The translations under genes were made by a program, and so were the position numbers. 64,000 nt of DNA, taken from Hymenobacter sp. PAMC 26628. GTDB lineage: Bacteria; Bacteroidota; Bacteroidia; Cytophagales; Hymenobacteraceae. The notes under the pieces were generated by a model that saw only the letters and a program-made list of their open reading frames with translations, did no database searches and was not told the DNA's origin. Below, one piece after another: positions 1 to 64,000 of this stretch (position 1 is its first letter; each line of letters opens with the position of its first letter). The stretch lies in the NCBI RefSeq assembly GCF_001562275.1, contig NZ_CP014304.1, forward strand, positions 3,782,001-3,846,000, written 5' to 3'.

Positions 1-18
1 CCGGGGCCCCCGCGCACG

Positions 19-834
19 TTAATCGTCGGCCGCGTCGGCCGAGGAGCCTTCCAGTTCGCGCTTGTAGGCGCGAAAGGCGCGGAAGATACCCGCGGCCATA
101 TACGTCTGGTTGGCTTTATCGTTGAGGTAGCGTTCTTCGGTGGGGTTGGTGAGGAAGCCCGATTCGATGAGCACCGAGGGCATGGTCGATTTCCAGAGCA
201 CGATGAAGCCGGCCTGCTTCACCCCGCGCGAGGCGCGGCCCACATCGCGGCGCAGCTGGCCGTCCACGCGCTGGGCAAAGCGCAGGCTGTTGGTGACGTA
301 GGCCGACTGGAAGAGCGAAAACAGGATGTGGCTCTGGGGCGAGCGGGGGTCGAAGCCGTCGTAGCGGGCCTTGTAGTCGGTTTCTTGCAGAATAACCGAG
401 TTTTCGCGCTGGGCCACGCCCAGGTTGGCCGTCGATTTGTGCAGGCCCATCGTCCACACCTCGGTGCCGTGGCTGTCGTGGGGCCCCGCGTTGCAGTGGA
501 TGGAAATGAAGAGGTCGGCGTGGCGGCGGTTGGCGATGGCGGCGCGCTCGTCGAGCTCCACAAACACGTTGGTTTTGCGGGTGTAAATCACCTTCACTTC
601 GGGCATATTTTGCTCGATTTGGCGGCCCAGGGCCAGCACCAGGGCCAGGGCGATGTCGCTCTCGTGGGCCTTGAGGCCGTGGCAGCCGGGGTCTTTGCCG
701 CCGTGGCCGGCGTCGAGCACCACCGTGCGCAGGCGGTAGCGGCCCAGGGCCGGGGGGCCGGCCGCGGGCCGGGAAGGAGCCGGGGCCGCGGCCAGCAAAA
801 GCGCGGCACCGGCCAGGGAAGCAATAATCCGCAC
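19..834 (-). CDS. N-acetylmuramoyl-L-alanine amidase (Amidase_3)
   Basis: This is a zinc amidase that cleaves the amide bond between N-acetylmuramic acid and the stem peptide, so it acts on peptidoglycan outside the inner membrane. The chosen GTG start gives 271 residues beginning with a hydrophobic signal sequence (MRIIASLAGAALLLAAAPAP). The Amidase_3 motifs are all visible: VVLDAGHGGKDPG (first zinc His), the ESDIA glutamate, FISIHCNAG (zinc His) and LIESGFLTNP (catalytic Glu). The frame stays open further upstream, but that part has no signal sequence and overlaps the divergent lptD gene. A -7-like box lies at 882-889 on this strand. Family assignment is secure; the specific physiological role is not determined. 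Confidence 0.93.
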   Translation of the reverse strand: MRIIASLAGAALLLAAAPAPSRPAAGPPALGRYRLRTVVLDAGHGGKDPGCHGLKAHESDIALALVLALGRQIEQNMPEVKVIYTRKTNVFVELDERAAIANRRHADLFISIHCNAGPHDSHGTEVWTMGLHKSTANLGVAQRENSVILQETDYKARYDGFDPRSPQSHILFSLFQSAYVTNSLRFAQRVDGQLRRDVGRASRGVKQAGFIVLWKSTMPSVLIESGFLTNPTEERYLNDKANQTYMAAGIFRAFRAYKRELEGSSADAADD

Positions 835-842
835 GTCGTTCG

Positions 843-872
843 TTGAGGTCGGGTAGCAACCCGCTACCTTTG
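843..872 (+). promoter_or_regulatory. Bacteroidota-type promoter for lptD
   Basis: TTG at 843-845, a 19-base spacer, then TACCTTTG at 865-872, which matches the Bacteroidota consensus TTG-N19/20-TAnnTTTG. Transcription would start near 879, about 17 bases before the TTG start codon of lptD at 896. Confidence 0.6.
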
Positions 873-881
873 TAGAAGCCT

Positions 882-889
882 CAAAAGTA
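882..889 (-). promoter_or_regulatory. -7 element for the amidase gene
   Basis: On the minus strand the sequence reads TACTTTTG, a full match to TAnnTTTG, about 48 bases before the amidase GTG. No convincing -33 TTG is seen. It interlocks with the lptD promoter on the other strand. Confidence 0.4.
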
Positions 890-895
890 ACCGAA

Positions 896-3800
896 TTGCC
901 CGCTATATCCCACGTTCTCCGTTGCTGCGCTGCGCTTTGGCGGCGGTCGGGCACTGCCGGCGGGGCCCTGCGCGGGCTGGCACTGGCCTGGCTGCTGCTG
1001 AGCGCCGGCACGGCCCTGGCCCAGCGCGCCTGCACGGCCAACCCCGACTCCATCCCCGGGCAGCGGCCGGGCAGCGCGCCCATGCCCCCGGTGCGCGTCA
1101 TTTCGCCCGACCCCACCCTGCCCCAGGGGCCCCCGCCGCCCGGCACTACCAACCCCGGCCAGCACAGCACCCCCGGCACGTCGCGCAAGCCCGTGGCCGG
1201 CATCCCCGACAGCGTGCTGGTGAAGCAGGCCCAGCAGGATTCCATCAAGCTGGCCGCCAAGCCCAAGGGGCCCATCGAAACCACGGTGCACTACGTGGCC
1301 AAGGATTCGATTCAATTCGACGTGACCCGCAAGGAGGCCAAGCTCTACAACAAGGCCGACGTGAACTACGGCGCCATGGACCTAAAGGCGGCCCTGATTA
1401 CCATTGACTACGCCGCCCACGTGATGACGGCCGAGGGCCGGCGCGACTCGGTGAAGCACAAAGTGGTGGACAAGCCCGTGTTCAAGGACGGGGCGGGGCA
1501 GTACGCGGCGGGCAAAATTGCTTACAACTTCCAGAGCAAGCGCGGCAAGATTACCGAAACCGTAACCCAGCAGGGCGAGGGCTACGTGAGCGCCCAGAGC
1601 ATTAAAAAGGCCGCCAACAACGACCTGTTTGGGGTACGCGGCCGCTATACCACCTGCAACCTGGAACACCCGCACTTCTACATTCAGGCCACCAAGATGA
1701 AGGTGATTCCGGGCGACAAGGTGGTGACGGGGCCCTTCAACCTGGTGATTGGCGGCGTGCCCACGCCGCTGGGCTTTCTGTTCGGCTTCTTCCCCATGCC
1801 CAACAAAAGCCGGGGCTCGGGCGTCATCATCCCCACCTTCGGGCAGGCCCAGGACCGGGGCTACTACCTCAGCAACGGCGGCTACTACTTTGCGCCCAAC
1901 GACAACATCGGCGTGCGCCTCACCGGCGACATCTACGCCGGCAACGCCCAGACCTTCGGGGGCTACGGCGTCACGGCCGACGTGAGCTACCTCAAGCGCT
2001 ATCAGTACCAGGGCAACTTCAACTTCCGCTACACCAACCGCCCGGGCATCCAAATCCTGTCCTCGGCCTCACTCAACACCAGCCTCGACTACGTGAAGCC
2101 GCCCTCGGCCCAAACGTTCTGGATCAGCTGGAGCCACACGCCGGTGGCGCGGCCCGGCGGGGGGCGCTTCTCGGCCAGCGTGCAGGCCGGCAGCAGCAGC
2201 TACAACCGCACCAACAGCTTATCATCGCGCGCATTTCTTTCACCCACGTTCAGCTCCAGCGTGTCGTACACGAAGCAGCTGCGCTACCTGCCCATCAACT
2301 ACAGCCTGAAGCTGAGCCAGAGCCAGAACACCCAAACCGGCGTCATGGCCTTCACCCTGCCCGACGTGAGCGTGGGCGTGGCCCGGCAGTACCCCTACCA
2401 GTGGTTCAAGCTGAAGGCGCGGCCGTTCTACGACCAGATCAGCATCAGCTACAACCTGGTGGCCCAGAACCAGATTACCAACACCGTGGCCGCCCGTACC
2501 CTCGACGGCAGCGTGCCGCTGCTGGGCGGCTCCACGGCCGGCAGCACCCTGCCGATTAGCTTTAAAAACATTGGCTCGCTGCTGCGCAACGCCCAAAACG
2601 GCATGCAGCACCAATTCGGCATCTCGCTGGGTTCCTACACCTACAAGTTCCTGCACATCAGCCCGGGCTTCAACTACGGCGAAACCTGGTACGCCCGAAG
2701 CTTGGACTACAAGTATGTAGACCGGGCCCAAGCCGTGCGCGTCGACACTATACCGGGCTTCAGCCGGGCCTACTCGTATTCGGCCAGCGTCAGCCTGAAC
2801 ACCACGTTCTACGGCACGTTGGTGCGCAAGGGCACCCACAAAATCCAGGCCCTGCGCCACAAAGTCACGCCCAGCCTCAACTACAGCTACTCGCCCGACC
2901 TAACCCGGGGCTCGGCATTTCAAAAAACGTACTTCGCCCAGCTCAACGCCAACGGCACCGACGTTGTTCGGGACGCTGCCGGCAACCAAATTGCTGGCCT
3001 GCGCGACGCTACCGGGGTGTTTCTCGACCCGCGCAACTACTCACGCTACCAGGGCTTCCTGTACGGGGCCCCCAGCTCGGGCGCGGTGAGCCAGATTGGC
3101 TTTTCGCTGCAAAACGCGGTGGAAATGAAGGTGCGCGACGACAAGGACACCACGGGCACTAACCCGGTGAAAAAAGTGAGCCTAATTGACGGGCTGGACT
3201 TCAACGGCTCCTACAATTTCCTGGCCCCGGCCTTCAACCTGTCGCCCCTTTCGGTGTCGTTCCGCACGCAGGTGGCCCGCAAGCTCAGCCTCATTTCCAA
3301 CGCCAGCTTCGAGGCCTACCAGCGCGATAGCTCCGGGGCCATGCTCAACCGCTTCCTGTTTCAGCAGCCCGGCAGCCGCAAGCTGCTGCGCCTCTCGTCG
3401 GCCAGCTTCACCACCAGCTACGCCTTCAACCCCGTGTCGGGCAAGAAGAAAAGCGTGGTGCCGCGCCAGGTGGCCCCGGCCAACGACCCCACCCTGGGTG
3501 GCGTGGGGCCCCCAGCCATGTACGCCGACTACGTAGACTTCGACATTCCGTGGGAGTTAGCCCTGAGCTACACCGCCGGCTACACCACCAACGCCATTCC
3601 CCTCCAGCAGCGCGTCCTCAACGCCCGCCTGCTGGCCGCCAACCCGCTGCTGGCCCTGTCCACGCTCAGCGCCACGGGCAGCGTCAAGCTTACCGAAAAC
3701 CTGAAGCTGACCTACACCACGGGCTACGACTTCCACAGCAGCCAGGCGTCGCTCACCACCATCAGCTTTTTCCGCGACCTGCACTGCTGGCAGGTGGCCG

Positions 3801-3913
3801 GGCAGTGGACGCCCTTCGGCACGTACCGGGGCTACAACTTCACGATTTCGGCCAAGAGCAGCCTGCTCCAAGACCTGAAATACAACCGCAACCGCAACGT
3901 GCAGTACCAGTAG
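896..3913 (+). CDS. lptD: LptD/OstA-like LPS assembly outer membrane protein
   Basis: Predicted to insert lipopolysaccharide into the outer leaflet of the outer membrane together with LptE. The protein has 1005 residues. A signal peptide ([17 protein letters not shown]) is followed by a proline-rich linker, an OstA-like periplasmic domain at about residues 130-290 ([18 protein letters not shown], then [19 protein letters not shown]), and a long beta-barrel. The C-terminal region ([18 protein letters not shown]) has the look of Bacteroidota LptD homologues. No ATG lies before the signal peptide; the TTG at 896 is chosen because it sits just downstream of the promoter at 843-872. Some annotations will place the start elsewhere. 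The gene diverges from the amidase gene. Confidence 0.9.
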
Positions 3914-3978
3914 GGCCCCGGGTTTGGGCGCGCAGTGCCACCTTTGCGCCCCACCCGCCCCTCTTGCCCCGCCTTGCC

Positions 3979-4794
3979 ATGTCGCAGCACAAAGAAATCA
4001 AGCTCGTCACCACCCACCAGATGCTGGCCATGAAGCAGCGCGGAGAGAAAATCTCCATGCTTACGGCCTACGACTACTCGATGGGCCAGATTCTGGACGG
4101 GGCCGGCATCGACGTGCTGCTCGTGGGCGACTCGGCCTCCAACGTGATGGCCGGCCACGAAACCACCCTGCCCATCACCCTCGACCAGATGATTTACCAC
4201 GCCCAGAGCGTGGTGCGCGGCGTGAAGCGCGCCTTTGTGGTGGTCGATTTGCCGTTTGGCTCCTACCAGGGCAACAGCTCGGAGGCCCTGCGCTCGGCCA
4301 TCCGCATCATGAAGGAGGGCGGCGGCCACGGTGTGAAGCTCGAAGGCGGCGCCGAAATCAAGGATTCCATCACCCGCATCCTCACCGCGGGCATCCCCGT
4401 GATGGGCCACCTCGGCCTCACGCCCCAGAGCATCTACAAGTTCGGCACCTACTCGGTGCGCGCCAAGGAAGACGACGAGGCCCAAAAGCTGCTCGAAGAC
4501 GCCCGCCTGCTTCAGGAAATCGGCTGCTTCGCGCTGGTACTCGAAAAAATTCCGGCCGCCCTGGCCAAGCGCGTGGCCGAGGAGCTCACCATCCCCGTCA
4601 TCGGCATCGGCGCGGGCCCCGACGTGGACGGCCAGGTGCTGGTAGTGCACGACCTGCTGGGCATCACCAAGGAATTCAAGCCCCGCTTTCTGCGCCGCTA
4701 CGCCGAGCTGCACGACATCATGACCGAAGCCGTGCAGCACTACGTGGCCGATGTGAAAAGCCGCGACTTCCCCAGCAAAGAGGAAGGCTACTAG
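3979..4794 (+). CDS. panB: 3-methyl-2-oxobutanoate hydroxymethyltransferase
   Basis: First committed step of pantothenate synthesis: transfers a hydroxymethyl group from 5,10-methylenetetrahydrofolate to alpha-ketoisovalerate, giving ketopantoate. The 271-residue length is normal for PanB. Visible family motifs are SMLTAYDYS near the N-terminus, [11 protein letters not shown] (metal-binding aspartate), [18 protein letters not shown] and [16 protein letters not shown] with HDLLGI. The start ATG is followed by [16 protein letters not shown] weak -7-like CACCTTTG lies at 3939-3946. A strong terminator hairpin follows at 4831, so this seems a single-gene unit. Confidence 0.96.
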
Positions 4795-4830
4795 CCCGCC
4801 GGGGCCCCGTCCGTTCGCCACCAAACCGCA

Positions 4831-4880
4831 AGCCGGGGTCCCAGTGCAGTTGCGCTGGGGCCCCGGCTTATTTATTTTTC
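4831..4880 (+). terminator. Intrinsic terminator after panB
   Basis: Long inverted repeat with AGCCGGGG at 4831-4838 pairing with CCCCGGCT at 4861-4868, followed by the T-rich tract TTATTTATTTTT. Confidence 0.75.
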
Positions 4881-4912
4881 TGATAGGCACCAACGATGAC
4901 GTTTTGTTATTT

Positions 4913-4929
4913 ACTTTGTTAAACAAAGT
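4913..4929. promoter_or_regulatory. 17-bp palindromic operator upstream of creD
   Basis: ACTTTG-TTAAA-CAAAGT, a dyad with 6-bp arms and a 5-bp centre that ends 20 bases before the creD ATG. The left arm belongs to TTACTTTG, a near-match to the -7 element TAnnTTTG, so a bound protein should block RNA polymerase. The same geometry recurs at 21565-21581 and 22674-22690. Confidence 0.6.
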
Positions 4930-4949
4930 ACTTTATAAAACTATCCGTC

Positions 4950-6413
4950 ATGACCTCGCCCACCGCCTACGACCGCCTCAATGCCTGGATGAGTAACTCG
5001 GTCACGCTGAAGCTAATCAGCATCGGCATCTTGCTGCTGTTGCTGCTCATCCCGTCGAGCATGGTGCAGGGCCTGATCACGGAGCGGGCCGAGAACCGCG
5101 ACGCGGCCACCGCCGAAATCAGCGGCCAGTGGGGCGGGCCGCAACTGGTGCTGGGGCCCGTGCTCGTGCTGCCTTACACCGCGCGCAGCACCGACGACAA
5201 GGGCCGCGTGAGCGAAACCACGCAGTACCTGAGCCTGCTGCCCGACACGCTGGCCACCACCGGCACGCTGGTGCCCGAGCGGCGGCACCGCGGCATCTAC
5301 GAGGCCGTGGTGTACCGGGCGGGGCTACACGTACAAGGTGCCTTCCAGGCCCCGCCGCTGGCCGACGTGGGCGTAGCCGCCGGGGCGGTGCGCTGGGCCG
5401 AAGCATTCGTAACCCTGGGCATTTCCGACATGAAGGGCATCCGCAACGGCTTGGTGCTGCGCTGGGACGGCCAGGCCCGCAGCTTCGAGCCGGGCGTGCC
5501 CAGCGCCAGCGTGCTGCCGGTGGGCACGGCCCCCAGCACCACCACCCAGGTTACAGCGGTGGTGAACGAGCGCGGCCGCCTGTCCAGGGCCCCCACCGCA
5601 GACGATGGCGCAACAGGCGGCCCAACCGCCAACGGCCTCAACACGCTGGTGCCCGTGCCCGACGCCGCGGCGCTGGTCCGCCGCCACACCTTTGCCTTCG
5701 ACCTCGACCTGAACGGCAGCAATGGCCTGCTGGTGGCGCCGCTGGGCCGCCAAACCACGCTGCACCTGAGCGCGCCCTGGGCCGACCCGAGCTTTATCGG
5801 CGCCTTTCTGCCGGCCCGCCACACCGTGGGGCCCCGGCAGTTCACGGCCGATTGGCAGGTGCTGCACCTCAACCGCAGCTACCCCCAGCACTGGCGCACC
5901 GACGGCGAGCGGCCCAACGTCGACGCGTCGACTTTTGGCGTGCGCTTGCTGGTGCCCGTCAACGAGTACCTGAAAACCATGCGCGCCGCCAAGTACGCGC
6001 TGCTGCCGCTCACGCTCACGTTCCTGGTGTTCTTCTTCGTGGAAGTGCTGAACCGCCGCCGTATTCACCCGTTCCAATACATTCTGGTGGGGCTGGCGCT
6101 GGTCATTTTTTACGTATTGCTGCTGGCCCTGTCCGAACAAATGCCCTTTGATGCGGCGTACGGCCTGTCCGCGGCGGTAATCGTGGGCCTGGTGGCGGCC
6201 TACGCGGCGGCGAGTTTCCGGCAGCGCCGCCCCGCGGCCGCCACCGCCGGCGTACTGGCGCTGGTGTACGGGTTTCTGTTCGTGGTGCTGCAATTGCAGG
6301 ATTACGCGCTGCTGGTGGGCAGCCTGGGTTTGGTGGTGGTGCTGGGCGCGGTCATGTTCCTTTCGCGCAACGTGGACTGGTACCAGCCGGCGGCTCCGCC
6401 GGCCGCCACCTAA
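4950..6413 (+). CDS. creD: Inner membrane protein CreD
   Basis: CreD family protein of 487 residues, associated with cell-envelope integrity in other bacteria; its molecular activity is unknown. It has an N-terminal membrane anchor (LKLISIGILLLLLLIPSSMV), then the family sequence QGLITERAENRDAATAEISG, a large periplasmic region to about residue 345, and a C-terminal block of about six membrane segments (from about KYALLPLTLTFLVFFFVEVL). The ATG lies directly downstream of a palindrome that is shared with two other membrane-protein genes at 21.5 and 22.7 kb. In other Bacteroidota creD is often found near a small winged-helix regulator; here that regulator is 17 kb away. Confidence 0.93.
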   Translation: MTSPTAYDRLNAWMSNSVTLKLISIGILLLLLLIPSSMVQGLITERAENRDAATAEISGQWGGPQLVLGPVLVLPYTARSTDDKGRVSETTQYLSLLPDTLATTGTLVPERRHRGIYEAVVYRAGLHVQGAFQAPPLADVGVAAGAVRWAEAFVTLGISDMKGIRNGLVLRWDGQARSFEPGVPSASVLPVGTAPSTTTQVTAVVNERGRLSRAPTADDGATGGPTANGLNTLVPVPDAAALVRRHTFAFDLDLNGSNGLLVAPLGRQTTLHLSAPWADPSFIGAFLPARHTVGPRQFTADWQVLHLNRSYPQHWRTDGERPNVDASTFGVRLLVPVNEYLKTMRAAKYALLPLTLTFLVFFFVEVLNRRRIHPFQYILVGLALVIFYVLLLALSEQMPFDAAYGLSAAVIVGLVAAYAAASFRQRRPAAATAGVLALVYGFLFVVLQLQDYALLVGSLGLVVVLGAVMFLSRNVDWYQPAAPPAAT

Positions 6414-6568
6414 GGCGGCGAGGTTTTGCTTCCGCCCGGGCGTGTATCTTCGCCCTAGCAAAAGCAAAAGCGGGGTATCCGATTGGTGTGGTCTGACGAT
6501 GTGCGGTGGCCCCCAGGGCCCTGATCTGCTCGCGCCCCTACTTCCCATTTTCCGCCCGCATTCGCCGC

Positions 6569-7279
6569 GTGAACCGTCCCAATATCTGGTCCGAAGGCAG
6601 AGAAATTCTGTTCGAAGACAACCATCTCCTCGTCATCAACAAGCCCGCGGGCCTGCTCGTGCAGGGCGACGCCACCGGCGACGAGCCCCTGTCCAAGAAA
6701 GCCGCTGAGTACCTGAAATTCAAGTACAAGAAACCCGGCGAGGCCTTTGTGGGCGTGTGCCACCGCATCGACCGACCGGTGAGCGGCGTGGTGGTGCTGG
6801 CCAAAACCAGCAAGGCCCTGAGCCGCCTGAACGAGATGTTCCGCGACTCGCTGATGACCAAAACCTACTGGGCCCTCACCGGCAAGCCGCCCGTGCCCGA
6901 AAGCGGCACCCTGGTGCACTGGCTGGTGAAGGACACGATTCGCAACGTAACCAAAGCCTACCCCGAAAAGCACACCCAGGGCCTGCGCTCCGAGCTGCGC
7001 TATGAGCTGCTGGGCCCCGCGGCCAACCGCTTCCTGCTGAAAATCAACCCCATCACGGGCCGCCCCCACCAGATTCGGACGCAGCTGGCCACCGGCCTGG
7101 GCACGCCCATCATCGGCGACGTGAAGTACGGCTTCATCGCCCCGCTGCCCGACGTGAGCATTGCCCTGCACGCCCGCCAGCTCCAGCTTCAGCACCCCGT
7201 CACGAAAGAGGCCATGACCTTCGTGGCGCCCCTACCCGACGCTCCCCACTGGGACGCAGCCCGTGAGCTTTTCTGCTAA
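6569..7279 (+). CDS. RluA-family RNA pseudouridine synthase
   Basis: Isomerises a specific uridine to pseudouridine in rRNA or tRNA. 236 residues from the chosen GTG (VNRPNIWSEGREILFEDNHL). Motifs: ILFEDNHLLVINKPAGLLVQ at the start of the catalytic domain, VCHRIDRPVSG around the catalytic Asp68 (usually HRLDxxTSG), and the PITGRPHQIRTQLA segment typical of the family. There is no S4 domain, so this is a short, catalytic-domain-only member. An upstream GTG at 6506 would add 21 residues without recognisable homology. A -7-like TATCTTCG lies at 6445-6452. The target nucleotide cannot be told from sequence. Confidence 0.88.
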   Translation: MNRPNIWSEGREILFEDNHLLVINKPAGLLVQGDATGDEPLSKKAAEYLKFKYKKPGEAFVGVCHRIDRPVSGVVVLAKTSKALSRLNEMFRDSLMTKTYWALTGKPPVPESGTLVHWLVKDTIRNVTKAYPEKHTQGLRSELRYELLGPAANRFLLKINPITGRPHQIRTQLATGLGTPIIGDVKYGFIAPLPDVSIALHARQLQLQHPVTKEAMTFVAPLPDAPHWDAARELFC

Positions 7280-7425
7280 AAAACACCCCGCGCCCGGCTG
7301 CGCCCCGGGGCCCCGGCGGGCATCATAAATGATTATTGCTGAATAACATTTATTGATAGTAACCGCGTTACGTGCAAGATTTGGGGGTTTTTGCTCACGC
7401 GAAGTCCAAGCTGGGGCGCTGGCCG

Positions 7426-7433
7426 TAATTTTG
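7426..7433 (+). promoter_or_regulatory. -7 element for the desaturase gene
   Basis: TAATTTTG matches TAnnTTTG, 66 bases before the ATG at 7500. A correctly spaced -33 TTG is not obvious. Confidence 0.4.
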
Positions 7434-7499
7434 TAGTACAGCCGCTGAACCAACCGCCGGGTATTTTACTTGTGCGGGCAATTCACGCTTCCTACACCT

Positions 7500-8273
7500 A
7501 TGGCTATCCTTGTTTTCTTCGTTGCCCATTACTACTTGTCGCTGTTTACGCAGACGTTCTACCTGCACCGCTACGCGGCGCACAAGATGTTTACGATGAA
7601 TAAGTTCTGGGAGCGGTTCTTCTTCCTGTTCACTTACGTCTGCCAAGGTAGCAGCTTCCTCTCGCCGCGGGCCTACGCCCTGCTGCACCGCATGCACCAC
7701 GCCTACTCCGACACGGCGCTGGACCCGCACTCGCCGCACTTTTCGAACAACGCGTTCGACATGATGTGGAAGACGAAAAACATCTACAACGACGTGGTGA
7801 ACCATAAGCACGAGGAGGCCAAACGCTTCGAGGGCGACATTCCGGAGTGGAAGTCGCTGGAGGCGTTCGGCGGTACGGTGTATTCACGTCTGGGCTGGGG
7901 CACGGCGTACGTGCTGTTCTACATCAACTTCGCCACGGCCTGGTGGCAGTACCTGCTGCTCCCAATTCACTTCCTGATGGGCCCCATCCACGGCGCCATC
8001 GTGAACTGGGGCGGCCACAAGTACGGCTACCAAAACTTCGACAACCACGACAAGAGCAAGAACACGCTGGCCCTGGACTTCCTGGCCTTCGGCGAGCTGT
8101 TCCAAAATAACCACCACAAGCTGCCGATGCGCGTGAATTTCGGCGTGAAGTGGTGGGAGCTGGACCCCACCTACTCGGTCATCTGGACCCTAGACAAGGC
8201 CCGCATCATCAAAATCAAGCGCAAAAATGTGCAGCCCAAGCAGCGCGTTAAAAAAGTAGCCGTATCGGCTTAA
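7500..8273 (+). CDS. Acyl desaturase, membrane di-iron type
   Basis: Predicted to insert a cis double bond into fatty acyl chains, using a di-iron centre held by histidine boxes. 257 residues. The three boxes are visible: HRYAAH (23-28), HRMHH (63-67) and the C-terminal QNNHH near residue 205, plus an extra NHK-H region and WNWGGHKYGYQNF-like sequence (IVNWGGHKYGYQNF). Hydrophobic segments lie at 1-20, 37-55 and around 145-175. The ATG (MAILVFFVAHYYLSLF) is chosen over the in-frame TTG at 7470. It is a stand-alone gene with a promoter-like box upstream and a strong terminator downstream. It probably adjusts membrane fluidity; substrate position is unknown. Confidence 0.9.
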   Translation: MAILVFFVAHYYLSLFTQTFYLHRYAAHKMFTMNKFWERFFFLFTYVCQGSSFLSPRAYALLHRMHHAYSDTALDPHSPHFSNNAFDMMWKTKNIYNDVVNHKHEEAKRFEGDIPEWKSLEAFGGTVYSRLGWGTAYVLFYINFATAWWQYLLLPIHFLMGPIHGAIVNWGGHKYGYQNFDNHDKSKNTLALDFLAFGELFQNNHHKLPMRVNFGVKWWELDPTYSVIWTLDKARIIKIKRKNVQPKQRVKKVAVSA

Positions 8274-8290
8274 GTCTGCTTGACCCAAGT

Positions 8291-8332
8291 AAAAAGAGAG
8301 GGCCCCTTCTGCGGAAGGGGCCCCCTCTTTTT
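8291..8332. terminator. Strong terminator after the desaturase gene
   Basis: Near-perfect inverted repeat: AAAAAGAG plus GGGGCCCCTTC-type left arm, TGCG loop, and a right arm ending in CTCTTTTT. The A-tract and T-tract on both sides make it usable in both directions. Confidence 0.8.
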
Positions 8333-8664
8333 GCGTTTGGGGCCCCAGCCCTACTTCTGCAATGCCAGCACGCCATTATTCGCCGGGCGAGTGCGGGCGC
8401 AGGTTGGGTTGCTCCTGCCAACGAGCAATGGCTAGCTAGCGGCCAGCAAAAAATTACGCGTTTAAAAAAAGAGGGAGAAAAACCAACGCGGAGCCTAGAA
8501 TTACTTGCTCCTACTGCCTTTGGTGTTTTCCGCTTTCCCAGCCGTGGGGGATATACTTTATTAATGAATAGCTCCACGGTTTGTCGCCTTTTCGTGCGTA
8601 CCTTTGCGGGCCCAAATAATTTTCAACCAAACGCACGAGTTGCGTTGCACAACCCCCAAGGTTT
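8333..8664. other. Intergenic region, no gene seen
   Basis: 332 bases between the desaturase terminator and rpsP. No convincing coding frame. It holds a GGGGCCCC octamer near 8340, an AT-richer stretch around 8440-8570 and the rpsP -7 element at 8599. It is long enough for an rRNA-protein leader, but no known leader structure was recognised. Confidence 0.5.
8599..8606 (+). promoter_or_regulatory. -7 element for the rpsP operon
   Basis: TACCTTTG matches TAnnTTTG, 59 bases before the rpsP ATG. A TTTG at 8580-8583 is only 15 bases upstream, shorter than the usual 19-20. Confidence 0.45.
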
Positions 8665-9213
8665 ATGGCAGTCAAAATCCGCCTCGCCCGCCGTGGCCGT
8701 AAAAAAGCCGCGACTTACGACATCGTAGTAGCTGACGCCCGCTCGCCCCGCGACGGCCGTTTCATCGAGAAACTCGGTACCTACAACCCCAACACCAACC
8801 CCGCCACCATCAACTACGACGCTGATCGTGCGTTCTACTGGATGATGACCGGCGCCCAGCCCACCGACACGGTGCGCGCCATGCTCTCGTACCGCGGCGT
8901 GCTCTACCGCCGTCACCTCCAGTTGGGTGTCGACAAAGGCGCCCTCACCCAGGACGTGGCCGACCAGCGCTTCGCTGATTGGAAAACCGATAAGGATGCC
9001 CGCATCGAAGGCAAGCGCACCGGTTTGGTGGACGCTAAATCGGATGCCCGCACCGCTGCCCTGGCCGCCGAAACCAAGGTGAAAGAGGCCCGCAGCGAAG
9101 CCCAGCGCCAGAAGCAAGCCGCCGCCCTGGCCGCTGCTGCTCCGGCCCCGGCTCCCGCTGCCGAAACCGAGACGACCGAAACCGCCGAAGTATCGGCCGA
9201 GGACGCCGCTTAG
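8665..9213 (+). CDS. rpsP: 30S ribosomal protein S16 with extended C-terminus
   Basis: S16 binds 16S rRNA early in 30S assembly. The S16 fold occupies the first 80 or so residues ([20 protein letters not shown], then [14 protein letters not shown]). The protein is 182 residues, about twice the length of E. coli S16. The extra part holds a charged, probably helical segment (about 95-150) and an Ala/Pro/Glu tail ([18 protein letters not shown]). Extended S16 proteins are common in Bacteroidota; the function of the tail is not known. First gene of the block rpsP-rimM-trmD-rplS; a hairpin separates it from rimM. Confidence 0.97.
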
Positions 9214-9238
9214 TTTTTGCCGCTTAGCGACTGAAAAG

Positions 9239-9286
9239 TCCGGCAGTTGTTGTCCGCCCGGGCAGCGGCTGCCGGATTCTTTTTTC
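9239..9286 (+). terminator. Hairpin with T-tract between rpsP and rimM
   Basis: TCCGGCAG at 9239-9246 pairs with CTGCCGGA at 9269-9276 and is followed by TTCTTTTTTC. It has the form of an intrinsic terminator inside the operon, so it could attenuate rimM-trmD relative to rpsP. Confidence 0.55.
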
Positions 9287-9304
9287 ACCCCTTTTTCGCC
9301 CGCC

Positions 9305-9880
9305 ATGCTCCCCGACGAAACCTACCAGCTCGGCAAAATCACGAAGCCCCACGGCCTGCGCGGCTTCGTGGCCGCCGATTTTGACGTGGACGACACCACC
9401 GCGTACCAAAAACTGAAAACCGTGTACCTGGCCCTGCCCGGGGCCCCCACCAAGCTCGTGGCCCACGCCGTGGAGAAGGTGCAGCCCCAATCGGGCACCC
9501 GCGTGCTGCTCAAGCTCCAGGGCATCGAGCGCATCGAGGAGGCCGAGCCGCTGCGCAACGCTACGCTGCACTTGCCGCTGGAGGCCCTGCCCGCCCTCGA
9601 CGACGACCAGTTTTACTACCACGACGTCATCGGCTTTACGGTGATTGACGAGGCGCTGGGCGAACTGGGCCTGGTCGAAAACTTCTACGAGCTGCCCCAG
9701 CAGGACATGCTGGCCATGCGCTACCAGGGCCACGAGGTGCTGGTGCCCGTGGTGGACGAAATCGTGCTGCGCGCCGACATGGCCGCCCGCCAGGTGTTTG
9801 TGCGCCTGCCTGATGGCTTGCTCGACATTTATCTCGCTCCCACGACCCGCCAGCAGGACGAGGCCGACGAACCCGCCTAG
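9305..9880 (+). CDS. rimM: 16S rRNA processing protein RimM
   Basis: Assists maturation of the 30S head domain and binds ribosomal protein S19. 191 residues. The N-terminal barrel starts YQLGKITKPHGLRGFVAADF, the family's hallmark, and the PRC-barrel half follows from about residue 100 (DDDQFYYHDVIGFTVIDE; LPQQDMLAMRYQGHEVLVPV; DEIVLRADMAARQVFVRLPD; GLLDIY). The ATG is at 9305. It lies 91 bases after rpsP, across a hairpin, and 15 bases before trmD, with which it is surely co-transcribed. Confidence 0.96.
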   Translation: MLPDETYQLGKITKPHGLRGFVAADFDVDDTTAYQKLKTVYLALPGAPTKLVAHAVEKVQPQSGTRVLLKLQGIERIEEAEPLRNATLHLPLEALPALDDDQFYYHDVIGFTVIDEALGELGLVENFYELPQQDMLAMRYQGHEVLVPVVDEIVLRADMAARQVFVRLPDGLLDIYLAPTTRQQDEADEPA

Positions 9881-9895
9881 CCCCGGGGCCCCACA

Positions 9896-10585
9896 ATGCG
9901 TATCGACATCATCACCTGCCAGCCCGAGCTGCTGGCCAGCCCCTTCGCCCACTCCATCGTGAAGCGGGCCCAGGACAAAGGCCTGGCCGAAATCCACGTG
10001 CACGACCTGCGCCGGCACGCCATCAACAAGCACGGGCAGATTGACGACTACGTGTTTGGGGGCGGGGCCGGCATGGTGCTGCGCGTGGAGCCCATTGCGG
10101 CTTGGCTGGACGAGCTACTGGCTCAGCGGCCCTACGACGCCGTGATTTACCTCACGCCCGACGGCGAAACCCTGCGCCAGCCGCTGGCCAACCGCCTCTC
10201 GCTGCTCACCAACGTCATCATGCTCTGCGGCCACTACAAGGGCATCGACGAGCGCCTGCGGGCGGCCTACATCACCCACGAAATCAGCGTGGGCGACTAC
10301 GTGCTGAGCGGCGGCGAGCTGGGGGCCGCCATTCTGGTCGATGCCGTGGTGCGGCTGCTGCCCGGCGTGCTGGGCAACGAAGAATCGGCCTTGTCCGATT
10401 CGTTTCAGGATGATTTGCTGGCCCCGCCCGTGTATACGCGGCCGGCGGAGTGGCGCGGCCAAGCGGTGCCCGCCATCCTACTGTCGGGCAACACGCCGCT
10501 CATCGAAGAGTGGCGCCACGCCCAAGCCCTGGCCCGCACCCAGGCCCGGCGGCCCGATTTATTGGATGGTACGGAGGAAAAATAG
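9896..10585 (+). CDS. trmD: tRNA (guanosine-37-N1)-methyltransferase TrmD
   Basis: Uses S-adenosylmethionine to methylate G37 next to the anticodon, preventing +1 frameshifts. 229 residues. The SPOUT trefoil-knot segments are present: [42 protein letters not shown] and [14 protein letters not shown]. The C-terminal domain ends with [18 protein letters not shown] and RRPDLL. The start ATG lies 15 bases after rimM. Standard family length, with no anomaly. Confidence 0.97.
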
Positions 10586-10644
10586 GGCCCCGGCCCGGTT
10601 TTTCAGTAGATAACGCCTTATCTATCCGCCTCATCTGCTACGCA

Positions 10645-10676
10645 TTTGCTATCGTGCGCTAGAATCCTTATCTTTG
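10645..10676 (+). promoter_or_regulatory. Promoter for rplS
   Basis: TTTG at 10645-10648, a 20-base spacer, and TATCTTTG at 10669-10676: a full match to the Bacteroidota TTTG-N19/20-TAnnTTTG promoter. It lies 62 bases before rplS, so L19 can be made independently of trmD. Confidence 0.7.
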
Positions 10677-10737
10677 CGCTCCGTTTCGTAAAATCAATCC
10701 GGGCCGGCGGCGCCGTCCCTTCGCAATTTCTTTCGCC

Positions 10738-11121
10738 ATGAGCGTACTACTTGACTTTATTAATGCCGAAGCGCAGGAGCGCCGCGCCAGCTTCCCCCTC
10801 TTCGCCGCCGGCGACACCGTGAACGTGCACGTGAAAATCCGCGAGGGCAACAAGGAGCGCATCCAGCAGTTCCAGGGCGTGGTGCTCCAGCGCCGCAACC
10901 CGAGCTCGAACGGCGAAACCTTTACCGTGCGCAAGATTTCGAACCAGATCGGCACCGAGCGGATTTTCCCCCTCCTCTCGCCCAACATCGACAAAATTGA
11001 GGTGATCCGCCGCGGCAAGGTGCGCCGCGCCCGCCTGTTCTACCTGCGTGGCCTCTCGGGCAAGCAAGCCCGCATCAAAGAGCGCCGCTTGAACGCCATC
11101 AAGCCCGTAGCCGCCGCTTAA
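10738..11121 (+). CDS. rplS: 50S ribosomal protein L19
   Basis: L19 lies at the 30S-50S interface. 127 residues, starting [20 protein letters not shown]. Family signatures are [49 protein letters not shown] and [20 protein letters not shown]. It is the last gene of the rpsP-rimM-trmD-rplS block, 152 bases after trmD, with its own good promoter in the gap and a terminator hairpin downstream. Confidence 0.97.
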
Positions 11122-11141
11122 GGCACCTTCGGTTGTTTGCC

Positions 11142-11180
11142 AAGCCGGCCTTTTCCTCGCGGAGAAGGCCGGCTTTGTTT
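11142..11180. terminator. Terminator after rplS
   Basis: AAGCCGGCCTT at 11142-11152 pairs with AAGGCCGGCTT at 11165-11175, followed by a short T-rich run. Confidence 0.65.
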
Positions 11181-11225
11181 GTGCCCCGCAGAGCGGTTCC
11201 TACAGCTGGGGCACTGGCCAATAAG

Positions 11226-11265
11226 AAGGCCAGCCCCTATGTAGGAGCTGGCCTTTTGCTTTTTG
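11226..11265. terminator. Second hairpin between convergent genes
   Basis: AAGGCCAGC at 11226-11234 pairs with GCTGGCCTT at 11247-11255, followed by TTGCTTTTTG. It lies between rplS and the convergent minus-strand gene and could terminate either. Confidence 0.55.
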
Positions 11266-11281
11266 CGTTAAGCTCCAACGC

Positions 11282-11689
11282 TTACTTGCTGCTGGCCGAA
11301 TCGGCTTCCAGGTCGCTGGCGGGGGTGCTCTTGTCGCTGTCCTGCACTTGCTTGGCGGCGGCGGTCAGGGCTTCGCCCAGCTTCTCCACGCGCGTTTGCG
11401 TGTTGCCTTCGGCGAACACGGCGGCTTGGCTCGTGCTCTTGCCCAGGCGCGAAAGCAGGCGGCTGATGGTGTCTTTGTCGTAGGTGCCGCTGCCAAAGTG
11501 GGCCTTGAGCTCTTGCAGGTCCACAATCAACTGGTGCAGCTGGGGGTTGCTAACGGCCTTGAGGTCTTCAATCCAGCGTTGCAGGTGGTTGTCGAGGCCG
11601 GCGCGGCTGGCTTCTTCCACCAAGTCCTGCGACAAAATGTTGACGGCGCCGTCGAGGTGGTTCTGGTGCTGAACTTCGGTCTTTTCCAT
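11282..11689 (-). CDS. Uncharacterised helical protein
   Basis: 135 residues from ATG (MEKTEVQHQNHLDGAVNILS). No signal peptide, cysteine or membrane segment. The sequence looks wholly alpha-helical and charged, with a central part DNHLQRWIEDLKAVSNPQLH and a Ser/Ala/Asp tail. I do not recognise the family by motif, so no function is given; it is probably cytosolic. The open frame extends upstream to 11758, but the ATG at 11689 gives the more natural start. It is transcribed towards rplS and shares the intergenic hairpins. Upstream lies another minus-strand gene with a terminator in between, so the two are probably separate units. Confidence 0.7.
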   Translation of the reverse strand: MEKTEVQHQNHLDGAVNILSQDLVEEASRAGLDNHLQRWIEDLKAVSNPQLHQLIVDLQELKAHFGSGTYDKDTISRLLSRLGKSTSQAAVFAEGNTQTRVEKLGEALTAAAKQVQDSDKSTPASDLEADSASSK

Positions 11690-11763
11690 GGGTACTGAAT
11701 CGTATGTAAAACGTCTGATCCAAACGCAGAAACGCCGCTTAGGGTTGGCCGAGGCCAAAAAAA

Positions 11764-11792
11764 GGGGCCCCGCCAGCTGCTAGCGGGGCCCC
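11764..11792. terminator. GC-rich hairpin between minus-strand genes
   Basis: GGGGCCCCGC at 11764-11773 pairs with GCGGGGCCCC at 11783-11792. On the minus strand it is followed by a T-rich stretch (complement of AAAAAAAGG at 11757-11763 region), fitting a terminator for the gene ending at 11817. Confidence 0.65.
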
Positions 11793-11816
11793 TGCGGGAC
11801 GGGGCGGGCGGGGGGC

Positions 11817-12524
11817 CTACTCAATCTTGTTCATGCGGTCCTTCACCGATTCCAGCGACACGCGCATGTTCACAATGTCGGCCCGGGCCGACTCCTGCTC
11901 TTTCAGGTTGGCGTCGACCATGTTGTTGTATTGCAACAATTCAGCCGCGTTCTGGGCCAATTGCTGCTGGATTTCCATCTTGCGGGCTTTGTTTTTGTCC
12001 ACGTCTTTCTTGATGACTTCGACTTTGGCGATGATGGCCGCGTGGTTGTTTTGCGACTGCACCAAGGCCTTCTCAGCCTCCGAAATCTGCGCTACTACGT
12101 CCTCGCGGTACATGCCACGGGCAAAGTCCTTCAGGTACTTCTCGGCTGCTTTCCACTGCACCGGAGTGGCCTCGCGGCCCAAGTAAGCGTTGCCCAAGTC
12201 GATGCTCCACCACACGGTGGTGCCCGTCGGGATGCCGTCAACTTTGGAAATAACGCGCACCGGTGTGGGCGCAACGTCTTCAATCACCACGCCGTCGAGC
12301 TTAACAACGCCCTTGACGTTCTTCACCTTGCCAGGATATTTGTCGTTGAGGTATTTAAGCCAAGCCGCTTCTACGCGGCGGTTGTCGAGCTGAATGGTTA
12401 CGCGCTGACCTTTACGCGGAATGCCGTCGATGGTGTTGTCAGTTTCGTCCACCGGCGAGCGTTGCGCCAGGGCCCCGAAGGAAACCAGGCACGCGAACAG
12501 GAAGAAAAGTAAGCGTTGGATCAT
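11817..12524 (-). CDS. Secreted coiled-coil protein, unknown function
   Basis: 235 residues with a clear signal peptide (MIQRLLFFLFACLVSFGALA, cleaved after AQ). The first mature half (about 25-135) is a globular region containing IPRKGQRVTIQLDNRRVEAA and WWSIDLGNAYLGREATPVQW. The second half (about 140-235) is a continuous charged heptad-like helix (for example NNHAAIIAKVEVIKKDVDKN), so a periplasmic or surface coiled coil is likely. I do not recognise the family. The gene diverges from the pteridine gene pair and has a terminator downstream. A -7-like TATCTTTT on the minus strand lies about 30 bases upstream. Confidence 0.75.
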   Translation of the reverse strand: MIQRLLFFLFACLVSFGALAQRSPVDETDNTIDGIPRKGQRVTIQLDNRRVEAAWLKYLNDKYPGKVKNVKGVVKLDGVVIEDVAPTPVRVISKVDGIPTGTTVWWSIDLGNAYLGREATPVQWKAAEKYLKDFARGMYREDVVAQISEAEKALVQSQNNHAAIIAKVEVIKKDVDKNKARKMEIQQQLAQNAAELLQYNNMVDANLKEQESARADIVNMRVSLESVKDRMNKIE

Positions 12525-12794
12525 GAGAGTAAATATTAGAAAAAGCTAAAAAGATAGGACTGTAAACGCGTAAAGGATACTGGATTGATTTGGTATTTCA
12601 AATTTATGCTTATTCTGCAAGCCTGCACCATAAAGTACCAAAAATTTAGTCTAAAACTGTATTTTTATTAGATAATTTAAATTCCCTCGTCCTTACATCA
12701 TAGAATTGGACTTTGAATAACGGGGCCCATTGGGCGGCATTTTTTACTTGGCCAGCCGCTAAACAAATTAATGAAGGCCCGGTTAAGTGTAACT

Positions 12795-13202
12795 ATGTTC
12801 GTAACTGTCTGCCGCGCCGAGCACTTCAACGCTGCCCATCGCCTCCACAACCCCGCCTGGGACGACGCCCGGAACCAGCGCATGTTTGGTCCCTGCAACA
12901 ACCCCAACTACCACGGCCACAACTATAACCTGGTGGTGCGCCTCACCGGCGCCGTGGACCCTGACACGGGCTACGTGTACGACATGAAGCGGCTGAGTGA
13001 CCTCATCAAGCGCGAGGTACTCGACCGCTACGACCACCGCAACCTCAACTTGGACGTGGAGGAATTTCGCGCCCTGAACCCCACGGCCGAGCACATCGCC
13101 GTGGCCATCTGGCAGCGCTTGCGCCCGCACTTGGCGGCCGAGCTGGCGCTGTCGGTCACGCTCCACGAGACGGAGCGTAACTTTGTCGAATACCATGGAT
13201 AA
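12795..13202 (+). CDS. 6-pyruvoyl-tetrahydropterin synthase / QueD family
   Basis: Converts 7,8-dihydroneopterin triphosphate to a tetrahydropterin: 6-carboxy-tetrahydropterin on the queuosine route (QueD), or 6-pyruvoyl-tetrahydropterin. 135 residues from MFVTVCRAEHFNAAHRL. The zinc histidines are in AAH and HGHNY, the catalytic Cys is in FGPCNNPNYHGHNY, and the acid-base pair lies in RYDHRNLNLD with a C-terminal Glu in LHETERNFVEYHG. The FGPCNNPNYHGHNY form resembles the eukaryote-like PTPS branch. An upstream ATG at 12771 is possible. The stop overlaps the folE start by 8 bases, and FolE makes this enzyme's substrate. Confidence 0.9.
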   Translation: MFVTVCRAEHFNAAHRLHNPAWDDARNQRMFGPCNNPNYHGHNYNLVVRLTGAVDPDTGYVYDMKRLSDLIKREVLDRYDHRNLNLDVEEFRALNPTAEHIAVAIWQRLRPHLAAELALSVTLHETERNFVEYHG

Positions 13203-13854
13203 CGACTCCGGGGCCCGCCCCGCCCCCGACGCGCACCTGCCCGCTGGCCTGCGTACCCCTTTGCGGCCCGACGCCTTCGACGCGGCGGACGAAACCAAAA
13301 TCACGGCCATCGCGGGCCACTTCGCGGCCATTATGCAGGAGTTGGGCCTCGACCTGACCGACGACAGCCTGGCCGGCACGCCGCGCCGGGTGGCTAAAAT
13401 GTACGTGCAAGAGTGGTTCCAGGGCCTCAACCCAGCCCACCGGCCCGACGTGAAGCTGTTTGAGAACCGTTACCAGTACCACCAGCTACTGGTAGAGCGC
13501 GACATCACGCTGTTTTCGTGCTGCGAGCACCACTTCGTACCCATCGTGGGGAAGGCCCACGTGGCCTACTTGCCGGCCGACAATGTAGTAGGCCTCAGCA
13601 AGCTCAACCGCGTAGTGCAGCACTATGCCCGCCGCCCGCAGGTGCAGGAGCGCCTCACCCGCCAGATTGCCGAGGAGCTTCAGCAAAGCTTGGGCACGCC
13701 CGACGTGGCCGTGCTCATCGAGGCCGACCACCTGTGCGTGATGAGCCGCGGCGTGAACGACACAAGCAGCTCGACGCTCACCAGCGAATACGGCGGCCGC
13801 TTTGCCACCGATGCGGCGCTGCGTACTGAGTTTCTGCGGCAAATCGGGAAGTAG
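13195..13854 (+). CDS. folE: GTP cyclohydrolase I
   Basis: Opens the GTP ring to give 7,8-dihydroneopterin triphosphate, the start of folate, queuosine and biopterin synthesis. 219 residues from ATG (MDNDSGARPAPDAHLPAG). Visible motifs: LAGTPRRVAKMYVQEWFQGL, VERDITLFSCCEHHFVPIVG with the zinc Cys and the catalytic His, KAHVAYLPADNVVGLSKLNR, and ADHLCVMSRGV with the second zinc Cys. The N-terminal 35 residues are a poorly conserved extension. The ATG overlaps the end of the preceding pteridine synthase gene, so the two are translationally coupled. Confidence 0.96.
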   Translation: MDNDSGARPAPDAHLPAGLRTPLRPDAFDAADETKITAIAGHFAAIMQELGLDLTDDSLAGTPRRVAKMYVQEWFQGLNPAHRPDVKLFENRYQYHQLLVERDITLFSCCEHHFVPIVGKAHVAYLPADNVVGLSKLNRVVQHYARRPQVQERLTRQIAEELQQSLGTPDVAVLIEADHLCVMSRGVNDTSSSTLTSEYGGRFATDAALRTEFLRQIGK

Positions 13855-13937
13855 GCCCTGGGGCGGTTGGCGTGGTGGTACCACTGGGCAACATTTGTCG
13901 TAGATGCGGTTCTTTATCTAACGGTACTCGCTTCTGT

Positions 13938-14864
13938 ATGAAAGTCCTCATCACCGGCGGCACGGGCCTCGTGGGCACCCGCCTGTCACAACTGCTCACC
14001 GAAGCCGGCCACGAAGTGGCGCTGCTCAGCCGCGAGGCAAGCAGCGCGGGGCCCTATAAAACGTTTGTTTGGGCCCCCGGCGCGGGCACCATCGACCCGG
14101 CCGCCGTGCCCTTTGCCGATGTGGTGGTGAACCTGGCCGGGGCCAACGTGGGCGAAGGCCGCTGGACCGAGGCCCGCAAAAAAGAGCTGACGGCCAGCCG
14201 CCTCGACAGCCTTGCCCTGCTACACCGCGAGCTGGCCAAGCCCGGCCACCGCGTGCAAGCCGTGCTCTCGGCGTCGGCCATCGGTTACTACGGCAACACC
14301 GGCGACCAACTGGCAATTGAGGAAACGCCCCCGGCGCACGATTTCCTGGCCGAACTAACCCAGCGCTGGGAGCAGGCCGCCGCACCCATTGCGGCCCTGG
14401 GCATCCGGCTCGTCACGCCGCGCATCGGCGTAGTGCTCAGCACCAAGGGTGGGGCCCTGGTGCCCCTGGCCGCCACCGTGAAGCTGGGCCTGGGGGCCCC
14501 CCTCGGCACTGGCCAGCAGTACCTGTCCTGGATTCACCTCGACGACTTGTGCCACCTCTTCATGGCCATGCTGGCCGACGATGCCTGGCAGGGCCCCTAC
14601 AACGCCGTGGCCCCCTACCCCGCCACCAACGAAGCCTTCACCGAAGTACTGGCCGAGGTGCTGCACCGCCCGTTGCTACTGCCCAAAGTGCCCGGCTTTG
14701 CCCTCAAGCTGCTGCTAGGTGAGCAAAGCGAAATAGTGCTGGCTGGCCAGTACGTAAGCGCCGAAAAAGTAATGACGCAAGGGTTCGAGTTCGATTACCC
14801 GGTGCTCCGCGGGGCCCTGAAGGAGCTGTATAGCGCGGATAAGCAATTATCGCGGCAACGCTAA
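13938..14864 (+). CDS. TIGR01777-family NAD(P)-dependent epimerase
   Basis: An extended SDR protein of 308 residues. The Rossmann nucleotide-binding motif is at the N-terminus (MKVLITGGTGLVGTRLSQLL). Family-specific segments follow: VVVNLAGANVGEGRWTEARK, SASAIGYYGNTG with the catalytic Tyr pair, LGIRLVTPRIGVVLSTKGGAL, LGTGQQYLSWIHLDDLCHLF, YNAVAPYPATNEAF and the C-terminal DUF1731-like end FEFDYPVLRGALKEL. E. coli YfcH belongs to the same family; the substrate is unknown. The ATG follows folE by 83 bases on the same strand, but a metabolic link is not evident. Confidence 0.9.
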   Translation: MKVLITGGTGLVGTRLSQLLTEAGHEVALLSREASSAGPYKTFVWAPGAGTIDPAAVPFADVVVNLAGANVGEGRWTEARKKELTASRLDSLALLHRELAKPGHRVQAVLSASAIGYYGNTGDQLAIEETPPAHDFLAELTQRWEQAAAPIAALGIRLVTPRIGVVLSTKGGALVPLAATVKLGLGAPLGTGQQYLSWIHLDDLCHLFMAMLADDAWQGPYNAVAPYPATNEAFTEVLAEVLHRPLLLPKVPGFALKLLLGEQSEIVLAGQYVSAEKVMTQGFEFDYPVLRGALKELYSADKQLSRQR

Positions 14865-14879
14865 AAACAAAGCTGGAGA

Positions 14880-15227
14880 ATGTTCGACCAAGAATTCTGT
14901 AATTATCTAGAGTATCAAATATCGAAGTCTCTATCAGCCTCTGCGGATCCAAACAGAAGACGGCATTGGTGCGACGGCGTTTCAATGCCTGATTTAACAG
15001 AAGCTTATTCACTTAAACAGCTGAATAACACCAAGCAAGTAATAACACAGGCTTGGTTTGGCCAAAGTGGACAGGAACTCTATAGATTGATTATAAAATT
15101 CGGGAAGAAAGCTATCCGCTATTACATGAGAGGGAACGACATGCAAGCGTGCGTCCCCCCCATTGATAATGACGATTGGATAAGAGTTGATTATGAAAAC
15201 AGAACGGTCACAGTAGAGCTTCTTTAA
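14880..15227 (+). CDS. Small low-GC hypothetical protein
   Basis: 115 residues, no signal peptide or membrane segment, with many aromatic and charged residues (for example QAWFGQSGQELYRLIIKFGK and PPIDNDDWIRVDYENRTVTV). I do not recognise a family. The base composition is much lower in GC than the neighbours and uses A/T-ending codons, which suggests recent acquisition. The ATG lies 15 bases after the SDR stop, and the stop is only 5 bases from the end of the convergent PBP gene. Size and composition resemble cytosolic immunity or antitoxin proteins, but no partner toxin is present, so this is only a guess. Confidence 0.65.
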   Translation: MFDQEFCNYLEYQISKSLSASADPNRRRHWCDGVSMPDLTEAYSLKQLNNTKQVITQAWFGQSGQELYRLIIKFGKKAIRYYMRGNDMQACVPPIDNDDWIRVDYENRTVTVELL

Positions 15228-15232
15228 AAACT

Positions 15233-17617
15233 CTACCGCACGCTGTCCGGCACGCCGTTGCCGTTCATGCGCTCCAAGAGGTTGTCGGCGGCGATGGTAT
15301 CTACAGCGGCTTCGCGGCGGCGGGGCTCGCTGGGGGACACGCAGGTGTACTTTTTGTTGATTTTGACCGTGGGGGCGGGGAAGTGGCCGTAGTCGTAGCC
15401 TAGGGATTTGTCCTGGTAAATCTTCTCCATGTACTTGCCGTAGATGGGCAGGGCCGTGCGGCCGCCCTCGCCCTGCTGCGAGCCCACGAAGTGGATGCTG
15501 CGGTCTTCGCCGCCCACCCACACGCCGGTCACGAGGTCTTTGGTGAGGCCCATGTACCAGCCGTCGGAGTAGTTGGAGGTGGTGCCGGTTTTGCCCCCAA
15601 TTTGGTTGTCCTTGTGCCAGAGGTCGTAGTCCCACAGGGCCTGCGAAGTGCCGCCGGGCTCCTCCATGCCGCCGCGCAGCATGTAGGTCATCAGCCAAGC
15701 CGTTTCGGGCGAAATGGCGCGGCGCTGCACGGGGTCGAACTGCTGGATGACGTTGCCGTGGCGGTCTTCGATGCGGGTGATGAGGCGGGGCTGCGACCGG
15801 AAGCCCGTGTTCAGAAACGTGCTGTAGGCGTCCACCATTTCGTACACGCTCACGTCGCCAGCCGAGCCCAGGCCGATGCTCGGCACCGGCAGCAACGGGC
15901 TGGTAATGCCCACCTTGCGGGCGTACACAGCCACTTTGTCCCAGCCCACCAGCTCCGTCAGCTGGGCCGTGACGGAGTTGACGGAGCGGGCCATGGCGTG
16001 GCGAAGCGTCATGTTGATGCCCGTGTATTCGCGGGTCACGTTGTCGGGCTGCCACTCCATGGGCTTGCCGTTCTCGACGTACTTAATCGTCACGCGCTGG
16101 TCCCGAATCCGGTCGCAGGGCGAGTAGCCGTTGTCGAGGGCCGTGAGGTACACGAAAGGCTTGAAGGTGGAGCCGGCCTGGCGGCGGCCTTGCTTCACGT
16201 GGTCGTACTGGAAAAAGCGGTAGTCCAGGCCCCCCACCCAGGCCTTAATGGAGCCCGTATAGGGGTCCATCGTCATCATGCCGGCCTGCAAAAAGTGCTT
16301 GTAATACGCCAGCGAATCAAGCGACGACATCACCAGTGTGGTGTCGCCGTCGCCGTGCTTCCAGGTGAACACCTTCATCGGGCGCTTCAGGTTCAGGGCC
16401 GCTTCGATCTGGGCCTGGTTGCCGTGGTAGCGGTTGTGGAGGGTTTTGTAGACCTCGGTGCGCTTGATTTGGGTATTGATAAAATCTGGAATTTCCTCGC
16501 CTTTTTCGTCCACCCAGGGGTTTTGGTGGCGGTTGCGCCAGAAGCTGTCGAAGTTGCCCTGCAAGGCCTTCATGCGCTCGTGCAGGGCCACCTCGGCGTG
16601 GTCCTGCATCCGCGAGTCGAGGGTAGTGTAGATGCGCAGCCCGTCGCGGTACAGGTCCAGGTCGTGGTCGTCGCACCACTTGGTGACGACCTGGCCGATG
16701 GCCCCGCGGAAGTAGTTGTCGGGCCCGTCGATGTGGCGCTCCACGTGGTAGTCCAACGCCACGGGCTGCGCTTGCAGGGCCCCTACTTCGCTGGCTTTGA
16801 GGATGCCGGCCTGGCCCATGCGCTCCAGCACCACGTTGCGGCGGCGGCGGGCGGCTTCGGGGTGGAAGCGCGGGTTGTAAGCCGTGGGGTTGTTCAGCAC
16901 GCCCACCAGCATGGCCGCTTGCACCGCCGACAGGCTGTCGGGCGAGGTGTTGAAGTACGTTTTGGCCGCCACCTTGATGCCGTAGGAGTTCGAGCCGTAC
17001 TCCACCGTGTTCAGGTACATGCGCAGGATTTCCTCCTTCGTGTAGCGGCGCTCCAGCTCCACGGCCGTCAGCCACTCCTTGGTTTTGCTGATGATGGTGC
17101 TCACGCCGGCGATGTGGCCGAGGCCGCCGCGGGTTTCGCCGCGCCGGGTTTTGTACAAGTTTTTGGCCAGCTGCTGGGTGAGGGTCGAGCCGCCGCGTTT
17201 TTCGCCGCGCGCGGCCGCCGCCAGGGCCCCCAGCAGGGCTGGGCCGTCGATGCCGGCGTGGTCGTAGAAGCGCACGTCTTCCGTCGCCACCAGGGCCTTG
17301 ATGAGCACCGGCGAAATCTTGCTCAGCGGCACCGGCGAGCGATTTTCGCGGAAGTATTTACCCATCAGCACCCCGTCGGAGGTATACAGCTCAGATGCTT
17401 GCTCTACTTTGGGATCTTCCAGCTCGGCCAAGCTCGGCGACTTCCCAAACAGGAACAAGAAGTTGGTGCTGACCAGGATAGGGTAAACCAGGAAGAGCAC
17501 CAGGCTCAGCCCAAACAGCACCCAGGCCCACCGCACCAGGCGGCGCGGCCAGCGGCCAGAAGGGGTGGGTAAGCGCGCCGGCGAGGCGGGTGGGAGCGGC
17601 GGGGAAGGAACAGCCAT
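15233..17617 (-). CDS. Class A penicillin-binding protein (PBP1A type)
   Basis: Bifunctional peptidoglycan synthase: a glycosyltransferase that polymerises lipid II and a transpeptidase that cross-links stems. 794 residues. After a Pro-rich cytoplasmic tail comes one membrane anchor (AWVLFGLSLVLFLVYPILVS). The GT51 domain contains ATEDVRFYDHAGIDGPALLG and RGGSTLTQQLAKNLYKTRRG. The transpeptidase domain has the three active-site motifs: STFK near residue 482, SVN near 545 and KTGTT near 675. The C-terminal tail is short and charged. It is the start of a long minus-strand gene run, and probably the last gene transcribed in any operon with the small genes upstream. Confidence 0.96.
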   Translation of the reverse strand: MAVPSPPLPPASPARLPTPSGRWPRRLVRWAWVLFGLSLVLFLVYPILVSTNFLFLFGKSPSLAELEDPKVEQASELYTSDGVLMGKYFRENRSPVPLSKISPVLIKALVATEDVRFYDHAGIDGPALLGALAAAARGEKRGGSTLTQQLAKNLYKTRRGETRGGLGHIAGVSTIISKTKEWLTAVELERRYTKEEILRMYLNTVEYGSNSYGIKVAAKTYFNTSPDSLSAVQAAMLVGVLNNPTAYNPRFHPEAARRRRNVVLERMGQAGILKASEVGALQAQPVALDYHVERHIDGPDNYFRGAIGQVVTKWCDDHDLDLYRDGLRIYTTLDSRMQDHAEVALHERMKALQGNFDSFWRNRHQNPWVDEKGEEIPDFINTQIKRTEVYKTLHNRYHGNQAQIEAALNLKRPMKVFTWKHGDGDTTLVMSSLDSLAYYKHFLQAGMMTMDPYTGSIKAWVGGLDYRFFQYDHVKQGRRQAGSTFKPFVYLTALDNGYSPCDRIRDQRVTIKYVENGKPMEWQPDNVTREYTGINMTLRHAMARSVNSVTAQLTELVGWDKVAVYARKVGITSPLLPVPSIGLGSAGDVSVYEMVDAYSTFLNTGFRSQPRLITRIEDRHGNVIQQFDPVQRRAISPETAWLMTYMLRGGMEEPGGTSQALWDYDLWHKDNQIGGKTGTTSNYSDGWYMGLTKDLVTGVWVGGEDRSIHFVGSQQGEGGRTALPIYGKYMEKIYQDKSLGYDYGHFPAPTVKINKKYTCVSPSEPRRREAAVDTIAADNLLERMNGNGVPDSVR

Positions 17618-17701
17618 GCAGGAACGCAGGTGGAAGGCGGGGCCAAGGCCCCGCCACGCGGAAGTGCAAATATACCGCTGGCCGGGCCGGCAGCGGGGCC
17701 C

Positions 17702-18130
17702 CTACGCCAGGCGCGGGCCCGGGCCCGCGGGGGCCGCCGGCCGGCGGCGGCGCGGCCAGCGCCACGCCAACTCGGCCAGGGCCAGCAGGCTGAGGCCGAT
17801 GCCCAGGCAGTGGCTGAGGTGCAGGCGCCGCGCCGGCAGCGGGGCCCCCAGGTCGTGGTACAGCAGCACGGCCCACAACTCGTCGGCCAGCGTGAGCACC
17901 CAGGCGGCCACGGCCAGCACCCGGCTGGCCCGCCCGCCGGCCAGGTACAGGTGCAGCAGGTACAGCCCTAGCCCGGGCAGGGCCGATACCAGCACCAACG
18001 GGGCCTCCAGGGCCAGCGGCAGCACCAGCAGCAGGAAGCTCAGGGTTTCTTTGGCGGCCTGGGCAGCGGCCAGCGCCCGGCCCAGGCGCGAGAGTTTGGG
18101 CGGGGTGGGCAGCGAAAGCGGAGGAAGCAT
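17702..18130 (-). CDS. Small hydrophobic membrane protein
   Basis: 142 residues from the ATG at 18130 (MLPPLSLPTPPKLSRLGRAL). Four hydrophobic stretches are visible, for example TLSFLLLVLPLALEAPLVLV, ALPGLGLYLLHLYLAGG, VLAVAAWVLTLADELWAVLL and HCLGIGLSLLALAELAW, so it is a multi-pass inner membrane protein. The C-terminus is Arg/Pro-rich (WRWPRRRRPAAPAGPGPRLA). No family recognised. It is the last of several small membrane-protein genes on the minus strand between 17.7 and 19.9 kb, possibly co-transcribed with them; spacing to the next gene upstream is 53 bases. Confidence 0.6.
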   Translation of the reverse strand: MLPPLSLPTPPKLSRLGRALAAAQAAKETLSFLLLVLPLALEAPLVLVSALPGLGLYLLHLYLAGGRASRVLAVAAWVLTLADELWAVLLYHDLGAPLPARRLHLSHCLGIGLSLLALAELAWRWPRRRRPAAPAGPGPRLA

Positions 18131-18183
18131 AAGCAGCGGCGGGGCGCAACCGGCCCCGGCCCCAAGATAGGGCCCCCGCCGGC

Positions 18184-18576
18184 TTAGTAGCGCCGCAGCG
18201 GCATGCGGCCGCCCTGGCAACGCCAGGCCAGCAACACCAGCAGGGTCCCCTTGAGCGAGTCGAGCACTAGGTTGTCGGGCTTGCCGAAAACGACGTAGAT
18301 CCCCACGCCAATGCCAATCCACCAGGCCCCGAGCAGGTAGCACAGGGCCGCAAAATGCGGCCGCCGCTGCCACACCCAGGCAAAAGCCTGTATCGCCACC
18401 GCCGACACCAACAGCAGAAACCAACCCGTGAGGTAGCCCAAAAAAGCCGTATTGGGCCCGTATTTTACCCCAAACTTGCCCAGCGTGAAGGCCGGCGCAA
18501 AAAAGGCCCCGCCCGTGAGCGCCAGCTCCAGCACAATGGCCACCAACAGCAGCAGCAATAGGAAAAAGCGGGCCAT
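18184..18576 (-). CDS. Small multi-pass membrane protein
   Basis: 130 residues from ATG (MARFFLLLLLLVAIVLELAL). Four predicted membrane segments: residues 3-25, TAFLGYLTGWFLLLVSAVAI, FAALCYLLGAWWIGIGVGIY and a C-terminal NLVLDSLKGTLLVLLAW. It ends with a basic, Cys-containing tail (RCQGGRMPLRRY). The family was not recognised. The open frame extends to 18660, but the extension is not hydrophobic and has no homology that I can see. It lies in the same-strand run of small membrane genes downstream of the Coq4-like gene. Confidence 0.65.
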   Translation of the reverse strand: MARFFLLLLLLVAIVLELALTGGAFFAPAFTLGKFGVKYGPNTAFLGYLTGWFLLLVSAVAIQAFAWVWQRRPHFAALCYLLGAWWIGIGVGIYVVFGKPDNLVLDSLKGTLLVLLAWRCQGGRMPLRRY

Positions 18577-18713
18577 GGGTGGGAGATGGTTAAGGAAGAG
18601 CGACCGGGGCCCCTGCTCCGCGGCGGAGCCCGAATCGGCCGGCGCGGCGAAACTAACCAAATCGCGCCAAAAAATCAGCCGGCTTGCACGTTAGCCGCCC
18701 GCACCCTGGCGCT

Positions 18714-19073
18714 TCACCCGCCGGCCAGCAGCAACGCCAGCCCCAGGCAGCACAGCGCTTCCAGCACGAGCAACCCAACGGCCACCGCCCGGGCCCCTAT
18801 TTCGAACAATATGCCCAGCCACCGGGGCCCCGCGTAGGCCGCCGGCCAGCGCCACAGCACCCACGCCATCTGCGGGCCGGCCGCTACCAGGGCCCCCAGC
18901 AGCATTGCGGCGCTCACGAGCCAGGCGGGGCCCGGGCGGGTCCATAGCTCGCGCTCAAAAACCAGGCTGAGCACGGCCAGCGCCGCCACGGCGGCCGTGG
19001 CCCACAGCCGCGGCGGCACCACCGGCCACGGCGGCAGCCAGTGCGCAGAGCGAGGAGTAGCGAGTGGTTTCAT
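18714..19073 (-). CDS. Small multi-pass membrane protein
   Basis: 119 residues, starting MKPLATPRSAHWLPPWPVVP. Three hydrophobic stretches: LWATAAVAALAVLSLVF, LVSAAMLLGALVAAGPQMAW and a long C-terminal IGARAVAVGLLVLEALCCLG. No family recognised. It lies 39 bases downstream of the Coq4-like gene on the same strand, so co-transcription is likely. GC-rich codon use is normal for the window. An alternative internal start is possible, because the first 20 residues are not conserved-looking. Confidence 0.55.
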   Translation of the reverse strand: MKPLATPRSAHWLPPWPVVPPRLWATAAVAALAVLSLVFERELWTRPGPAWLVSAAMLLGALVAAGPQMAWVLWRWPAAYAGPRWLGILFEIGARAVAVGLLVLEALCCLGLALLLAGG

Positions 19074-19112
19074 GGGGCCCTGAACGAGTTGCGCTGGGTT
19101 CTGTACGGCGAC

Positions 19113-19625
19113 CTAGCTTCTGGCAGCGCCCACGCGCAGGCCGATAGATTGGCGCAGATAGGCAAGGTCGTGGGCTACATAATCGGCCAGCTTCCAGTGG
19201 AACACGGGCGGCACCCGGCGGCCGCGGCGGTAGTGGCGCAGCAGCCCGGGCCACCCCTCGGGCGTGAGCACGGCGAAGAGCAAAAACCCCACGCAGGTGA
19301 CGAACCAGTCGCCGTTGCCTAGCGTGAAAGCCTTGAGCTTCAGCTCGTCCTCGGGCGTCATGTCGTAGCCCAGCAACACGTGCTTCAGGTCGTGGTCTTC
19401 GTAGTGCGGAATCAGTTGCAGGCCGTGGCGGGCCAGCACGTCGGCCACGCCGCGGCCCAAGGTACCGGGCGGCAGGCTTTGCAATTCGGCTAGCCGGATG
19501 CCTGCCGGCTCGCGCCCGTACAGCCGCTGGAAAATGGGGATGAGGAACGACGTCCGGGCGTGCACGATGATTTTGCGGGCCAGCACCTGGTAGGCATTCA
19601 GCTTGGTTGCGCGAACGAATGGCAT
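19113..19625 (-). CDS. Coq4-like protein
   Basis: 170 residues without signal peptide or clear membrane segment. The Coq4 metal-binding signature HDxxH-x11-E is present exactly (HDLKHVLLGYDMTPEDE: His78, Asp79, His82, Glu94). The region before it also fits the family (LQSLPPGTLGRGVADVLARH), as does the following LKLKAFTLGNGD. Coq4 acts in ubiquinone synthesis in mitochondria and proteobacteria, and recent work links it to ring modification. Bacteroidota generally use menaquinone, so the role here must differ or involve another quinone or lipid. Neighbours are small membrane proteins of unknown function. Assignment rests on the motif and its flanks. Confidence 0.75.
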   Translation of the reverse strand: MPFVRATKLNAYQVLARKIIVHARTSFLIPIFQRLYGREPAGIRLAELQSLPPGTLGRGVADVLARHGLQLIPHYEDHDLKHVLLGYDMTPEDELKLKAFTLGNGDWFVTCVGFLLFAVLTPEGWPGLLRHYRRGRRVPPVFHWKLADYVAHDLAYLRQSIGLRVGAARS

Positions 19626-19655
19626 GATTATAAAGGCTTTGAACGAACTGTTTTC

Positions 19656-19874
19656 CTATTGCTCCGACCACAGCAGCATGGTGCGCACCAGGGCCGCGAG
19701 CAGCAGGGCCCCCAGCGCTACCGCGCCCGGCAGCACCCCGCGCAGCAGCCGCGCCCGCCGCAGGCCGGGCGTAGCCGCCCGGTCGCGCCACGAAAGCAAA
19801 AACCCGAAAGTGGCCAGGTCGCCGAAGCAAGTCACCAGGCACAGCGCCAAACAGGCAAATTGTTTGATTGTCAT
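19656..19874 (-). CDS. Small membrane protein upstream of Coq4-like gene
   Basis: 72 residues with two hydrophobic segments (CLALCLVTCFGDLATFGFLL and RGVLPGAVALGALLLAALV) joined by a basic loop (WRDRAATPGLRRARLLR). No family recognised. The ATG follows an AT-rich stretch (about 19870-19905) that is a plausible promoter region for the group of minus-strand genes from here to 17702. The 30-base gap to the Coq4-like gene suggests one operon. Confidence 0.55.
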   Translation of the reverse strand: MTIKQFACLALCLVTCFGDLATFGFLLSWRDRAATPGLRRARLLRGVLPGAVALGALLLAALVRTMLLWSEQ

Positions 19875-19930
19875 TATATTAATGGATTAATTGACAGCCT
19901 TTTTAAGTGCATATTGGGGCCCCGGGCCGT

Positions 19931-21541
19931 TTAGCGCAGGGCTTGCGCGGCCTGCCAGTCGGCGTAGTTCCAGCCCTGCCAGCCGGCGTAGGTGCGTTGG
20001 CGCTGGCGCCAGGCGGCCACCGTGGCATCGAGGCGGCGCTGGGCATCGGCGGCGCTGACGACCACGGCCCCGCTGTAGCTCTCACTGGTGAGCTGCGGAA
20101 TGCTATTCAGCCGGGCGCGGTCGGCTAGCAGCTCGGGCAGGGCGCGGCCGGGCAGGTCGAGCAGGAAGCCGACATCGACGGTTTGGAAGCGCAGCTGGAG
20201 GTTGTAGCGGGCCATCCACACTTCCCAATTGCCGGCCGCCAGCACCAGCAGCACCGCGTAGGCGGCCAGCGCGTTGCGGCGCACGAGGAAGTACACGGAG
20301 CGGCGCTGCCAGATTTTGAGCAGCATGGTGCCCAGCCCAAACAGCGTGAGCACCAGGAAGAAGCATACGCCCAGGCGCTTGTAAGCCAAGCCCCGGTGCT
20401 CGATGTAGTAGTAGTTGCGCAGGCCCACCGACACGGCCAGCACCGCATTTTGCAGCACCCAAGCCGTGGCCCCAGCGCGCAGCCACGGCAGCCCAGGACC
20501 GTAGAAGTTCAGGTTGCGCCGGAAAAACCACAGCACCAGCGCCATCGCCAGCAAAATACTGAATATGAGCACGTACGTACCCTCGTGCACGAACTGCGCC
20601 AGGTCGAAGCCCGGCGCGGGCACGAAGCCAAACCACAGCCAGTTGATGTCGATAATATTCACCGCCAGCAGCAGCGCGTTCACCAGCCCGAGCACGGCCA
20701 CGGCCATCAGCCACTCCTTGCGCAGGCCCAGGGCCCCAAACGCGCGCGCCCGAAAATCGGGCCGCCGCACGCCCAGCGACGCCACCCGGTCGCGCTGCCG
20801 CCGCACAAACTCGCCCAGCCGCGACTCGTGGTCGGCGAAGTAGTACACTGGCACGGCCACCAGGGCCCCCGCCGTCAGCACGTAGCCCAGCCCCAGAAAC
20901 AGCAAGTGGCCCAGCGTCAAATCGGGCCAGAGGCGCGCCAGCCACGCGCCCACCGCCGCCAGCGCCCGCCCGCTTAGGTCGGCGTAGCGCGGGTTGGCCA
21001 CCGCAAACAGCCCGTGGAACACCGCCAGCACCGCCAGGGGCCCCAACAGCAGCCGTCCGTAGTACCAACTGCGGCGTGCTCCCGCCCCGCTCAGCAGCCG
21101 CCCTTGCCAGGCGCGGGGCACCGCCAGCGCCGCCCGCAGCGTGCCGCCGGCAGCCGTCAGCAGCGCGTAGGCCAGCAGCCGCAGGTGGGGCTGGTTGGCG
21201 TAGCCCAGCAGCAGCAGCAGCGACGCCGCACTGGCCAGCACCGCCACCCCCGAGCCGTACACCGCCGCCATCACCCCGCTAAACAGGCTGCCCGCCGCCG
21301 CCAGCCAAAACAGCCCCGCCCGCCGCGCCGGTGCGTGGCGCGGCCGCAGCCCCACCTGGGCCCCCACCACAAATAGACTGTAAACGAGCACGTTCAGGCC
21401 CGTTTTCTCGGCCCAAAACAGCCAGTTGAACAGCAGCAGGCCCAGCGGCAGCAGCAGCTTCTGGGCGGCGGAGAGCGGGACCGCAGCCGGCCGGGGGCTG
21501 ACGTCGCGCCAAAGGGTTTCATATGTTTGGGGCAATTCCAT
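19931..21541 (-). CDS. DUF4173/DUF4153-like membrane protein
   Basis: 536 residues with about twelve hydrophobic segments and a soluble C-terminal tail of about 90 residues. The sequences ALVLWFFRRNLNFYGPGLPW and YYYIEHRGLAYKRLGVCFFL, with ALAAYAVLLVLAAGNWEVWM, match my memory of the DUF4173 (DUF4153-related) family in Bacteroidota. Molecular function is unknown. The C-terminal soluble part contains NSIPQLTSESYSGAVVVSAA. The ATG is 24 bases from a palindrome (21565-21581) shared with creD and with the membrane-protein/regulator operon upstream, which suggests co-regulation in an envelope-related regulon. Confidence 0.8.
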   Translation of the reverse strand: MELPQTYETLWRDVSPRPAAVPLSAAQKLLLPLGLLLFNWLFWAEKTGLNVLVYSLFVVGAQVGLRPRHAPARRAGLFWLAAAGSLFSGVMAAVYGSGVAVLASAASLLLLLGYANQPHLRLLAYALLTAAGGTLRAALAVPRAWQGRLLSGAGARRSWYYGRLLLGPLAVLAVFHGLFAVANPRYADLSGRALAAVGAWLARLWPDLTLGHLLFLGLGYVLTAGALVAVPVYYFADHESRLGEFVRRQRDRVASLGVRRPDFRARAFGALGLRKEWLMAVAVLGLVNALLLAVNIIDINWLWFGFVPAPGFDLAQFVHEGTYVLIFSILLAMALVLWFFRRNLNFYGPGLPWLRAGATAWVLQNAVLAVSVGLRNYYYIEHRGLAYKRLGVCFFLVLTLFGLGTMLLKIWQRRSVYFLVRRNALAAYAVLLVLAAGNWEVWMARYNLQLRFQTVDVGFLLDLPGRALPELLADRARLNSIPQLTSESYSGAVVVSAADAQRRLDATVAAWRQRQRTYAGWQGWNYADWQAAQALR

Positions 21542-21564
21542 AAGAGGGGTTTTTTTAATAAAGA

Positions 21565-21581
21565 ACTTTGTATTTCAAAGT
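21565..21581. promoter_or_regulatory. 17-bp palindromic operator upstream of the DUF4173-like gene
   Basis: ACTTTG-TATTT-CAAAGT, with the same 6-5-6 geometry as the site before creD. Read on the minus strand it begins TTACTTTG, a near -7 element, 24 bases before the gene's ATG. Confidence 0.6.
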
Positions 21582-21681
21582 AAAAGGACAAAAAGAAACG
21601 TGCGGGTCAGGCACGGAGGCAACGGCCGACAGGCCGGAAAATTCGTTTACGGGCCCAAGCTGGGGCCCCGGCGGTGATGCG

Positions 21682-21978
21682 CTAACCGGGGCGCAGCAGC
21701 TTCTCCAGGGCTTCCAAATGCTGCTGGAAGGCGGCGCGGCCCTCGGCGGTGGCGGTGTAAGTGGTGTTGGGCTTTTTGCCGATGAACTGCTTGCTGACCA
21801 GCACATAGCCGGCTTTTTCGAGGGCGGCCACGTGGCTGGCGAGGTTGCCATCGGTGAGGTCGAGCACTTCTTTTAAGTCGTTGAAGCTGACGGCGTCGGT
21901 GGCCAAAAGCACGGCCATGACGCCCAGCCGCACGCGGTGGTCAAATGCTTTGTTGAGGGTGTGGATAAGGTGCTTCAC
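21682..21978 (-). CDS. Winged-helix transcriptional regulator
   Basis: 98 residues from the GTG that overlaps the upstream gene's stop in a GTGA arrangement. The whole protein is one winged-helix domain: LNKAFDHRVRLGVMAVLLAT (helix 1), SFNDLKEVLDLTDGNLASHV (helix-turn-helix), AALEKAGYVLVSKQFIGKKP (recognition and wing start), TTYTATAEGRAAFQQHLEAL (C-terminal dimerisation helix). This is the HTH_27/ArsR-like family often found near creD in Bacteroidota. It has no ligand or sensor domain. The best target candidates are the three palindromes at 4913, 21565 and 22674; the last is its own operon promoter, so autoregulation is likely. Confidence 0.88.
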   Translation of the reverse strand: MKHLIHTLNKAFDHRVRLGVMAVLLATDAVSFNDLKEVLDLTDGNLASHVAALEKAGYVLVSKQFIGKKPNTTYTATAEGRAAFQQHLEALEKLLRPG

Positions 21979-22664
21979 CGGCCCAATACGGATGCGGCGG
22001 GGGCCCCGGCCGGGCCGGGCCGCTCGTAGCGCTGGTACATCCGCAGGCCGTAGCCGATGTGGCCCAGCCCAAAGCCCAGCGCAAAAAACGCTACGCCCCA
22101 GCCCGGCAGCAGCATCGCCACCAGCCCCAGCCCGAGCTGCGTGAGCCCCAGCCAACGGATTTCGTCGAAGGTGTACTTGCTGGCGTTCAGCAGCGCCAGG
22201 CCGTAAAACACGAGCAGGCCGGGCACCACCAGGCCCGCGTCGCCGCCCAGGTACAGGCGCAGGCAAAACAGCCCGCCCGCTGCCAGCGGCAGCGCCAAGG
22301 CCACCAGCAACCGCCGCGTCAGGCTGTTCCACAGCGGCTGGCCAGGGCCCTGCTGCTGCTGCCGGCGCCGCGTGAAAAACCAGGCCACGAGCAGCGCCGC
22401 CGCTACCATCGCAGCCGCCAGCAGCAGCAGAAACGGCAGCGCCGCCTGCCGCTCTTCGGCGGTGCTCGCCAGCAGGTGCTGGTAGCCGCTGGCGCCGTAT
22501 TCGCTGGGGTAGTGGCCCTGCAAGTAGAAGTGGCCGGCCGCCGTGCCCAGCAGCGCCACCACGCCCGCCCCCACCCCGCTCAGGCCGGAAAGCGACAAAA
22601 AGCGCGAGCTGCGCTCCATAATGGCGCGGATTTCGGTGAGTTGGGCTAAGGGGTCGAGCTGCAT
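21975..22664 (-). CDS. Membrane protein coupled to the winged-helix regulator
   Basis: 229 residues from ATG (MQLDPLAQLTEIRAIMERSS). A short amphipathic N-terminal helix is followed by about six membrane segments arranged in pairs, for example LSLSGLSGVGAGVVALLGTA, ALPFLLLLAAAMVAAALLVA, LLVALALPLAAGGLFCLRLY and WGVAFFALGFGLGHIGYGL. The sequence LDPLAQLTEIRAIMERSSRF followed by LSGLSGV recurs in Bacteroidota proteins found beside this type of regulator. It could transmit a membrane signal to the regulator, but that is inference. Its stop overlaps the regulator's start, so the two are translationally coupled. The palindrome at 22674-22690 is 10 bases upstream. Confidence 0.8.
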   Translation of the reverse strand: MQLDPLAQLTEIRAIMERSSRFLSLSGLSGVGAGVVALLGTAAGHFYLQGHYPSEYGASGYQHLLASTAEERQAALPFLLLLAAAMVAAALLVAWFFTRRRQQQQGPGQPLWNSLTRRLLVALALPLAAGGLFCLRLYLGGDAGLVVPGLLVFYGLALLNASKYTFDEIRWLGLTQLGLGLVAMLLPGWGVAFFALGFGLGHIGYGLRMYQRYERPGPAGAPAASVLGR

Positions 22665-22673
22665 ACACGAAGT

Positions 22674-22690
22674 GCTTTGTGATGCAAAGT
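22674..22690. promoter_or_regulatory. 17-bp palindromic operator upstream of the regulator operon
   Basis: GCTTTG-TGATG-CAAAGT, 10 bases before the ATG at 22664. On the minus strand it begins TAACTTTG, a perfect TAnnTTTG -7 element, so the operator and promoter core coincide. Third copy of the dyad also seen at 4913 and 21565. Confidence 0.6.
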
Positions 22691-22842
22691 TAAGAGGAAA
22701 ATCGAGATTCACTATTGCCTGATTGCTCTTCGACACCACAGGCGAGTTAGGGCCCCGCTACTACCCAACGAGTGTATTACCATCAAGCGGTTCCGCATGC
22801 CAAAGCAGCGCGCGGAACCACTTTTTTGTTCGCCTCGCGCCG

Positions 22843-24981
22843 TTACAAGCTCACCCCAATGCCGGGCCCCAGCAGGAAAAACCACTGGCCGGCCGACAGC
22901 TTGTAGCCCCCGCCCAGGTAGAGCGGGAACGTGAGGCGCCCCGTGTGCAGCGGCGTCACCGACCCCAGCACCACCACGCCCAGGTCGCGGTCCGTTGCAT
23001 TTTGGGACAGGTTAAAGGCGTTCAGGGCTACGAAACCTGCCCCTATCTTGTAGGGCCGCAAATGGTTAATGCGCCCAGGCGAATAGAAGCTAAGCTGTGC
23101 CAGCGTGGCAATGCTGATGCCGCTGAAGCTGCCGTACTCGCCGTTCTGGTTTTTGGTAAGCAGGCCCGCGGGAAAGCTGACGTCAATGTCGAAGCTGGCG
23201 CGGCGGCTCAGCACCAGGTCCACCACTTGGGTGTAGCCAGGCTCGCCGTACTGGCTGGCGTTGTGCCTGATGGTAATGGTAATGCGCGCCCAATCGTCGA
23301 GGTCGTAGGTTTTGCGGGCCAGTAGCGTGTTCAGGCTAAACGGCCCGCTCTGGCACTGCTTGTCCTGGTAGTAAGCGGCGCGCGGCGACGGCTCGCACGG
23401 GCAAATCACCAGGTTATCGACGGTTTTTTGGTCGAGCAAGTTGTTTTTGGCGTCCACCACGCGCACGTCCAGCGTCAGGTACTGCTTGCCGTAGAGCGCC
23501 GTGGCCCCGTCGATGGCGGCGTTGTTGAAGGAAAACACCACGTCGGGGATGCTGTGCTGGTAGAGCACCGGCCCACTGAGGCGGGTAACGGGCACGGGGC
23601 CCTCGCCGTAGCTCACGCTCACGAAGTTGAGCGGGTGCGGGCGCTGGGCCTCGCGCACCGTCAGCACGAAGCCCGTGGGGTTGGCCCCTTCCAGGATGGC
23701 CAGGCGGCGGCGCACCACGTTCAGGGGCACCTGCATGCGGTAAATCAACGAGTTATCCGAACGTACCGACGAGTCGGAAGGTACCGAGAGCAGGTCTTCG
23801 ACGTGGAAGCGGCCCTTGAGCAAGGACTCGCCTTCGAGGCGCACGTCCACGATTTCGCCGGGGCCCACGGCCAGGTTCTGGGTCCAGTCGCCGCCGCGGT
23901 GCAGCACGCTCACGGCCGTGATGCGGGGCCGCGGCGCAATGTCGAAGTTGGTGATGTAGCGGGCCACGTCGCCGTCCTTGATGTAGAGGTAGCCCGCCGT
24001 TTGCCGGTGGGGGTTGAAGACGCGCAGCTGGCACAGCACGCGGTTGTTGGTGAGGTAGTTGCGGGTATAAAGCTCGGCCACCAGGGCCCCGCCGGGGTCT
24101 TGCTGGGCCTCCAGCCGATAGGTGCGGTGCAGGTCGAACGACTGGCCGTCGTCCAGGATCAGCTCCGTGCCCTGCAAGCGCCCGGCCTCGTCGAAGGCAA
24201 TGTCCTTGCGGTCCACGCTCAGGAAGCGCAAGCGGCTGGCTTTCACCACAAAATCCTGGCGCAGCGGCGGGTACGCGTACGTGAGCTTGCCGTCGGGGCC
24301 CAGGCGTGGGCGCTCGGCCAGCAGGTTCAGCACCAGCGGGTGGGGCCCCGGGTCGTTGGGCAGCAGGTGCAGGCGCAGGCCAGCGCCCTCGCGGGTAATT
24401 TTGTAGTCAATGTCCTGGCCGCGCGTCCAGGTGTTGGTCACCCGCACGTTGGCGGGGTTGTCGGTGCTGAGGTCGATGACGCGCTCCTCGCCCACGAACA
24501 GTTCGGGATTGGGCACCCGCATGTCGAGGCTGCTGCGGGTGAGGGGCAGCAGGCTCACGATTTGCTGCTGGCGCGCGGGCCGCCCCGCCGAGTCGGCGGT
24601 GGCCACGAACACCAGCTGCACAAAGGGCGTGGCCGTGAGGTTGCGGAAGCGCACGGTGCCGCGGTAGCTGCCATCGGCGGCGCGCACCAGCGAGTCTTGG
24701 AGCTTGAAATCGGCCGAGGGCAGCAGGCGCAGGCCTTTCACGGGGCCCGTGGGCGTGGCGCGCAGCTCGGCGGCCTGGTCGTCGGTGCGGTAGTAGAAAT
24801 ACAGCCGCGGTTCGCCGGCTACGGTCAACTGCTGAGCCGGCAGGGCGTAGCGGGTGGTGTCGAGGGTGAGGGTGACGCCCTGCACCAGGGCCCCCGGCGC
24901 GGCGGCCTGGCCCCGGGCCGGGCCGGCCAGGGGTAGCCCCAAGCCCAGCAGCACGCACGCCCAAAGAATTGATAAACGCAT
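22843..24981 (-). CDS. Large secreted protein with C-terminal barrel-like region, unknown
   Basis: 712 residues with a signal peptide (MRLSILWACVLLGLGLPLAG, cleaved near GQA). The body is beta-rich, with short strands such as GVTLTLDTTRYALPAQQLTV and RITAVSVLHRGGDWTQNLAV suggesting several Ig-like domains. The last 150 residues alternate hydrophobic and polar residues with glycines (ASFDIDVSFPAGLLTKNQNG; GRLTFPLYLGGGYKLSAGQW) and could form an outer-membrane barrel ending in GVSL. A segment CPCEPSPRAAYYQDKQC carries three cysteines. I do not recognise the family. It is a single gene, divergent from the FAD reductase gene. Confidence 0.7.
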   Translation of the reverse strand: MRLSILWACVLLGLGLPLAGPARGQAAAPGALVQGVTLTLDTTRYALPAQQLTVAGEPRLYFYYRTDDQAAELRATPTGPVKGLRLLPSADFKLQDSLVRAADGSYRGTVRFRNLTATPFVQLVFVATADSAGRPARQQQIVSLLPLTRSSLDMRVPNPELFVGEERVIDLSTDNPANVRVTNTWTRGQDIDYKITREGAGLRLHLLPNDPGPHPLVLNLLAERPRLGPDGKLTYAYPPLRQDFVVKASRLRFLSVDRKDIAFDEAGRLQGTELILDDGQSFDLHRTYRLEAQQDPGGALVAELYTRNYLTNNRVLCQLRVFNPHRQTAGYLYIKDGDVARYITNFDIAPRPRITAVSVLHRGGDWTQNLAVGPGEIVDVRLEGESLLKGRFHVEDLLSVPSDSSVRSDNSLIYRMQVPLNVVRRRLAILEGANPTGFVLTVREAQRPHPLNFVSVSYGEGPVPVTRLSGPVLYQHSIPDVVFSFNNAAIDGATALYGKQYLTLDVRVVDAKNNLLDQKTVDNLVICPCEPSPRAAYYQDKQCQSGPFSLNTLLARKTYDLDDWARITITIRHNASQYGEPGYTQVVDLVLSRRASFDIDVSFPAGLLTKNQNGEYGSFSGISIATLAQLSFYSPGRINHLRPYKIGAGFVALNAFNLSQNATDRDLGVVVLGSVTPLHTGRLTFPLYLGGGYKLSAGQWFFLLGPGIGVSL

Positions 24982-25037
24982 GAGTTCAAATAGAAACTTA
25001 TCGGGACCAAAAGTAAGCGGGGGCCCGGGCTGTTGAC

Positions 25038-26231
25038 ATGAAAACGGTACTTTTAGGCATTTATTCTAATCGCGCCGTGCCCGAATCCTACGATGTTGCC
25101 ATTCTTGGCGCCGGCCCGGCGGGCACGGCCTGCGCCCTGGCCCTGCGCGGGGCCGGCCTGCGGGTGGCACTGGTGGACAAAGCCCGGTTTCCGCGCGACA
25201 AAATTTGCGGCGACGCCATCCCCGGCCCGGCCCTGAAGGCCCTGCGCCAGCTCGACCCCGCCTACGCCACCGAGCTGCTGGCCGGCCTGCACCCCAAGGC
25301 CGAAACCCGTACCAGCCGCGTGGTGGCCCCCAACGGCCGCGGCCTGGGCGTGCGCTGGCACCTGCCCACCTTCAACAGCCCGCGCCTGCACTTCGACGCC
25401 GCCCTGCTGGCCCTGGTGCGCCGCCACACCGCCACCGACGTCCTCGAAAACTTCGCCGTCAAAACCATCGCCGGGGCCCTCGATGCGGTGACGCTGACGG
25501 CCCCCAACGGCCAGGAGTTGCGGGCGGCGCTGCTCATTGCCTGCGACGGGGCCAACTCCGTGGCCGCCCGCCAGCTCGCCCACCGCCAAATTGACCGGGC
25601 CCACCACTGCGCCGCCGTGCGCGCCTACTACGCCGATGTGGCCGGGGCCGACGGCGGCACCACCGAGTTTTTCTTCCTCAAAAAGTACCCCGCCGGCTAC
25701 CTGTGGGTATTTCCGGTGGGCGGCGGCGTGCACAACGTGGGCTTCGGCATGCTCTCGAAAGACATTACTGCCCAAGATATTGATCTAAAGAAAACCTTGC
25801 TGGAGCTGCTCGGCACGCACCCGCAGCTGGCCCCGCGCTTCGCCGGGGCCCGGTTACTGGGGCCCGTCGTGGGCTTCGGGCTGCCGCTGGGCACCGGCCG
25901 GCCGGCCCACGCCCTGGCCGGCCCGCGCTGGCTGCTGTGCGGCGACGCCGCCTCGCTTATCGACCCGTTGCAGGGCCACGGCATCGACACGGCCGTGCGC
26001 AGCGGCATTCTGGCCGCCGCCCAGGCCGTGGCCTGCTTCGAGGCGCAGGATTTCAGCGCCGACTTTCTTCAGCAGTACGCCCGCGCCGTGCAGGCCCGCC
26101 TGGGGCCCCAGCTGGCGCGCAGCTACCGCATCATGCGGTTTTTGGGCAACAAGCCGTGGCTGGTAAACGCCGGGGTGCGCCTGGCCCAGGTGCCGCCCAT
26201 CGGCCGCTGGCTGCAACGGCTGGTGGGCTGA
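25038..26231 (+). CDS. FAD-dependent oxidoreductase, geranylgeranyl reductase family
   Basis: 397 residues. Predicted to reduce double bonds or hydroxylate a lipid or quinone substrate with FAD and a nucleotide donor. The FAD dinucleotide motif is SYDVAILGAGPAGTACALAL, followed by LVDKARFPRDKICGDAIPGP, the DKxCGD motif of the family, and later GPRWLLCGDAASLIDPLQGH, the GDAA motif. The ATG at 25038 is used; a GTG at 25077 (VPESYDVAIL) would remove 13 residues and may be the true start. The next genes on the strand are a methyltransferase and a UbiA prenyltransferase, so a prenylated or quinone-like product is plausible. The specific substrate is unknown. Confidence 0.88.
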   Translation: MKTVLLGIYSNRAVPESYDVAILGAGPAGTACALALRGAGLRVALVDKARFPRDKICGDAIPGPALKALRQLDPAYATELLAGLHPKAETRTSRVVAPNGRGLGVRWHLPTFNSPRLHFDAALLALVRRHTATDVLENFAVKTIAGALDAVTLTAPNGQELRAALLIACDGANSVAARQLAHRQIDRAHHCAAVRAYYADVAGADGGTTEFFFLKKYPAGYLWVFPVGGGVHNVGFGMLSKDITAQDIDLKKTLLELLGTHPQLAPRFAGARLLGPVVGFGLPLGTGRPAHALAGPRWLLCGDAASLIDPLQGHGIDTAVRSGILAAAQAVACFEAQDFSADFLQQYARAVQARLGPQLARSYRIMRFLGNKPWLVNAGVRLAQVPPIGRWLQRLVG

Positions 26232-26234
26232 TTT

Positions 26235-26317
26235 TAGTTGTTTATTGTCCGTTGTTCGTTAGCAGGGTTTAGGGCCCCAGGCCGTCCTGCTAACGGACAA
26301 CAAACAACTGACAACTA
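26235..26317. repeat. Interspersed inverted repeat, TTGTCAGTTG family
   Basis: Imperfect inverted repeat: TAGTTGTTTATTGTCCGTTG on the left and CAACAAACAACTGACAACTA on the right, with a GCAGG/CCTGC stem inside. Related copies are at 34427, 47441 and 47548. Confidence 0.65.
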
Positions 26318-26324
26318 TACTTGC

Positions 26325-27116
26325 ATGCGCTTACGGCTCCGCTTGTTTGAATTTGAAGATTTGTCCTGGTTCCCGGCGGTGGTGCGGGCCGGGATGATGG
26401 ACTATTTGCGGTTCATGATTACCACCTTGGGCACTTACCGGCCCATTGTGCCGCTGCTGGCCGAGGCCCTGCGCCGCACCGGCCAAACCCGCCTGCTGGA
26501 GCTGGGCGCCGGCGCGGGCGGCGGCACCGAAACCGTACTGGCGGCCCTGCGCGCCCAGGGTTGCCCCGCCGCTACCATCACCCTAACGGACCTCTACCCC
26601 CAGCCCGCTGCTTGGGCCGACATCAGCCGACGCACGGCCGGCGCCATTTCGGCCGAGCCCGCGCCCGTGAACGCGCTGGCCGTGCCCGGGCACCTGCCGG
26701 GGCTGCGGGTCATTTTTTCGGCGTTTCACCACTTCCCGCCCACCGCGGCCACGGCCCTGCTGCGCGACGCCGTACAGGCCGGCACCGGCATCGGCGTGTT
26801 CGAGGGCGCGGGCAAGCATTGGGCTGAGCTGCTGCTGGCCGGCACCGCGCTGCCCGTGGCCCAACTGCTACTGACGCCCTTTTTCCGCCCCTTCCGGTTC
26901 AGCCGCCTGGTGTTCACGTACTTGGTGCCCATTATTCCGCTCTGCACCATCTGGGATGGGACCGTGTCGCTGCTGCGCATGTACTCGCCGGACGAGCTGC
27001 TGGCCCTGGCCAGCCTGGCCGACCCTACCGGCTGCTACCACTGGCAAGCCGGCAAAAAAAGCCATTGGTGGGGCCCCCAGGTCACGTACCTGGTGGGCTG
27101 GCCGGCTGCCGCGTAG
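26325..27116 (+). CDS. SAM-dependent methyltransferase-like protein
   Basis: 263 residues from ATG (MRLRLRLFEFEDLSWFPAVV). A class I Rossmann methyltransferase motif I is clear (TRLLELGAGAGGGTETVLAA), with motif II-like TITLTDLYPQPAAW and LRVIFSAFHHFPPTAATALL as post-motif II. The C-terminal 90 residues are unusually hydrophobic (LLAGTALPVAQLLLTPFFRP; RLVFTYLVPIIPLCTIWDGT), so the enzyme probably sits on or in the membrane, fitting a lipid or prenyl substrate. It lies between an FAD reductase and a UbiA prenyltransferase. The upstream frame to 26238 runs through an interspersed repeat and is not used. Confidence 0.8.
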   Translation: MRLRLRLFEFEDLSWFPAVVRAGMMDYLRFMITTLGTYRPIVPLLAEALRRTGQTRLLELGAGAGGGTETVLAALRAQGCPAATITLTDLYPQPAAWADISRRTAGAISAEPAPVNALAVPGHLPGLRVIFSAFHHFPPTAATALLRDAVQAGTGIGVFEGAGKHWAELLLAGTALPVAQLLLTPFFRPFRFSRLVFTYLVPIIPLCTIWDGTVSLLRMYSPDELLALASLADPTGCYHWQAGKKSHWWGPQVTYLVGWPAAA

Positions 27117-27237
27117 CAGCCACCGTTGCCCCGCTGCGGGCTACTGTCTATTCCCTGGGCGAGCCATTTCGGGCAGCGCGGGCGGGCTGTTCTTGCCACC
27201 TTTGCGCCCTCCGCGCCCGATAAATACCCGCTGCTAA

Positions 27238-28110
27238 ATGCTAACTGCTTACCGAAAGGCGCTGCCGCTGCTGCGCATCCCGTTTTCATTGTACCTGATG
27301 CCGGTGTTCTGGTTCGGGCTCAGCGCGTTGCGGGGGCCCTGGAGCGGCGTGCGGGCCGCAGGTGTGTTCGTGGTGCTGCACCTGCTGGCCTACCCCGCGT
27401 CGAACGGCTATAACTCCTACTACGACAAAGATGAAGACAGCATCGGCGGCCTGAAAACGCCGCCCAAGGTCACGCCCGAGCTGCTGCACCTGGTGCGGCT
27501 GTTCGACCTGCTGGCGGTGGTAGGGGCGGCGCTGATTTCGGCCACCTTTGCGGCCCTGGTGGTGGTGTACCTGCTGGTTTCCAAGGCCTACAGCTACGAC
27601 GGCATCCGCCTGAAAAAGTACCCGCTGCTGAGCACGGCCGTGGTGGTGGTGTTCCAGGGCGCCTTCACGTTTTTGATGACGCAGGTGGGCGCCGGGGCCC
27701 TACCGGCGCAGCTTTTTGAGAAAACCAACCTGCTACTGGCCGTCGTCAGCACGCTGTTTTTGTGCGGCTCCTACCCGCTCACTCAAGTGTACCAGCACGC
27801 CGAAGACGGCCGCCGCGGCGACCGCACCCTGAGCCTCCGGCTGGGCATCCGGGGCACATTTGTGTTTGCGGCGGTGGGGCTGCTGGCCGGCGCCGGGGCC
27901 CTGGCGTTCACCTACTGGCTGCGGGGCGAACCGCGCAACATCCTCGTTTTTCTGGTGGCTACGGGGCCCGTGGTGGCGCTGTTTGGGCGCTGGGCCTGGC
28001 TGTCATGGCACGACGCAGCCCACGCCAACTTCACCTGGACGATGCGCATGAACCAAGTATCGTCGCTTTGCCTCAGCGCCGCTTTCATCGCCATACTGCT
28101 CTGGCGCTGA
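27238..28110 (+). CDS. UbiA-family prenyltransferase
   Basis: 290 residues with about eight membrane segments. UbiA enzymes attach a prenyl chain to an aromatic or similar acceptor, using two Asp-rich motifs that bind Mg-diphosphate. The first motif is visible in ASNGYNSYYDKDEDSIGGLK (N-x3-D-x-D-E-D type), the second in YPLTQVYQHAEDGRRGDRTL. The N-terminus LRIPFSLYLMPVFWFGLSA is family-typical. This is an outlying subgroup rather than a clear MenA or UbiA, and the acceptor is unknown. It lies 121 bases after the methyltransferase; a CACCTTTG box near 27195 may give it its own promoter. Confidence 0.85.
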   Translation: MLTAYRKALPLLRIPFSLYLMPVFWFGLSALRGPWSGVRAAGVFVVLHLLAYPASNGYNSYYDKDEDSIGGLKTPPKVTPELLHLVRLFDLLAVVGAALISATFAALVVVYLLVSKAYSYDGIRLKKYPLLSTAVVVVFQGAFTFLMTQVGAGALPAQLFEKTNLLLAVVSTLFLCGSYPLTQVYQHAEDGRRGDRTLSLRLGIRGTFVFAAVGLLAGAGALAFTYWLRGEPRNILVFLVATGPVVALFGRWAWLSWHDAAHANFTWTMRMNQVSSLCLSAAFIAILLWR

Positions 28111-28194
28111 AACCCGGCCAAGCGCGGGCGGCCGCAGCGCGCAGGGGCCCCGGCTGCGTAGTAAGTAACTATCTGTCATCCCTTTCTTAATTCC

Positions 28195-28839
28195 ATGCGC
28201 CTCTTCCCGCTCCTGCTGTTGCTACTGCTGGCGGCCTGCAACACCGCCCCCACGGCCACCACCGAAACCACTACCGAAACCGCCGCCGCACCGCCCGCTG
28301 CCCAGCCCGCCGCGCCCGCCGCCGGGGCCCTGCCCCCGCCCGACACGGCCCGCGCCAAAGCCGTTTCGGCCCTCGGCGATACGTTGCGCGTAGTGCGCCA
28401 ACGGCACAACTTCAGCCGGTCCGAGGGCCCGGCCGATGCGTTCCGGCTGGTGTTTCGGGGCCCCTCGGTGCTAAAAGGCACCGCCGAGTTCACGATTACC
28501 GATCCCAGCGGCCAGGTTATTTTCCGCGAGATGCTGACCGAGCCCGACCTCGAAGCGGCCCTGGTGTACGAACTGAAAACCCCGACCGCCACGCCCGCCG
28601 AGCGCGAGGCGTACGTACTGCGCCGCATCGACCAGTTTTTCCAGCCTGCACAGTTCCAGACGCCCGCCGTAGGGCCCCAGGCCACATTTCCCGGTAATGT
28701 CGAAAACCTTGACCAAACCACCTGGGCCGACCTCAAGCGGCGCCCCGGCACCATTGGCTTCGACTACCTAAAGGGCAAGGAAGACCGCCAGCGCCTCGCC
28801 TGGTCGCCCCTGAAAAAGCAGACCATCCGCGTGCGCTAA
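28195..28839 (+). CDS. Lipoprotein, unknown function
   Basis: 214 residues with a lipoprotein signal sequence (MRLFPLLLLLLLAACNTAPT, lipobox LAAC with Cys15). A Thr/Ala/Pro-rich linker (about 16-50) leads to a globular region beginning ARAKAVSALGDTLRVVRQRH and including VLKGTAEFTITDPSGQVIFR, AEREAYVLRRIDQFFQPAQF and TTWADLKRRPGTIGFDYLKG. I do not recognise the family. It is predicted to be anchored to a membrane in the periplasm or on the surface. It converges with the next gene, the two stops being 2 bases apart. Confidence 0.8.
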   Translation: MRLFPLLLLLLLAACNTAPTATTETTTETAAAPPAAQPAAPAAGALPPPDTARAKAVSALGDTLRVVRQRHNFSRSEGPADAFRLVFRGPSVLKGTAEFTITDPSGQVIFREMLTEPDLEAALVYELKTPTATPAEREAYVLRRIDQFFQPAQFQTPAVGPQATFPGNVENLDQTTWADLKRRPGTIGFDYLKGKEDRQRLAWSPLKKQTIRVR

Positions 28840-28841
28840 GG

Positions 28842-29312
28842 CTATTTAGCGGTGACGAGGGCCACGCCCGCCGCCCCGCGGCTGCCGTAGAGCGCCGCTG
28901 CCGGGGCCCCTTCCAGAAACTCAAGCCGCCGTATTTTTTTGTTGGCCAGCAGCCGCTGTAATTCCGCTGGGGCCCCAGGCGCCACCAGCCGCCCATTTAC
29001 CACGCACAGCAGCACGGCGGCCCGTGGCCGCGGGTCAGCCGCTTCCGCCCGCCGACAATTTTCCTCGTAGACCTGCCGCTGCGCTGCCGAAAGCGGCAGG
29101 GTGCACACCGCCGGGGCCCAGCCCCGCACGCCGCCATCGCAGGCCACGCGCTGCTGCAAAGCTGCTACTTGCTGCTTTAGTGGCAGTTGGCGCACGCTGG
29201 CCACCCACGCCTGCGCGCTGGAATCGGTGGCAAATACCGGGCAGGCAGGAGCCGTTTGGGCCGTAGCCGACCAGCCAGACAGCAGCAACAGCGCGAGACA
29301 GAGCGTTTTCAT
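28842..29312 (-). CDS. Secreted protein with TonB-plug-like C-terminus
   Basis: 156 residues with a signal peptide (MKTLCLALLLLSGWSATAQ). The first half is a small Cys-containing domain (CPVFATDSSAQAWVASVRQL; LQQRVACDGGVRGWAPAVC). The C-terminal 45 residues closely resemble the plug domain of SusC/TonB-dependent receptors: AVLLCVVNGRLVAPGAPAEL is like VVDGVP, and LEFLEGAPAAALYGSRGAAG followed by VALVTAK is like the receptor motif in which a peptide ends AAAIYGSRGANGVxLVTTK. There is no barrel after it. The protein may be a free plug-like domain. The function is unknown. Confidence 0.75.
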   Translation of the reverse strand: MKTLCLALLLLSGWSATAQTAPACPVFATDSSAQAWVASVRQLPLKQQVAALQQRVACDGGVRGWAPAVCTLPLSAAQRQVYEENCRRAEAADPRPRAAVLLCVVNGRLVAPGAPAELQRLLANKKIRRLEFLEGAPAAALYGSRGAAGVALVTAK

Positions 29313-29384
29313 GTGGCAGATTTAACGCCTAAAGAAAGCAGGTTTTTCGGTAAGCACTCGCCGTTTCTTTTGGGGCCCCAACGC

Positions 29385-29413
29385 AAAAAGCCACCGCTTT
29401 TGGCGGTGGCTTT
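29385..29413 (-). terminator. Terminator after rho
   Basis: AAAGCCACCGC at 29387-29397 pairs with GCGGTGGCTTT at 29403-29413; on the minus strand it ends in TTTTTGCG. An intrinsic terminator for the rho gene. Confidence 0.75.
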
Positions 29414-29442
29414 CGGTGGCAAACGGGCTTCTGCAACCGGCG

Positions 29443-31752
29443 TTAGCCGTTCATCGAAAGCAGGAACTCGTGGTTGTCCTTGGTGCCTTTGATGCGGTCT
29501 TTCAGGAATTCCATGGCTTCGGTGGCGCTCATGTCGGTCATGAAGCGGCGCAGCACCCACACACGGCCCAGCTCTTCCTTGGTCATCAGCAGGTCTTCGC
29601 GGCGGGTACCGGAAGCCGGGATGTCGATGGCCGGGAACACGCGCTTGTTGGCCAGCTTGCGGTCCAGTTGCAGTTCCATGTTGCCGGTGCCCTTGAATTC
29701 TTCAAAGATTACTTCGTCCATTTTCGAGCCCGTCTCAATCAGCGCCGTGGCGATGATGGTGAGCGAGCCGCCGCCCTCCACGTTGCGGGCCGCGCCGAAG
29801 AAGCGCTTGGGCTTTTGCAGGGCCCCGGCGTCGATGCCGCCCGAGAGGATGCGCGAACTGCTGGGCTGCACCGTGTTGTAGGCCCGCGCCAGGCGGGTGA
29901 TGGAGTCGAGCAGAATCACCACGTCGTGGCCGCACTCCACGAGGCGCCGGGCCTTGTCGAGGGCCATTTCGGCAATTTTCACGTGGCGGTCGGCCGTTTC
30001 GTCGAAGGTCGAGCTGAGTACTTCGGCCTTCACAGTGCGGGCCATGTCGGTCACTTCCTCCGGCCGCTCGTCGATGAGCAAAATCATCAAATACACCTCG
30101 GGGTGGTTTTCCGAAATGGCGTTGGCAATTTCCTGGAGCAGTACCGTTTTGCCGGTTTTGGGCTGGGCCACGATGAGGCCCCGCTGGCCCTTGCCAATCG
30201 GGGCAAACATGTCAAGCACGCGGGTGCTGATTTGGCTGGGCTTGGTGCTGAGCTGCATCCGCTCGTCGGCAAACAGCGGCGTTAAGTGGCTGAACGGCAC
30301 CCGGTCGCGGACTTCCTCCACGGTGCGCCCGTTCATGCTGTCGATGCCCACCAGGGCAAAATACTTCTCGCCTTCGCGCGGCGGCCGGATGGTGCCCGCC
30401 ACCGTATCGCCGGGCTTCAGGGCAAATTGCTTCACCTGCTGCGGCGACACGTAAATGTCGTCCGGCGAGGTCAGGTAGTTGTAAAACGGCGAGCGCAGGA
30501 AGCCGTAGCCGCCGTCGGGCATCAGCTCAAACGTGCCGTTGCCGGGCACCACCAAGTCGATTTCCTGGCGGGCGGGGCGCTGGTTTTGATTCTGGTTTTG
30601 CCCCTGATTTTGGCCCTGGCCCTGGTTTTGATTCGGGTTCTGGCCTTGGTTTGGGTTCTGGCCTTGGTTCGGCTGGCCCTGGGGCTGGTCGGGGTTTTGG
30701 CCGTTGGCGCGCTGCTCGTCGCGGCGCTGCTGGCGTTGCTGGTCGCGCTGGGCCTGGCGCTCCTCGCGGGTCATGCGGGGCTGCTGGTCCTGGCCGTTGC
30801 GCGGCTGGTCCTGGCCTTGGCCGTTGCGGAGCTGGTCTTGCCGCGCTTGGTCGCTGCGCGGCTGATCCTGGCGGGGTTGGTCCTGGCCGTTGCCGTTGCG
30901 GTACTCGCGGGGCTGGTCGTTGCGGTACTCGCGGGGCTGCTGGTCCTGGCCATTGCGGGGCTGGTCTTGCCGGAAAGCGCGGGGCTGGTCACGGTCGTTG
31001 CGGCGGTTGGCATAGTCATCGGCGCCGTAATCGCGCCGGGGATTGTCGCGGGGGGACCCGTTGGGGCGGCCGGCGGCGTCGGTGGCCGAAGCCTCGGCGC
31101 TGGGCGCGGGCAGGGCCACATTGCCCTCGCTGCTTTCCACGGCTTCGCGGGCGGCGCGGGCCTCGTCGCGGGCGGCTTGGGCGGCTTGCTCGGCGGCGCG
31201 GTTCTCGCTGATGGGCCGGCCGTTGCGGCCCACCCGCTCGCGGCGGTGGCGCTCGGCAGGGGCCCCATCAGCCGCCGGAGCAGCTTCGGCACCTTCCGCA
31301 GGAGTTTCAGCCGTGGGCTGGGCTGAAACAGGAGCAGCTTCAGCAGCCGGTGCTTCCTCCTGGGCAGCCACGGCTGCGGGGGCAACAGCAACCGTTTCGA
31401 CCAGAATTGGAGCTATCTGCACGGCGGAGGGGCCCTCCGCGGCGGGCGGGGCCACGTCGGAGAAGGGCTGCTCGGGCACCAGGGGCGCGACGCGGCGGCT
31501 GGTGCGGGCCACGGCAGGGGCCCCGGTGGCGGCAGCAGCGGCGCGGGGAGCGCGGGCCGGTTTGGCGGCGGGCGCAGCGGCCGTGGCGGCCTCAGCGGCG
31601 GCTTCGGGGCCCGGTTGGGCGGCCTGCTGGTCCAGAATCTTGTAAATCAAATCCTGCTTACTGAGCCGCTTGAAATTGCCAACGTTGAGCTGCTCGGCAA
31701 GTTCTTTGAGGTCGGGCAGCAAACGGTCCTTCAACTCGTTGAGGGTGTGCAT
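29443..31752 (-). CDS. rho: Transcription termination factor Rho with long disordered insert
   Basis: Hexameric RNA helicase that ends transcription of untranslated RNA. 769 residues from ATG ([20 protein letters not shown]), far longer than E. coli Rho (419). A Rho_N domain covers about 1-55 ([20 protein letters not shown]). A low-complexity region runs to about 395: Ala/Pro-rich first, then Arg/Asp/Asn/Gln-rich from about 250 ([14 protein letters not shown]). The core then begins with [19 protein letters not shown] (RNA-binding domain) and contains the Walker A motif AQPKTGKT and the Walker B region [17 protein letters not shown]. Inserts of this kind are known in Bacteroidota Rho. An alternative start would add 20 residues upstream. 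Confidence 0.96.
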
Positions 31753-32087
31753 ATAAAAATTAGAGGGAGGGAATATCGGGGAGGGACCGGTGGGCGGGCT
31801 CGGGGCCGCCAAAGGCGCACGGGCGGCAACGGGGCGTATAAGCCGCCGGCCGAAGAACCGCGTCAGCGCGGCACAACAACACTAATCGGATGGAGCAATA
31901 CGAATGGGGGCAACCCGGCGCTACTTATGAAAAGGCAGGGATGGGTGCGGGCCAGCGGCACCCCCTGGGCCCACGGCCCGGCCACGGGGGCCGGTTGCTA
32001 CCGCAATGTTAGGGCATTACGGGCAAACTGCCAAATCGGATGCCCGGCGGTCTACCTTTGCTGCCGATTCTTCACAACCCGCGTCCC
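31753..32087. other. Divergent rho-serS intergenic region
   Basis: 335 bases without a convincing gene. It holds the rho leader on one side and, at 32053-32060, TACCTTTG, a -7 element 28 bases before the serS ATG. No regulatory RNA recognised. Confidence 0.5.
32053..32060 (+). promoter_or_regulatory. -7 element for serS
   Basis: TACCTTTG matches TAnnTTTG. A properly spaced -33 TTG was not found. Confidence 0.45.
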
Positions 32088-33362
32088 ATGCTGCAAGTTT
32101 CCGTCCTCAAAGAACAAACCGACCGGGTACTGGCCGGCCTCGCCAAAAAACACTACCCCACCGGCCCCGCCGACGTGGCTGCTATCCTCGACCTCGACCA
32201 GCGCCGCCGGGCCCTACAAACCTCCCACGACGCCGCCCAGGCCGAAGCCAACGACCTCGCCCGCCAGATTGGGGCCTTGATGAAAAGCGACGACCGGGCC
32301 GGCGCCGAAACCCTGAAAATCCGCACCACGGAGCTGAAACAGCACACCAAAGCTGCCGCCGACGAGCTCACGCAGGTAGAAATTGCCATCCAGCAGCTGC
32401 TCTACAAGCTGCCCAACCTGCCCCACGCCAGCGTGCCCGAAGGCCGCGCCGCCGCCGACAACGAGCTGGTGTGCGCGCACGGCGCCAAGCCCGAACTGTA
32501 CACCGGCGCCCAGCCGCACTGGGAGCTGATTAAAAAGTACGACATCATCGATTTTGAGCTGGGCATCAAAATCACGGGCGCCGGCTTCCCGGTGTACAAA
32601 GGCCAGGGGGCCCGGCTGCAACGGGCGCTAGTCAACTTTTTCCTCGACGAGGCCCGCGAGGCCGGCTACACCGAGGTGCAGCCCCCCATTGTGGTGAACG
32701 AGGCCAGCGCCACCGCCACCGGCCAGCTGCCTGATAAGGAAGGCCAGATGTACCACGATGCCAAGGACGACCTCTACCTCATCCCCACGGCCGAGGTGCC
32801 GGTGACAAACCTCTACCGCGACGAGATTATTCCAGTCGAGCAGCTGCCCATCCGCAACGCGGCCTACACGCCCTGCTTCCGCCGCGAAGCCGGCTCGTGG
32901 GGCGCCGACGTGCGGGGCCTCAACCGCCTGCACCAGTTCGACAAGGTGGAAATCGTGCAAATCACGCAGCCCGAAAACAGCTACGCGGCCCTCGACGGCA
33001 TGGTGGCCCACATCGAAAGCCTGCTCCAAAAGCTAGGCCTCCCCTACCGCGTGCTGCGCCTGTGCGGCGGCGACATGGGCTTCGCCAGCGCCCTAACGTA
33101 TGATTTGGAGGTGTGGAGCGCTGCCCAGGGCCGCTGGCTCGAGGTGTCGTCGGCGTCCAACTTCGAAACCTACCAGGCCAACCGCCTCAAGTGCCGCTAC
33201 CGCGCCGACGGCGGCAAAACCCAGCTCCTGCACACGCTCAACGGCTCGGCCCTGGCCCTACCCCGCATCGTAGCCGCCCTACTGGAAAACAACCAAACCG
33301 CCGACGGCATCGAGCTGCCCGAGGTGCTGCACAGCTACTGCGGCTTCAGCAAGATTGGGTAG
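32088..33362 (+). CDS. serS: Seryl-tRNA synthetase
   Basis: Charges tRNA-Ser (and tRNA-Sec where present) with serine. 424 residues from ATG (MLQVSVLKEQTDRVLAGLAK), the normal length. An N-terminal coiled-coil arm spans about 30-110 (TLKIRTTELKQHTKAAADEL). Class II motifs follow: motif 2 in TPCFRREAGSWGADVRGLNR with LHQFDKVE, and motif 3 in NGSALALPRIVAALLENNQT. GDMGFASALTYDLEVW and SSASNFETYQANRLKCRYRA are serine-specific family segments. The in-frame TTG at 32040 precedes the promoter box and is not used. Confidence 0.97.
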   Translation: MLQVSVLKEQTDRVLAGLAKKHYPTGPADVAAILDLDQRRRALQTSHDAAQAEANDLARQIGALMKSDDRAGAETLKIRTTELKQHTKAAADELTQVEIAIQQLLYKLPNLPHASVPEGRAAADNELVCAHGAKPELYTGAQPHWELIKKYDIIDFELGIKITGAGFPVYKGQGARLQRALVNFFLDEAREAGYTEVQPPIVVNEASATATGQLPDKEGQMYHDAKDDLYLIPTAEVPVTNLYRDEIIPVEQLPIRNAAYTPCFRREAGSWGADVRGLNRLHQFDKVEIVQITQPENSYAALDGMVAHIESLLQKLGLPYRVLRLCGGDMGFASALTYDLEVWSAAQGRWLEVSSASNFETYQANRLKCRYRADGGKTQLLHTLNGSALALPRIVAALLENNQTADGIELPEVLHSYCGFSKIG

Positions 33363-33400
33363 TTGTTTGGTTTGTATTTTAGGCATATCCTGTACATAAA

Positions 33401-33697
33401 ATGGTTAAGATAAACAGGGTGAATGGATACAATGAGTTGATTATTGATGACAACTGCGATTATAGTTTTTTCTATAGTACTGCTGATAAATTAGAAACGA
33501 GATTTAACGTGGCGTTTATCAATAAACTTGATGGCCTCGATACTTTGTATTGGATTTTTCGGTACGAAGGCGCGTTGTTCGTCCTTCATTACAATATTTA
33601 TCTAGGAGTAAGTGTATACCCTGCAAATCTTGAAAAAGCCACTGATAGGGAAAACCATTTATTGAATGATATTGCAAACTGGTGGCAAACAAACTAA
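33401..33697 (+). CDS. Small low-GC hypothetical protein
   Basis: 98 residues, no signal peptide, rich in aromatic residues (NCDYSFFYSTADKLETRFNV; LDTLYWIFRYEGALFVLHYN). I do not recognise the family. The gene is strikingly AT-rich against its neighbours and lies 38 bases after serS, with a perfect 23-bp hairpin after it. The compact acidic character (NHLLNDIANWWQTN at the end) resembles immunity proteins of toxin systems, but there is no toxin gene nearby. Like the orphan at 14880 it looks recently acquired. Confidence 0.65.
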   Translation: MVKINRVNGYNELIIDDNCDYSFFYSTADKLETRFNVAFINKLDGLDTLYWIFRYEGALFVLHYNIYLGVSVYPANLEKATDRENHLLNDIANWWQTN

Positions 33698-33702
33698 AAT
33701 AT

Positions 33703-33752
33703 GAGATGCAGAAGGGCCCTGTTGAATACTCAACAGGGCCCTTCTGCATCTC
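33703..33752. terminator. Perfect 23-bp hairpin
   Basis: Arms at 33703-33725 and 33730-33752 pair perfectly around a 4-base loop (ATAC); the inner part contains CAACAGGGCCC. There is no T-tract on the plus strand, so it may work as a terminator without a tail, a Rho-assisted stop or an RNA-processing site. Confidence 0.6.
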
Positions 33753-33761
33753 GCAAGCCGT

Positions 33762-33769
33762 TACCTTTG
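33762..33769 (+). promoter_or_regulatory. -7 element of the mini-gene unit
   Basis: TACCTTTG matches TAnnTTTG, 120 bases before the ATG of the 44-residue peptide. No clear -33 TTG. Confidence 0.4.
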
Positions 33770-33817
33770 GCCCAACGCACGGTATACACCTCGCCAACGC
33801 GGTTGCCTATAAACGGT

Positions 33818-33874
33818 GAACCCCCGGCTGCTGGTAACAACCGAGGGTTCAAGAAGTAGGTGTTGAAGCACCTA
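33818..33874 (+). promoter_or_regulatory. Two-hairpin leader upstream of the 44-aa peptide
   Basis: GAACCCCCGG at 33818-33827 pairs with CCGAGGGTTC at 33841-33850 (one mismatch). TAGGTG at 33857-33862 pairs with CACCTA at 33869-33874. Both would fold in the RNA just before the peptide start and could control translation. Confidence 0.45.
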
Positions 33875-33888
33875 ATCTTCTCATCCAG

Positions 33889-34023
33889 ATGGAAAAGGAA
33901 CGTGCGAAATCGGAGGTTAAGTTCAGGCTTGACGTCCGAATACCCGAAGGGCTAGTAAAATGGCTGCTTTGGTTTCTAGTGGGCGGTGGAGCCTTAACAG
34001 CCGCCGAACACTGGATTAAGTAG
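33889..34023 (+). CDS. 44-residue membrane peptide, novel
   Basis: Short frame with ATG and TAG. The first 24 residues are highly charged (MEKERAKSEVKFRLDVRIPE), followed by one hydrophobic segment rich in Trp and Gly (WLLWFLVGGGALTAAEHWIK). A single-pass peptide with a cytosolic basic/acidic head is likely. It lies in its own apparent transcription unit: -7 box at 33762, two leader hairpins and a terminator 4 bases after the stop. I know no matching family. It could be a type I toxin-like peptide, a small membrane regulator, or a chance frame in a non-coding RNA. Confidence 0.5.
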   Translation: MEKERAKSEVKFRLDVRIPEGLVKWLLWFLVGGGALTAAEHWIK

Positions 34024-34026
34024 GAT

Positions 34027-34062
34027 AAGGGGCTGGGCCGTGAGGTTCGGCCCCTTATTTTT
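34027..34062 (+). terminator. Terminator of the mini-gene unit
   Basis: AAGGGGC at 34027-34033 pairs with GCCCCTT at 34050-34056, with an inner GGGCCG/CGGCCC stem, followed directly by ATTTTTT. Confidence 0.75.
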
Positions 34063-34140
34063 TGTGAGACAAATATACGGATACAGCGCAAAAAGTTTGC
34101 CTGATCCTTTTTATGGCTCCGGCAGACTTTTACCGGGGCC

Positions 34141-34416
34141 CTAATACTCTACCATTTGCTCGTCCATGTAGCACCAGAGCCACCGCTCGCCGGGCTGGGC
34201 GGAGGCGATGACGGGGTGCTGCGTGGCGTGGAAGTGCTGGGTAGCGTGCTTGTTCTTCGAGTCGTCGCAGCAGCCGATGTGGCCGCATTCCTGGCAGGTG
34301 CGCAGGTGCACCCAGGCGTCGCCCAGGGCCACGCACTCGGGGCACACGTGCTGGGCATCCGGGATGATGTGGATGATGTGGGTGATGTGGGCGAGGTGTT
34401 GGCAGATGTCGGACAT
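34141..34416 (-). CDS. UBP-type zinc finger protein
   Basis: 91 residues, almost wholly a zf-UBP domain. Cysteines and histidines fit the family: HVCPECVALGDAWVHLRTCQ, ECGHIGCCDDSKNKHATQHF, then HATQHPVIASAQPGERWLWC. In eukaryotes this fold binds the C-terminus of ubiquitin; bacterial stand-alone copies are common and their ligand is unknown. The His/Ile-rich N-terminus (CQHLAHITHIIHIIPDAQH) is encoded by a tract rich in GATGTG repeats. Upstream is an interspersed repeat of the TTGTCAGTTG family. Confidence 0.9.
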   Translation of the reverse strand: MSDICQHLAHITHIIHIIPDAQHVCPECVALGDAWVHLRTCQECGHIGCCDDSKNKHATQHFHATQHPVIASAQPGERWLWCYMDEQMVEY

Positions 34417-34426
34417 GGTGGCTTTT

Positions 34427-34504
34427 TAGTTGTCAGTTGCTCGTTGTCAGTTGTTAGGTTCGTAAGTGGTTTACTGACAACTGCCAACGAGTAGCTGACA
34501 ACTA
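34427..34504. repeat. Interspersed inverted repeat, TTGTCAGTTG family
   Basis: Left part TAGTTGTCAGTTGCTCGTTG and right part CAACGAGTAGCTGACAACTA form an imperfect inverted repeat of 78 bases between two minus-strand genes. Related copies are at 26235, 47441 and 47548. Confidence 0.7.
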
Positions 34505-34516
34505 ATCCTGGGGCCC

Positions 34517-35575
34517 CTAGCGGCCGTCGCGAGGCGGCGGCAGATTCAAATCTAACGCCTGGTCGTTCATGCACTTGAAATGGCCCTGCGGGCACTTCGC
34601 AAACCCGATTTTGGAGCAGGGGCGGCAGCTCAGGTTCAGCACCTCCAGGGCCCTGAACTCGGTTTTGTAGGGGTACATGCCAAAGGCGGGCACCGTGTTG
34701 CCCCACACGCTGAAAATTTCCTTTTTGAACGCCGCCGCGATGTGCATCAGGCCTGTGTCGTGGCTCACCACCAGTTGCGCCTGCCGCAGCAGCGAGGCCG
34801 ACTGGTGCAGCGAGTAGCGCCCGCAACCGTTGTGAATGAGCGGACTAGCGAACGGCGCCGGCGCGTTCTTCGGGAAATAGTACGGGCTCTCGGGGATGCG
34901 GGCCGTGGGCTCGGCGCGGCCCGCGCCCGCGTCAAACGCCAGCTCGATAACGTGGCCGGTAGTCTCGTCCTCAGGGCCCCCGAGCAGCACGATGGGCCGG
35001 TTGAGTTTGGCGCACAGCGCGATGAGCTTCTCGACGGGCAGGCGCTTGGTGGCGTGCTGGGCCCCGATGGCCACCGCCACGTAGCCGCGCTGGAAGCCCG
35101 TGGGCAGGTCGCGCAGGTCGATTTCCTGGCCGTCGGGGATGAAGTAGTCGAGGCCCTGGCCGTCGTTGCGCACGCCCAGCGGGGCGGCGGCGGCCAGGTA
35201 GCGGTCCACGATGTGGACTTTGGGCAGGGTGTTGATTTTGAAGTTAACTAGCAGCCATTTCTGGCGGTTCAGCTTGTCGAAGCTGGCCGATTTCACGTTG
35301 AGCTGCAGCTTGAGCAGCCGGGTACGCAGGTTGTTGTGCAAATCGACGATGAAGTCGAATTTCTCCGCTCGCAGCTCGCGCACCAAGTCGCGCAGCGACC
35401 CGCTGAGCACGTGCACTTTGGCGATGTGCGGGTTGGGCTCCAACAGGCCCCGGTAGGCGGGCTTGGTGGCAAAGTGGACCTCTGCGCCCGGCACCTGCTG
35501 CGCCAGGGCCCGCACCACGGGCGTGGTCAGCACAATGTCGCCGATGGAGGAAAAGCGGAGGACGAGGATCTTCAT
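34517..35575 (-). CDS. Glycosyltransferase family 9 (heptosyltransferase-like)
   Basis: 352 residues, no signal peptide. GT9 enzymes add heptose or related sugars to the lipopolysaccharide core at the inner face of the inner membrane. The N-terminus MKILVLRFSSIGDIVLTTPV is the hallmark of the family, and VVSHDTGLMHIAAAFKKEIF is the conserved C-terminal donor-binding segment (D-T/S-G-x-M-H). The end contains a Cys-rich LSCRPCSKIGFAKCPQGHFK, as in the second GT9 of this window at 51706 (DCRPCGLHGHAACPLGHFRC). It lies alone between a zinc-finger gene and a repeat region. Confidence 0.92.
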   Translation of the reverse strand: MKILVLRFSSIGDIVLTTPVVRALAQQVPGAEVHFATKPAYRGLLEPNPHIAKVHVLSGSLRDLVRELRAEKFDFIVDLHNNLRTRLLKLQLNVKSASFDKLNRQKWLLVNFKINTLPKVHIVDRYLAAAAPLGVRNDGQGLDYFIPDGQEIDLRDLPTGFQRGYVAVAIGAQHATKRLPVEKLIALCAKLNRPIVLLGGPEDETTGHVIELAFDAGAGRAEPTARIPESPYYFPKNAPAPFASPLIHNGCGRYSLHQSASLLRQAQLVVSHDTGLMHIAAAFKKEIFSVWGNTVPAFGMYPYKTEFRALEVLNLSCRPCSKIGFAKCPQGHFKCMNDQALDLNLPPPRDGR

Positions 35576-35646
35576 TTTAGAACTGGGGGCCCTGATAATT
35601 AAGGCCGTTCAATCAGGCCATCATGCTAATAAGACCGTCCAATGAG

Positions 35647-35760
35647 GCCGTCATGCTGAGCGCAGCGCAGCGGAGTCGAAGCATCGCTACCGCGGCAGTA
35701 AACCGATTGATTGAATTACTCAGCAGTAGAGATGCTTCGGCTGCGCTCAGCATGACGGCC
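35647..35760. repeat. Interspersed inverted repeat, GTCATGCTGAGC family
   Basis: GGCCGTCATGCTGAGCGCAG on the left and CTGCGCTCAGCATGACGGCC on the right flank a 70-base interior with GAAGCAT/ATGCTTC arms. A partial extra arm (ATCATGCTAATAAGACC) precedes it. Other copies: 42231, 43461 and 48280. Confidence 0.8.
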
Positions 35761-35793
35761 TAACTTGAGCCTACCAGCCTAAGTAATGACAGC

Positions 35794-37554
35794 TTACTCA
35801 AACAGCGACGTTCTAAACACCTCGGACGGCTTGATGGCGGCTTTGCGGGCGGCGAAGTAGGTGGCGGCTTCGTCCACCGATTTGGTGTTGAAAGTCATCT
35901 CCTTGGTTAGCATGCCCTTGCGGCCCATGAGCACGCCGTAGCGGGTGTCGGCGTAGCCGTCGGTGTGGTGGGCGTCGGGGTTGATGCTGAGCTGCACGCC
36001 TTGGTCGAGGGCGTAGCGCACCCAGCGCCAGTCGAGGTCGAGGCGCCAGGGGTTGGCGTTGATTTCGATGATGACCTGGTGCTGAGCGCAGGCGTCGATG
36101 ACGGCCTTGTAATCAATGGGGTAGCCTTGGCGGCGCAGCAGCAGGCGGCCGGTGGGGTGGCCCAGCATGGTGCAGTACGGGTTGGCGATGGCGCGCAGCA
36201 GGCGGTCGGTGGCCTTGCGCTCGTCCATCTTCAGGTTGGAGTGCACCGAGGCCACGATGAAATCGAAGCTCGCCAGCACGTCGGGCGTGTAGTCCAGGGC
36301 CCCATCGCTGAGGATGTCGCTCTCAATGCCCTTGAAGATGCGGAACGGCGCCAGCTCCGCGTTGAGCTGGTCAATTTCCTGGTGCTGCTGGCGCACGCGG
36401 TCGGCGCTGAGGCCGTTGGCGTAGTGGGCGGCCTGCGAGTGGTCGCATATTCCTAGGTATTCGAAGCCGTGGTCGCGGAGCCAGGTGGCCATTTCGCGCA
36501 GCGAGTGGTTGCCGTCGGAGTAGGTGCTGTGGTTGTGCAGCGAGCCGCGGATGTCGCCGTCTTCGAGCAGGCGGGGCAGCTTGTTTTCGGCAGCCAGCGC
36601 GATTTCGCCCAGGCCCTCGCGCAGCTCGGGCACCAGGTATTGCAGGCCGGCGCGCTCGTAAAGGGCTTCTTCGCGCTCGAATTTCTCGCGGCGGGCCCAC
36701 TGGCGCAGCGTGGCCGGCTGGCCGGGGCCCTGGCCGGCGGCGCTGGGCAGCGGCTCGGCGAGGTGCGCTTCGGTGGCGGTTTGCAGGAACAGCTCGTTCA
36801 CGAAATCTTCCGGCGCCACCAGCAGCACTTCCACGGCCACGCCCGAGCCGGCGGCGGTGCCGCGCCAGGCAAAAGGCCCCGACTGCGCCGGCGCGGGCAC
36901 CAAGCCGTCGAGCGAGTTGAGCAGGTCGTGCGCCTTTTCGGGCGCGTCGGTGGCGGCCACCAGGGCCACGGTTTCCACGGTTTCGAGGCGGCGGCGGGTT
37001 TCGCCGGCTACGGCCACTTGGTCGGTGCCCAGGGCTTCGCGCAGGCGGCGGGCCAGGGCTTCGCCCAGCTCTTCGGCCTGCGGGTAAAGGAGCTTGCCCT
37101 TGCTTTGGTCGGTGAATTCGAGGGCTTCCAGGATGGCTTGCTGGGTTTTCTGGCCGAAGCCCTTGAGCTTGCTCACCTGGTCGGCCTCGGCGGCGTCGCG
37201 CAACTGCTCGGCGCTTTCGATGCCCAGCTCGCGCCACAGGGCCCTAATTTTTTTCGGGCCGATGCCCTTAATTTTCAGCAGCTCCACCACACCGGGTGGG
37301 GTAGCGTCGAGCAGGCGTTGCAAGTCCGAGAACGTGCCCGTGTCGAGCAGCTCGGCCACTTTGGCGGCGGCGGTTTTGCTCAGGCCGGTGCGGTCGGGCA
37401 GGCCGGAGCGCTCCACCTCGGCCACCGGGAAGCTCAGGGCTTCCAGCGAGGCGGCGGTGCCTTCGAGGGCCCGGATTTTGAAGGGGTTTTCGTCGTGCAG
37501 CTCCATGAGCTGCGCCGCCAGCCGAAAGGCGCGGGTAAGGGCGCGGTTGTCCAC
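35794..37554 (-). CDS. PolX-family protein with PHP nuclease domain and lost polymerase residues
   Basis: 586 residues, the usual architecture of bacterial PolX. An N-terminal Pol beta-like part (1-330) has helix-hairpin-helix motifs (VVELLKIKGIGPKKIRALWR; SKLKGFGQKTQQAILEALEF). The palm motif, normally GSxRRxxExxxDxD, reads AGETRRRLETVETVALVAA at about 178-196: both aspartates are missing. The third, normally VDL, reads VEVLLV near 240. The PHP phosphoesterase part is complete: SLHNHSTYSDG, ICDHSQ, GIESDIL, ASVHSN, LGHPTGR and NPDAHH. It should be a nuclease (3'-5' exonuclease or AP-site processing) without polymerase activity. Palm degeneration is inferred by motif alignment by eye. Confidence 0.88.
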   Translation of the reverse strand: MDNRALTRAFRLAAQLMELHDENPFKIRALEGTAASLEALSFPVAEVERSGLPDRTGLSKTAAAKVAELLDTGTFSDLQRLLDATPPGVVELLKIKGIGPKKIRALWRELGIESAEQLRDAAEADQVSKLKGFGQKTQQAILEALEFTDQSKGKLLYPQAEELGEALARRLREALGTDQVAVAGETRRRLETVETVALVAATDAPEKAHDLLNSLDGLVPAPAQSGPFAWRGTAAGSGVAVEVLLVAPEDFVNELFLQTATEAHLAEPLPSAAGQGPGQPATLRQWARREKFEREEALYERAGLQYLVPELREGLGEIALAAENKLPRLLEDGDIRGSLHNHSTYSDGNHSLREMATWLRDHGFEYLGICDHSQAAHYANGLSADRVRQQHQEIDQLNAELAPFRIFKGIESDILSDGALDYTPDVLASFDFIVASVHSNLKMDERKATDRLLRAIANPYCTMLGHPTGRLLLRRQGYPIDYKAVIDACAQHQVIIEINANPWRLDLDWRWVRYALDQGVQLSINPDAHHTDGYADTRYGVLMGRKGMLTKEMTFNTKSVDEAATYFAARKAAIKPSEVFRTSLFE

Positions 37555-37667
37555 AGGAATAGGTCGTTTGGGTGAGCGAAGGTACCGCCGGGCGTAGCTT
37601 GCGGGCGGCGGCTGGGGGCCCGCAGAGGACCCGCCGCCTAGGTGCGTTTACGTTAACTTCCACACTT

Positions 37668-38069
37668 ATGGTCTCTGCTCCGTCCCGCTCGTTAGGATTG
37701 CTGCTACTGCTGCTTCTGACGGCCACGTGCCAGCAACGCCGCTCCAACCGGGCGGCCGTCAACCCCGCCGCGTTGCAAGGCACGTGGCTACAGGCGCAGG
37801 AAGAAACCCGCGGCGACACCTTGGTGTACCGGCCCAACACTTATAAGTTTGGGCCCAGCCGGGGCCGCACGGGCTTTGCCATCGGGACGGCGGGGCGCTT
37901 CACCGAGTTTGACATCGCGCCCACCGACGGCCTGATTGGACACGACGGCACCTGGACGGCCCTTAACCCTGACCACCTGCGCATCCATTTGGCCGACAAC
38001 AGCGCGCCCGACTACACCCTGGAAATCATCTCGTTGCACCACGGCGTGCTAAAGCTGAAGCGGCCGTAG
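37668..38069 (+). CDS. Small lipoprotein, lipocalin-like
   Basis: 133 residues from ATG (MVSAPSRSLGLLLLLLLTAT, lipobox LTATC). The mature part starts QQRRSNRAAVNPAALQGTWL, and the GTW motif followed by alternating beta-strand patterns (TWTALNPDHLRIHLADNSAP; YTLEIISLHHGVLKLKRP) resembles small lipocalin-like domains found in Bacteroidota lipoproteins. Likely membrane-anchored in the periplasm. No clear ligand. It is divergent from polX (113 bases between starts), and its stop is 188 bases before the amylase gene. Confidence 0.75.
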   Translation: MVSAPSRSLGLLLLLLLTATCQQRRSNRAAVNPAALQGTWLQAQEETRGDTLVYRPNTYKFGPSRGRTGFAIGTAGRFTEFDIAPTDGLIGHDGTWTALNPDHLRIHLADNSAPDYTLEIISLHHGVLKLKRP

Positions 38070-38257
38070 GGGCCCTGGGCCGGCGGGGTAATTGATACTT
38101 TTTCATCAAAGTTTCGGCACGTAGCCGTAATTTTCCACGCTGCCCGGCGGCCCGCGTGGGGCCCCGTGCCCGCGTTTGTGCACCCCGGCCGTTGCACCGC
38201 CACGGCGCGGCAGCATTGGCAGCGGCTACTTCCTGCGTTACTTACCTCGCTCTGTCC

Positions 38258-40150
38258 ATGAAAATATTCCCGTTGTCTGCCTTGGCTTTGGCCGGGGCAC
38301 TGGCCGCTTCGGCGGTGCACGCCGCCCCGCTGCGGGGCCCCAAAGAAACGCCGGCCCACGCCCAAAAAGCCAGCGCGGCTATCGACCGCATTGACCCCAC
38401 CTACTGGTTTGTGGGCATGAAAAACCCCCAGGTGCAGCTGCTGGTGCACGGCCCCGGCCTGGCCAGCAGCACGGTGACGCAGCCTAATTACCCCGGCGTC
38501 ACCCTCGACAAGGTAGAGAAGCTGACCAGCCCCAACTACCTGCTGCTCAGCCTCACGGTGCGGCCCGACGCCAAGCCGGGCAAGATTAAGCTGCAATTCA
38601 AAGGCGCTAAGAACTTCACCTATAGCTACGAGCTACGCGCCCGTAATGCCGACCCGCTGCGCACGCAGGGCCTTACGCAGGCCGACTTCATTTACATGCT
38701 GATGCCCGACCGTTTTTCGAACGGCGACCCGAAGAACGACGTGGTGAAAGGCACCCGTGTGAACCACATCGCCCGCGACTCGATGTACGCCCGCCACGGC
38801 GGCGACCTGAAGGGAATTGAGAACCATTTCGGCTATTTTAAACAGCTGGGGGCCACGGCCATCTGGCCCACGCCCATCGTGGAAAACGACATGCCCAAGG
38901 CCAGCTACCACGGCTACGCTGTGACGGATTGCTACAAGGTGGACCCGCGCTACGGCACCAACGCCGAGTACGTGCAGTTCGTGAAAAATGCGCACGGCCA
39001 TGGCCTTAAAGTGGTGCAGGACATTGTGTTGAACCACTGGGGCAGCTACCACCACTTGTTCCGCGACCAGCCGGCGGCCGACTGGTTCCACGCGTTTCCC
39101 ACCTTCACGCGCAGCAATTACAACGCCTTCGTCCTCAACGACCCGTACGGCTCCAAAATCGACCGCAAACTGGAAAACGACGGCTGGTTCGACACCACCA
39201 TGCCCGACGTGAACCAGAGCAATCCGTTGGTGGCCACGTACTTGATCCAGAACTTCCTGTGGTGGGTGGAAAGCACCGGCCTCGACGGCTACCGCATCGA
39301 CACGTACCCCTATTCCGAGCCGCAATTTCTCATGGCGTGGGGCAAGGCCATTGCCGACGAGTACCCCAAGCTGGCGCTGTTTGGCGAGGCCTGGGAGGGC
39401 ACCGAGGCCGAGCAGGCGTTCTTCGCGCAGAACATTTTTCCGCCCGTCAACGGCTTTAAGTCGAACCTGCCGGGCGTGCTCGATTTCCAGATTTGCTTCG
39501 GCATCGGCGACGTGCTGAAGGGCGACGGCGGCGACTTGACCAAGCTGTACCGCGCTTTGCAGGGCGACTGGATGTACACCGACGCCACGCGCAACGTGCC
39601 GTTTCTCGACAACCACGACATGAGCCGGTTCTACTCGGTTATTGGTGAAGACTTTGCTAAGTACAAAATGGGACTGGCCTGGCTGCTCACGCTACGTGGC
39701 ACACCGCAGCTCTATTACGGCACGGAGGTGCTGATGAAGAACTTCTCGGACCCCGACGGCAAGGTGCGCGAAGACTTCCCCGGCGGCTGGGCCGGCGACA
39801 AAACCAACTATTTCGCGGCCCGCCCGGGCCAGGCCGGCGAGGCCTTTGACTACGTGAGCAAGCTGGCCAACTACCGCAAAAGCCACCCCGTGCTCAGCAG
39901 CGGCAAGCTGATGCAGTTCATCCCGCAGGACGGCGTGTACACGTACTTCCGCTACACCGACGCCGGCGAGTGCGTGATGGTCATCGCCAACAACACCAAG
40001 GACGCCAAGCAGGTGGACGGCAACCGCTTCGCCGAGCGCACCGCCGGCTTCGCCTCGGGCCAGGACGTGGTGACCGGGGCCCCCGTGCCCGACCTGAAAA
40101 CCCTGGCCGTACCTGCCCGCACGGTAATGGTGGTCGAGTTAAAAAAATAG
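38258..40150 (+). CDS. Alpha-amylase family (GH13), cyclomaltodextrinase/neopullulanase type
   Basis: Predicted periplasmic glycoside hydrolase for alpha-1,4-glucans or cyclodextrins, like SusA. 630 residues from ATG (MKIFPLSALALAGALAASAV, signal peptide). An N-terminal Cyc-maltodext_N domain (about 40-135: IDPTYWFVGMKNPQVQLLVH) precedes the barrel. The GH13 signature regions are VVQDIVLNHWG, DGYRIDTYPYSEP (nucleophile Asp), LFGEAWEG (acid/base Glu) and FLDNHDMSRF (third Asp). A beta-rich C-terminal domain ends VMVVELKK. The downstream neighbour, 64 bases on, is an SLC45-type sugar transporter, so the pair forms a maltodextrin uptake module. Confidence 0.93.
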   Translation: MKIFPLSALALAGALAASAVHAAPLRGPKETPAHAQKASAAIDRIDPTYWFVGMKNPQVQLLVHGPGLASSTVTQPNYPGVTLDKVEKLTSPNYLLLSLTVRPDAKPGKIKLQFKGAKNFTYSYELRARNADPLRTQGLTQADFIYMLMPDRFSNGDPKNDVVKGTRVNHIARDSMYARHGGDLKGIENHFGYFKQLGATAIWPTPIVENDMPKASYHGYAVTDCYKVDPRYGTNAEYVQFVKNAHGHGLKVVQDIVLNHWGSYHHLFRDQPAADWFHAFPTFTRSNYNAFVLNDPYGSKIDRKLENDGWFDTTMPDVNQSNPLVATYLIQNFLWWVESTGLDGYRIDTYPYSEPQFLMAWGKAIADEYPKLALFGEAWEGTEAEQAFFAQNIFPPVNGFKSNLPGVLDFQICFGIGDVLKGDGGDLTKLYRALQGDWMYTDATRNVPFLDNHDMSRFYSVIGEDFAKYKMGLAWLLTLRGTPQLYYGTEVLMKNFSDPDGKVREDFPGGWAGDKTNYFAARPGQAGEAFDYVSKLANYRKSHPVLSSGKLMQFIPQDGVYTYFRYTDAGECVMVIANNTKDAKQVDGNRFAERTAGFASGQDVVTGAPVPDLKTLAVPARTVMVVELKK

Positions 40151-40155
40151 ATTTG

Positions 40156-40182
40156 GAAGATGGGGCCCCGGGCCCCATCTTC
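40156..40182. terminator. 27-bp palindrome between amylase and transporter genes
   Basis: GAAGATGGGGCCC at 40156-40168 and its complement at 40170-40182 around a single base. The T-poor end means it may be a hairpin for processing or a weak terminator. It would also serve as a DNA dyad. Confidence 0.5.
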
Positions 40183-40214
40183 ATCGCGCATCTCCCTAAA
40201 TCCCACCCACTTCT

Positions 40215-41621
40215 ATGGCCGCTGGAGCCGTTACGTCCGCCCATTCTACCCACGCCAAGCCCCGCCTCACGTTCTGGCAAATCTGGAACATGAGCTTCGG
40301 CTTCCTCGGCATCCAGTTCGGCTTTGCCCTGCAAAACGCCAACGTGAGCCGGATTTTCGAGACGATGGGCGCCAAAACCGATGAAATCGCCTTTTTGTGG
40401 CTGGCCGCGCCCGCCACGGGCCTCATCGTGCAGCCCATCATCGGCTATCTCTCCGACCGCACCTGGAGCCCGCGCTGGGGCCGCCGCCGGCCCTACTTTC
40501 TGGTAGGAGCCATTTTGGCCTCGATTTCGCTGCTGGTGATGCCCAACGTGACGGCCCTGTGGATGGCGGCCGGCATGCTCTGGATCATGGATTCGAGCAT
40601 TAACATCAGCATGGAGCCATTTCGGGCCCTGGTGGGCGACTTGCTGCCCTCGGAGCAGCGCACCACGGGCTTCGCGGCCCAAACGTTTTTTATCGGCGTG
40701 GGGGCCGTGGTGGCCTCGTCGCTGCCCTGGGTGCTCACCAACTGGTTCCACGTGGCCAACGTGGCGGCGGCGGGCCACATCCCGGCGTCGGTACGCTACT
40801 CGTTCACGGCGGGCGGCGTGGTGTTTTTCCTGGCGGTGCTCTGGACGGTGCTGCGCACCCGCGAGTACCCGCCGGCCGACCTGGCCGAGTTTGAGGCCGA
40901 AAAGGCCCGCACGGCCGGCATCGCGCACGGCTTTCGGGAGTCGTTTGCCGGCATTTTCAAGATGCCCAAAACCATGCGCCAGCTGGCCGTGGTGCAGTTT
41001 TTCTCGTGGTTCGCGCTGTTCTCGATGTGGATTTACACCACGCAGGCCGTCACCAGCCACGTGTTCCACACCACCGACACCACCTCGGCCCTCTACAACA
41101 AGGGCGGCGACTGGGTGGGCGTGTGCTTCTCGGTTTACAACGGCTTATCGGCCGTGATGGCGCTGCTGCTGCCCATCGTGGCGCGCCGCACCAGCCGGCG
41201 CTTCACCCACATGCTGGCCCTGGTGCTGGGCGGCTTGGGGCTGATTTCCATCTACTTCATCCACGACTACCACTATATTTTGCTGTCGATGGTGGGCGTG
41301 GGCATTGCCTGGGCCAGCATCCTGAGCGTGCCCTACGCCATGCTGGCCGGGGCCCTGCCCTCCAACAAAATGGGCTACTACATGGGCGTGTTCAACTTTT
41401 TCGTGGTGCTGCCGCAGGGCGCGGCCGGCCTCATCCTGGGGCCCCTCACCAAGCACGTTTTCCACGATCAGCCCATTTACACGCTAATGGTGGGCGGCGC
41501 CGCCATGATCATCGCCGGTCTGCTCACCCTCACCGTGGATGATGTGGACGACGTGCCGCTGGCCACCACCGGCGAGCCGGCCGAAAACTTCGGCTACGGC
41601 ACCCCCGCCACCCGGGCGTAG
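40215..41621 (+). CDS. MFS transporter, SLC45-like (maltose/sucrose type)
   Basis: 468 residues with twelve membrane segments and a central cytoplasmic loop. Family signatures: RLTFWQIWNMSFGFLGIQFG, PIIGYLSDRTWSPRWGRRRP (the MFS motif between TM2 and TM3), and FRALVGDLLPSEQRTTGFAA in TM4-5, which is typical of SLC45-type sugar permeases. The second half includes SIYFIHDYHYILLSMVGVGI and PYAMLAGALPSNKMGYYMGV. It is expected to import maltose or maltodextrin with protons, feeding the product of the upstream amylase. The gene is 64 bases after amylase and probably in the same operon. Confidence 0.9.
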   Translation: MAAGAVTSAHSTHAKPRLTFWQIWNMSFGFLGIQFGFALQNANVSRIFETMGAKTDEIAFLWLAAPATGLIVQPIIGYLSDRTWSPRWGRRRPYFLVGAILASISLLVMPNVTALWMAAGMLWIMDSSINISMEPFRALVGDLLPSEQRTTGFAAQTFFIGVGAVVASSLPWVLTNWFHVANVAAAGHIPASVRYSFTAGGVVFFLAVLWTVLRTREYPPADLAEFEAEKARTAGIAHGFRESFAGIFKMPKTMRQLAVVQFFSWFALFSMWIYTTQAVTSHVFHTTDTTSALYNKGGDWVGVCFSVYNGLSAVMALLLPIVARRTSRRFTHMLALVLGGLGLISIYFIHDYHYILLSMVGVGIAWASILSVPYAMLAGALPSNKMGYYMGVFNFFVVLPQGAAGLILGPLTKHVFHDQPIYTLMVGGAAMIIAGLLTLTVDDVDDVPLATTGEPAENFGYGTPATRA

Positions 41622-41633
41622 TTTTTGCCTTGC

Positions 41634-41704
41634 TGTCATTCCGAGCGCAGCGAGGAACCTGGGCCAAGCATTGCTTCAGGTTCCTCGCTTCGCTCGGAAT
41701 GACA
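41634..41704. repeat. Interspersed inverted repeat, GTCATTCCGAGCG family
   Basis: TTGTCATTCCGAGCGCAGCG and CGCTTCGCTCGGAATGACAA arms, each with GAGGAACCT/AGGTTCCTC, enclose a short loop. It lies in the gap before the thioredoxin gene. It differs in sequence from the GTCATGCTGAGC family but has the same plan. Confidence 0.75.
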
Positions 41705-41722
41705 ATTTTTTATTTCCTCCCT

Positions 41723-42208
41723 ATGCTACTCCGCTTTGCCCTACTGGGGGCCCTGGCCGCCGCACCCTTCCACCCCGCCGCGGCCCAAACCCCGCCGGGG
41801 GCCCCAGCGGCTAATTTGGTAGCCAACTGGGGCCTTACCGATTTGGCCGCCGCGCAAGCCAGGGCCAAGGCCACCGGCCGGCCCATCGTGGCCGTGTTTT
41901 CGGGCTCCGACTGGTGCGCGCCGTGCGTGAAGTACGAGCGCGAGGTGTTTGCCCAGCCCGCCTTCGTGGCCTACGCCAAGGACCGGCTGGTACTGGCCCA
42001 TTTCGACTTCCCACAAAAACCGCAGAACCAGCCGTCGCCCGAGCAAATCAAGCGCAACGACGCAGCCAAGGCCCAGCTCAATCGCGAGGGCGAGTTTCCG
42101 CTGGCCGTGGTGGTGGCGCCCGACGGCAAAATCCTGGGCAAGATTGGCTACGTCAGCGGGGGCCCCGCGGGCTTCGAGGCGTACTTAAAAACGTTGCTGG
42201 GCAAATAG
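41723..42208 (+). CDS. Secreted thioredoxin-fold protein
   Basis: 161 residues from ATG (MLLRFALLGALAAAPFHPAAA, signal peptide). The thioredoxin motif is GSDWCAPCVKYEREVF, with the redox pair in WCAPC. The fold continues with RLVLAHFDFPQKPQNQPSPE and EFPLAVVVAPDGKILGKIGY. It belongs to the DUF255/thioredoxin_7-like group, probably a periplasmic disulfide reductase or chaperone. The gene lies just after an interspersed repeat, so it may be transcribed alone or by read-through from the transporter. Confidence 0.88.
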   Translation: MLLRFALLGALAAAPFHPAAAQTPPGAPAANLVANWGLTDLAAAQARAKATGRPIVAVFSGSDWCAPCVKYEREVFAQPAFVAYAKDRLVLAHFDFPQKPQNQPSPEQIKRNDAAKAQLNREGEFPLAVVVAPDGKILGKIGYVSGGPAGFEAYLKTLLGK

Positions 42209-42230
42209 TTATTTCTGAAAGAACAGGATA

Positions 42231-42340
42231 AAGAAAGGTCGTCATGCTGAGCGCAGTCGAAGCATCTCTACCGCAGCAGTAAACATGATTACTTGCGCAA
42301 TAGAGATGCTTCGACTGCGCTCAGCATGACGACCTTTCTT
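42231..42340. repeat. Interspersed inverted repeat, GTCATGCTGAGC family
   Basis: Ends AAGAAAGGTCGTCATGCTGA and TCAGCATGACGACCTTTCTT match perfectly. The arms continue through GCGCAGTCGAAGCATCTCTA and its complement around a 30-base interior. It separates convergent genes. Confidence 0.85.
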
Positions 42341-42362
42341 AGCTTAGTTTCTCAACTAATAT

Positions 42363-43406
42363 CTAAGCCAACACCAGCACCAGCGGGGCCACGCGGGTGC
42401 CGAGCAGCTCGATGGCGTGCAGCATTTTGGCGTGGGGCAGCAGCAGGTTGGTCATTTGGAGGGAAATGCGCGCCAGGCCGCCCAGCGATTCGCTGACGGC
42501 CAGCAGCTTGGCGGCTACCGTCTCGGGGTCGCCGATCATGAAGGCGCCGCGGGGGCCCCGGGTGGCGTCGTACTGCCCGCGGGTGGGCGCCGGGAAGCCG
42601 CGCTCCTTGCTGATGGTGGCGAACATTTTGGCGTAGCCTGGGTAGAAATCGTCGGCCGCCTGCTGGGTGGTGTCGCCCACGAAGCCGAAGACGTGGACGC
42701 CCACTTTCAGCTGCTCGGCGGGATGGCCGGCACGGCGGCCGGCCTCGCGGTACAGGTCCACGAGCGGGCGGAAGCGGTGGGGCTCCCCGCCGATGATGGC
42801 AATCATGAGGGGCAAGCCCAGGGCCCCGGCGCGCACGAACGACTCGGGCGTGCCGCCCACCCCGAGCCAGATGGGCAGCTTTTCTTGCAGCGGGCGCGGG
42901 TAAATGCCCTGGTTTTTGAGCGGGGCCCGGTGCCGGCCCGACCACGTAACGGTGGCGTTGTCCCGGATTTTCAGCAGCAAGTCCAGCTTCTCGGTGAAGA
43001 GCGAATCGTAGTCGTTCAGGTTGAGGCCGAAGAGCGGAAACGCCTCCGTGAACGAGCCGCGGCCCACAATCAGGGCGGCCCGGCCCTGCGAGAGCAGGTC
43101 GAGCGTGGCGAAGTTCTGGAACACGCGCACCGGGTCGTCGGCGCTGAGCACGGTCACGGCGCTGTTGAGGTGGATGCGCTTGGTGCGGGCCGCGGCGGCC
43201 GCCAAAATCATGGCCGGGGCCGCGTCGAGGAAGTCGCGCCGGTGGTGCTCGCCGATGCCGAAGGTGTCGAGGCCCACTTCGTCGGCCAGCGCAATTTCCT
43301 CCAGCAGCTGCTCCATCCGGTCGGCCGGGCCGATGGGCTGGCCCGTGGCCGGGTCGATGCCCGCCGCCACGAAGCTGTCGATGCCGATTAAGAGTTGGTT
43401 GCTCAT
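42363..43406 (-). CDS. LLM-class flavin-dependent oxidoreductase
   Basis: 347 residues, no signal peptide. A luciferase-like monooxygenase fold that would use reduced flavin (FMN or F420-type) for oxidation. The start MSNQLLIGIDSFVAAGIDPA and the segments LADEVGLDTFGIGEHHRRDF, IHLNSAVTVLSADDPVRVFQ, NFATLDLLSQGRAALIVGRG and VGGTPESFVRAGALGLPLMI are typical. The substrate is unknown. It is flanked on both sides by GTCATGCTGAGC repeats, so it is probably a single-gene unit. It has no obvious partner flavin reductase nearby. Confidence 0.9.
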   Translation of the reverse strand: MSNQLLIGIDSFVAAGIDPATGQPIGPADRMEQLLEEIALADEVGLDTFGIGEHHRRDFLDAAPAMILAAAAARTKRIHLNSAVTVLSADDPVRVFQNFATLDLLSQGRAALIVGRGSFTEAFPLFGLNLNDYDSLFTEKLDLLLKIRDNATVTWSGRHRAPLKNQGIYPRPLQEKLPIWLGVGGTPESFVRAGALGLPLMIAIIGGEPHRFRPLVDLYREAGRRAGHPAEQLKVGVHVFGFVGDTTQQAADDFYPGYAKMFATISKERGFPAPTRGQYDATRGPRGAFMIGDPETVAAKLLAVSESLGGLARISLQMTNLLLPHAKMLHAIELLGTRVAPLVLVLA

Positions 43407-43460
43407 GGGGTGACGTGGTTAAAACTCTAGTAGATAAGAAAATAGCTGTTTACAAGGAAT

Positions 43461-43580
43461 ATAAAAGGCCGTCATGCTGAGCGTAGCCGAAGCATCTCTA
43501 CTGCTCAACTAATCCAATCGATTGGGTTTACTACCGCGGGAGAGATGCTTCGGCTACGCTCAGCATGACGACCTTTTTAT
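43461..43580. repeat. Interspersed inverted repeat, GTCATGCTGAGC family
   Basis: Left AAAAGGCCGTCATGCTGAGC and right GCTCAGCATGACGACCTTTT, with GTAGCCGAAGCATCTCT and its complement as inner arms. It lies between the LLM gene and the first pirin gene. Confidence 0.85.
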
Positions 43581-43597
43581 AATTAAAAATCAACAAA

Positions 43598-44308
43598 TTA
43601 GTGATTAATGGGGGCCTCAATCAATAAAAACCGGGCGTCGGCGCTGGTTTCGAAGCGAATCGTATCCGTATCCCAAATGCCCAGGCTGTCGCGGGTGCCT
43701 ACTTCCTGGCCGGCTACGGTTACGGTGCCGCTGATGACGAACAGGAACACCATCTTATTCAACGGCTTGAGGGCGTAGTCCACCGCGGTGGGCTGCTCGT
43801 AGTGGCCCAGCGAGAGCTTGGCGTTCTGGTTGATCCAGCAGTGCGCCTGGCCTTCCTCGTTGCTGACGATGGTGGTGAGCTGGTTGCGGCGCTTCTCCTC
43901 CGGGAACTGGCGGCGCTGGTAGCGGGGCCCCACGTTTTGCAGCTTGGGCTCGATCCAGATTTGCAGGAAGTTTACCTCGTCTTCGCCCACGTTGTACTCC
44001 TCGTGGCGCAGGCCCGAGCCGGCACTCATGATTTGCACGCCGCCGGGCGTTATCACTTCCGAGTAGCCCAGCGAGTCCTTGTGGTTCATGGAGCCGGCGA
44101 GCAGCACGGAAATGATTTCCATGTTGGCGTGCCCGTGGATGCCGAAGCCGCCGCCGGGCTGCACGAAGTCGTCGTTGAACACCTTCAGCAGCCCGAAGCC
44201 GTTGCGCAGCGGGTTGGCGTAGGAGCTGAAGCTCAGCGTGAAATTGCTTTTGAGCCAGCCAATGTCTTTGCGGCCACGGTCGGCGGCGCGGGTGAGGTGA
44301 GTTTGCAT
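43598..44308 (-). CDS. Pirin-family protein
   Basis: 236 residues of two cupin domains. Pirins bind iron and act as quercetin dioxygenases or as regulators, with the role varying. The start MQTHLTRAADRGRKDIGWLK, the N-cupin metal ligands in FGIHGHANMEIISVLLAGSM, and HEEYN in QIMSAGSGLRHEEYNVGEDE fit the family. The C-cupin begins ALKPLNKMVFLFVISGTVTV. It lies 72 bases downstream of a second pirin gene in the same direction; both are probably one operon. The two proteins are only distantly similar, so duplication is old. Confidence 0.92.
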   Translation of the reverse strand: MQTHLTRAADRGRKDIGWLKSNFTLSFSSYANPLRNGFGLLKVFNDDFVQPGGGFGIHGHANMEIISVLLAGSMNHKDSLGYSEVITPGGVQIMSAGSGLRHEEYNVGEDEVNFLQIWIEPKLQNVGPRYQRRQFPEEKRRNQLTTIVSNEEGQAHCWINQNAKLSLGHYEQPTAVDYALKPLNKMVFLFVISGTVTVAGQEVGTRDSLGIWDTDTIRFETSADARFLLIEAPINH

Positions 44309-44380
44309 TGGAAATGAGTGGGTTATGGTAAATATTAGGGCCCCGGCGCGCGGCGCGGCCGGGGCATCAGCGCCGGGCCC

Positions 44381-45097
44381 CTAGCCGAGCATGGGCACTT
44401 CCATCAGTAGCAATTCGGTGTTGCTGTCGGCCGTGATGGCGAGCTTATCGACCTCCCACAGGCCGAAGCCGTCGCGGCGGTGCAGGGCCTGGCCGTTGAT
44501 GGTCACGTCGCCGGCCAGCACAAAGGCGTACACGCCGTTGCCGGGCTGCTTGAGCCGGTACTCGGCGGCGAAGCCCTGGTCGAGGGTGCCGAGGTGAAAC
44601 CAGGCGTCTTGGTGCAGCCACACGCCGGCGTCGTCGGGGCTCGGCGAGGCTACTTGCAGCAGGCGGTTGTGGCGCGCTTCGGGCGGAAAGGTTTGCTGGC
44701 CGTAGCGTGGAGCCACGTTTTCGGCGTTGGGTATCACCCAGATTTGCAGGAACTTGACTGCGTCGTGCAGGCTGTGGTTTTTCTCGGAGTGGGCCACGCC
44801 GGTGCCGGCGCTCATCACCTGCACGTCGTTTTGGCGAACCACGGTTTTGTTGCCCAGCGAATCCTGGTGCTCCAAATCGCCGGCGAGCGGGATGGAAATG
44901 ATTTCCATGTTTTGGTGCGGGTGGCGGCCGAAGCCCCGGCCCCCGGCCACGGTGTCGTCGTTCAACACGCGCAGGGCCCCAAAGTGCATGCGGGCCGGGT
45001 CGTGGTAGTTGGCGAAGCTGAAGGTGTGAAACGAATCGAGCCAACCGTGGTTGGCGTGGCCGCGGGTGGCGGCCAAATGCAGAACGGAGGGGGCCAT
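44381..45097 (-). CDS. Pirin-family protein (second copy)
   Basis: 238 residues from ATG (MAPSVLHLAATRGHANHGWL). N-cupin motifs: DSFHTFSFANYHDPARMHFG, GRGFGRHPHQNMEIISIPLA with the metal ligands HPHxNME, and VQVMSAGTGVAHSEKNHSLH. The C-cupin carries a typical YRLKQPGNGVYAFVLAGDVT. It is closest to the YhhW-type quercetin dioxygenases by motif. The gene is divergent from an EVE-domain gene, and a pair of adjacent 14-bp palindromes lies between them (45169-45197), which is a good control site for one or both. Confidence 0.92.
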   Translation of the reverse strand: MAPSVLHLAATRGHANHGWLDSFHTFSFANYHDPARMHFGALRVLNDDTVAGGRGFGRHPHQNMEIISIPLAGDLEHQDSLGNKTVVRQNDVQVMSAGTGVAHSEKNHSLHDAVKFLQIWVIPNAENVAPRYGQQTFPPEARHNRLLQVASPSPDDAGVWLHQDAWFHLGTLDQGFAAEYRLKQPGNGVYAFVLAGDVTINGQALHRRDGFGLWEVDKLAITADSNTELLLMEVPMLG

Positions 45098-45168
45098 ACG
45101 AAAAGGGCGGAATAATTTTGAAGCCAGAACCAAAGCGTCGGCGCAGCGCCGTGCGCAAACGGTTTACA

Positions 45169-45197
45169 AATGTATATACATTAAATGTACATACATT
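45169..45197. promoter_or_regulatory. Tandem 14-bp palindromes between pirin and EVE genes
   Basis: AATGTATATACATT at 45169-45182 (perfect palindrome) and AATGTACATACATT at 45184-45197 both read AATGTA-N2-TACATT, spaced 15 bases centre to centre. The form is that of a double operator for a dimeric regulator. Confidence 0.6.
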
Positions 45198-45232
45198 GTT
45201 TCATTGGAAATTATTTTCCCCTCCCCTGCTGC

Positions 45233-45643
45233 ATGAACTACTGGCTCGTCAAATCCGAACCCGAAGCGTATTCCTGGGCCGACTTCCTCCGCGACGACGG
45301 CACGGCCTGGACCGGCGTGCGCAACTACCAAGCCCGCAACAACTTGAACCTGATGCAGCCCGGCGACCAAGTGCTGTTTTATCACAGCATGAGCGAGAAA
45401 GCCGTGGTGGGCCTGGCCGAAGTGGCTGCCCGGGCCGCTCCCGACGCCACCGCCGAAGCCGGCTCCCCCTGGGTGGCGGTGGCCCTGCGCCCGGTGGGGC
45501 CCCTGGCCCGGCCCGTGGCGCTGGCCGCCCTCAAGGCCGACGCGCGGCTGGCCGGGCTGGCCCTGCTGCGGCAATCGCGCCTGTCGGTGCTGCCCGTGCG
45601 GCCCGACGAGTTTGACCTGATTTTGGCCTTGGGCGCGGCGTGA
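45233..45643 (+). CDS. EVE-domain protein
   Basis: 136 residues from ATG (MNYWLVKSEPEAYSWADFLR), the canonical EVE start, with GVRNYQARNNLNLMQPGDQV and LFYHSMSEKAVVGLAEVAAR. EVE domains belong to the PUA-like superfamily and bind modified bases in DNA or RNA; human THYN1 is the best-known homologue. Here it is stand-alone. The C-terminal VLPVRPDEFDLILALGA is family-typical. The first codon follows the tandem palindromes by 35 bases. It has no adjacent restriction gene, though a base-reading SRA protein is encoded at 54130. Confidence 0.92.
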   Translation: MNYWLVKSEPEAYSWADFLRDDGTAWTGVRNYQARNNLNLMQPGDQVLFYHSMSEKAVVGLAEVAARAAPDATAEAGSPWVAVALRPVGPLARPVALAALKADARLAGLALLRQSRLSVLPVRPDEFDLILALGAA

Positions 45644-45786
45644 GGCGGGGCCCCGGCCGAACGACTTGCCCGCGGCCCGCGTTAGCCAGCGCGGCCCGGC
45701 TTGCGTACTAGCGGCGCGGGGCGTACCTTTAAAATACTGCCGTTCCCGGGGCCCCACCCCCTGGGCGGCCCATTAGCGGAACGGGC

Positions 45787-47424
45787 ATGAAAACACTGTA
45801 CTCCTTGCTGTTGGCAGCGTGCTTGCTGCTGGGCCCCGGCGGGCCCCTTCGCGCCCAAGACCGGGGCGGCGCGCCCCTGCCGCCGCCCCCCGGGGCCCCC
45901 ACCCAAGCGGCCCGCATCGAGCTGGACCTGGACCCCAGCACCAGCGAGGCCCACGTGCAGGCCCTGCCGGCCGACAGCTCGGTGGTGCTGCTGCTGGGCC
46001 GGCCCGGCCGGCCGGGGGGCCGCGAAACGCTGTTTGCGTTTCAGCAGTACGACCGCGACCTGCGCCTGCGCACCGAGCGGCCGGTGGACGTGCCCGACGA
46101 GTTCAATTTCGTGCGCTTATGCGCCGAGCCGCGCATCGTGTACGCCCTGTTTGGCTCGACGCGGGTGCCCGGGCGGTTTCTGGTGGCGGCCTACGACGCC
46201 CAGGGCGGCCAGGCCCTCACGCAGGTGTTTGAAACGAAAACGGCCCGCGAAGTGGTGGACCTCAAGGCGATGGACGGGCACTTGTTTGCCACCGTGACGC
46301 TCAACGACGGCCAGCACCTCACGGCGCTGCTGCTGGACGTGGCCACCGGCCGGCTGCAATTCCTGGCCTCGGTGTACGAGCAGTTGCCCACCCAGCTCAG
46401 CTTCGTGGCCGACGCTGCCGTTGGCCGCGCCGAATACGTGCTCACCCAAACTAACGGCCGCAAGAGCCGCCTGCAGCTCAAGCAGCTCACCGACCGCGGG
46501 CAGCTCGTCAGCTCCGAGTACGTGCAGGCCCAGAGCGACCGCAGCCTCATCACGGCCCAGCTCAGCCCACCCCAGGACACCAGCACACGCCTGCTTACGG
46601 GCACCTACTCGCTGCGCGACCCGGGCTACGCCCAGGGCCTGTTTGCCACCGACCTGAGTGCGGCGGCCGTGGGGCAGTCATCGCTGCGGTTCTATGACTT
46701 TCGGCGGCTGAAGCACTTTTTCGACTACCTCAACCCCGCCCACCTGGCCCGCCTGGAGCGCCGCAACGAGCGCATCGACGCCAACGCTGCGGAGCCCCAG
46801 CGCTGGCGCTACCGCCTGCTGCTGCACGAGTTGCTGCCCCAAGCCGACGGCGGCTACGTGCTGGTGGCCGAGGTGTACGCCCCCCACTACCGCAGCAGCG
46901 CCTACGCCGGCAGCCGCTACTACGGCTCGGGCTACGGTGGCTACGGCCGCAGCCTGCCCGGCTACGCCGGCCTGCCCCTCGACCTGCCCCTGGGCATGAA
47001 CAGCGCCTACGGCAACCCGCGCGACGCCGACGGCTACCAAACCAGCCACGTGGTGGTCTGCGGCTTCGACCGCGCCGGGGCCTTGCTCTGGGATAACACC
47101 TACGTGCTGAACGATGTGCACCGCCGCGACTTGGAGGAAACCGTGCGCCTCCAGTCATTGCCCGACGGCCGCTTAGCCTTGGCCTACCTGCGCGAAGACC
47201 AGTTGCACTACAAGCTGGTGGACCGCGACGCGACGGGCCCCAACGACTTGGCCGTGCCCTTGTTCACGCCCCCCGCCGGCTCGCCCGACAAGGTGCTCGA
47301 CTCGGAGCCCGACGAGCTGCTGCCCTGGTTTGGTACCCGCTTCGTGGCCAGCGGCTACCAGCGCGTGCGCCGCCCCGGGGCCCCCGACCGCGACGTGTTT
47401 TTCCTGAACGCAGTGGCGTTTTAA
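45787..47424 (+). CDS. Secreted protein, unknown function
   Basis: 545 residues with a signal peptide (MKTLYSLLLAACLLLGPGGP, cleaved near LRAQ). The mature part looks like a beta-propeller-type repeat (YDAQGGQALTQVFETKTARE; VTLNDGQHLTALLLDVATGR; MNSAYGNPRDADGYQTSHVV), with a Tyr/Gly-rich insert around residue 370 (YAGSRYYGSGYGGYGRSLPG). I do not recognise the family. A -7-like TACCTTTA lies at 45724. The gene ends before a repeat-rich region. Confidence 0.75.
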   Translation: MKTLYSLLLAACLLLGPGGPLRAQDRGGAPLPPPPGAPTQAARIELDLDPSTSEAHVQALPADSSVVLLLGRPGRPGGRETLFAFQQYDRDLRLRTERPVDVPDEFNFVRLCAEPRIVYALFGSTRVPGRFLVAAYDAQGGQALTQVFETKTAREVVDLKAMDGHLFATVTLNDGQHLTALLLDVATGRLQFLASVYEQLPTQLSFVADAAVGRAEYVLTQTNGRKSRLQLKQLTDRGQLVSSEYVQAQSDRSLITAQLSPPQDTSTRLLTGTYSLRDPGYAQGLFATDLSAAAVGQSSLRFYDFRRLKHFFDYLNPAHLARLERRNERIDANAAEPQRWRYRLLLHELLPQADGGYVLVAEVYAPHYRSSAYAGSRYYGSGYGGYGRSLPGYAGLPLDLPLGMNSAYGNPRDADGYQTSHVVVCGFDRAGALLWDNTYVLNDVHRRDLEETVRLQSLPDGRLALAYLREDQLHYKLVDRDATGPNDLAVPLFTPPAGSPDKVLDSEPDELLPWFGTRFVASGYQRVRRPGAPDRDVFFLNAVAF

Positions 47425-47440
47425 GTTAGTTGATCGTTGC

Positions 47441-47521
47441 TAGTTGTCAGTTGTCAGTTGTCAGTTGTCAGTCAACGATTTATTAGCAAACGAACAACTG
47501 ACAACGAGCAACTGACAACTA
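47441..47521. repeat. Interspersed inverted repeat, TTGTCAGTTG family
   Basis: Starts with four tandem copies of TTGTCAG (47444-47471 region) and ends ACAACTGACAACGAGCAACT, forming an imperfect inverted repeat. The tandem copies suggest slippage or expansion within the element. Confidence 0.75.
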
Positions 47522-47547
47522 GTGAATTAGGACCCCGGGGCAATAGG

Positions 47548-47625
47548 TTGTCAGTTACTCGTTGTTAGTTGTTGGTTAACAACCTATGGACCATCTGACA
47601 ACTGGCAACGAATAGCTGACAACTA
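47548..47625. repeat. Interspersed inverted repeat, TTGTCAGTTG family
   Basis: TTGTCAGTTACTCGTTGTTA and CAACGAATAGCTGACAACTA form the ends. A second copy directly after the one at 47441, so the two make a composite. Confidence 0.75.
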
Positions 47626-47689
47626 AATGGCCCGGCGTTTGCGAGGCGGCGCGGGCGGCGGGCCGTCATTTCCCCGCCGCCTTTTCGTC

Positions 47690-48259
47690 ATGCTGAAGCG
47701 CGTTATCGCCCCATTTTCCTCGTTTTTCCTGTTGGGTTTGTTGCTGCTGGCGGGTTGCCGCGCCAGCGGGCCCGGTGGGGCCCCGGCCCGCACGGTGGCC
47801 GCTTTTTTCAACAAGTACGAAGGCCAGCCCGGCTTCCACACCACCCAATGGTCGGCCGATCTGCTCCAGCGCCTGGCCCTAGTGAAGGCCGCCAAGCTGC
47901 TCGGCGGCTCCGAGCTGACGGACGGCATCACGGGCATCCGGTCGGCTCGGTTCATCAGCTTTTTGCCCGTATCGGCGGCCGCGCAGGGGCTGGCCCAGCA
48001 GGGCTTGCGCAGCGAAGCGGCCGGCGTGCTGCAAAGCGAAAAGTACACCGCCCTGAGCGCGGGGGCCCCGGCAGCCAGCAGCTACCAGGTATCCACCCGC
48101 GGCAGCGGCGACAAGGTGTCGGAGTTTGCCGCCGTGGGCCAGCTGCCCGACGAGGCCAATTCCTTCGTGCTGGTGTCGGTGCAGGGCAATTTCACCCAAG
48201 CCCAGGTGCAGGCCCTCAGCAAGTACCTGCCGGCGCTGGTGCAAGCCACGGGGAAATAG
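47690..48259 (+). CDS. Lipoprotein, DUF4252-like
   Basis: 189 residues from ATG (MLKRVIAPFSSFFLLGLLLL, lipobox LLAGC). The mature part has a phenylalanine-rich start PARTVAAFFNKYEGQPGFHT, which resembles DUF4252 lipoproteins of Bacteroidota (F-x-K-Y-x-G-x-x-G-F), but I am only moderately sure. The middle contains ITGIRSARFISFLPVSAAAQ and the end SFVLVSVQGNFTQAQVQALS. Likely anchored in the periplasm. An upstream in-frame start at 47627 has no signal sequence. Confidence 0.75.
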   Translation: MLKRVIAPFSSFFLLGLLLLAGCRASGPGGAPARTVAAFFNKYEGQPGFHTTQWSADLLQRLALVKAAKLLGGSELTDGITGIRSARFISFLPVSAAAQGLAQQGLRSEAAGVLQSEKYTALSAGAPAASSYQVSTRGSGDKVSEFAAVGQLPDEANSFVLVSVQGNFTQAQVQALSKYLPALVQATGK

Positions 48260-48279
48260 TTAAGTTGGCTGTTAGGCTA

Positions 48280-48386
48280 AAAAACGGTCATGCTGAGCGC
48301 AGTCGAAGCATCTCCACTGCTCCACTAATCACTGATTACTGCTGCGGGAGAGATGCTTCGACTGCGCTCAGCATGACCGTTTTTTC
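48280..48386. repeat. Interspersed inverted repeat, GTCATGCTGAGC family
   Basis: AAAAACGGTCATGCTGAGCG and CGCTCAGCATGACCGTTTTT ends, inner arms CAGTCGAAGCATCTC and its complement. Because the ends carry A and T tracts, it can also act as a terminator for the lipoprotein gene. Confidence 0.85.
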
Positions 48387-48400
48387 TTACCCTCATCAAG

Positions 48401-48439
48401 AAAAAGGGGCCCTGGAACAATGTTCCGGGGCCCCTTTTT
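48401..48439. terminator. Terminator-type hairpin
   Basis: AAAAAGGGGCCC and GGGGCCCCTTTTT arms with GGAACA/TGTTCC inside. Bidirectional form, lying between convergent units. Confidence 0.7.
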
Positions 48440-48442
48440 GCG

Positions 48443-48540
48443 TGTAGCGTGGACTCTGCGAATCCACGCGTTTGAACGGTCGCCGCACGGTAATCGGCAG
48501 GACGAAGCGAAACGCGCGGACTCGCAGAGTCCACGCTACA
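48443..48540. repeat. Inverted repeat, TGTAGCGTGGACTC type
   Basis: TGTAGCGTGGACTCTGCGA and its complement (ending CCACGCTACA) flank about 60 bases. A distinct palindromic element next to the GTCATGCTGAGC copy and just after the pepP gene end. Confidence 0.65.
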
Positions 48541-48560
48541 GTCTTACCGCTGCATCAAGT

Positions 48561-49850
48561 TTACCGCTGCATGAGGCGCTCGATGTCGTCGGCTTCGAGC
48601 GGGATGGTGGCCATTAGGTTCTCGTTGCCGTCGGCGGTGATGAGGTAGTCGTTTTCAAGGCGGATGCCCAGGTTTTCGTCGGGAATGTAGATGCCCGGCT
48701 CGATGGTGTAGACCATGCCCGGCTCGAAGGTGCGGTACTTGGCGCCCACGTCGTGCACGTCGAGGCCCAGGTAGTGGCTGGTGCCGTGCATGAAGTACTT
48801 CTTGTAGAGCGGCTGGTCGGGGTTTTGGGCGGCCACGTCCTCGACTTTCAGCAGGCCGAGCTTGACGAGCTCCTGCTCCATTTTTTCGCCCACGCTTTTG
48901 TGGTAAGCTTCGATTTCGTTGCCGGCGCGCAGCTGGGTTTCGGCGTAGCGCATCACGGCCAGCACGGCCTCGTACACCTCGCGCTGGCGAGGGCTGAACT
49001 TGCCGCTGACGGGGATACTGCGGCTGAGGTCGGCGGCGTAGTTGGCGTATTCGGCGCCGAAGTCCATCAGAATCACGTCGCCGGCCTGGCACTGCTCGTC
49101 GTTGGTGGTGTAGTGCAGCACGGTGGCGTTTTTGCCGCTCCCGATGATGCTGCCGTAGGCGGGGCCCCGGCTGCGGTTGCGCAAAAACTCGTACACGATT
49201 TCGGCCTCAATCTCGAACTCCCACACGCCCGGCTGCACGAAGCCCAGCACCCGCCGCAGCGCTTTTTCGGTGATGGCGCAGGCCGTGCGCAGGGCCTCCA
49301 CTTCCTGGGGCCCCTTGATGGCGCGCAGCCGGTGCAGTAGCGGCGCGGCGCGGCGGTAGGTGTGCAGCGGGTACTGCTGCTGGATGGCCTTAATGAAGCG
49401 GGCGTCGCGCGTTTCCACGTCCACCACGGCCCGGATGTGCTCGTTCGAGTTCAGGTACACTTGCTCAGCCTCGTTCATCAGCGCGGGCAGCACGGTTTTG
49501 AAGCTCTCCAGCCACATAATGGTGGGGATGCCCGAGTTTTGGCGGGCCTGCTCCTTGGTCAGCTTGTGGCCTTCCCACACCAAAATCAGGTCGGAGGTTT
49601 CCTTCAAAAACAGGATTTCGCGGTGGCTTTCGAGCCGCGCGTTCGGCGCCAGCACGAGGATACTTTCCTCCTGGTCGACGCCCGACAAGTAAAACAAGTC
49701 GCTGCTCTGCCGGAAGCCCATCGAGCCGTCAGCGTTGGTGGGCATGACGTCGTTAGACTGGAAAATGGCCAACGAATTGGCCGGCAGCAGCTCGCGGAAG
49801 CGGCGGCGGTTCTCAACAAAAAGCTCGGGGGCCAGGGGGGCGTAGCGCAT
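48561..49850 (-). CDS. pepP: Aminopeptidase P / Xaa-Pro aminopeptidase
   Basis: Removes N-terminal residues that precede proline. 429 residues from ATG (MRYAPLAPELFVENRRRFRE); the N-terminal domain covers about 1-165. The creatinase fold carries the five di-metal ligands: ILMDFGAEYANYAADLSRSI (two Asp), MHGTSHYLGLDVHDVG (His), MVYTIEPGIYIPDE (Glu) and IRLENDYLIT (Glu). Normal length. It is a single-gene minus-strand unit, with repeats downstream and a 20-bp tandem repeat upstream. Confidence 0.95.
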   Translation of the reverse strand: MRYAPLAPELFVENRRRFRELLPANSLAIFQSNDVMPTNADGSMGFRQSSDLFYLSGVDQEESILVLAPNARLESHREILFLKETSDLILVWEGHKLTKEQARQNSGIPTIMWLESFKTVLPALMNEAEQVYLNSNEHIRAVVDVETRDARFIKAIQQQYPLHTYRRAAPLLHRLRAIKGPQEVEALRTACAITEKALRRVLGFVQPGVWEFEIEAEIVYEFLRNRSRGPAYGSIIGSGKNATVLHYTTNDEQCQAGDVILMDFGAEYANYAADLSRSIPVSGKFSPRQREVYEAVLAVMRYAETQLRAGNEIEAYHKSVGEKMEQELVKLGLLKVEDVAAQNPDQPLYKKYFMHGTSHYLGLDVHDVGAKYRTFEPGMVYTIEPGIYIPDENLGIRLENDYLITADGNENLMATIPLEADDIERLMQR

Positions 49851-49900
49851 AGCGGAGGTGGGGTGGGTTAGGGGCCGCAAGTTAGCGGCGCGGCGGGTGC

Positions 49901-49960
49901 CGGGGCCCCAGCGGGCAGCCCGGGGCCCCGGCGGGCAGCCCGGGGCCCCGGCGCTGGGCG
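49901..49960. repeat. Tandem 20-bp repeat
   Basis: Three units start CGGGGCCCC: 49901-49920, 49921-49940 and 49941-49960. The first two continue A/G-GCGGGCAGCC; the third diverges. Each unit carries one GGGGCCCC octamer. Confidence 0.75.
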
Positions 49961-50027
49961 TTCCGGCGGCGGGCCGTAAGTTGCCGGCGCAAACGGCTCC
50001 ATCTCCAGCCGCTAATTACCGCCGCCC

Positions 50028-50225
50028 ATGAAAAAATTCGCCCTGCCGCTGGTGCTAAACTCGCTGTTTATGCTGTTCGCGCTGCGCGGTTTTCTGCACG
50101 CCCTGGCCACGCACGAGCCCTGGCGCATCGCCACGTCGTCGGCGGGCTTCGCCATTGCGGTAGGGCTGGCGGTGGCGCTGGGCCTGGCCATCAGGAAGAA
50201 CGCCGCGGCCGACAAGGCGGCTTAA
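50028..50225 (+). CDS. Small membrane protein
   Basis: 65 residues (MKKFALPLVLNSLFMLFALR) with two membrane segments, residues 4-25 and about 37-57 (SAGFAIAVGLAVALGLAIRK), and a charged tail. I recognise no family. The gene is followed within 5 bases by another small membrane-protein gene on the same strand, so the two are likely co-expressed. No upstream promoter element stands out. Confidence 0.65.
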   Translation: MKKFALPLVLNSLFMLFALRGFLHALATHEPWRIATSSAGFAIAVGLAVALGLAIRKNAAADKAA

Positions 50226-50229
50226 AAAT

Positions 50230-50496
50230 TTGCCCTACAGCGATTTACAACCAGCAGTGAAAACATTCTTGTTTTATTTGCTTATCCTGGGGCCCCTGCC
50301 GCTCCACATGTTCCTTGGCAGGGAAGCATTGGGCCCAAGCATCTCCTTGGCGTTAGTTTTCCTGTACGTTTTTGTGTACCACCCTACGCTGGTGGGCCTG
50401 CGGCTACTCGATAAGCACGTCATCACCAAGGCTGATTTTACCAAAACGTACATTCCGTTCTGGAATCACCGCTATTTCTCGCAAACGTTCTTTTAG
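50230..50496 (+). CDS. Small membrane protein
   Basis: Up to 88 residues. The start is TTG at 50230 or GTG at 50257, as no ATG precedes the first membrane segment. Two membrane segments follow (VKTFLFYLLILGPLPLHMFL; LGPSISLALVFLYVFVYHPT), then a short amphipathic region ending YIPFWNHRYFSQTFF. No family recognised. It lies 4 bases after the previous small membrane-protein gene. A strong hairpin follows, so the pair forms a small operon. Confidence 0.55.
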   Translation: MPYSDLQPAVKTFLFYLLILGPLPLHMFLGREALGPSISLALVFLYVFVYHPTLVGLRLLDKHVITKADFTKTYIPFWNHRYFSQTFF

Positions 50497-50514
50497 AATA
50501 CAGCAGGGCCTCGG

Positions 50515-50562
50515 CAACGCAACAGGGCGCCTCCCCGGCTGGGGAAGCGCCCTGTTGCGTTG
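50515..50562. terminator. Strong hairpin after the small membrane genes
   Basis: CAACGCAACAGGGCGC and GCGCCCTGTTGCGTTG arms with CTCCCC/GGGGA around a 4-base loop. It lies between convergent genes. Confidence 0.75.
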
Positions 50563-50571
50563 TAAGCACTA

Positions 50572-51114
50572 CTACGCTTCCTGTTCTTGCAGCGCGGGCC
50601 AGTCGATGGGCACTTGGGCGATGTGCTGCACGTAGTTATTGAACGTGTTCAGGGCCACGAACCCAATGAGTTCCACTAGGGCGGCCTTGCTGTAGCCAGC
50701 GGCGAAGAAGCGGTCGAGGCTGGCGGGCGCGGGGCGGCCGTTGCTGGCCACTACGTCGAGGGTGAGGGCGGCCACGGCGTCGAGCTTGGCGTCGCCGGTG
50801 CTGGCGGTGCGCACGCCGCGGGTTTCGGCTTCGCTCAGGCCCTGGAGCTGGCCCACGGTGGTGTGGGCGGCGACGCAGTAGTCGCAGGCGTTGGCTTCGG
50901 AGGCGGCGAGGTAGATGGTTTCGATTTCGCGGCCGTCCAGCTCGCCCTTGGCCAGGGCCGCGCCGAAGCCGATGGAGCCGTTGAGGGCCGCCGGCGAGTG
51001 GGCGAAGGTGGCGTAGAGGTTGGGCACGAAGCCCAGTTTGCCGTGCAGGCCGTCGTAGGTGGGCTGGGCGGCGGCGGGGGCTTGGGCGCGGGGCAATACT
51101 TCGAGGTGGGGCAT
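50572..51114 (-). CDS. Carboxymuconolactone decarboxylase / AhpD-like protein
   Basis: 180 residues. The redox motif E-x3-C-x2-C-x3-H is complete (EANACDYCVAAH: Glu73, Cys77, Cys80, His84), as in AhpD-type peroxidase partners. The N-terminus LHGKLGFVPNLYATFAHSPA and the C-terminal ALVELIGFVALNTFNNYVQH are family features. A thiol-disulfide or alkylhydroperoxidase function is likely. It has no peroxiredoxin neighbour in the window. The gene is alone, converging with the small membrane genes. Confidence 0.92.
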   Translation of the reverse strand: MPHLEVLPRAQAPAAAQPTYDGLHGKLGFVPNLYATFAHSPAALNGSIGFGAALAKGELDGREIETIYLAASEANACDYCVAAHTTVGQLQGLSEAETRGVRTASTGDAKLDAVAALTLDVVASNGRPAPASLDRFFAAGYSKAALVELIGFVALNTFNNYVQHIAQVPIDWPALQEQEA

Positions 51115-51705
51115 AAAAAATGTGATGATGTGAGAATGTGGAGATGTGAGAATGAAAGGGATGTTCCGTCCTTATTTCTGCGCTTTTCCTTCGCCCACAG
51201 GTAGTTACCCACCATCCATTCAGCGAACTAACCCGGCGCACCAACACGCACCGGCCAGCCCGGCGAACCGGACGCACAACTACCCAAAAGCAAGGAAAAA
51301 GGACCGCCGGACGGGTGCGCCGCTAGCGGCAGCACTGGGGGCGCGACCCGCGGGCCTGCGCCGATAGCCGGGGAAAGTTGAGCGGCCTCAACAACCCCGG
51401 CCGGGCATCACGGGGGCCCAACACCGCGGAGCCGAAGCCAGGGGAGCGAGCAGAAACGTACCGGACGGGGGGAAGTGGGGGCGCATGGCAATTCGTTTTT
51501 ATATGATCAGGAATTGGCACCGTACCAGCGGGTAGCTGGGGGTTGCCGGCGGTTCATCGAGCCTGTCTCTCCGCGCCTCTTTATAAAAACAATCCTTTCA
51601 GAAAGAACTGCTGTGCCAAATGTAAAGCAGCGGTTTGGAATTTTCCAAATCGGGGTGTTGGGCAAAGGCCAGGCAAGCCCTAGTTTTGCCCCCTTGCCCC
51701 CCGCC
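51115..51705. other. 591-base intergenic region, no gene seen
   Basis: No frame here has convincing coding character. A segment near 51125-51165 has short direct repeats (GTGAGAATG twice). GC-rich up to about 51475 and more AT-rich from 51480 to 51660. A promoter for the next gene lies at 51658-51688. It may include remnants of a decayed gene, but I cannot identify one. Confidence 0.5.
51658..51688 (+). promoter_or_regulatory. Promoter for the second GT9 gene
   Basis: TTG at 51658-51660, a 20-base spacer, TAGTTTTG at 51681-51688 (TAnnTTTG), 18 bases before the ATG at 51706. A full match to the Bacteroidota promoter. Confidence 0.65.
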
Positions 51706-52752
51706 ATGCCCGACGCCACTCGCCCCATCCTGCTCATCCAAACGGCCTTCATCGGCGACGTAATTCTGGCCACGGCCCTGGTGGAATACCTGGCCCAGCA
51801 CGAGCCCGCCACGCCCGTGGACGTGCTCGTGCGGCGCGGCAACGAGGCCCTGCTCCAGGGCCACCCACACATCCGGCAGGTGCTGGTATGGGACAAGAAG
51901 TACCGCAAATACGCCAACCTCTGGCAGCTGGCGCAGCAGGTGCGGGCCGGCGGCTACGGGCGCGTCGTCACGCTGCAGCGCTTCGCCAGCACGGGGTTCC
52001 TCACGGCGTTTTCGGGGGCCCCCGAGCGGGTGGGATTTGCCGAGAATCCTTTTAGCCGGTGGTTCACGCGGCGCGTGCCCCACGTCATCGGCAACGGCAC
52101 CCACGAGGTGCAGCGCAACCTGGCCCTGGTGGCCCCCTCGCGCAGCACCAACCCGCGCCACCAGCGCCGGGGGCCCCGCCCGGCCGGCCTGCCCCGCCTG
52201 GCCCCGCGCCTCTACCCCACCCCGGCCGACGAGGCGGCCGCCGCGCCCTACGCCGCCCGGGGGCCCTACTTCTGCCTGGCGCCCACGTCGGTGTGGTTCA
52301 CCAAGCAGTACCCCGAAAACAAGTGGCTGGAGCTGCTGGCCGCCCTGCCGCCCGGCCTGCCGGTGTACCTGCTGGGGGGCCCGCCCGACGTACTGGTCTG
52401 CGACCGCCTGGCCGTGAACAGCGGCCGCGCCAACGTCGTGAGCCTAGCTGGGCAGCTGGGCCTGCTGGCCTCGGCCGCCCTCATGCGCGGGGCCCGGATG
52501 AACTACGTGAACGATTCGGCCCCGCTGCACCTGTGCTCGGCGGTGGGGGCCCCGGTGGTGGCAGTGTTTTGCAGCACCGTGCCCACCTTCGGGTTTGGGC
52601 CCCTGGGCCCGGCCGCGGCGGTGGTGGAAACCGAGGAGCGGCTCGACTGCCGGCCCTGCGGCCTGCACGGGCACGCGGCTTGCCCGCTGGGGCATTTCCG
52701 CTGCGCCCACACCATCCGGGTAGCGCAGCTGCTGGCCCCGCTGGGCGAGTAA
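51706..52752 (+). CDS. Glycosyltransferase family 9 (heptosyltransferase-like), second copy
   Basis: 348 residues from ATG (MPDATRPILLIQTAFIGDVI). The N-terminal family motif is RPILLIQTAFIGDVILATAL; FCLAPTSVWFTKQYPENKWL and MNYVNDSAPLHLCSAVGAPV carry the donor-binding region (NDSAPLHL). The C-terminal Cys-rich segment DCRPCGLHGHAACPLGHFRC parallels that of the enzyme at 34517. It probably works on LPS-core or other surface sugars at the inner membrane. The upstream open extension to 51475 is excluded because the promoter and the family start fit 51706. Confidence 0.9.
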   Translation: MPDATRPILLIQTAFIGDVILATALVEYLAQHEPATPVDVLVRRGNEALLQGHPHIRQVLVWDKKYRKYANLWQLAQQVRAGGYGRVVTLQRFASTGFLTAFSGAPERVGFAENPFSRWFTRRVPHVIGNGTHEVQRNLALVAPSRSTNPRHQRRGPRPAGLPRLAPRLYPTPADEAAAAPYAARGPYFCLAPTSVWFTKQYPENKWLELLAALPPGLPVYLLGGPPDVLVCDRLAVNSGRANVVSLAGQLGLLASAALMRGARMNYVNDSAPLHLCSAVGAPVVAVFCSTVPTFGFGPLGPAAAVVETEERLDCRPCGLHGHAACPLGHFRCAHTIRVAQLLAPLGE

Positions 52753-52846
52753 CCCCGCCCCCGGCCCCTCCCCGGTGGGAAGGGGTGCCAGTACGTGAAT
52801 CGTTGAACGCACCCCTCCCCATTGGGGAGGGGCCGGGGGTGGGGTT
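52751..52846. repeat. Inverted repeat, GC-rich
   Basis: AACCCCGCCCCCGGCCCCTC and GAGGGGCCGGGGGTGGGGTT arms flank about 45 bases with a second stem (GGGGTGC/GCACCCC-like). It lies between the GT9 and M16 genes. Confidence 0.6.
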
Positions 52847-52894
52847 GAACGGCAGGTGAAACCTCCGGCCGGCGGCGGTAGTTTTGTGGTCTCT

Positions 52895-54133
52895 ATGATT
52901 GATTACGATATCCACGAGTACCCCAACGGCATTCGCCTGCTGCACAAGCAGGTGCTGCACACCAAGATTGCGCACTGCGGCTTTTTGCTCGACGTGGGCT
53001 CGCGCGACGAGGGGCCCCACCAGCAGGGGCTGGCCCACTTCTGGGAGCACATGGCCTTCAAGGGCACCCACAAGCGCAAGTCGTTCCACATCCTCAACCG
53101 CCTCGAAACCGTGGGCGGCGAGCTGAACGCCTACACTACGAAGGAAAAAATCTGCTTCTACGCCACGCTGCTCAGCACGCACTTCGAGCGGGCGTTTGAG
53201 CTGCTGACGGACCTCACGTTCAACTCCACCTTCCCCGGCCGCGAGCTGGAGAAGGAGCGCGGCGTGATTCTGGAGGAGATGAGCATGTACCAGGACGCGC
53301 CGGAGGACGCCATCATCGACGATTTCGACACGGTGGTGTTCGGCGAGCACCCGCTGGGGGTCAACATCTTGGGCACGCGCGAGAGCGTGAGCGGCTTTTC
53401 GTCCGACGATTTCCACGCCTTCTACCACGAGAATGTGCGCACCGACCGGCTGGTGTTCAGCTCCGTCAGCAACCTGCCGTTTAAGGAAGTGAAGCGGCTG
53501 GCCGACAAATTTCTGGCGCCGCTGCCGGCCCGGCTGGGGCCCCGGGCGCGCCGCGGCGTGGGGCCCTACGCCCGCAAAACGCAGCTCGAAAGCCGGCCCA
53601 TTTCGCAGGCCCACTGCCTGGTGGGGGGGCCCGCCTACCCGCTGGCCGACGCGCGCCGCATCCCGTTTTTCATGCTCAACAACATCCTCGGGGGCCCCGG
53701 CATGAACTCGCGCCTCAACCTGGCCGTGCGCGAGAAGTACGGCCTGGTGTACACCATCGACAGCACCTACTCGCCCTACACCGACACGGGGTTGTTCGGC
53801 ATTTACTTCGGCACCGAGGGCAAGCAGGTGAAGCGCACCCTGGGCCTGGTGCAGAAGGAGCTGAAGCTGCTGCGCGACAAAGCCCTGACCACCACGCAGC
53901 TGCACGTGGCCAAAAACCAGCTCATGGGCCAGCTGGCCATGAGCGAGGAAAGCAACTCGGGCCTGATGCAGCTGCTCGGCAAGAGCACCCTCGACCTGGG
54001 CCGCGTGGAGCCGCTGAGCGAAATCTTCGGCCAGATTGAGCACGTGACGGCCGCCCTGCTGCGCGACATGGCCAACGAACTGCTCACCGAGGAGCACCTG
54101 AGCGTGCTGCAATACCTGCCCGAGGAGAAATGA
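52895..54133 (+). CDS. M16-family metallopeptidase
   Basis: 412 residues from ATG (MIDYDIHEYPNGIRLLHKQV), no signal peptide. The inverted zinc motif HxxEH is present in LAHFWEHMAFKGTHKRKSFH (HFWEH), and the downstream Glu lies in ELEKERGVILEEMSMYQDAP. The C-terminal half has the family's RREK-like ending (MNSRLNLAVREKYGLVYTID). M16 proteins are usually cytosolic or periplasmic processing peptidases; a secretion signal is missing here. TAGTTTTG at 52879 is a -7-like box. The stop overlaps the start of the SRA gene by 4 bases (ATGA). Confidence 0.92.
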   Translation: MIDYDIHEYPNGIRLLHKQVLHTKIAHCGFLLDVGSRDEGPHQQGLAHFWEHMAFKGTHKRKSFHILNRLETVGGELNAYTTKEKICFYATLLSTHFERAFELLTDLTFNSTFPGRELEKERGVILEEMSMYQDAPEDAIIDDFDTVVFGEHPLGVNILGTRESVSGFSSDDFHAFYHENVRTDRLVFSSVSNLPFKEVKRLADKFLAPLPARLGPRARRGVGPYARKTQLESRPISQAHCLVGGPAYPLADARRIPFFMLNNILGGPGMNSRLNLAVREKYGLVYTIDSTYSPYTDTGLFGIYFGTEGKQVKRTLGLVQKELKLLRDKALTTTQLHVAKNQLMGQLAMSEESNSGLMQLLGKSTLDLGRVEPLSEIFGQIEHVTAALLRDMANELLTEEHLSVLQYLPEEK

Positions 54134-54579
54134 GCCCCAAGGCGCCGGTGTTTGGCCACGTGGGCACGGCGCGGGCCGGCGACTTATTCGCCTCGCGCCA
54201 CGAGCTGGCCGAACTGGGCCAGCACCGGCCGCTGCGGGCGGGCGTGTGCGCCACGGCCCAGCACGGGGCCGAAAGCATCGTCCTGGCCGACCAGTACGAG
54301 GACGACGACATCCACGACGACTACTTCTGGTACGCCGGGCACGGCGGGCGCGACCCCAAAACCGGCCGCCAAGCCGCCGACCAGGACCTGAACTACCGCA
54401 ACCAGGGCCTGGCCCGCAGCCAGGCCACGGGCCGGCCGGTGCGGGTGTTTCGGCGCATTGCCCCTTCGCCGGCAGCCCAGCAGTTCCGCTACGAAGGGCT
54501 ATTCCAAGTGGTGGCGCACGAGTACGTTACCGGCAAGTCGGGCTACCGGGTGTGGCAGTTCCGGCTGGAGCCTGCCTGA
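54130..54579 (+). CDS. Stand-alone SRA (YDG) domain protein
   Basis: 149 residues that are one complete SRA domain. SRA domains flip out and read 5-methylcytosine, 5-hydroxymethylcytosine or hemimethylated CpG. Visible: FGHVGTARAGDLFASRHELA, GQHRPLRAGVCATAQHGAES, IVLADQYEDDDIHDDYFWYA (the YxDD segment), GHGGRDPKTGRQAADQDLNY and QATGRPVRVFRRI. Most bacterial SRA proteins carry an HNH nuclease as well; none is seen here or next to the gene. It overlaps the M16 peptidase stop and so is translationally coupled to it. A terminator follows at 54681. Confidence 0.92.
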   Translation: MSPKAPVFGHVGTARAGDLFASRHELAELGQHRPLRAGVCATAQHGAESIVLADQYEDDDIHDDYFWYAGHGGRDPKTGRQAADQDLNYRNQGLARSQATGRPVRVFRRIAPSPAAQQFRYEGLFQVVAHEYVTGKSGYRVWQFRLEPA

Positions 54580-54680
54580 GCCGCGGACTCGCGCGGATTG
54601 GTCGGATTTTGGAAACGCTTGCCTGGCTGCTCGGACCGCTAGTCGGGCGGCGCGCCGTGTTCGGGGCCTGGCCGGAGAAA

Positions 54681-54716
54681 CGTGAAGTAGTGGCCCAACG
54701 GCTACTTCACGTTTTT
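54681..54716 (+). terminator. Terminator after the SRA gene
   Basis: CGTGAAGTAG at 54681-54690 pairs with CTACTTCACG at 54702-54711, followed by TTTTT. Confidence 0.8.
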
Positions 54717-54860
54717 ATGAAAATCCAGCCATTTGTTAGCCCATATCAAAGAAACCGCGTTTTAGCGGTAGCTTTGGCGGGCCTCGTTACTGTCTATTCT
54801 GTTTTGAATACCAACAACATAGGCCTTTAAAATCACCGGCCATCACTTCGGACGCGCCCC

Positions 54861-56855
54861 ATGGTTATTCTCGTACTTGCCGGTTGCTACGCATTGCTTC
54901 TGCCGCTGGGCTTTGGGTGCTGGTTTTTGCGCCTCGTGCGCGCCAGCCTGGGGCTGACGGACGAGGAGCCGGTTTCGGCCCTGACGACCTGGCTGGGCGG
55001 CGTGGCCCTGCTGACGGTGCTGCTGGAAGGATGGTCGCTGCTGGGGCCCCTGCACACGGGGGCCCACCTGGCGGCGGCGGCCGTGGGCGGGGCGGGGCTG
55101 TGGCAGCCGGAAAGCCGGGCGCTGCTGCGCCGGCAGTGGCGGGCGGCGCGGCAGCAGCCCCGGGTGGTGCAAGCACTGGGCGGGGCCCTGGCGCTGTGCG
55201 CGCTGGCCGTGGCCGCCATGCCGCCCATCAACATCGACACGGGCTACTACCACGCGCAGTCGGTGCGGTGGCTGGAGGAAATGGGCACCGTGCCGGGGCT
55301 GGCCAACGTCGAGCTGCACATCGGCTTCAACTCGGCGTGGTTCGTGCCGGAAGCGCTTTTTAGCTGGGGCCGCTACGTGGGCAGCCCGTTGCAGGTGCTC
55401 AACCTGGTATTTTTCGTGCTCTTCGGCTGGTACGGCCTGGCGGGGCTCGGCCCGCTGCTCCGGGGCCGCGCCGCGCCTTCCGACGTGGTGCGCCTGCTGC
55501 TGGCGGGGGCCATGCTGTTCTGGGTCATCGACGACCTGGCCTCGCTCTCGCCCGACCCGGCCGTGACGCTGCTCCTGTTTTTTGTGGCGGTGCAGGCCCT
55601 GCGGCTGCCGCCGCCCCGGCCCGGCCAGCCGCTGGGCACGGCGCACGCGGCGGTGATGCTGCTGAGCGTGTTCGCCCTTACCATGAAGCTCTCCACGCTG
55701 CCCGTGCTGCTGCTGGCGCTGTGGTGGGCGGCCCGCTCGGGCCGCCTATTCAACGGGCGCTTCGTGGGCGGGATGGTGGGGCTGGGGCTGGCCATTGCCG
55801 GGCCCTGGCTGGTGCGCAACTACCTGCTCAGCGGCTACCTGCTGTTCCCGGTGGCGGCCGTCGACCTGTTCCACCCCAGCTGGAAATTCCCGCTGGCCGA
55901 GCTGCGCCTGCACGGCGAATACATCACGGAGTACGCGCGCAATTCAGACTTTTACAACCAAATCAGCGTGCACGGCAAGCCCTGGCGGTTCTGGCTGCCG
56001 CTGTGGTGGCGGCAGCAGTTCGTCGCCAACAAGCTGGTGCTGCTGGCCATTCCGGGGCTGCTGCTCGTGAGCCCGGCGCTGGGCGGGTGGCAGCACCGGC
56101 GCGGGCGGCTGCCCCAGGCCCCGCAGCTGCTGGCGGCGCTGGCCGTGGCCCTGGGCGGGGTGGCGTTCTGGTTTTTGCTGGCCCCGGCGTTCCGGTTCGG
56201 CTACGGCTTTTTGTTCAGCGCGCTGGCCCTGCTGCTGGTGCCGGTGCTGTGGCCGGCCGCGCGGCACCGGCCCCGGGCGCTGGCCGGGGCCTTCGCCGGG
56301 GCCACCGGGGCGCTGCTGCTCGCCAGCCCGCTGGCCGTCGAGTACCGCCACTACATCATTCCGCCGGCCCTCGGCCCGGCCGAGTACCGGGACGTGCAGC
56401 GCCGCCTGGCCGCGCCCGCCGACACGGCCTTTTTCCGCACCCAATACCCGCACCTCATCCGCACCGACATCTGGACGCCGGGCCAGTTCGTCCGCGTCTT
56501 CTGGGAGAAGCCGCGGCGCTCCTTCGCCGAGCGGGTGCGGCTGCTGTGGCTGCTGGGCCGCATCGGCGGCATCAAGGGCATCAGCGGCGTAGACGGCGTG
56601 ACCGGGCGCAGCGGGGTGCTGACGCTGCCCCGGCGGCTGGTGTGGCCGGCCCCCTACCCCACCATCGCCGTGCAGGCCCTGCCCCTGCCGCCCCTGGTGG
56701 TGCTGCAAAACCGCCAGGACCGCATCCCCTGGTACGCGCCCTTCCCCTTTGCTGCGCGCCGCCGGCAGTGCGCGGCCCGGGGCCCGCGCCTGGCCGACGG
56801 CTTCCGGGCCCGGGTGGTACCCATTGGCAACTGGCGGCGCGAAGCGCGGTGGTGA
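54861..56855 (+). CDS. LIC_10190-family membrane protein
   Basis: 664 residues with about thirteen membrane segments. The family resembles other polytopic glycosyltransferase-like proteins. The segment INIDTGYYHAQSVRWLEEMG and VELHIGFNSAWFVPEALFSW match my memory of the LIC_10190 family, and the C-terminal RIPWYAPFPFAARRRQCAAR with LADGFRARVV is also family-like. It probably acts in synthesis or export of a surface polysaccharide, but the substrate is unknown. It is not directly adjacent to the GT9 gene at 51706. No promoter is obvious. Confidence 0.78.
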   Translation: MVILVLAGCYALLLPLGFGCWFLRLVRASLGLTDEEPVSALTTWLGGVALLTVLLEGWSLLGPLHTGAHLAAAAVGGAGLWQPESRALLRRQWRAARQQPRVVQALGGALALCALAVAAMPPINIDTGYYHAQSVRWLEEMGTVPGLANVELHIGFNSAWFVPEALFSWGRYVGSPLQVLNLVFFVLFGWYGLAGLGPLLRGRAAPSDVVRLLLAGAMLFWVIDDLASLSPDPAVTLLLFFVAVQALRLPPPRPGQPLGTAHAAVMLLSVFALTMKLSTLPVLLLALWWAARSGRLFNGRFVGGMVGLGLAIAGPWLVRNYLLSGYLLFPVAAVDLFHPSWKFPLAELRLHGEYITEYARNSDFYNQISVHGKPWRFWLPLWWRQQFVANKLVLLAIPGLLLVSPALGGWQHRRGRLPQAPQLLAALAVALGGVAFWFLLAPAFRFGYGFLFSALALLLVPVLWPAARHRPRALAGAFAGATGALLLASPLAVEYRHYIIPPALGPAEYRDVQRRLAAPADTAFFRTQYPHLIRTDIWTPGQFVRVFWEKPRRSFAERVRLLWLLGRIGGIKGISGVDGVTGRSGVLTLPRRLVWPAPYPTIAVQALPLPPLVVLQNRQDRIPWYAPFPFAARRRQCAARGPRLADGFRARVVPIGNWRREARW

Positions 56856-57122
56856 GGGGTGGGTTCAGGGTAGGCGGGTGAGGGGGTAGGCGGGTTTGAG
56901 GGCCGGTGCACGGAACGTTCCGCGCACCGAGCGGCGGCAATCCGTGCGGGTTTCAGCGCCGCGCCTTTTCTTGTGACAAATCTTTCCCGCACGGTGAAAA
57001 TGGTTGGTCGCATCGGGCGGTTGGCCGTTGAAAACCGGGACGGATTGACGCCGCTCGGTGCGCGGAATATCCCCTGCAATGACCCTATTCTCCCTCCTAC
57101 CCTCCTACCCTCCTACCCCAGA

Positions 57123-57758
57123 ATGACCTCCGAGCAATACGCCGCCGCCCACACGGCCCCCGAGCCGCCGCTGCTGGCCCAGCTCACCCGCGAAACCCAC
57201 CTGCAACTGCTCCTGCCGCGCATGAGCAGCGGGCACGTGCAGGGGCGCTTTTTGAGTATGCTGAGCCAGCTGATGGGGCCCCGGCGGGTGCTTGAAATTG
57301 GCACGTTTTGCGGGTACGCCACCCTGTGCCTGGCCGAGGGGCTGGCCGCGGGCGGGCACTTGCACACCATCGAAATCAACCCCGAGCGGGAGGCGCGCAT
57401 CCGGCGCTACGTGGCAGCGGCGGGCTTGGCAGAGCGCGTGACGCTGCACATCGGCGACGCGCACGAAGTTTTGACCGGGTTGGCCGATGAAGTGTGGGAC
57501 TTGGTCTTTGTTGACGCCGACAAGCGCGCCAACGCCGCTTACTTTGAAGCAGTTATCGGCCAGGTACGGCCGGGCGGACTCCTGATCGTCGACAATGTGC
57601 TGTGGAGCGGCAAGGTGCTGCCGGGCCACGCGCTGAAGCCCGGCGACAAGGACACGCCCGCCGTACAAGCCTTTAACGACCAGGTGGCCCGCGACCCGCG
57701 CGTCGAGCCCGTGTTCTTGCCCCTGCGCGACGGCTTGCTGCTGCTGCGCAAAAAGTAG
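57123..57758 (+). CDS. O-methyltransferase (caffeoyl-CoA OMT type)
   Basis: 211 residues from ATG (MTSEQYAAAHTAPEPPLLAQ). Class I SAM methyltransferase motifs: RRVLEIGTFCGYATLCLAEG (motif I), HLHTIEINPEREARIRRYVA, EVWDLVFVDADKRANAAYFE (metal-binding Asp) and GGLLIVDNVLWSGKVL. This is the divalent-metal-dependent catechol/caffeoyl-CoA OMT type; the acceptor in bacteria is unknown, probably a catechol-like metabolite. It lies between the LIC_10190-type gene and the TonB-receptor-like gene, with no clear shared function. Confidence 0.9.
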   Translation: MTSEQYAAAHTAPEPPLLAQLTRETHLQLLLPRMSSGHVQGRFLSMLSQLMGPRRVLEIGTFCGYATLCLAEGLAAGGHLHTIEINPEREARIRRYVAAAGLAERVTLHIGDAHEVLTGLADEVWDLVFVDADKRANAAYFEAVIGQVRPGGLLIVDNVLWSGKVLPGHALKPGDKDTPAVQAFNDQVARDPRVEPVFLPLRDGLLLLRKK

Positions 57759-57829
57759 GGCCCCGCGTGGGGCCCCGGGGCCCTAGCTTGCCTGTCCTCC
57801 TTTTCGCCGCCCGCTCCTACCGCTTGTTG

Positions 57830-60781
57830 ATGAAACGCTACTTATTGCCGCTGTGCCTGGGCCCCGCCCTCGCTGCCCACGCCCAAACCACTGCCGTGCC
57901 CGTGAGTGGGCGCGTGGCCGACGGCAAGGACCAAAGCCCGCTCATCGGGGCCAACGTGCTGCTGATTCACTTGCCCGACTCGGTGCGCAGCGGCGTGGCG
58001 GCCGATGCCCAGGGCGGGTTCCAGTTCGACAACGTGGCCCCCGGGCGCTACCTGCTCGATGCCTCGTTTGTGGGCTACCAGCGCCTGCGCCAGGCGGTCA
58101 CCGTCGGGGCCGAGCCGCTGCGCCTGGGCACGCTGGCTTTGGCCGCGGGCGGCGTGCAGCTGAAGGGCGTGGTGGTGACGGCCGCCGCCCAGCTGGCCTC
58201 GCAGAAGGGCGACACGACGCAGTTCAACGCCCGGGCCTTCAAAACCAACCCCGACGCCACGGCCGGCGACCTGCTCCAGAAAATGCCCGGCGTGACGGTG
58301 GGCACCGACGGCAAGGTGCAGGCCCAGGGCGAAACCGTGCAGCAGGTACTGGTGGACGGCAAGCCGTTTTTCGGTACCGACCCCGACGCGGTGCTCAAGA
58401 ACCTGCCCGCCGACGCCATCGACAAAATCGAGGTGTTTGACCAGCGCAGCGAGCAGAGCCGGTTTTCGGGCTTCGACGACGGCAACACCACCAAAACCAT
58501 CAACGTCATCACCAAGGCCGAGTACCGCAACGGCAGCTTCGGGCGCGTGGTGGGCGGCGTGGGGCCCTCCGGCCAGCGCGACGCGGCCAGCAACGACGCG
58601 GCCCGCTACCGCCTCAACGGCAACCTCAACAACTTCCACGGCGACCGCCGCATTTCGGTGCTGGCGCAGAGCAACAACGTGAACGAGCAGAACTTCGGCA
58701 CCGACGACCTGCTGGGTGTGGTGGGCAACTCGAACCAGGGCGGCGGGGGCCGCGGGGGTGGGGGCGGCGGCCAGGGCGGCGGCGGGGCCGCCAATAACTT
58801 CTTGGTGAACCAGAGCGGCGGCATCACCAAAACCAACGCGCTGGGCCTGAACTACTCCAACGTATGGAACAAAAAAACCCAGCTCACGGGCAGCTACTTC
58901 TTCAACCGGGCCGACAACCGGGTGCTCAGCAACACGCAGCGCTACTACGTAACGGCGGCGGGCAGCACCTACAACCAGGACGCCAACACGGGCAGCCTGA
59001 ACACCAACCACCGCTTCAACCTGCGCCTGGAGCACCAGCTTGACTCGGCCAACTCGCTGCTGTTCATCCCGCGGCTGAGCTTCCAGCGCAACAACGGCAC
59101 CAGCAGCTTGCAGGGCCTCACGGCCCGCGGCGGCGTGGTGCAGAGCCAGATCAACAGCGACTACGCGGCCCTCTACAGCGGCGTGAACACGAGCGGCAGC
59201 CTGCTGCTGCGCCACCGCTACCGCCGCGTGGGCCGCACCCTCTCGCTGAACGTGAGCGGCGGCTACAACAACAAGAACGGCAACTCGGACCTGCTGACCA
59301 CCAACACCGGCTCGCCCCGTGCCAACCTCAACCAGCACAGCGACTTGGCCCAGTACGGCAGCAACGTAGGGGCCAACCTGGCCTACACCGAGCCGCTGAG
59401 CAAAACCGACCAGCTCCAGGCCAACTACAACCTCAACTACGCGCCCAACAACTCCGACAAGCGCACGCTGGACTACGCCGACGCCGGCCGCCAAAACCCG
59501 CGCCTCGACACGGCCCTGAGCAACGTGTTCCAGAACTACTACCTCACCCAGGCCGGGGGCCTCAGCTACCGGCACGTCACGCCCAAGTACCAGGCCAGCC
59601 TGGGCGTGGCCGGGCAGTACTCGGAGCTGATGAGCACGGCGCAGTTCCCGCGCGAGGGCACGGGGCGCTACACCTTCGTGAACCTGCTGCCCCAGGCCAT
59701 GCTGAACTACCGGTTTTCGCGCCAGAAGAACCTGCGCATCTTCTACCGCACCAGCACCAACCCGCCCAGCATCAGCCAGCTGCAGGCCGTGGTGAACAAC
59801 TCCAACCCCTTGCAGCTCACCATCGGCAACCCCAACCTGCGGCAGGAATACGGCCACTCGGCGGTGCTGCGCTACTCGGCTTCTAACCTGAAGGCGTCGA
59901 GCAACTTCTTCGCCCTGCTCTCGGGCTCGTTCACCCAGAACCCCATTGCCAACCGCAGCCTCGTGGCCACCCGCGACACGGCCGTGGCCCCCGAGGGCGC
60001 GGGCCTGGTGGCCTTGCCCGCCGGGGCCCAGCTCACGCAGCCCACCAACCTGAGCCAGCAGTACAGCGTGCGCACCCAGGCCAGCTACGGCCGCCCCCTC
60101 AAGGCCATCAAAACCAACCTGAACGTGAACCTGAACGCCAGCTACGCGCAGGCGCCGGGCATCGTGAACGGGGGCCTGAACTACGCCCGCACGCCGGCCC
60201 TGGGCGCGGGCATCGTGCTCAGCTCCAACATCAGCCCGGAGCTCGACTTCACGCTCTCGACCAACGCCACCCAGAGCTACGTGCGCAACACGTTGCAAAC
60301 CCGCCTCAACACCAACTACTACTCGCAGGTGACGCGCCTGCGCCTGGGCTGGATTGTGGGCCCCGGCATCAACATCCAAACCGACGTGGCCCACCAGGCC
60401 TACGCCGGCCTGTCGGGGAGCTACAACCAGCAATACGTTCTCTGGAACGCCAGCCTGGGCAAGAAAGTGTTTCCGGGCCAGCGCGGCGAAATTAAAGTCT
60501 ACGCCTTCGACCTGCTGGGCCAGAACCGCAGCGCCCAAGTCAACGTGACGGAGGCCTATTACGAGCAAGTACGCACCACCATTTTGCAGCGCTACTTCAT
60601 GCTCATGTTCACCTACAACATCCGCAGCGGCAACGTGCAGGTGCCCCAGGGCCCCAGCGAGGACCGCCCCGGGCGCGGCGAGGGCGGCGGGCGGCGAGGC
60701 GGCTTCGGCCGGCCCGATGGCGGCGGGGGCCCCGGCGGTGGGGCCCCGGGTATGGGCGGCCCACCGCCCGGCGGGGCGTAG
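57830..60781 (+). CDS. TonB-dependent-receptor-like outer membrane beta-barrel protein
   Basis: 983 residues from ATG (MKRYLLPLCLGPALAAHAQ, signal peptide). A carboxypeptidase-regulatory-like domain (about 25-105: PVSGRVADGKDQSPLIGANV), then a plug domain (about 115-225: NPDATAGDLLQKMPGVTVGT; VQQVLVDGKPFFGTDPDAVL), and a large barrel of the OMP_b-brl_3 type. A Gly-rich insert (about 305-325, GGGGRGGGGGGQGGGG) interrupts it. After the last strand comes a Gly/Arg/Pro-rich tail of about 45 residues (PGRGEGGGRRGGFGRPDG). A ligand cannot be assigned; no SusD partner is nearby. Confidence 0.9.
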   Translation: MKRYLLPLCLGPALAAHAQTTAVPVSGRVADGKDQSPLIGANVLLIHLPDSVRSGVAADAQGGFQFDNVAPGRYLLDASFVGYQRLRQAVTVGAEPLRLGTLALAAGGVQLKGVVVTAAAQLASQKGDTTQFNARAFKTNPDATAGDLLQKMPGVTVGTDGKVQAQGETVQQVLVDGKPFFGTDPDAVLKNLPADAIDKIEVFDQRSEQSRFSGFDDGNTTKTINVITKAEYRNGSFGRVVGGVGPSGQRDAASNDAARYRLNGNLNNFHGDRRISVLAQSNNVNEQNFGTDDLLGVVGNSNQGGGGRGGGGGGQGGGGAANNFLVNQSGGITKTNALGLNYSNVWNKKTQLTGSYFFNRADNRVLSNTQRYYVTAAGSTYNQDANTGSLNTNHRFNLRLEHQLDSANSLLFIPRLSFQRNNGTSSLQGLTARGGVVQSQINSDYAALYSGVNTSGSLLLRHRYRRVGRTLSLNVSGGYNNKNGNSDLLTTNTGSPRANLNQHSDLAQYGSNVGANLAYTEPLSKTDQLQANYNLNYAPNNSDKRTLDYADAGRQNPRLDTALSNVFQNYYLTQAGGLSYRHVTPKYQASLGVAGQYSELMSTAQFPREGTGRYTFVNLLPQAMLNYRFSRQKNLRIFYRTSTNPPSISQLQAVVNNSNPLQLTIGNPNLRQEYGHSAVLRYSASNLKASSNFFALLSGSFTQNPIANRSLVATRDTAVAPEGAGLVALPAGAQLTQPTNLSQQYSVRTQASYGRPLKAIKTNLNVNLNASYAQAPGIVNGGLNYARTPALGAGIVLSSNISPELDFTLSTNATQSYVRNTLQTRLNTNYYSQVTRLRLGWIVGPGINIQTDVAHQAYAGLSGSYNQQYVLWNASLGKKVFPGQRGEIKVYAFDLLGQNRSAQVNVTEAYYEQVRTTILQRYFMLMFTYNIRSGNVQVPQGPSEDRPGRGEGGGRRGGFGRPDGGGGPGGGAPGMGGPPPGGA

Positions 60782-60994
60782 CCGGCGGGGGCGTTAGGGC
60801 CACCGATGCCTTCGCACCGAATGTCATTATTACCACATATTTTTATTTAACAACCTATTTTTTACCGGTTGGCGGCTGGTTTTCAGGCGCGGCAGCGGCT
60901 TGCTGTTGTTTGCAGCAACCACTTGTTTAATCAGCATCCGGCAGCCTATTTATGACTTATTCAATATGATATAGGGGTTTATAGATCTGTACGA

Positions 60995-61002
60995 TAAATT
61001 TG
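60995..61002 (+). promoter_or_regulatory. -7 element before the surface protein gene
   Basis: TAAATTTG, matching TAnnTTTG, 64 bases before the ATG at 61066. A -33 TTG at the right spacing was not seen. Confidence 0.4.
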
Positions 61003-61065
61003 GACCAATTAACTGGCTGCACCTGCGGCTGGCCCAATCGTTTCCACATTTCTCGTTCCTCCTGT

Positions 61066-64000
61066 ATGCTTCCAAATTTTACAGTTCTGCACCGCCCGGT
61101 GGCCATGCGTCGGTATGCCGGCCCGCTCCTGGCGGGGCTGCTGCTGGCCACCAGCGCGGCCCACGCCCAACCCCTTACTCTCACCAGCGTGTCGCCCGCG
61201 CGCAACGCCGTGGCCGTTCCGCGCCCCGCACCCGTAGCCGCCACCTTCAGCATAGCCTTAGCTAATAATGCCGCCACCCAGGGGGCCCTAAAAGTGTTCA
61301 GCCAGCAGGCCGGGGGTCTCAAAGCTGGCACAGCCACCGTTAGCGGCAACACCCTAAGCTTCCAGCCCACCACACCCTTCCGAGCCGGTGAAACGGTATC
61401 AGCCCTATTAACCCTGGCGGTGCAGGGCAGAAGCGGCGAAGGCCTTAAGAGGGAGGAACCGCTGGTGTTCCAGTTCACCACCGCCACGGCCCCTAGTACC
61501 GGCACATTTACCCGGAGCCTCGACCAAAGCTTGGAAAACGGCAAAGACGTAGCCATAGGCGACGTGAACGGCGATGGTTTTCCAGACCTGCTCTTCATCG
61601 ACAAAAATAGTACGGCCACCAAGGCTGCCCACACGGTGACCGTGCGCTTAAACGACGGCCGCGGCACCTTCGGCAGTGCCCAAGCAGTTGAAGTAGGCGT
61701 TAGCCCCACGAGTTTGGCCCTGGGGGACATGGATAACGACGGGGATTTGGACTTGGTAGTAGGCGTTGATTTACAGAGTATTCAGACGGTAAACATAGCG
61801 TTCAACGACGGGACGGGGACTTTTGCGCCCCCCAAGCGGGCGGGTCTTTTTCAATTCGGTAGCTTCGACATTCAGAACCTCGTGCTGGGCGACACCAATG
61901 GCGACGGCTACCTCGACGTCTTGGCTTCCACTGGCATTAATAGCTCGTTTGTTTCGTTCGTCAACGACCGCAAAGGGGGCCTTATATTCGTTGACCAGCC
62001 TCAATCCCGTGCTTTTGTGGACGGCATGGCCCTGGGCGACATCGATGGCGACGGTGACTTAGACCTGCTGACCGCTGGCACCTTTAGCGGCCCACCAGTC
62101 TACGTGTTCACGAACAATGGCCAAGGCGTGTTCAGCGAGAGCGCCGCTGTGGCCATAACCCCGAATGCAGACACTGGTCCTGAATCGGTGGCGTTGGGCG
62201 ACGTGAACGGGGACGGCTTCTTGGATTTCGTGGCCAGACACCCGGGCAGCGTGAGCGTACGCCTCAACGACGGCCACGGCAACTTCAGCGGCAGCCAGGA
62301 AGTGCCGGCCGACGGCAACAGCGGCAAACGGGGCGTGGCGCTGGCCGATATCAACGGGGATGGCTTTTTAGACATATTGGCAACCAATGCCGAAAAGGGC
62401 ACCGTAAGCATCCGTTTAAACGACGGGATGGGTACATTTAGCGGCAGCAACGAGGTAACCACCGTAAGCGCAGCCGCTAACATAGTCCTAGCCGACTTCA
62501 ACGGAGACGGCACCCTGGATTTAACTACGCAAGGCTATCAAGCCCTTAGCGTGCAATTGAACCAGCCGACGCCTACTGCGCCGCTCACCATCACCGGCGT
62601 GTCGCCCGCGCGCAACGCCGTGGCCGCGCCGCGCCCCGCGCCCGTAGCCGTCACCTTCAACCAGGCCCTGGCCAACAACGCCGCCACCCAGGGGGCCCTA
62701 AAGGTGTTCAGCCAGCAGGCCGGTGGCTTGAAAGCCGGCACGGCCGCCGTCAGCGGCAGCACGCTCACCTTACAGCCCACCACGCCCTTCCGGGCGGGCG
62801 AGTTGGTGCAGGCCACCGTCACGGCCGGGGCCCAAAGCAGCACCGGCGCCGCGGCCCAGCCGCAGGTGTTCCAATTCACCACGGCCACGGCCCCCAGCGC
62901 GGGCACTTTCGGCGGCGGCTCGGACGTGGTGGTAGGCACAGATCCTCGCAGCGTTGCAGTTGGGGACTTGGATGGAGACGGGGACTCGGACTTGGTTTCC
63001 GCCAACACGGCGGCCAATACAGTAAGCGTCCGTTTAAACAACGGCAGCGCTATTTTCAGTGGCACTCAAGAAGTAGCCGTTGGCGCATCTCCACGAACAG
63101 TGGTGCTAGCGGATGTTGATGCAGACGGGGACTTAGACTTACTCACGGCCAATGGCAGCGGTCAAGTCAACAGCAGCCGAATAAGTGTGCGCCTCAACAA
63201 TGGCCAAGGGGTGTTTGGTGGAGGCTCCGACATTGTATACGGACGAGGGCAAACCGTAACGTACTTTGATTTGGTAGTAGGGGATGTCGACAGAGACGGT
63301 GACTTAGATCTTATTGCGCCCAATGTAGAGGGGGCTGGCAATTTTTTTGGTTCGAATATAGACATCTACCTCAACGATGGCCAAGGCTCTTTTAGCTTCG
63401 GCACGCAATCATTTAAAAGTGGGCTCATTATATCGAGCGTAGCGCTCGGGGATATTAACGGTGATGGCACCCTGGATATACTAGCAAACGAGTCCCCCGG
63501 AGGCACTGTTTACGTAAACCTGGGCAACGGCAACGGGGGCTTTACCGATAGTGGCCAGCGCGTTTCCGTGGGCCGGGGTGCTACTACGCCGCGGGGTATC
63601 GTATTAGGCGACGTAGACGGCGACGGCGACTTGGATTTAGTATCCAACAGCCGAGGCACCGTGAGTGTACGCCTGAACAACGGCAGCGGGGTATTCTCAG
63701 GAACCCAAGAGGTTCCAGTAAACGGTTCTCCTTTGGAATCTCCTTTAAGTGTTGCCTTGGGGGACATCGACGGGGACGGGGACCTCGACCTGTTAGCGGC
63801 GGCCACTACGTTGAGCGTCCGAATAAATGACGGCCGGGGCCAGTTTAGCGGGACCCAGGAAGTAGCGACCAATGGCCCACCCTTTAGCTTGGCACTGGGC
63901 GATTTGGACGGAAACGGCACCCTCGATGTGGTTGCGCCAAGCAGCGAAACGAACACGGTGAGCGTGCGCCTAAACCAGGCCACTCCTACGCCACCAACCA
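61066..64000 (+). CDS. Giant modular Ig-like/FG-GAP surface protein, partial
   Basis: Open to the window end (978 codons, no stop). From ATG at 61066 (a second ATG at 61105 fits better with the signal peptide LLAGLLLATSAAHAQ). Two units of about 470 residues follow. Each has an SbsA-type Ig-like domain (LTLTSVSPARNAVAVPRPAP, then FRAGE) and seven FG-GAP/VCBS motifs of the type LGDxxGDGxxDL, the number expected for a seven-bladed beta-propeller. The second Ig domain starts near 62583, and 1413 bases later the sequence again shows the inter-unit linker LNQATPTPP, so at least a third unit should follow. The motifs bind calcium. A role in adhesion or gliding is plausible; secretion by T9SS is not shown in this part. 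Confidence 0.85.
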   Translation, partial: MLPNFTVLHRPVAMRRYAGPLLAGLLLATSAAHAQPLTLTSVSPARNAVAVPRPAPVAATFSIALANNAATQGALKVFSQQAGGLKAGTATVSGNTLSFQPTTPFRAGETVSALLTLAVQGRSGEGLKREEPLVFQFTTATAPSTGTFTRSLDQSLENGKDVAIGDVNGDGFPDLLFIDKNSTATKAAHTVTVRLNDGRGTFGSAQAVEVGVSPTSLALGDMDNDGDLDLVVGVDLQSIQTVNIAFNDGTGTFAPPKRAGLFQFGSFDIQNLVLGDTNGDGYLDVLASTGINSSFVSFVNDRKGGLIFVDQPQSRAFVDGMALGDIDGDGDLDLLTAGTFSGPPVYVFTNNGQGVFSESAAVAITPNADTGPESVALGDVNGDGFLDFVARHPGSVSVRLNDGHGNFSGSQEVPADGNSGKRGVALADINGDGFLDILATNAEKGTVSIRLNDGMGTFSGSNEVTTVSAAANIVLADFNGDGTLDLTTQGYQALSVQLNQPTPTAPLTITGVSPARNAVAAPRPAPVAVTFNQALANNAATQGALKVFSQQAGGLKAGTAAVSGSTLTLQPTTPFRAGELVQATVTAGAQSSTGAAAQPQVFQFTTATAPSAGTFGGGSDVVVGTDPRSVAVGDLDGDGDSDLVSANTAANTVSVRLNNGSAIFSGTQEVAVGASPRTVVLADVDADGDLDLLTANGSGQVNSSRISVRLNNGQGVFGGGSDIVYGRGQTVTYFDLVVGDVDRDGDLDLIAPNVEGAGNFFGSNIDIYLNDGQGSFSFGTQSFKSGLIISSVALGDINGDGTLDILANESPGGTVYVNLGNGNGGFTDSGQRVSVGRGATTPRGIVLGDVDGDGDLDLVSNSRGTVSVRLNNGSGVFSGTQEVPVNGSPLESPLSVALGDIDGDGDLDLLAAATTLSVRINDGRGQFSGTQEVATNGPPFSLALGDLDGNGTLDVVAPSSETNTVSVRLNQATPTPPT

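Follow-up and report, generated by a model that had tools for sequence, protein, structure and literature searches.

A short Coq4 homologue in Hymenobacter belongs to a palindrome-bearing set of membrane protein genes

The function of Coq4 has been disputed for decades, and COQ4 was long regarded as a scaffold that assembles the CoQ synthome. Reconstructed ancestral animal COQ4 removes C1 of the CoQ precursor by a Zn-dependent decarboxylation for which the motif is required (PMC7615680). Eukaryotic COQ4, the C1 decarboxylase of CoQ synthesis, has this metal motif in common with the protein studied here, whose host in contrast shows, in searches for COQ7 and UbiG, no sign of a ubiquinone pathway. 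The cyanobacterial Coq4 proteins Alr8543 (6e12) and Npun02000094 (3msq) have the fold, the HDxxH-x11-E signature and the C-terminal region in common with our protein. At the motif, 6e12 carries Mg and oleic acid; geranylgeranyl monophosphate was present in an earlier model (PMC9774615). A second described protein that bears on this locus is CreD of the CreBC regulon, an envelope protein; its loss in Stenotrophomonas led to envelope integrity defects and a sigma-E response (PMC4689548).

We analyzed a stretch of 64,000 nucleotides from Hymenobacter sp. PAMC 26628 (NZ_CP014304.1, positions 3,782,001 to 3,846,000), hereafter the window. An earlier note, made from the letters alone, claimed the exact Coq4 signature HDxxH-x11-E for the gene at 19113, and the translation bears this out with H78, D79, H82 and E94:

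19113 to 19625, minus strand: Coq4-like protein, 170 aa, short form without the C-terminal TM hairpin, assigned by homology, fold and dN/dS
19344 to 19394, minus strand: codons of the metal motif H78-D79-x2-H82-x11-E94, placed from the translation and conserved among relatives

Searched alone, the window protein matched the Coq4 HMM (PF05019) with E 6e-5; its score of 22.9 bits equals the gathering cut-off of 22.9, and the match is borderline on single-sequence evidence. The gene was not reported by a six-frame search of the genome with PF05019 at E<=0.001, and an NCBIfam search of the protein at E<=10 gave no match. At E<=10, PF05019 matched all homologues in alignment A1 (13/13, best 1.9e-7). 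A phmmer search against the PDB placed 3msq at E 0.0033 and 6e12 at E 0.19; with a family profile of 62 sequences these values became 3.9e-9 and 1e-5, and the sole further row had E 3. Ten plasmid-borne Coq4 homologues served as references (seven cyanobacterial and three alphaproteobacterial; eight annotated as Coq4 and two as 'hypothetical'), and hhalign aligned the family with them over 127 columns (prob 98.8, E 6.6e-17). The AlphaFold model of the protein (pLDDT 86.5, pTM 0.80) was used for a structure search, in which chains of 6e12 and 3msq were the only matches at E<=0.001. Their structural Z scores were 12.4 (rmsd 3.0, 134 aligned) and 10.7 (rmsd 3.9, 136 aligned), and the next row had 2.8. 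Because family profile, hhalign and fold agree, Coq4 homology is secure, and the window ORF is confirmed as a Coq4 homologue that belongs to the Coq4 fold superfamily, PF05019 being taken widely. The earlier note had named a weak HMM match or a fold other than that of Coq4 as evidence against its reading: the single-sequence match was marginal, but the family-profile match was clear and the predicted model did match the Coq4 structures, so that neither objection fully came true.

Several features set the window protein apart from described Coq4 proteins. It is about 30 residues shorter than 6e12 and 3msq ahead of the first aligned block, and it lacks a pre-motif loop of about 16 residues that holds an Asp in 10/10 references. 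Directly ahead of the motif Glu, 82/104 family rows of our tree have Asp or Glu (D-E in the window), vs. Gly in 10/10 references. After this Glu the references read A-Q (7/10 at each place), whereas the family and the window read G-N-G (103, 104, and 99 of 104 rows). P122 is present in 103/104 rows. Conservation of the motif itself in 104/104 rows holds by construction, because only rows with the complete motif had entered the tree. One branch of this tree (SH-aLRT 89) has all 104 family rows on one side and the 10 references on the other. Judged from these alignments, the window protein and its relatives are a distinct subfamily.

That the host is menaquinone-type, as the earlier note had assumed, agrees with the genome (completeness 99.99%). 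MenD was found at 381.6 bits vs. a cut-off of 244.2, a value exceeded in 7/14 control genomes. A search for COQ7 found none (found in 1/14 controls), and a search for UbiG gave 11 weaker methyltransferase-type matches with 0 over the cut-off (over it in 2/14 controls). This gene content supports a host that makes menaquinone and not ubiquinone. A ubiquinone role of the Coq4-like protein was rejected, since COQ7 was not found and UbiG stayed below its cut-off. A true COQ4 of ubiquinone synthesis, acquired recently, is accordingly scarcely credible: the Pfam family name and the GO term 'ubiquinone biosynthetic process', assigned automatically to a relative in Aureibacter, would fit it, but MenD is present, the two ubiquinone searches came out as above, the SH-aLRT 89 branch parts the references from the family, the reference-invariant Asp loop is missing, and the G-E and A-Q residues are mostly missing as well.

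The presence of MenD fits another reading, that of a menaquinone-side enzyme in which the Coq4 relative would modify or decarboxylate a naphthoquinone precursor; COQ4 chemistry, a C1 decarboxylation of a prenylated ring (PMC7615680), fits it too. The menaquinone route is a core need, yet only 31/150 same-family genomes had a Coq4-like match at E<=0.001, of which three or more, among the weakest, are antisense noise and others come from different branches. Moreover, no men or ubi gene occurs among the annotated conserved neighbours, the partners being membrane and envelope proteins, and we consider this reading improbable. None of the annotated conserved neighbours points to a pigment or to another quinone. 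Three of the weak family matches (L028-L030) were dropped as frames antisense to another gene, that of L028 being a lumazine-synthase-like frame recognised by eye.

A contig scan confirmed 110 relatives, of which 80 were kept. All 80 have Bacteroidota titles except L050, L063, and L089, and the Coq4-like family is Bacteroidota-wide. The full HDxxH-x11-E motif is present in the ORFs of 79/80. Two architectures were found: short proteins of about 160-175 aa, the clade of the window included, and long, TM-tailed proteins of about 235-245 aa with an extra C-terminal hydrophobic hairpin, which form the closest sister branch and carry the same motif and GNG. In the tree the short, mostly linked lineages come early, and a 54-row long-type branch (support 87) is nested as sister to 16 rows made up of the Hymenobacter short clade and L078. 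The tree was built by a quick method with SH-aLRT only, 47/108 inner branches are left open and long branches were flagged; on this tree the short, C1-linked state (C1 is described below) is probably ancestral. Seven Coq4-like matches were left out, including the split pieces L083 and L095, the fragment L065, and the motif-incomplete L064 and L258, and weak matches above 1e-15, including a remnant in genome G124, were excluded as well. The tree label 'long_or_other' on L032 and L033 is due only to a contig edge and a 7-kb distance from C1.

Some individual relatives deserve mention. In-frame stops were seen in the TM-tailed genes L014, L018 (= the L095 gene), L023, and L083, which suggests repeated decay of this form; L023 is the same place as the H1 match on a Hymenobacter canadensis plasmid. 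TM-tailed proteins are near-identical across Cyclobacterium, Algicola, and several Flavobacteriaceae records (L048-L050, L052, L053, L058, L060), and this suggests recent horizontal transfer or mislabelled bins. L089 (CP034120) bears a Glaciecola amylolytica title; the places that a phylum search around its genome, G541, gave are also those found for Bacteroidota genomes, so a member of Bacteroidota may have been given the wrong label here. In L104, two Coq4-like genes (2974-3435 and 4076-4481) lie in a single C1/HTH_34 operon.

The genes around the Coq4-like gene in the window are as follows:

21975 to 22664, minus strand: C1 membrane protein with six long helices in its model; hydropathy shows five hydrophobic stretches
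21682 to 21978, minus strand: HTH_34 winged-helix regulator, 98 aa, GTG start, PF13601 E 7e-30, overlapping the C1 stop
19931 to 21541, minus strand: DUF4153 membrane protein, 536 aa, PF13687 E 8e-31, nine hydrophobic stretches
19656 to 19874, minus strand: 72-aa membrane ORF between DUF4153 and the Coq4-like gene, tblastn matches in 20 loci (own-genome copy and duplicate loci included)
18714 to 19073, minus strand: 119-aa membrane ORF, downstream of the Coq4-like gene
18184 to 18660, minus strand: 158-aa membrane ORF, downstream; listed with a TTG start, although an internal ATG is likelier
17702 to 18130, minus strand: 142-aa membrane ORF, downstream; ATG at 18130
15233 to 17617, minus strand: class A penicillin-binding protein (transglycosylase and transpeptidase), conserved locus edge in Hymenobacter, no operator
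4950 to 6413, plus strand: CreD, 487 aa, PF06123 E 5e-146, directly behind the third candidate operator (below)

DUF4153 is presumed to be the first gene of the transcription unit that holds the Coq4-like gene. Neighbours were defined by clustering of ORFs in the 80 loci and the window, and profiles were then built from the clusters. The recurrent set consists of C1 and HTH_34, followed in variable order by DUF4153 (PF13687), CreD (PF06123), DUF1361 (PF07099), DAGK (PF01219), and the Coq4-like gene; DAGK and DUF1361 were looked for in the window and not found there. The conservation of gene neighbourhood that the earlier note proposed to examine exists, and it lies upstream of the Coq4-like gene (C1, HTH_34, DUF4153), where that note had missed it. 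C1 is a protein of about 215 aa with six long helices in a model (pLDDT 85.7). No Pfam family matched it over the cut-off, and a structure search against the PDB gave no match at E<=0.001 (best 0.52), which yields no hint of what C1 does; this is an absence of match and not evidence of a new fold. In a phylum sample of 395 genomes, C1 was found in 130 and a Coq4-like match in 28, all of which carry C1. In 18 of these 28, C1 and the Coq4-like gene share contig and strand and are separated by 347-5045 bp. The HTH_34 gene follows within about 1.4 kb downstream of C1 in 52/52 C1 loci. Among Hymenobacteraceae with the window-clade gene, the latter lies 2.3-3.0 kb downstream of C1 in 10/10 genomes, one of them with a remnant (G124). 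A PADLOC search of seven locus proteins at E<=0.01 gave no match for six (Coq4-like, DUF4153, C1, and three small ORFs), and the HTH_34 protein matched Csa3 winged-helix models (E 2.7e-6); an anti-phage defence system found no support in this search.

The four small membrane protein genes of the earlier note are real as ORFs of 72, 119, 158, and 142 aa, but the last spans 17702-18130 and does not reach up to 18424. Two or more hydrophobic stretches occur in each, and tblastn found relatives of each at further loci of Hymenobacter. In seven Hymenobacter loci without a Coq4-like gene (L225-L231), relatives of the 72-aa ORF were found in 6, of the 119-aa ORF in 3, of the 158-aa ORF in 4, and of the 142-aa ORF in 4. 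The small ORFs were rejected as specific partners of the Coq4-like protein, since each also occurs in loci without it. These seven loci all kept C1, HTH_34, and DUF4153, the penicillin-binding protein was found in 6/7 (not seen in stretch L230), and the subsets of small membrane ORFs vary. In L225, the 72-aa stop is followed, 17 bases on, by an ATG in the frame of the 119-aa homologue, at the slot that the Coq4-like gene occupies in the window. Across the family sample, C1 was present in 149/150 genomes and the window-clade Coq4-like gene in 9 intact copies and 1 remnant of 150. The Coq4-like gene is dispensable or optional in Hymenobacter, being often absent where C1 is near-universal. The remnant (L242 in G124, 5754-5916) has an internal deletion and lies between DUF4153 and the penicillin-binding protein. 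Where the gene is present, dN/dS values of 0.085 vs. H. nivis, whose protein is 95% identical, and 0.15 vs. H. coccineus show that it is under purifying selection, the metal ligands included.

Upstream of genes of the set we found the palindrome CTTTG-N5-CAAAG, a candidate operator (no strand assigned), at three places in the window:

22675 to 22689: candidate operator CTTTG-N5-CAAAG, ahead of the C1-HTH_34 unit
21566 to 21580: candidate operator CTTTG-N5-CAAAG, ahead of DUF4153
4914 to 4928: third candidate operator CTTTG-N5-CAAAG, ahead of CreD

Three sites compare with 0.10 expected, and 0/100 shuffles reached three. From the end of the site to the start codon there are 10 bp at C1, 21 bp at CreD, and 24 bp at DUF4153, and because of these distances repression would be likelier than activation. 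For CreD of the window, which has the palindrome, we propose control by HTH_34 through that site. The whole genome holds 6 sites vs. 2 for a reversed control pattern. Two of them (L263 and L264 of G000) lie inside or between frames with no recognisable gene start behind and are probably due to chance, the control also giving 2. A fourth genomic palindrome (L265, C2:2235467-2235481) precedes the gene of an MPAB/Lcp-type oxygenase (PF09995), behind which comes a membrane-type ORF, and this oxygenase gene is a possible further regulon member. The half-site of the palindrome resembles a -7 promoter element of Bacteroidota, TAnnTTTG, a point against the HTH_34 binding proposed below.

The palindrome was found within 60 bp of C1 in 50/52 loci (the misses being L234 and L255). 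Within 200 bp it accompanied 21/33 matches of DUF4153, 3/13 of CreD, and 2/23 of DUF1361, and none of DAGK (0/12), HTH_34 (0/52), or the penicillin-binding protein (0/23), a distribution as expected if the palindromes head transcription units. Short Coq4-like genes, 'short' being set by match length and three duplicate loci being removed, had a site within 300 bp in 16/55 and within 4 kb upstream in 45/55, vs. 0/50 for the long type within 4 kb (Fisher test 3e-20, a value inflated by relatedness). Of the 10 short genes that missed, six are truncated or split long-branch members (L043, L045, L063, L081, L083, L095), L078 is partial, a contig end truncates L032, and the last two, L107 and L109, are true, intact short genes with neither palindrome nor C1 nearby. 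Long-type loci held one site in 872,666 bases and, except for L095 (about 5 kb off), no C1 or HTH_34.

An extended form, ACTTTG-N5-CAAAGT-N-CTT, was searched in 12 genomes chosen from the 28, namely all 8 with an unlinked short gene and 4/18 with a linked one. In these 12, C1 or the Coq4-like gene was no more than 2.5 kb away from 31/34 exact extended sites. When one mismatch was allowed, 66 sites were found vs. 27 for the reversed control, and single inexact sites therefore prove little. Where the Coq4-like gene is far from C1 or on another contig, an exact site lay within 2.1 kb of it (94-2077 bp) in 8/8 genomes (G170, G174, G317, G321, G353, G369, G463, G490), which carry one genus label (g19) and are not independent events. 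The five unlinked loci that were read (L236-L240) also had a core site 12-35 bp before the Coq4-like match. In two of the three outlying cases the extended site is followed, 30 bp on, by a membrane ORF of 96 aa; the two ORFs are similar (L280 and L291; 1186-1476, minus strand; families f4 and f6) and likely represent another regulon member. By C1-HTH_34 linkage or by the common palindrome, the Coq4-like gene belongs to the HTH_34/C1 operator set. That a gene without fixed function was simply caught, as a passenger, in a part of the locus that varies is highly improbable: presence and absence within Hymenobacter, the decayed copy in G124, the scattered places of the TM-tailed relatives, and the lone L107 and L109 would suit a passenger, but neither the low dN/dS (0.085-0.15) nor the palindrome in all eight genomes of one genus where the gene stands apart from C1 would.

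With belief and doubt about evenly balanced, we propose that the window protein, a shortened member of the Coq4 fold, depends on metal, lies peripherally at the membrane and deals with lipid or isoprenoid as part of an envelope regulon under HTH_34 control, and that it is not a ubiquinone enzyme. As to the regulation that we infer, the HTH_34 protein would bind CTTTG-N5-CAAAG as a dimer, and the regulator, its neighbour C1, and the common palindrome argue for a small autoregulated set. The set (CreD, DUF4153, DUF1361, DAGK, and Coq4-like) would remodel or protect the cell envelope. The partners of the Coq4-like gene in it are mostly inner-membrane proteins, and its product would lie on the cytoplasmic face of the inner membrane. 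As to substrate and chemistry, an isoprenoid or acyl lipid would enter the cavity that holds lipid in 6e12, and the His/Asp/His/Glu metal site would modify it by decarboxylation, hydrolysis or a similar step. Several results speak against this proposal: relatives that have lost metal ligands (L258 and L064, below), the short genes L107 and L109 outside the set, the frequent absence of the gene in Hymenobacter, and the failure to find DAGK and DUF1361 in the window. The suggestion of the earlier note that a Coq4 fold may have been repurposed for another quinone, a lipid or a pigment is partly supported, namely in homology, fold, motif and menaquinone host; repurposing fits these results, and the substrate would be a lipid.

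The main rival is a non-catalytic lipid sensor or scaffold, in which the fold would bind lipid and help to assemble the membrane proteins of the set. Relatives bind lipid (PMC9774615), the protein is small and its partners are nearly all membrane proteins. Further, in L258 a gene of the set (5414-5836) keeps its place and its GNG with the ligands replaced (QDxxR), possibly a non-catalytic form, and a long-form MAG gene (L064) reads HDxxR; metal chemistry may thus not be universal in the family. A scaffold would not need all four of His/Asp/His/Glu, however, and these are kept in 79/80 ORFs across deep divergence, for which reason we hold a purely structural role to be rather unlikely.

A narrower form of the proposed lipid-modifying role, unlikely as it stands, is that the Coq4-fold metalloprotein acts on a polyprenyl lipid carrier, e.g. 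undecaprenol, within an HTH_34/C1-controlled envelope regulon of Bacteroidota for which the literature searched gave no name. In several Chitinophagaceae and related MAGs the operon also encodes DAGK, of the undecaprenol kinase family. Were the narrower form true, the Coq4 fold would serve as an isoprenoid-lipid enzyme in general, with ubiquinone synthesis as one use.

Coq4-like labels in Bacteroidota are not new in themselves: the Aureibacter member is already labelled 'Coq4 family protein', and a Chryseobacterium genome paper carries COG5031, a Coq4-like label (PMC10710014). In the open-access literature searched, Coq4 and Bacteroidetes occur together only in that genome paper, HTH_34 had no mention, and DUF4153 is mentioned in two papers. 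Within that literature, the context of the common palindrome and a Coq4 subfamily in a non-ubiquinone host are new. The automatic ubiquinone label on such Bacteroidota proteins looks wrong, as our results suggest. A small regulon of mostly uncharacterised membrane proteins (C1, DUF4153, DUF1361) is outlined that can be tested as a unit, and a Coq4 relative tied by a palindrome to envelope genes, in a host without signs of ubiquinone, is a clean system in which to find the lipid of this fold.
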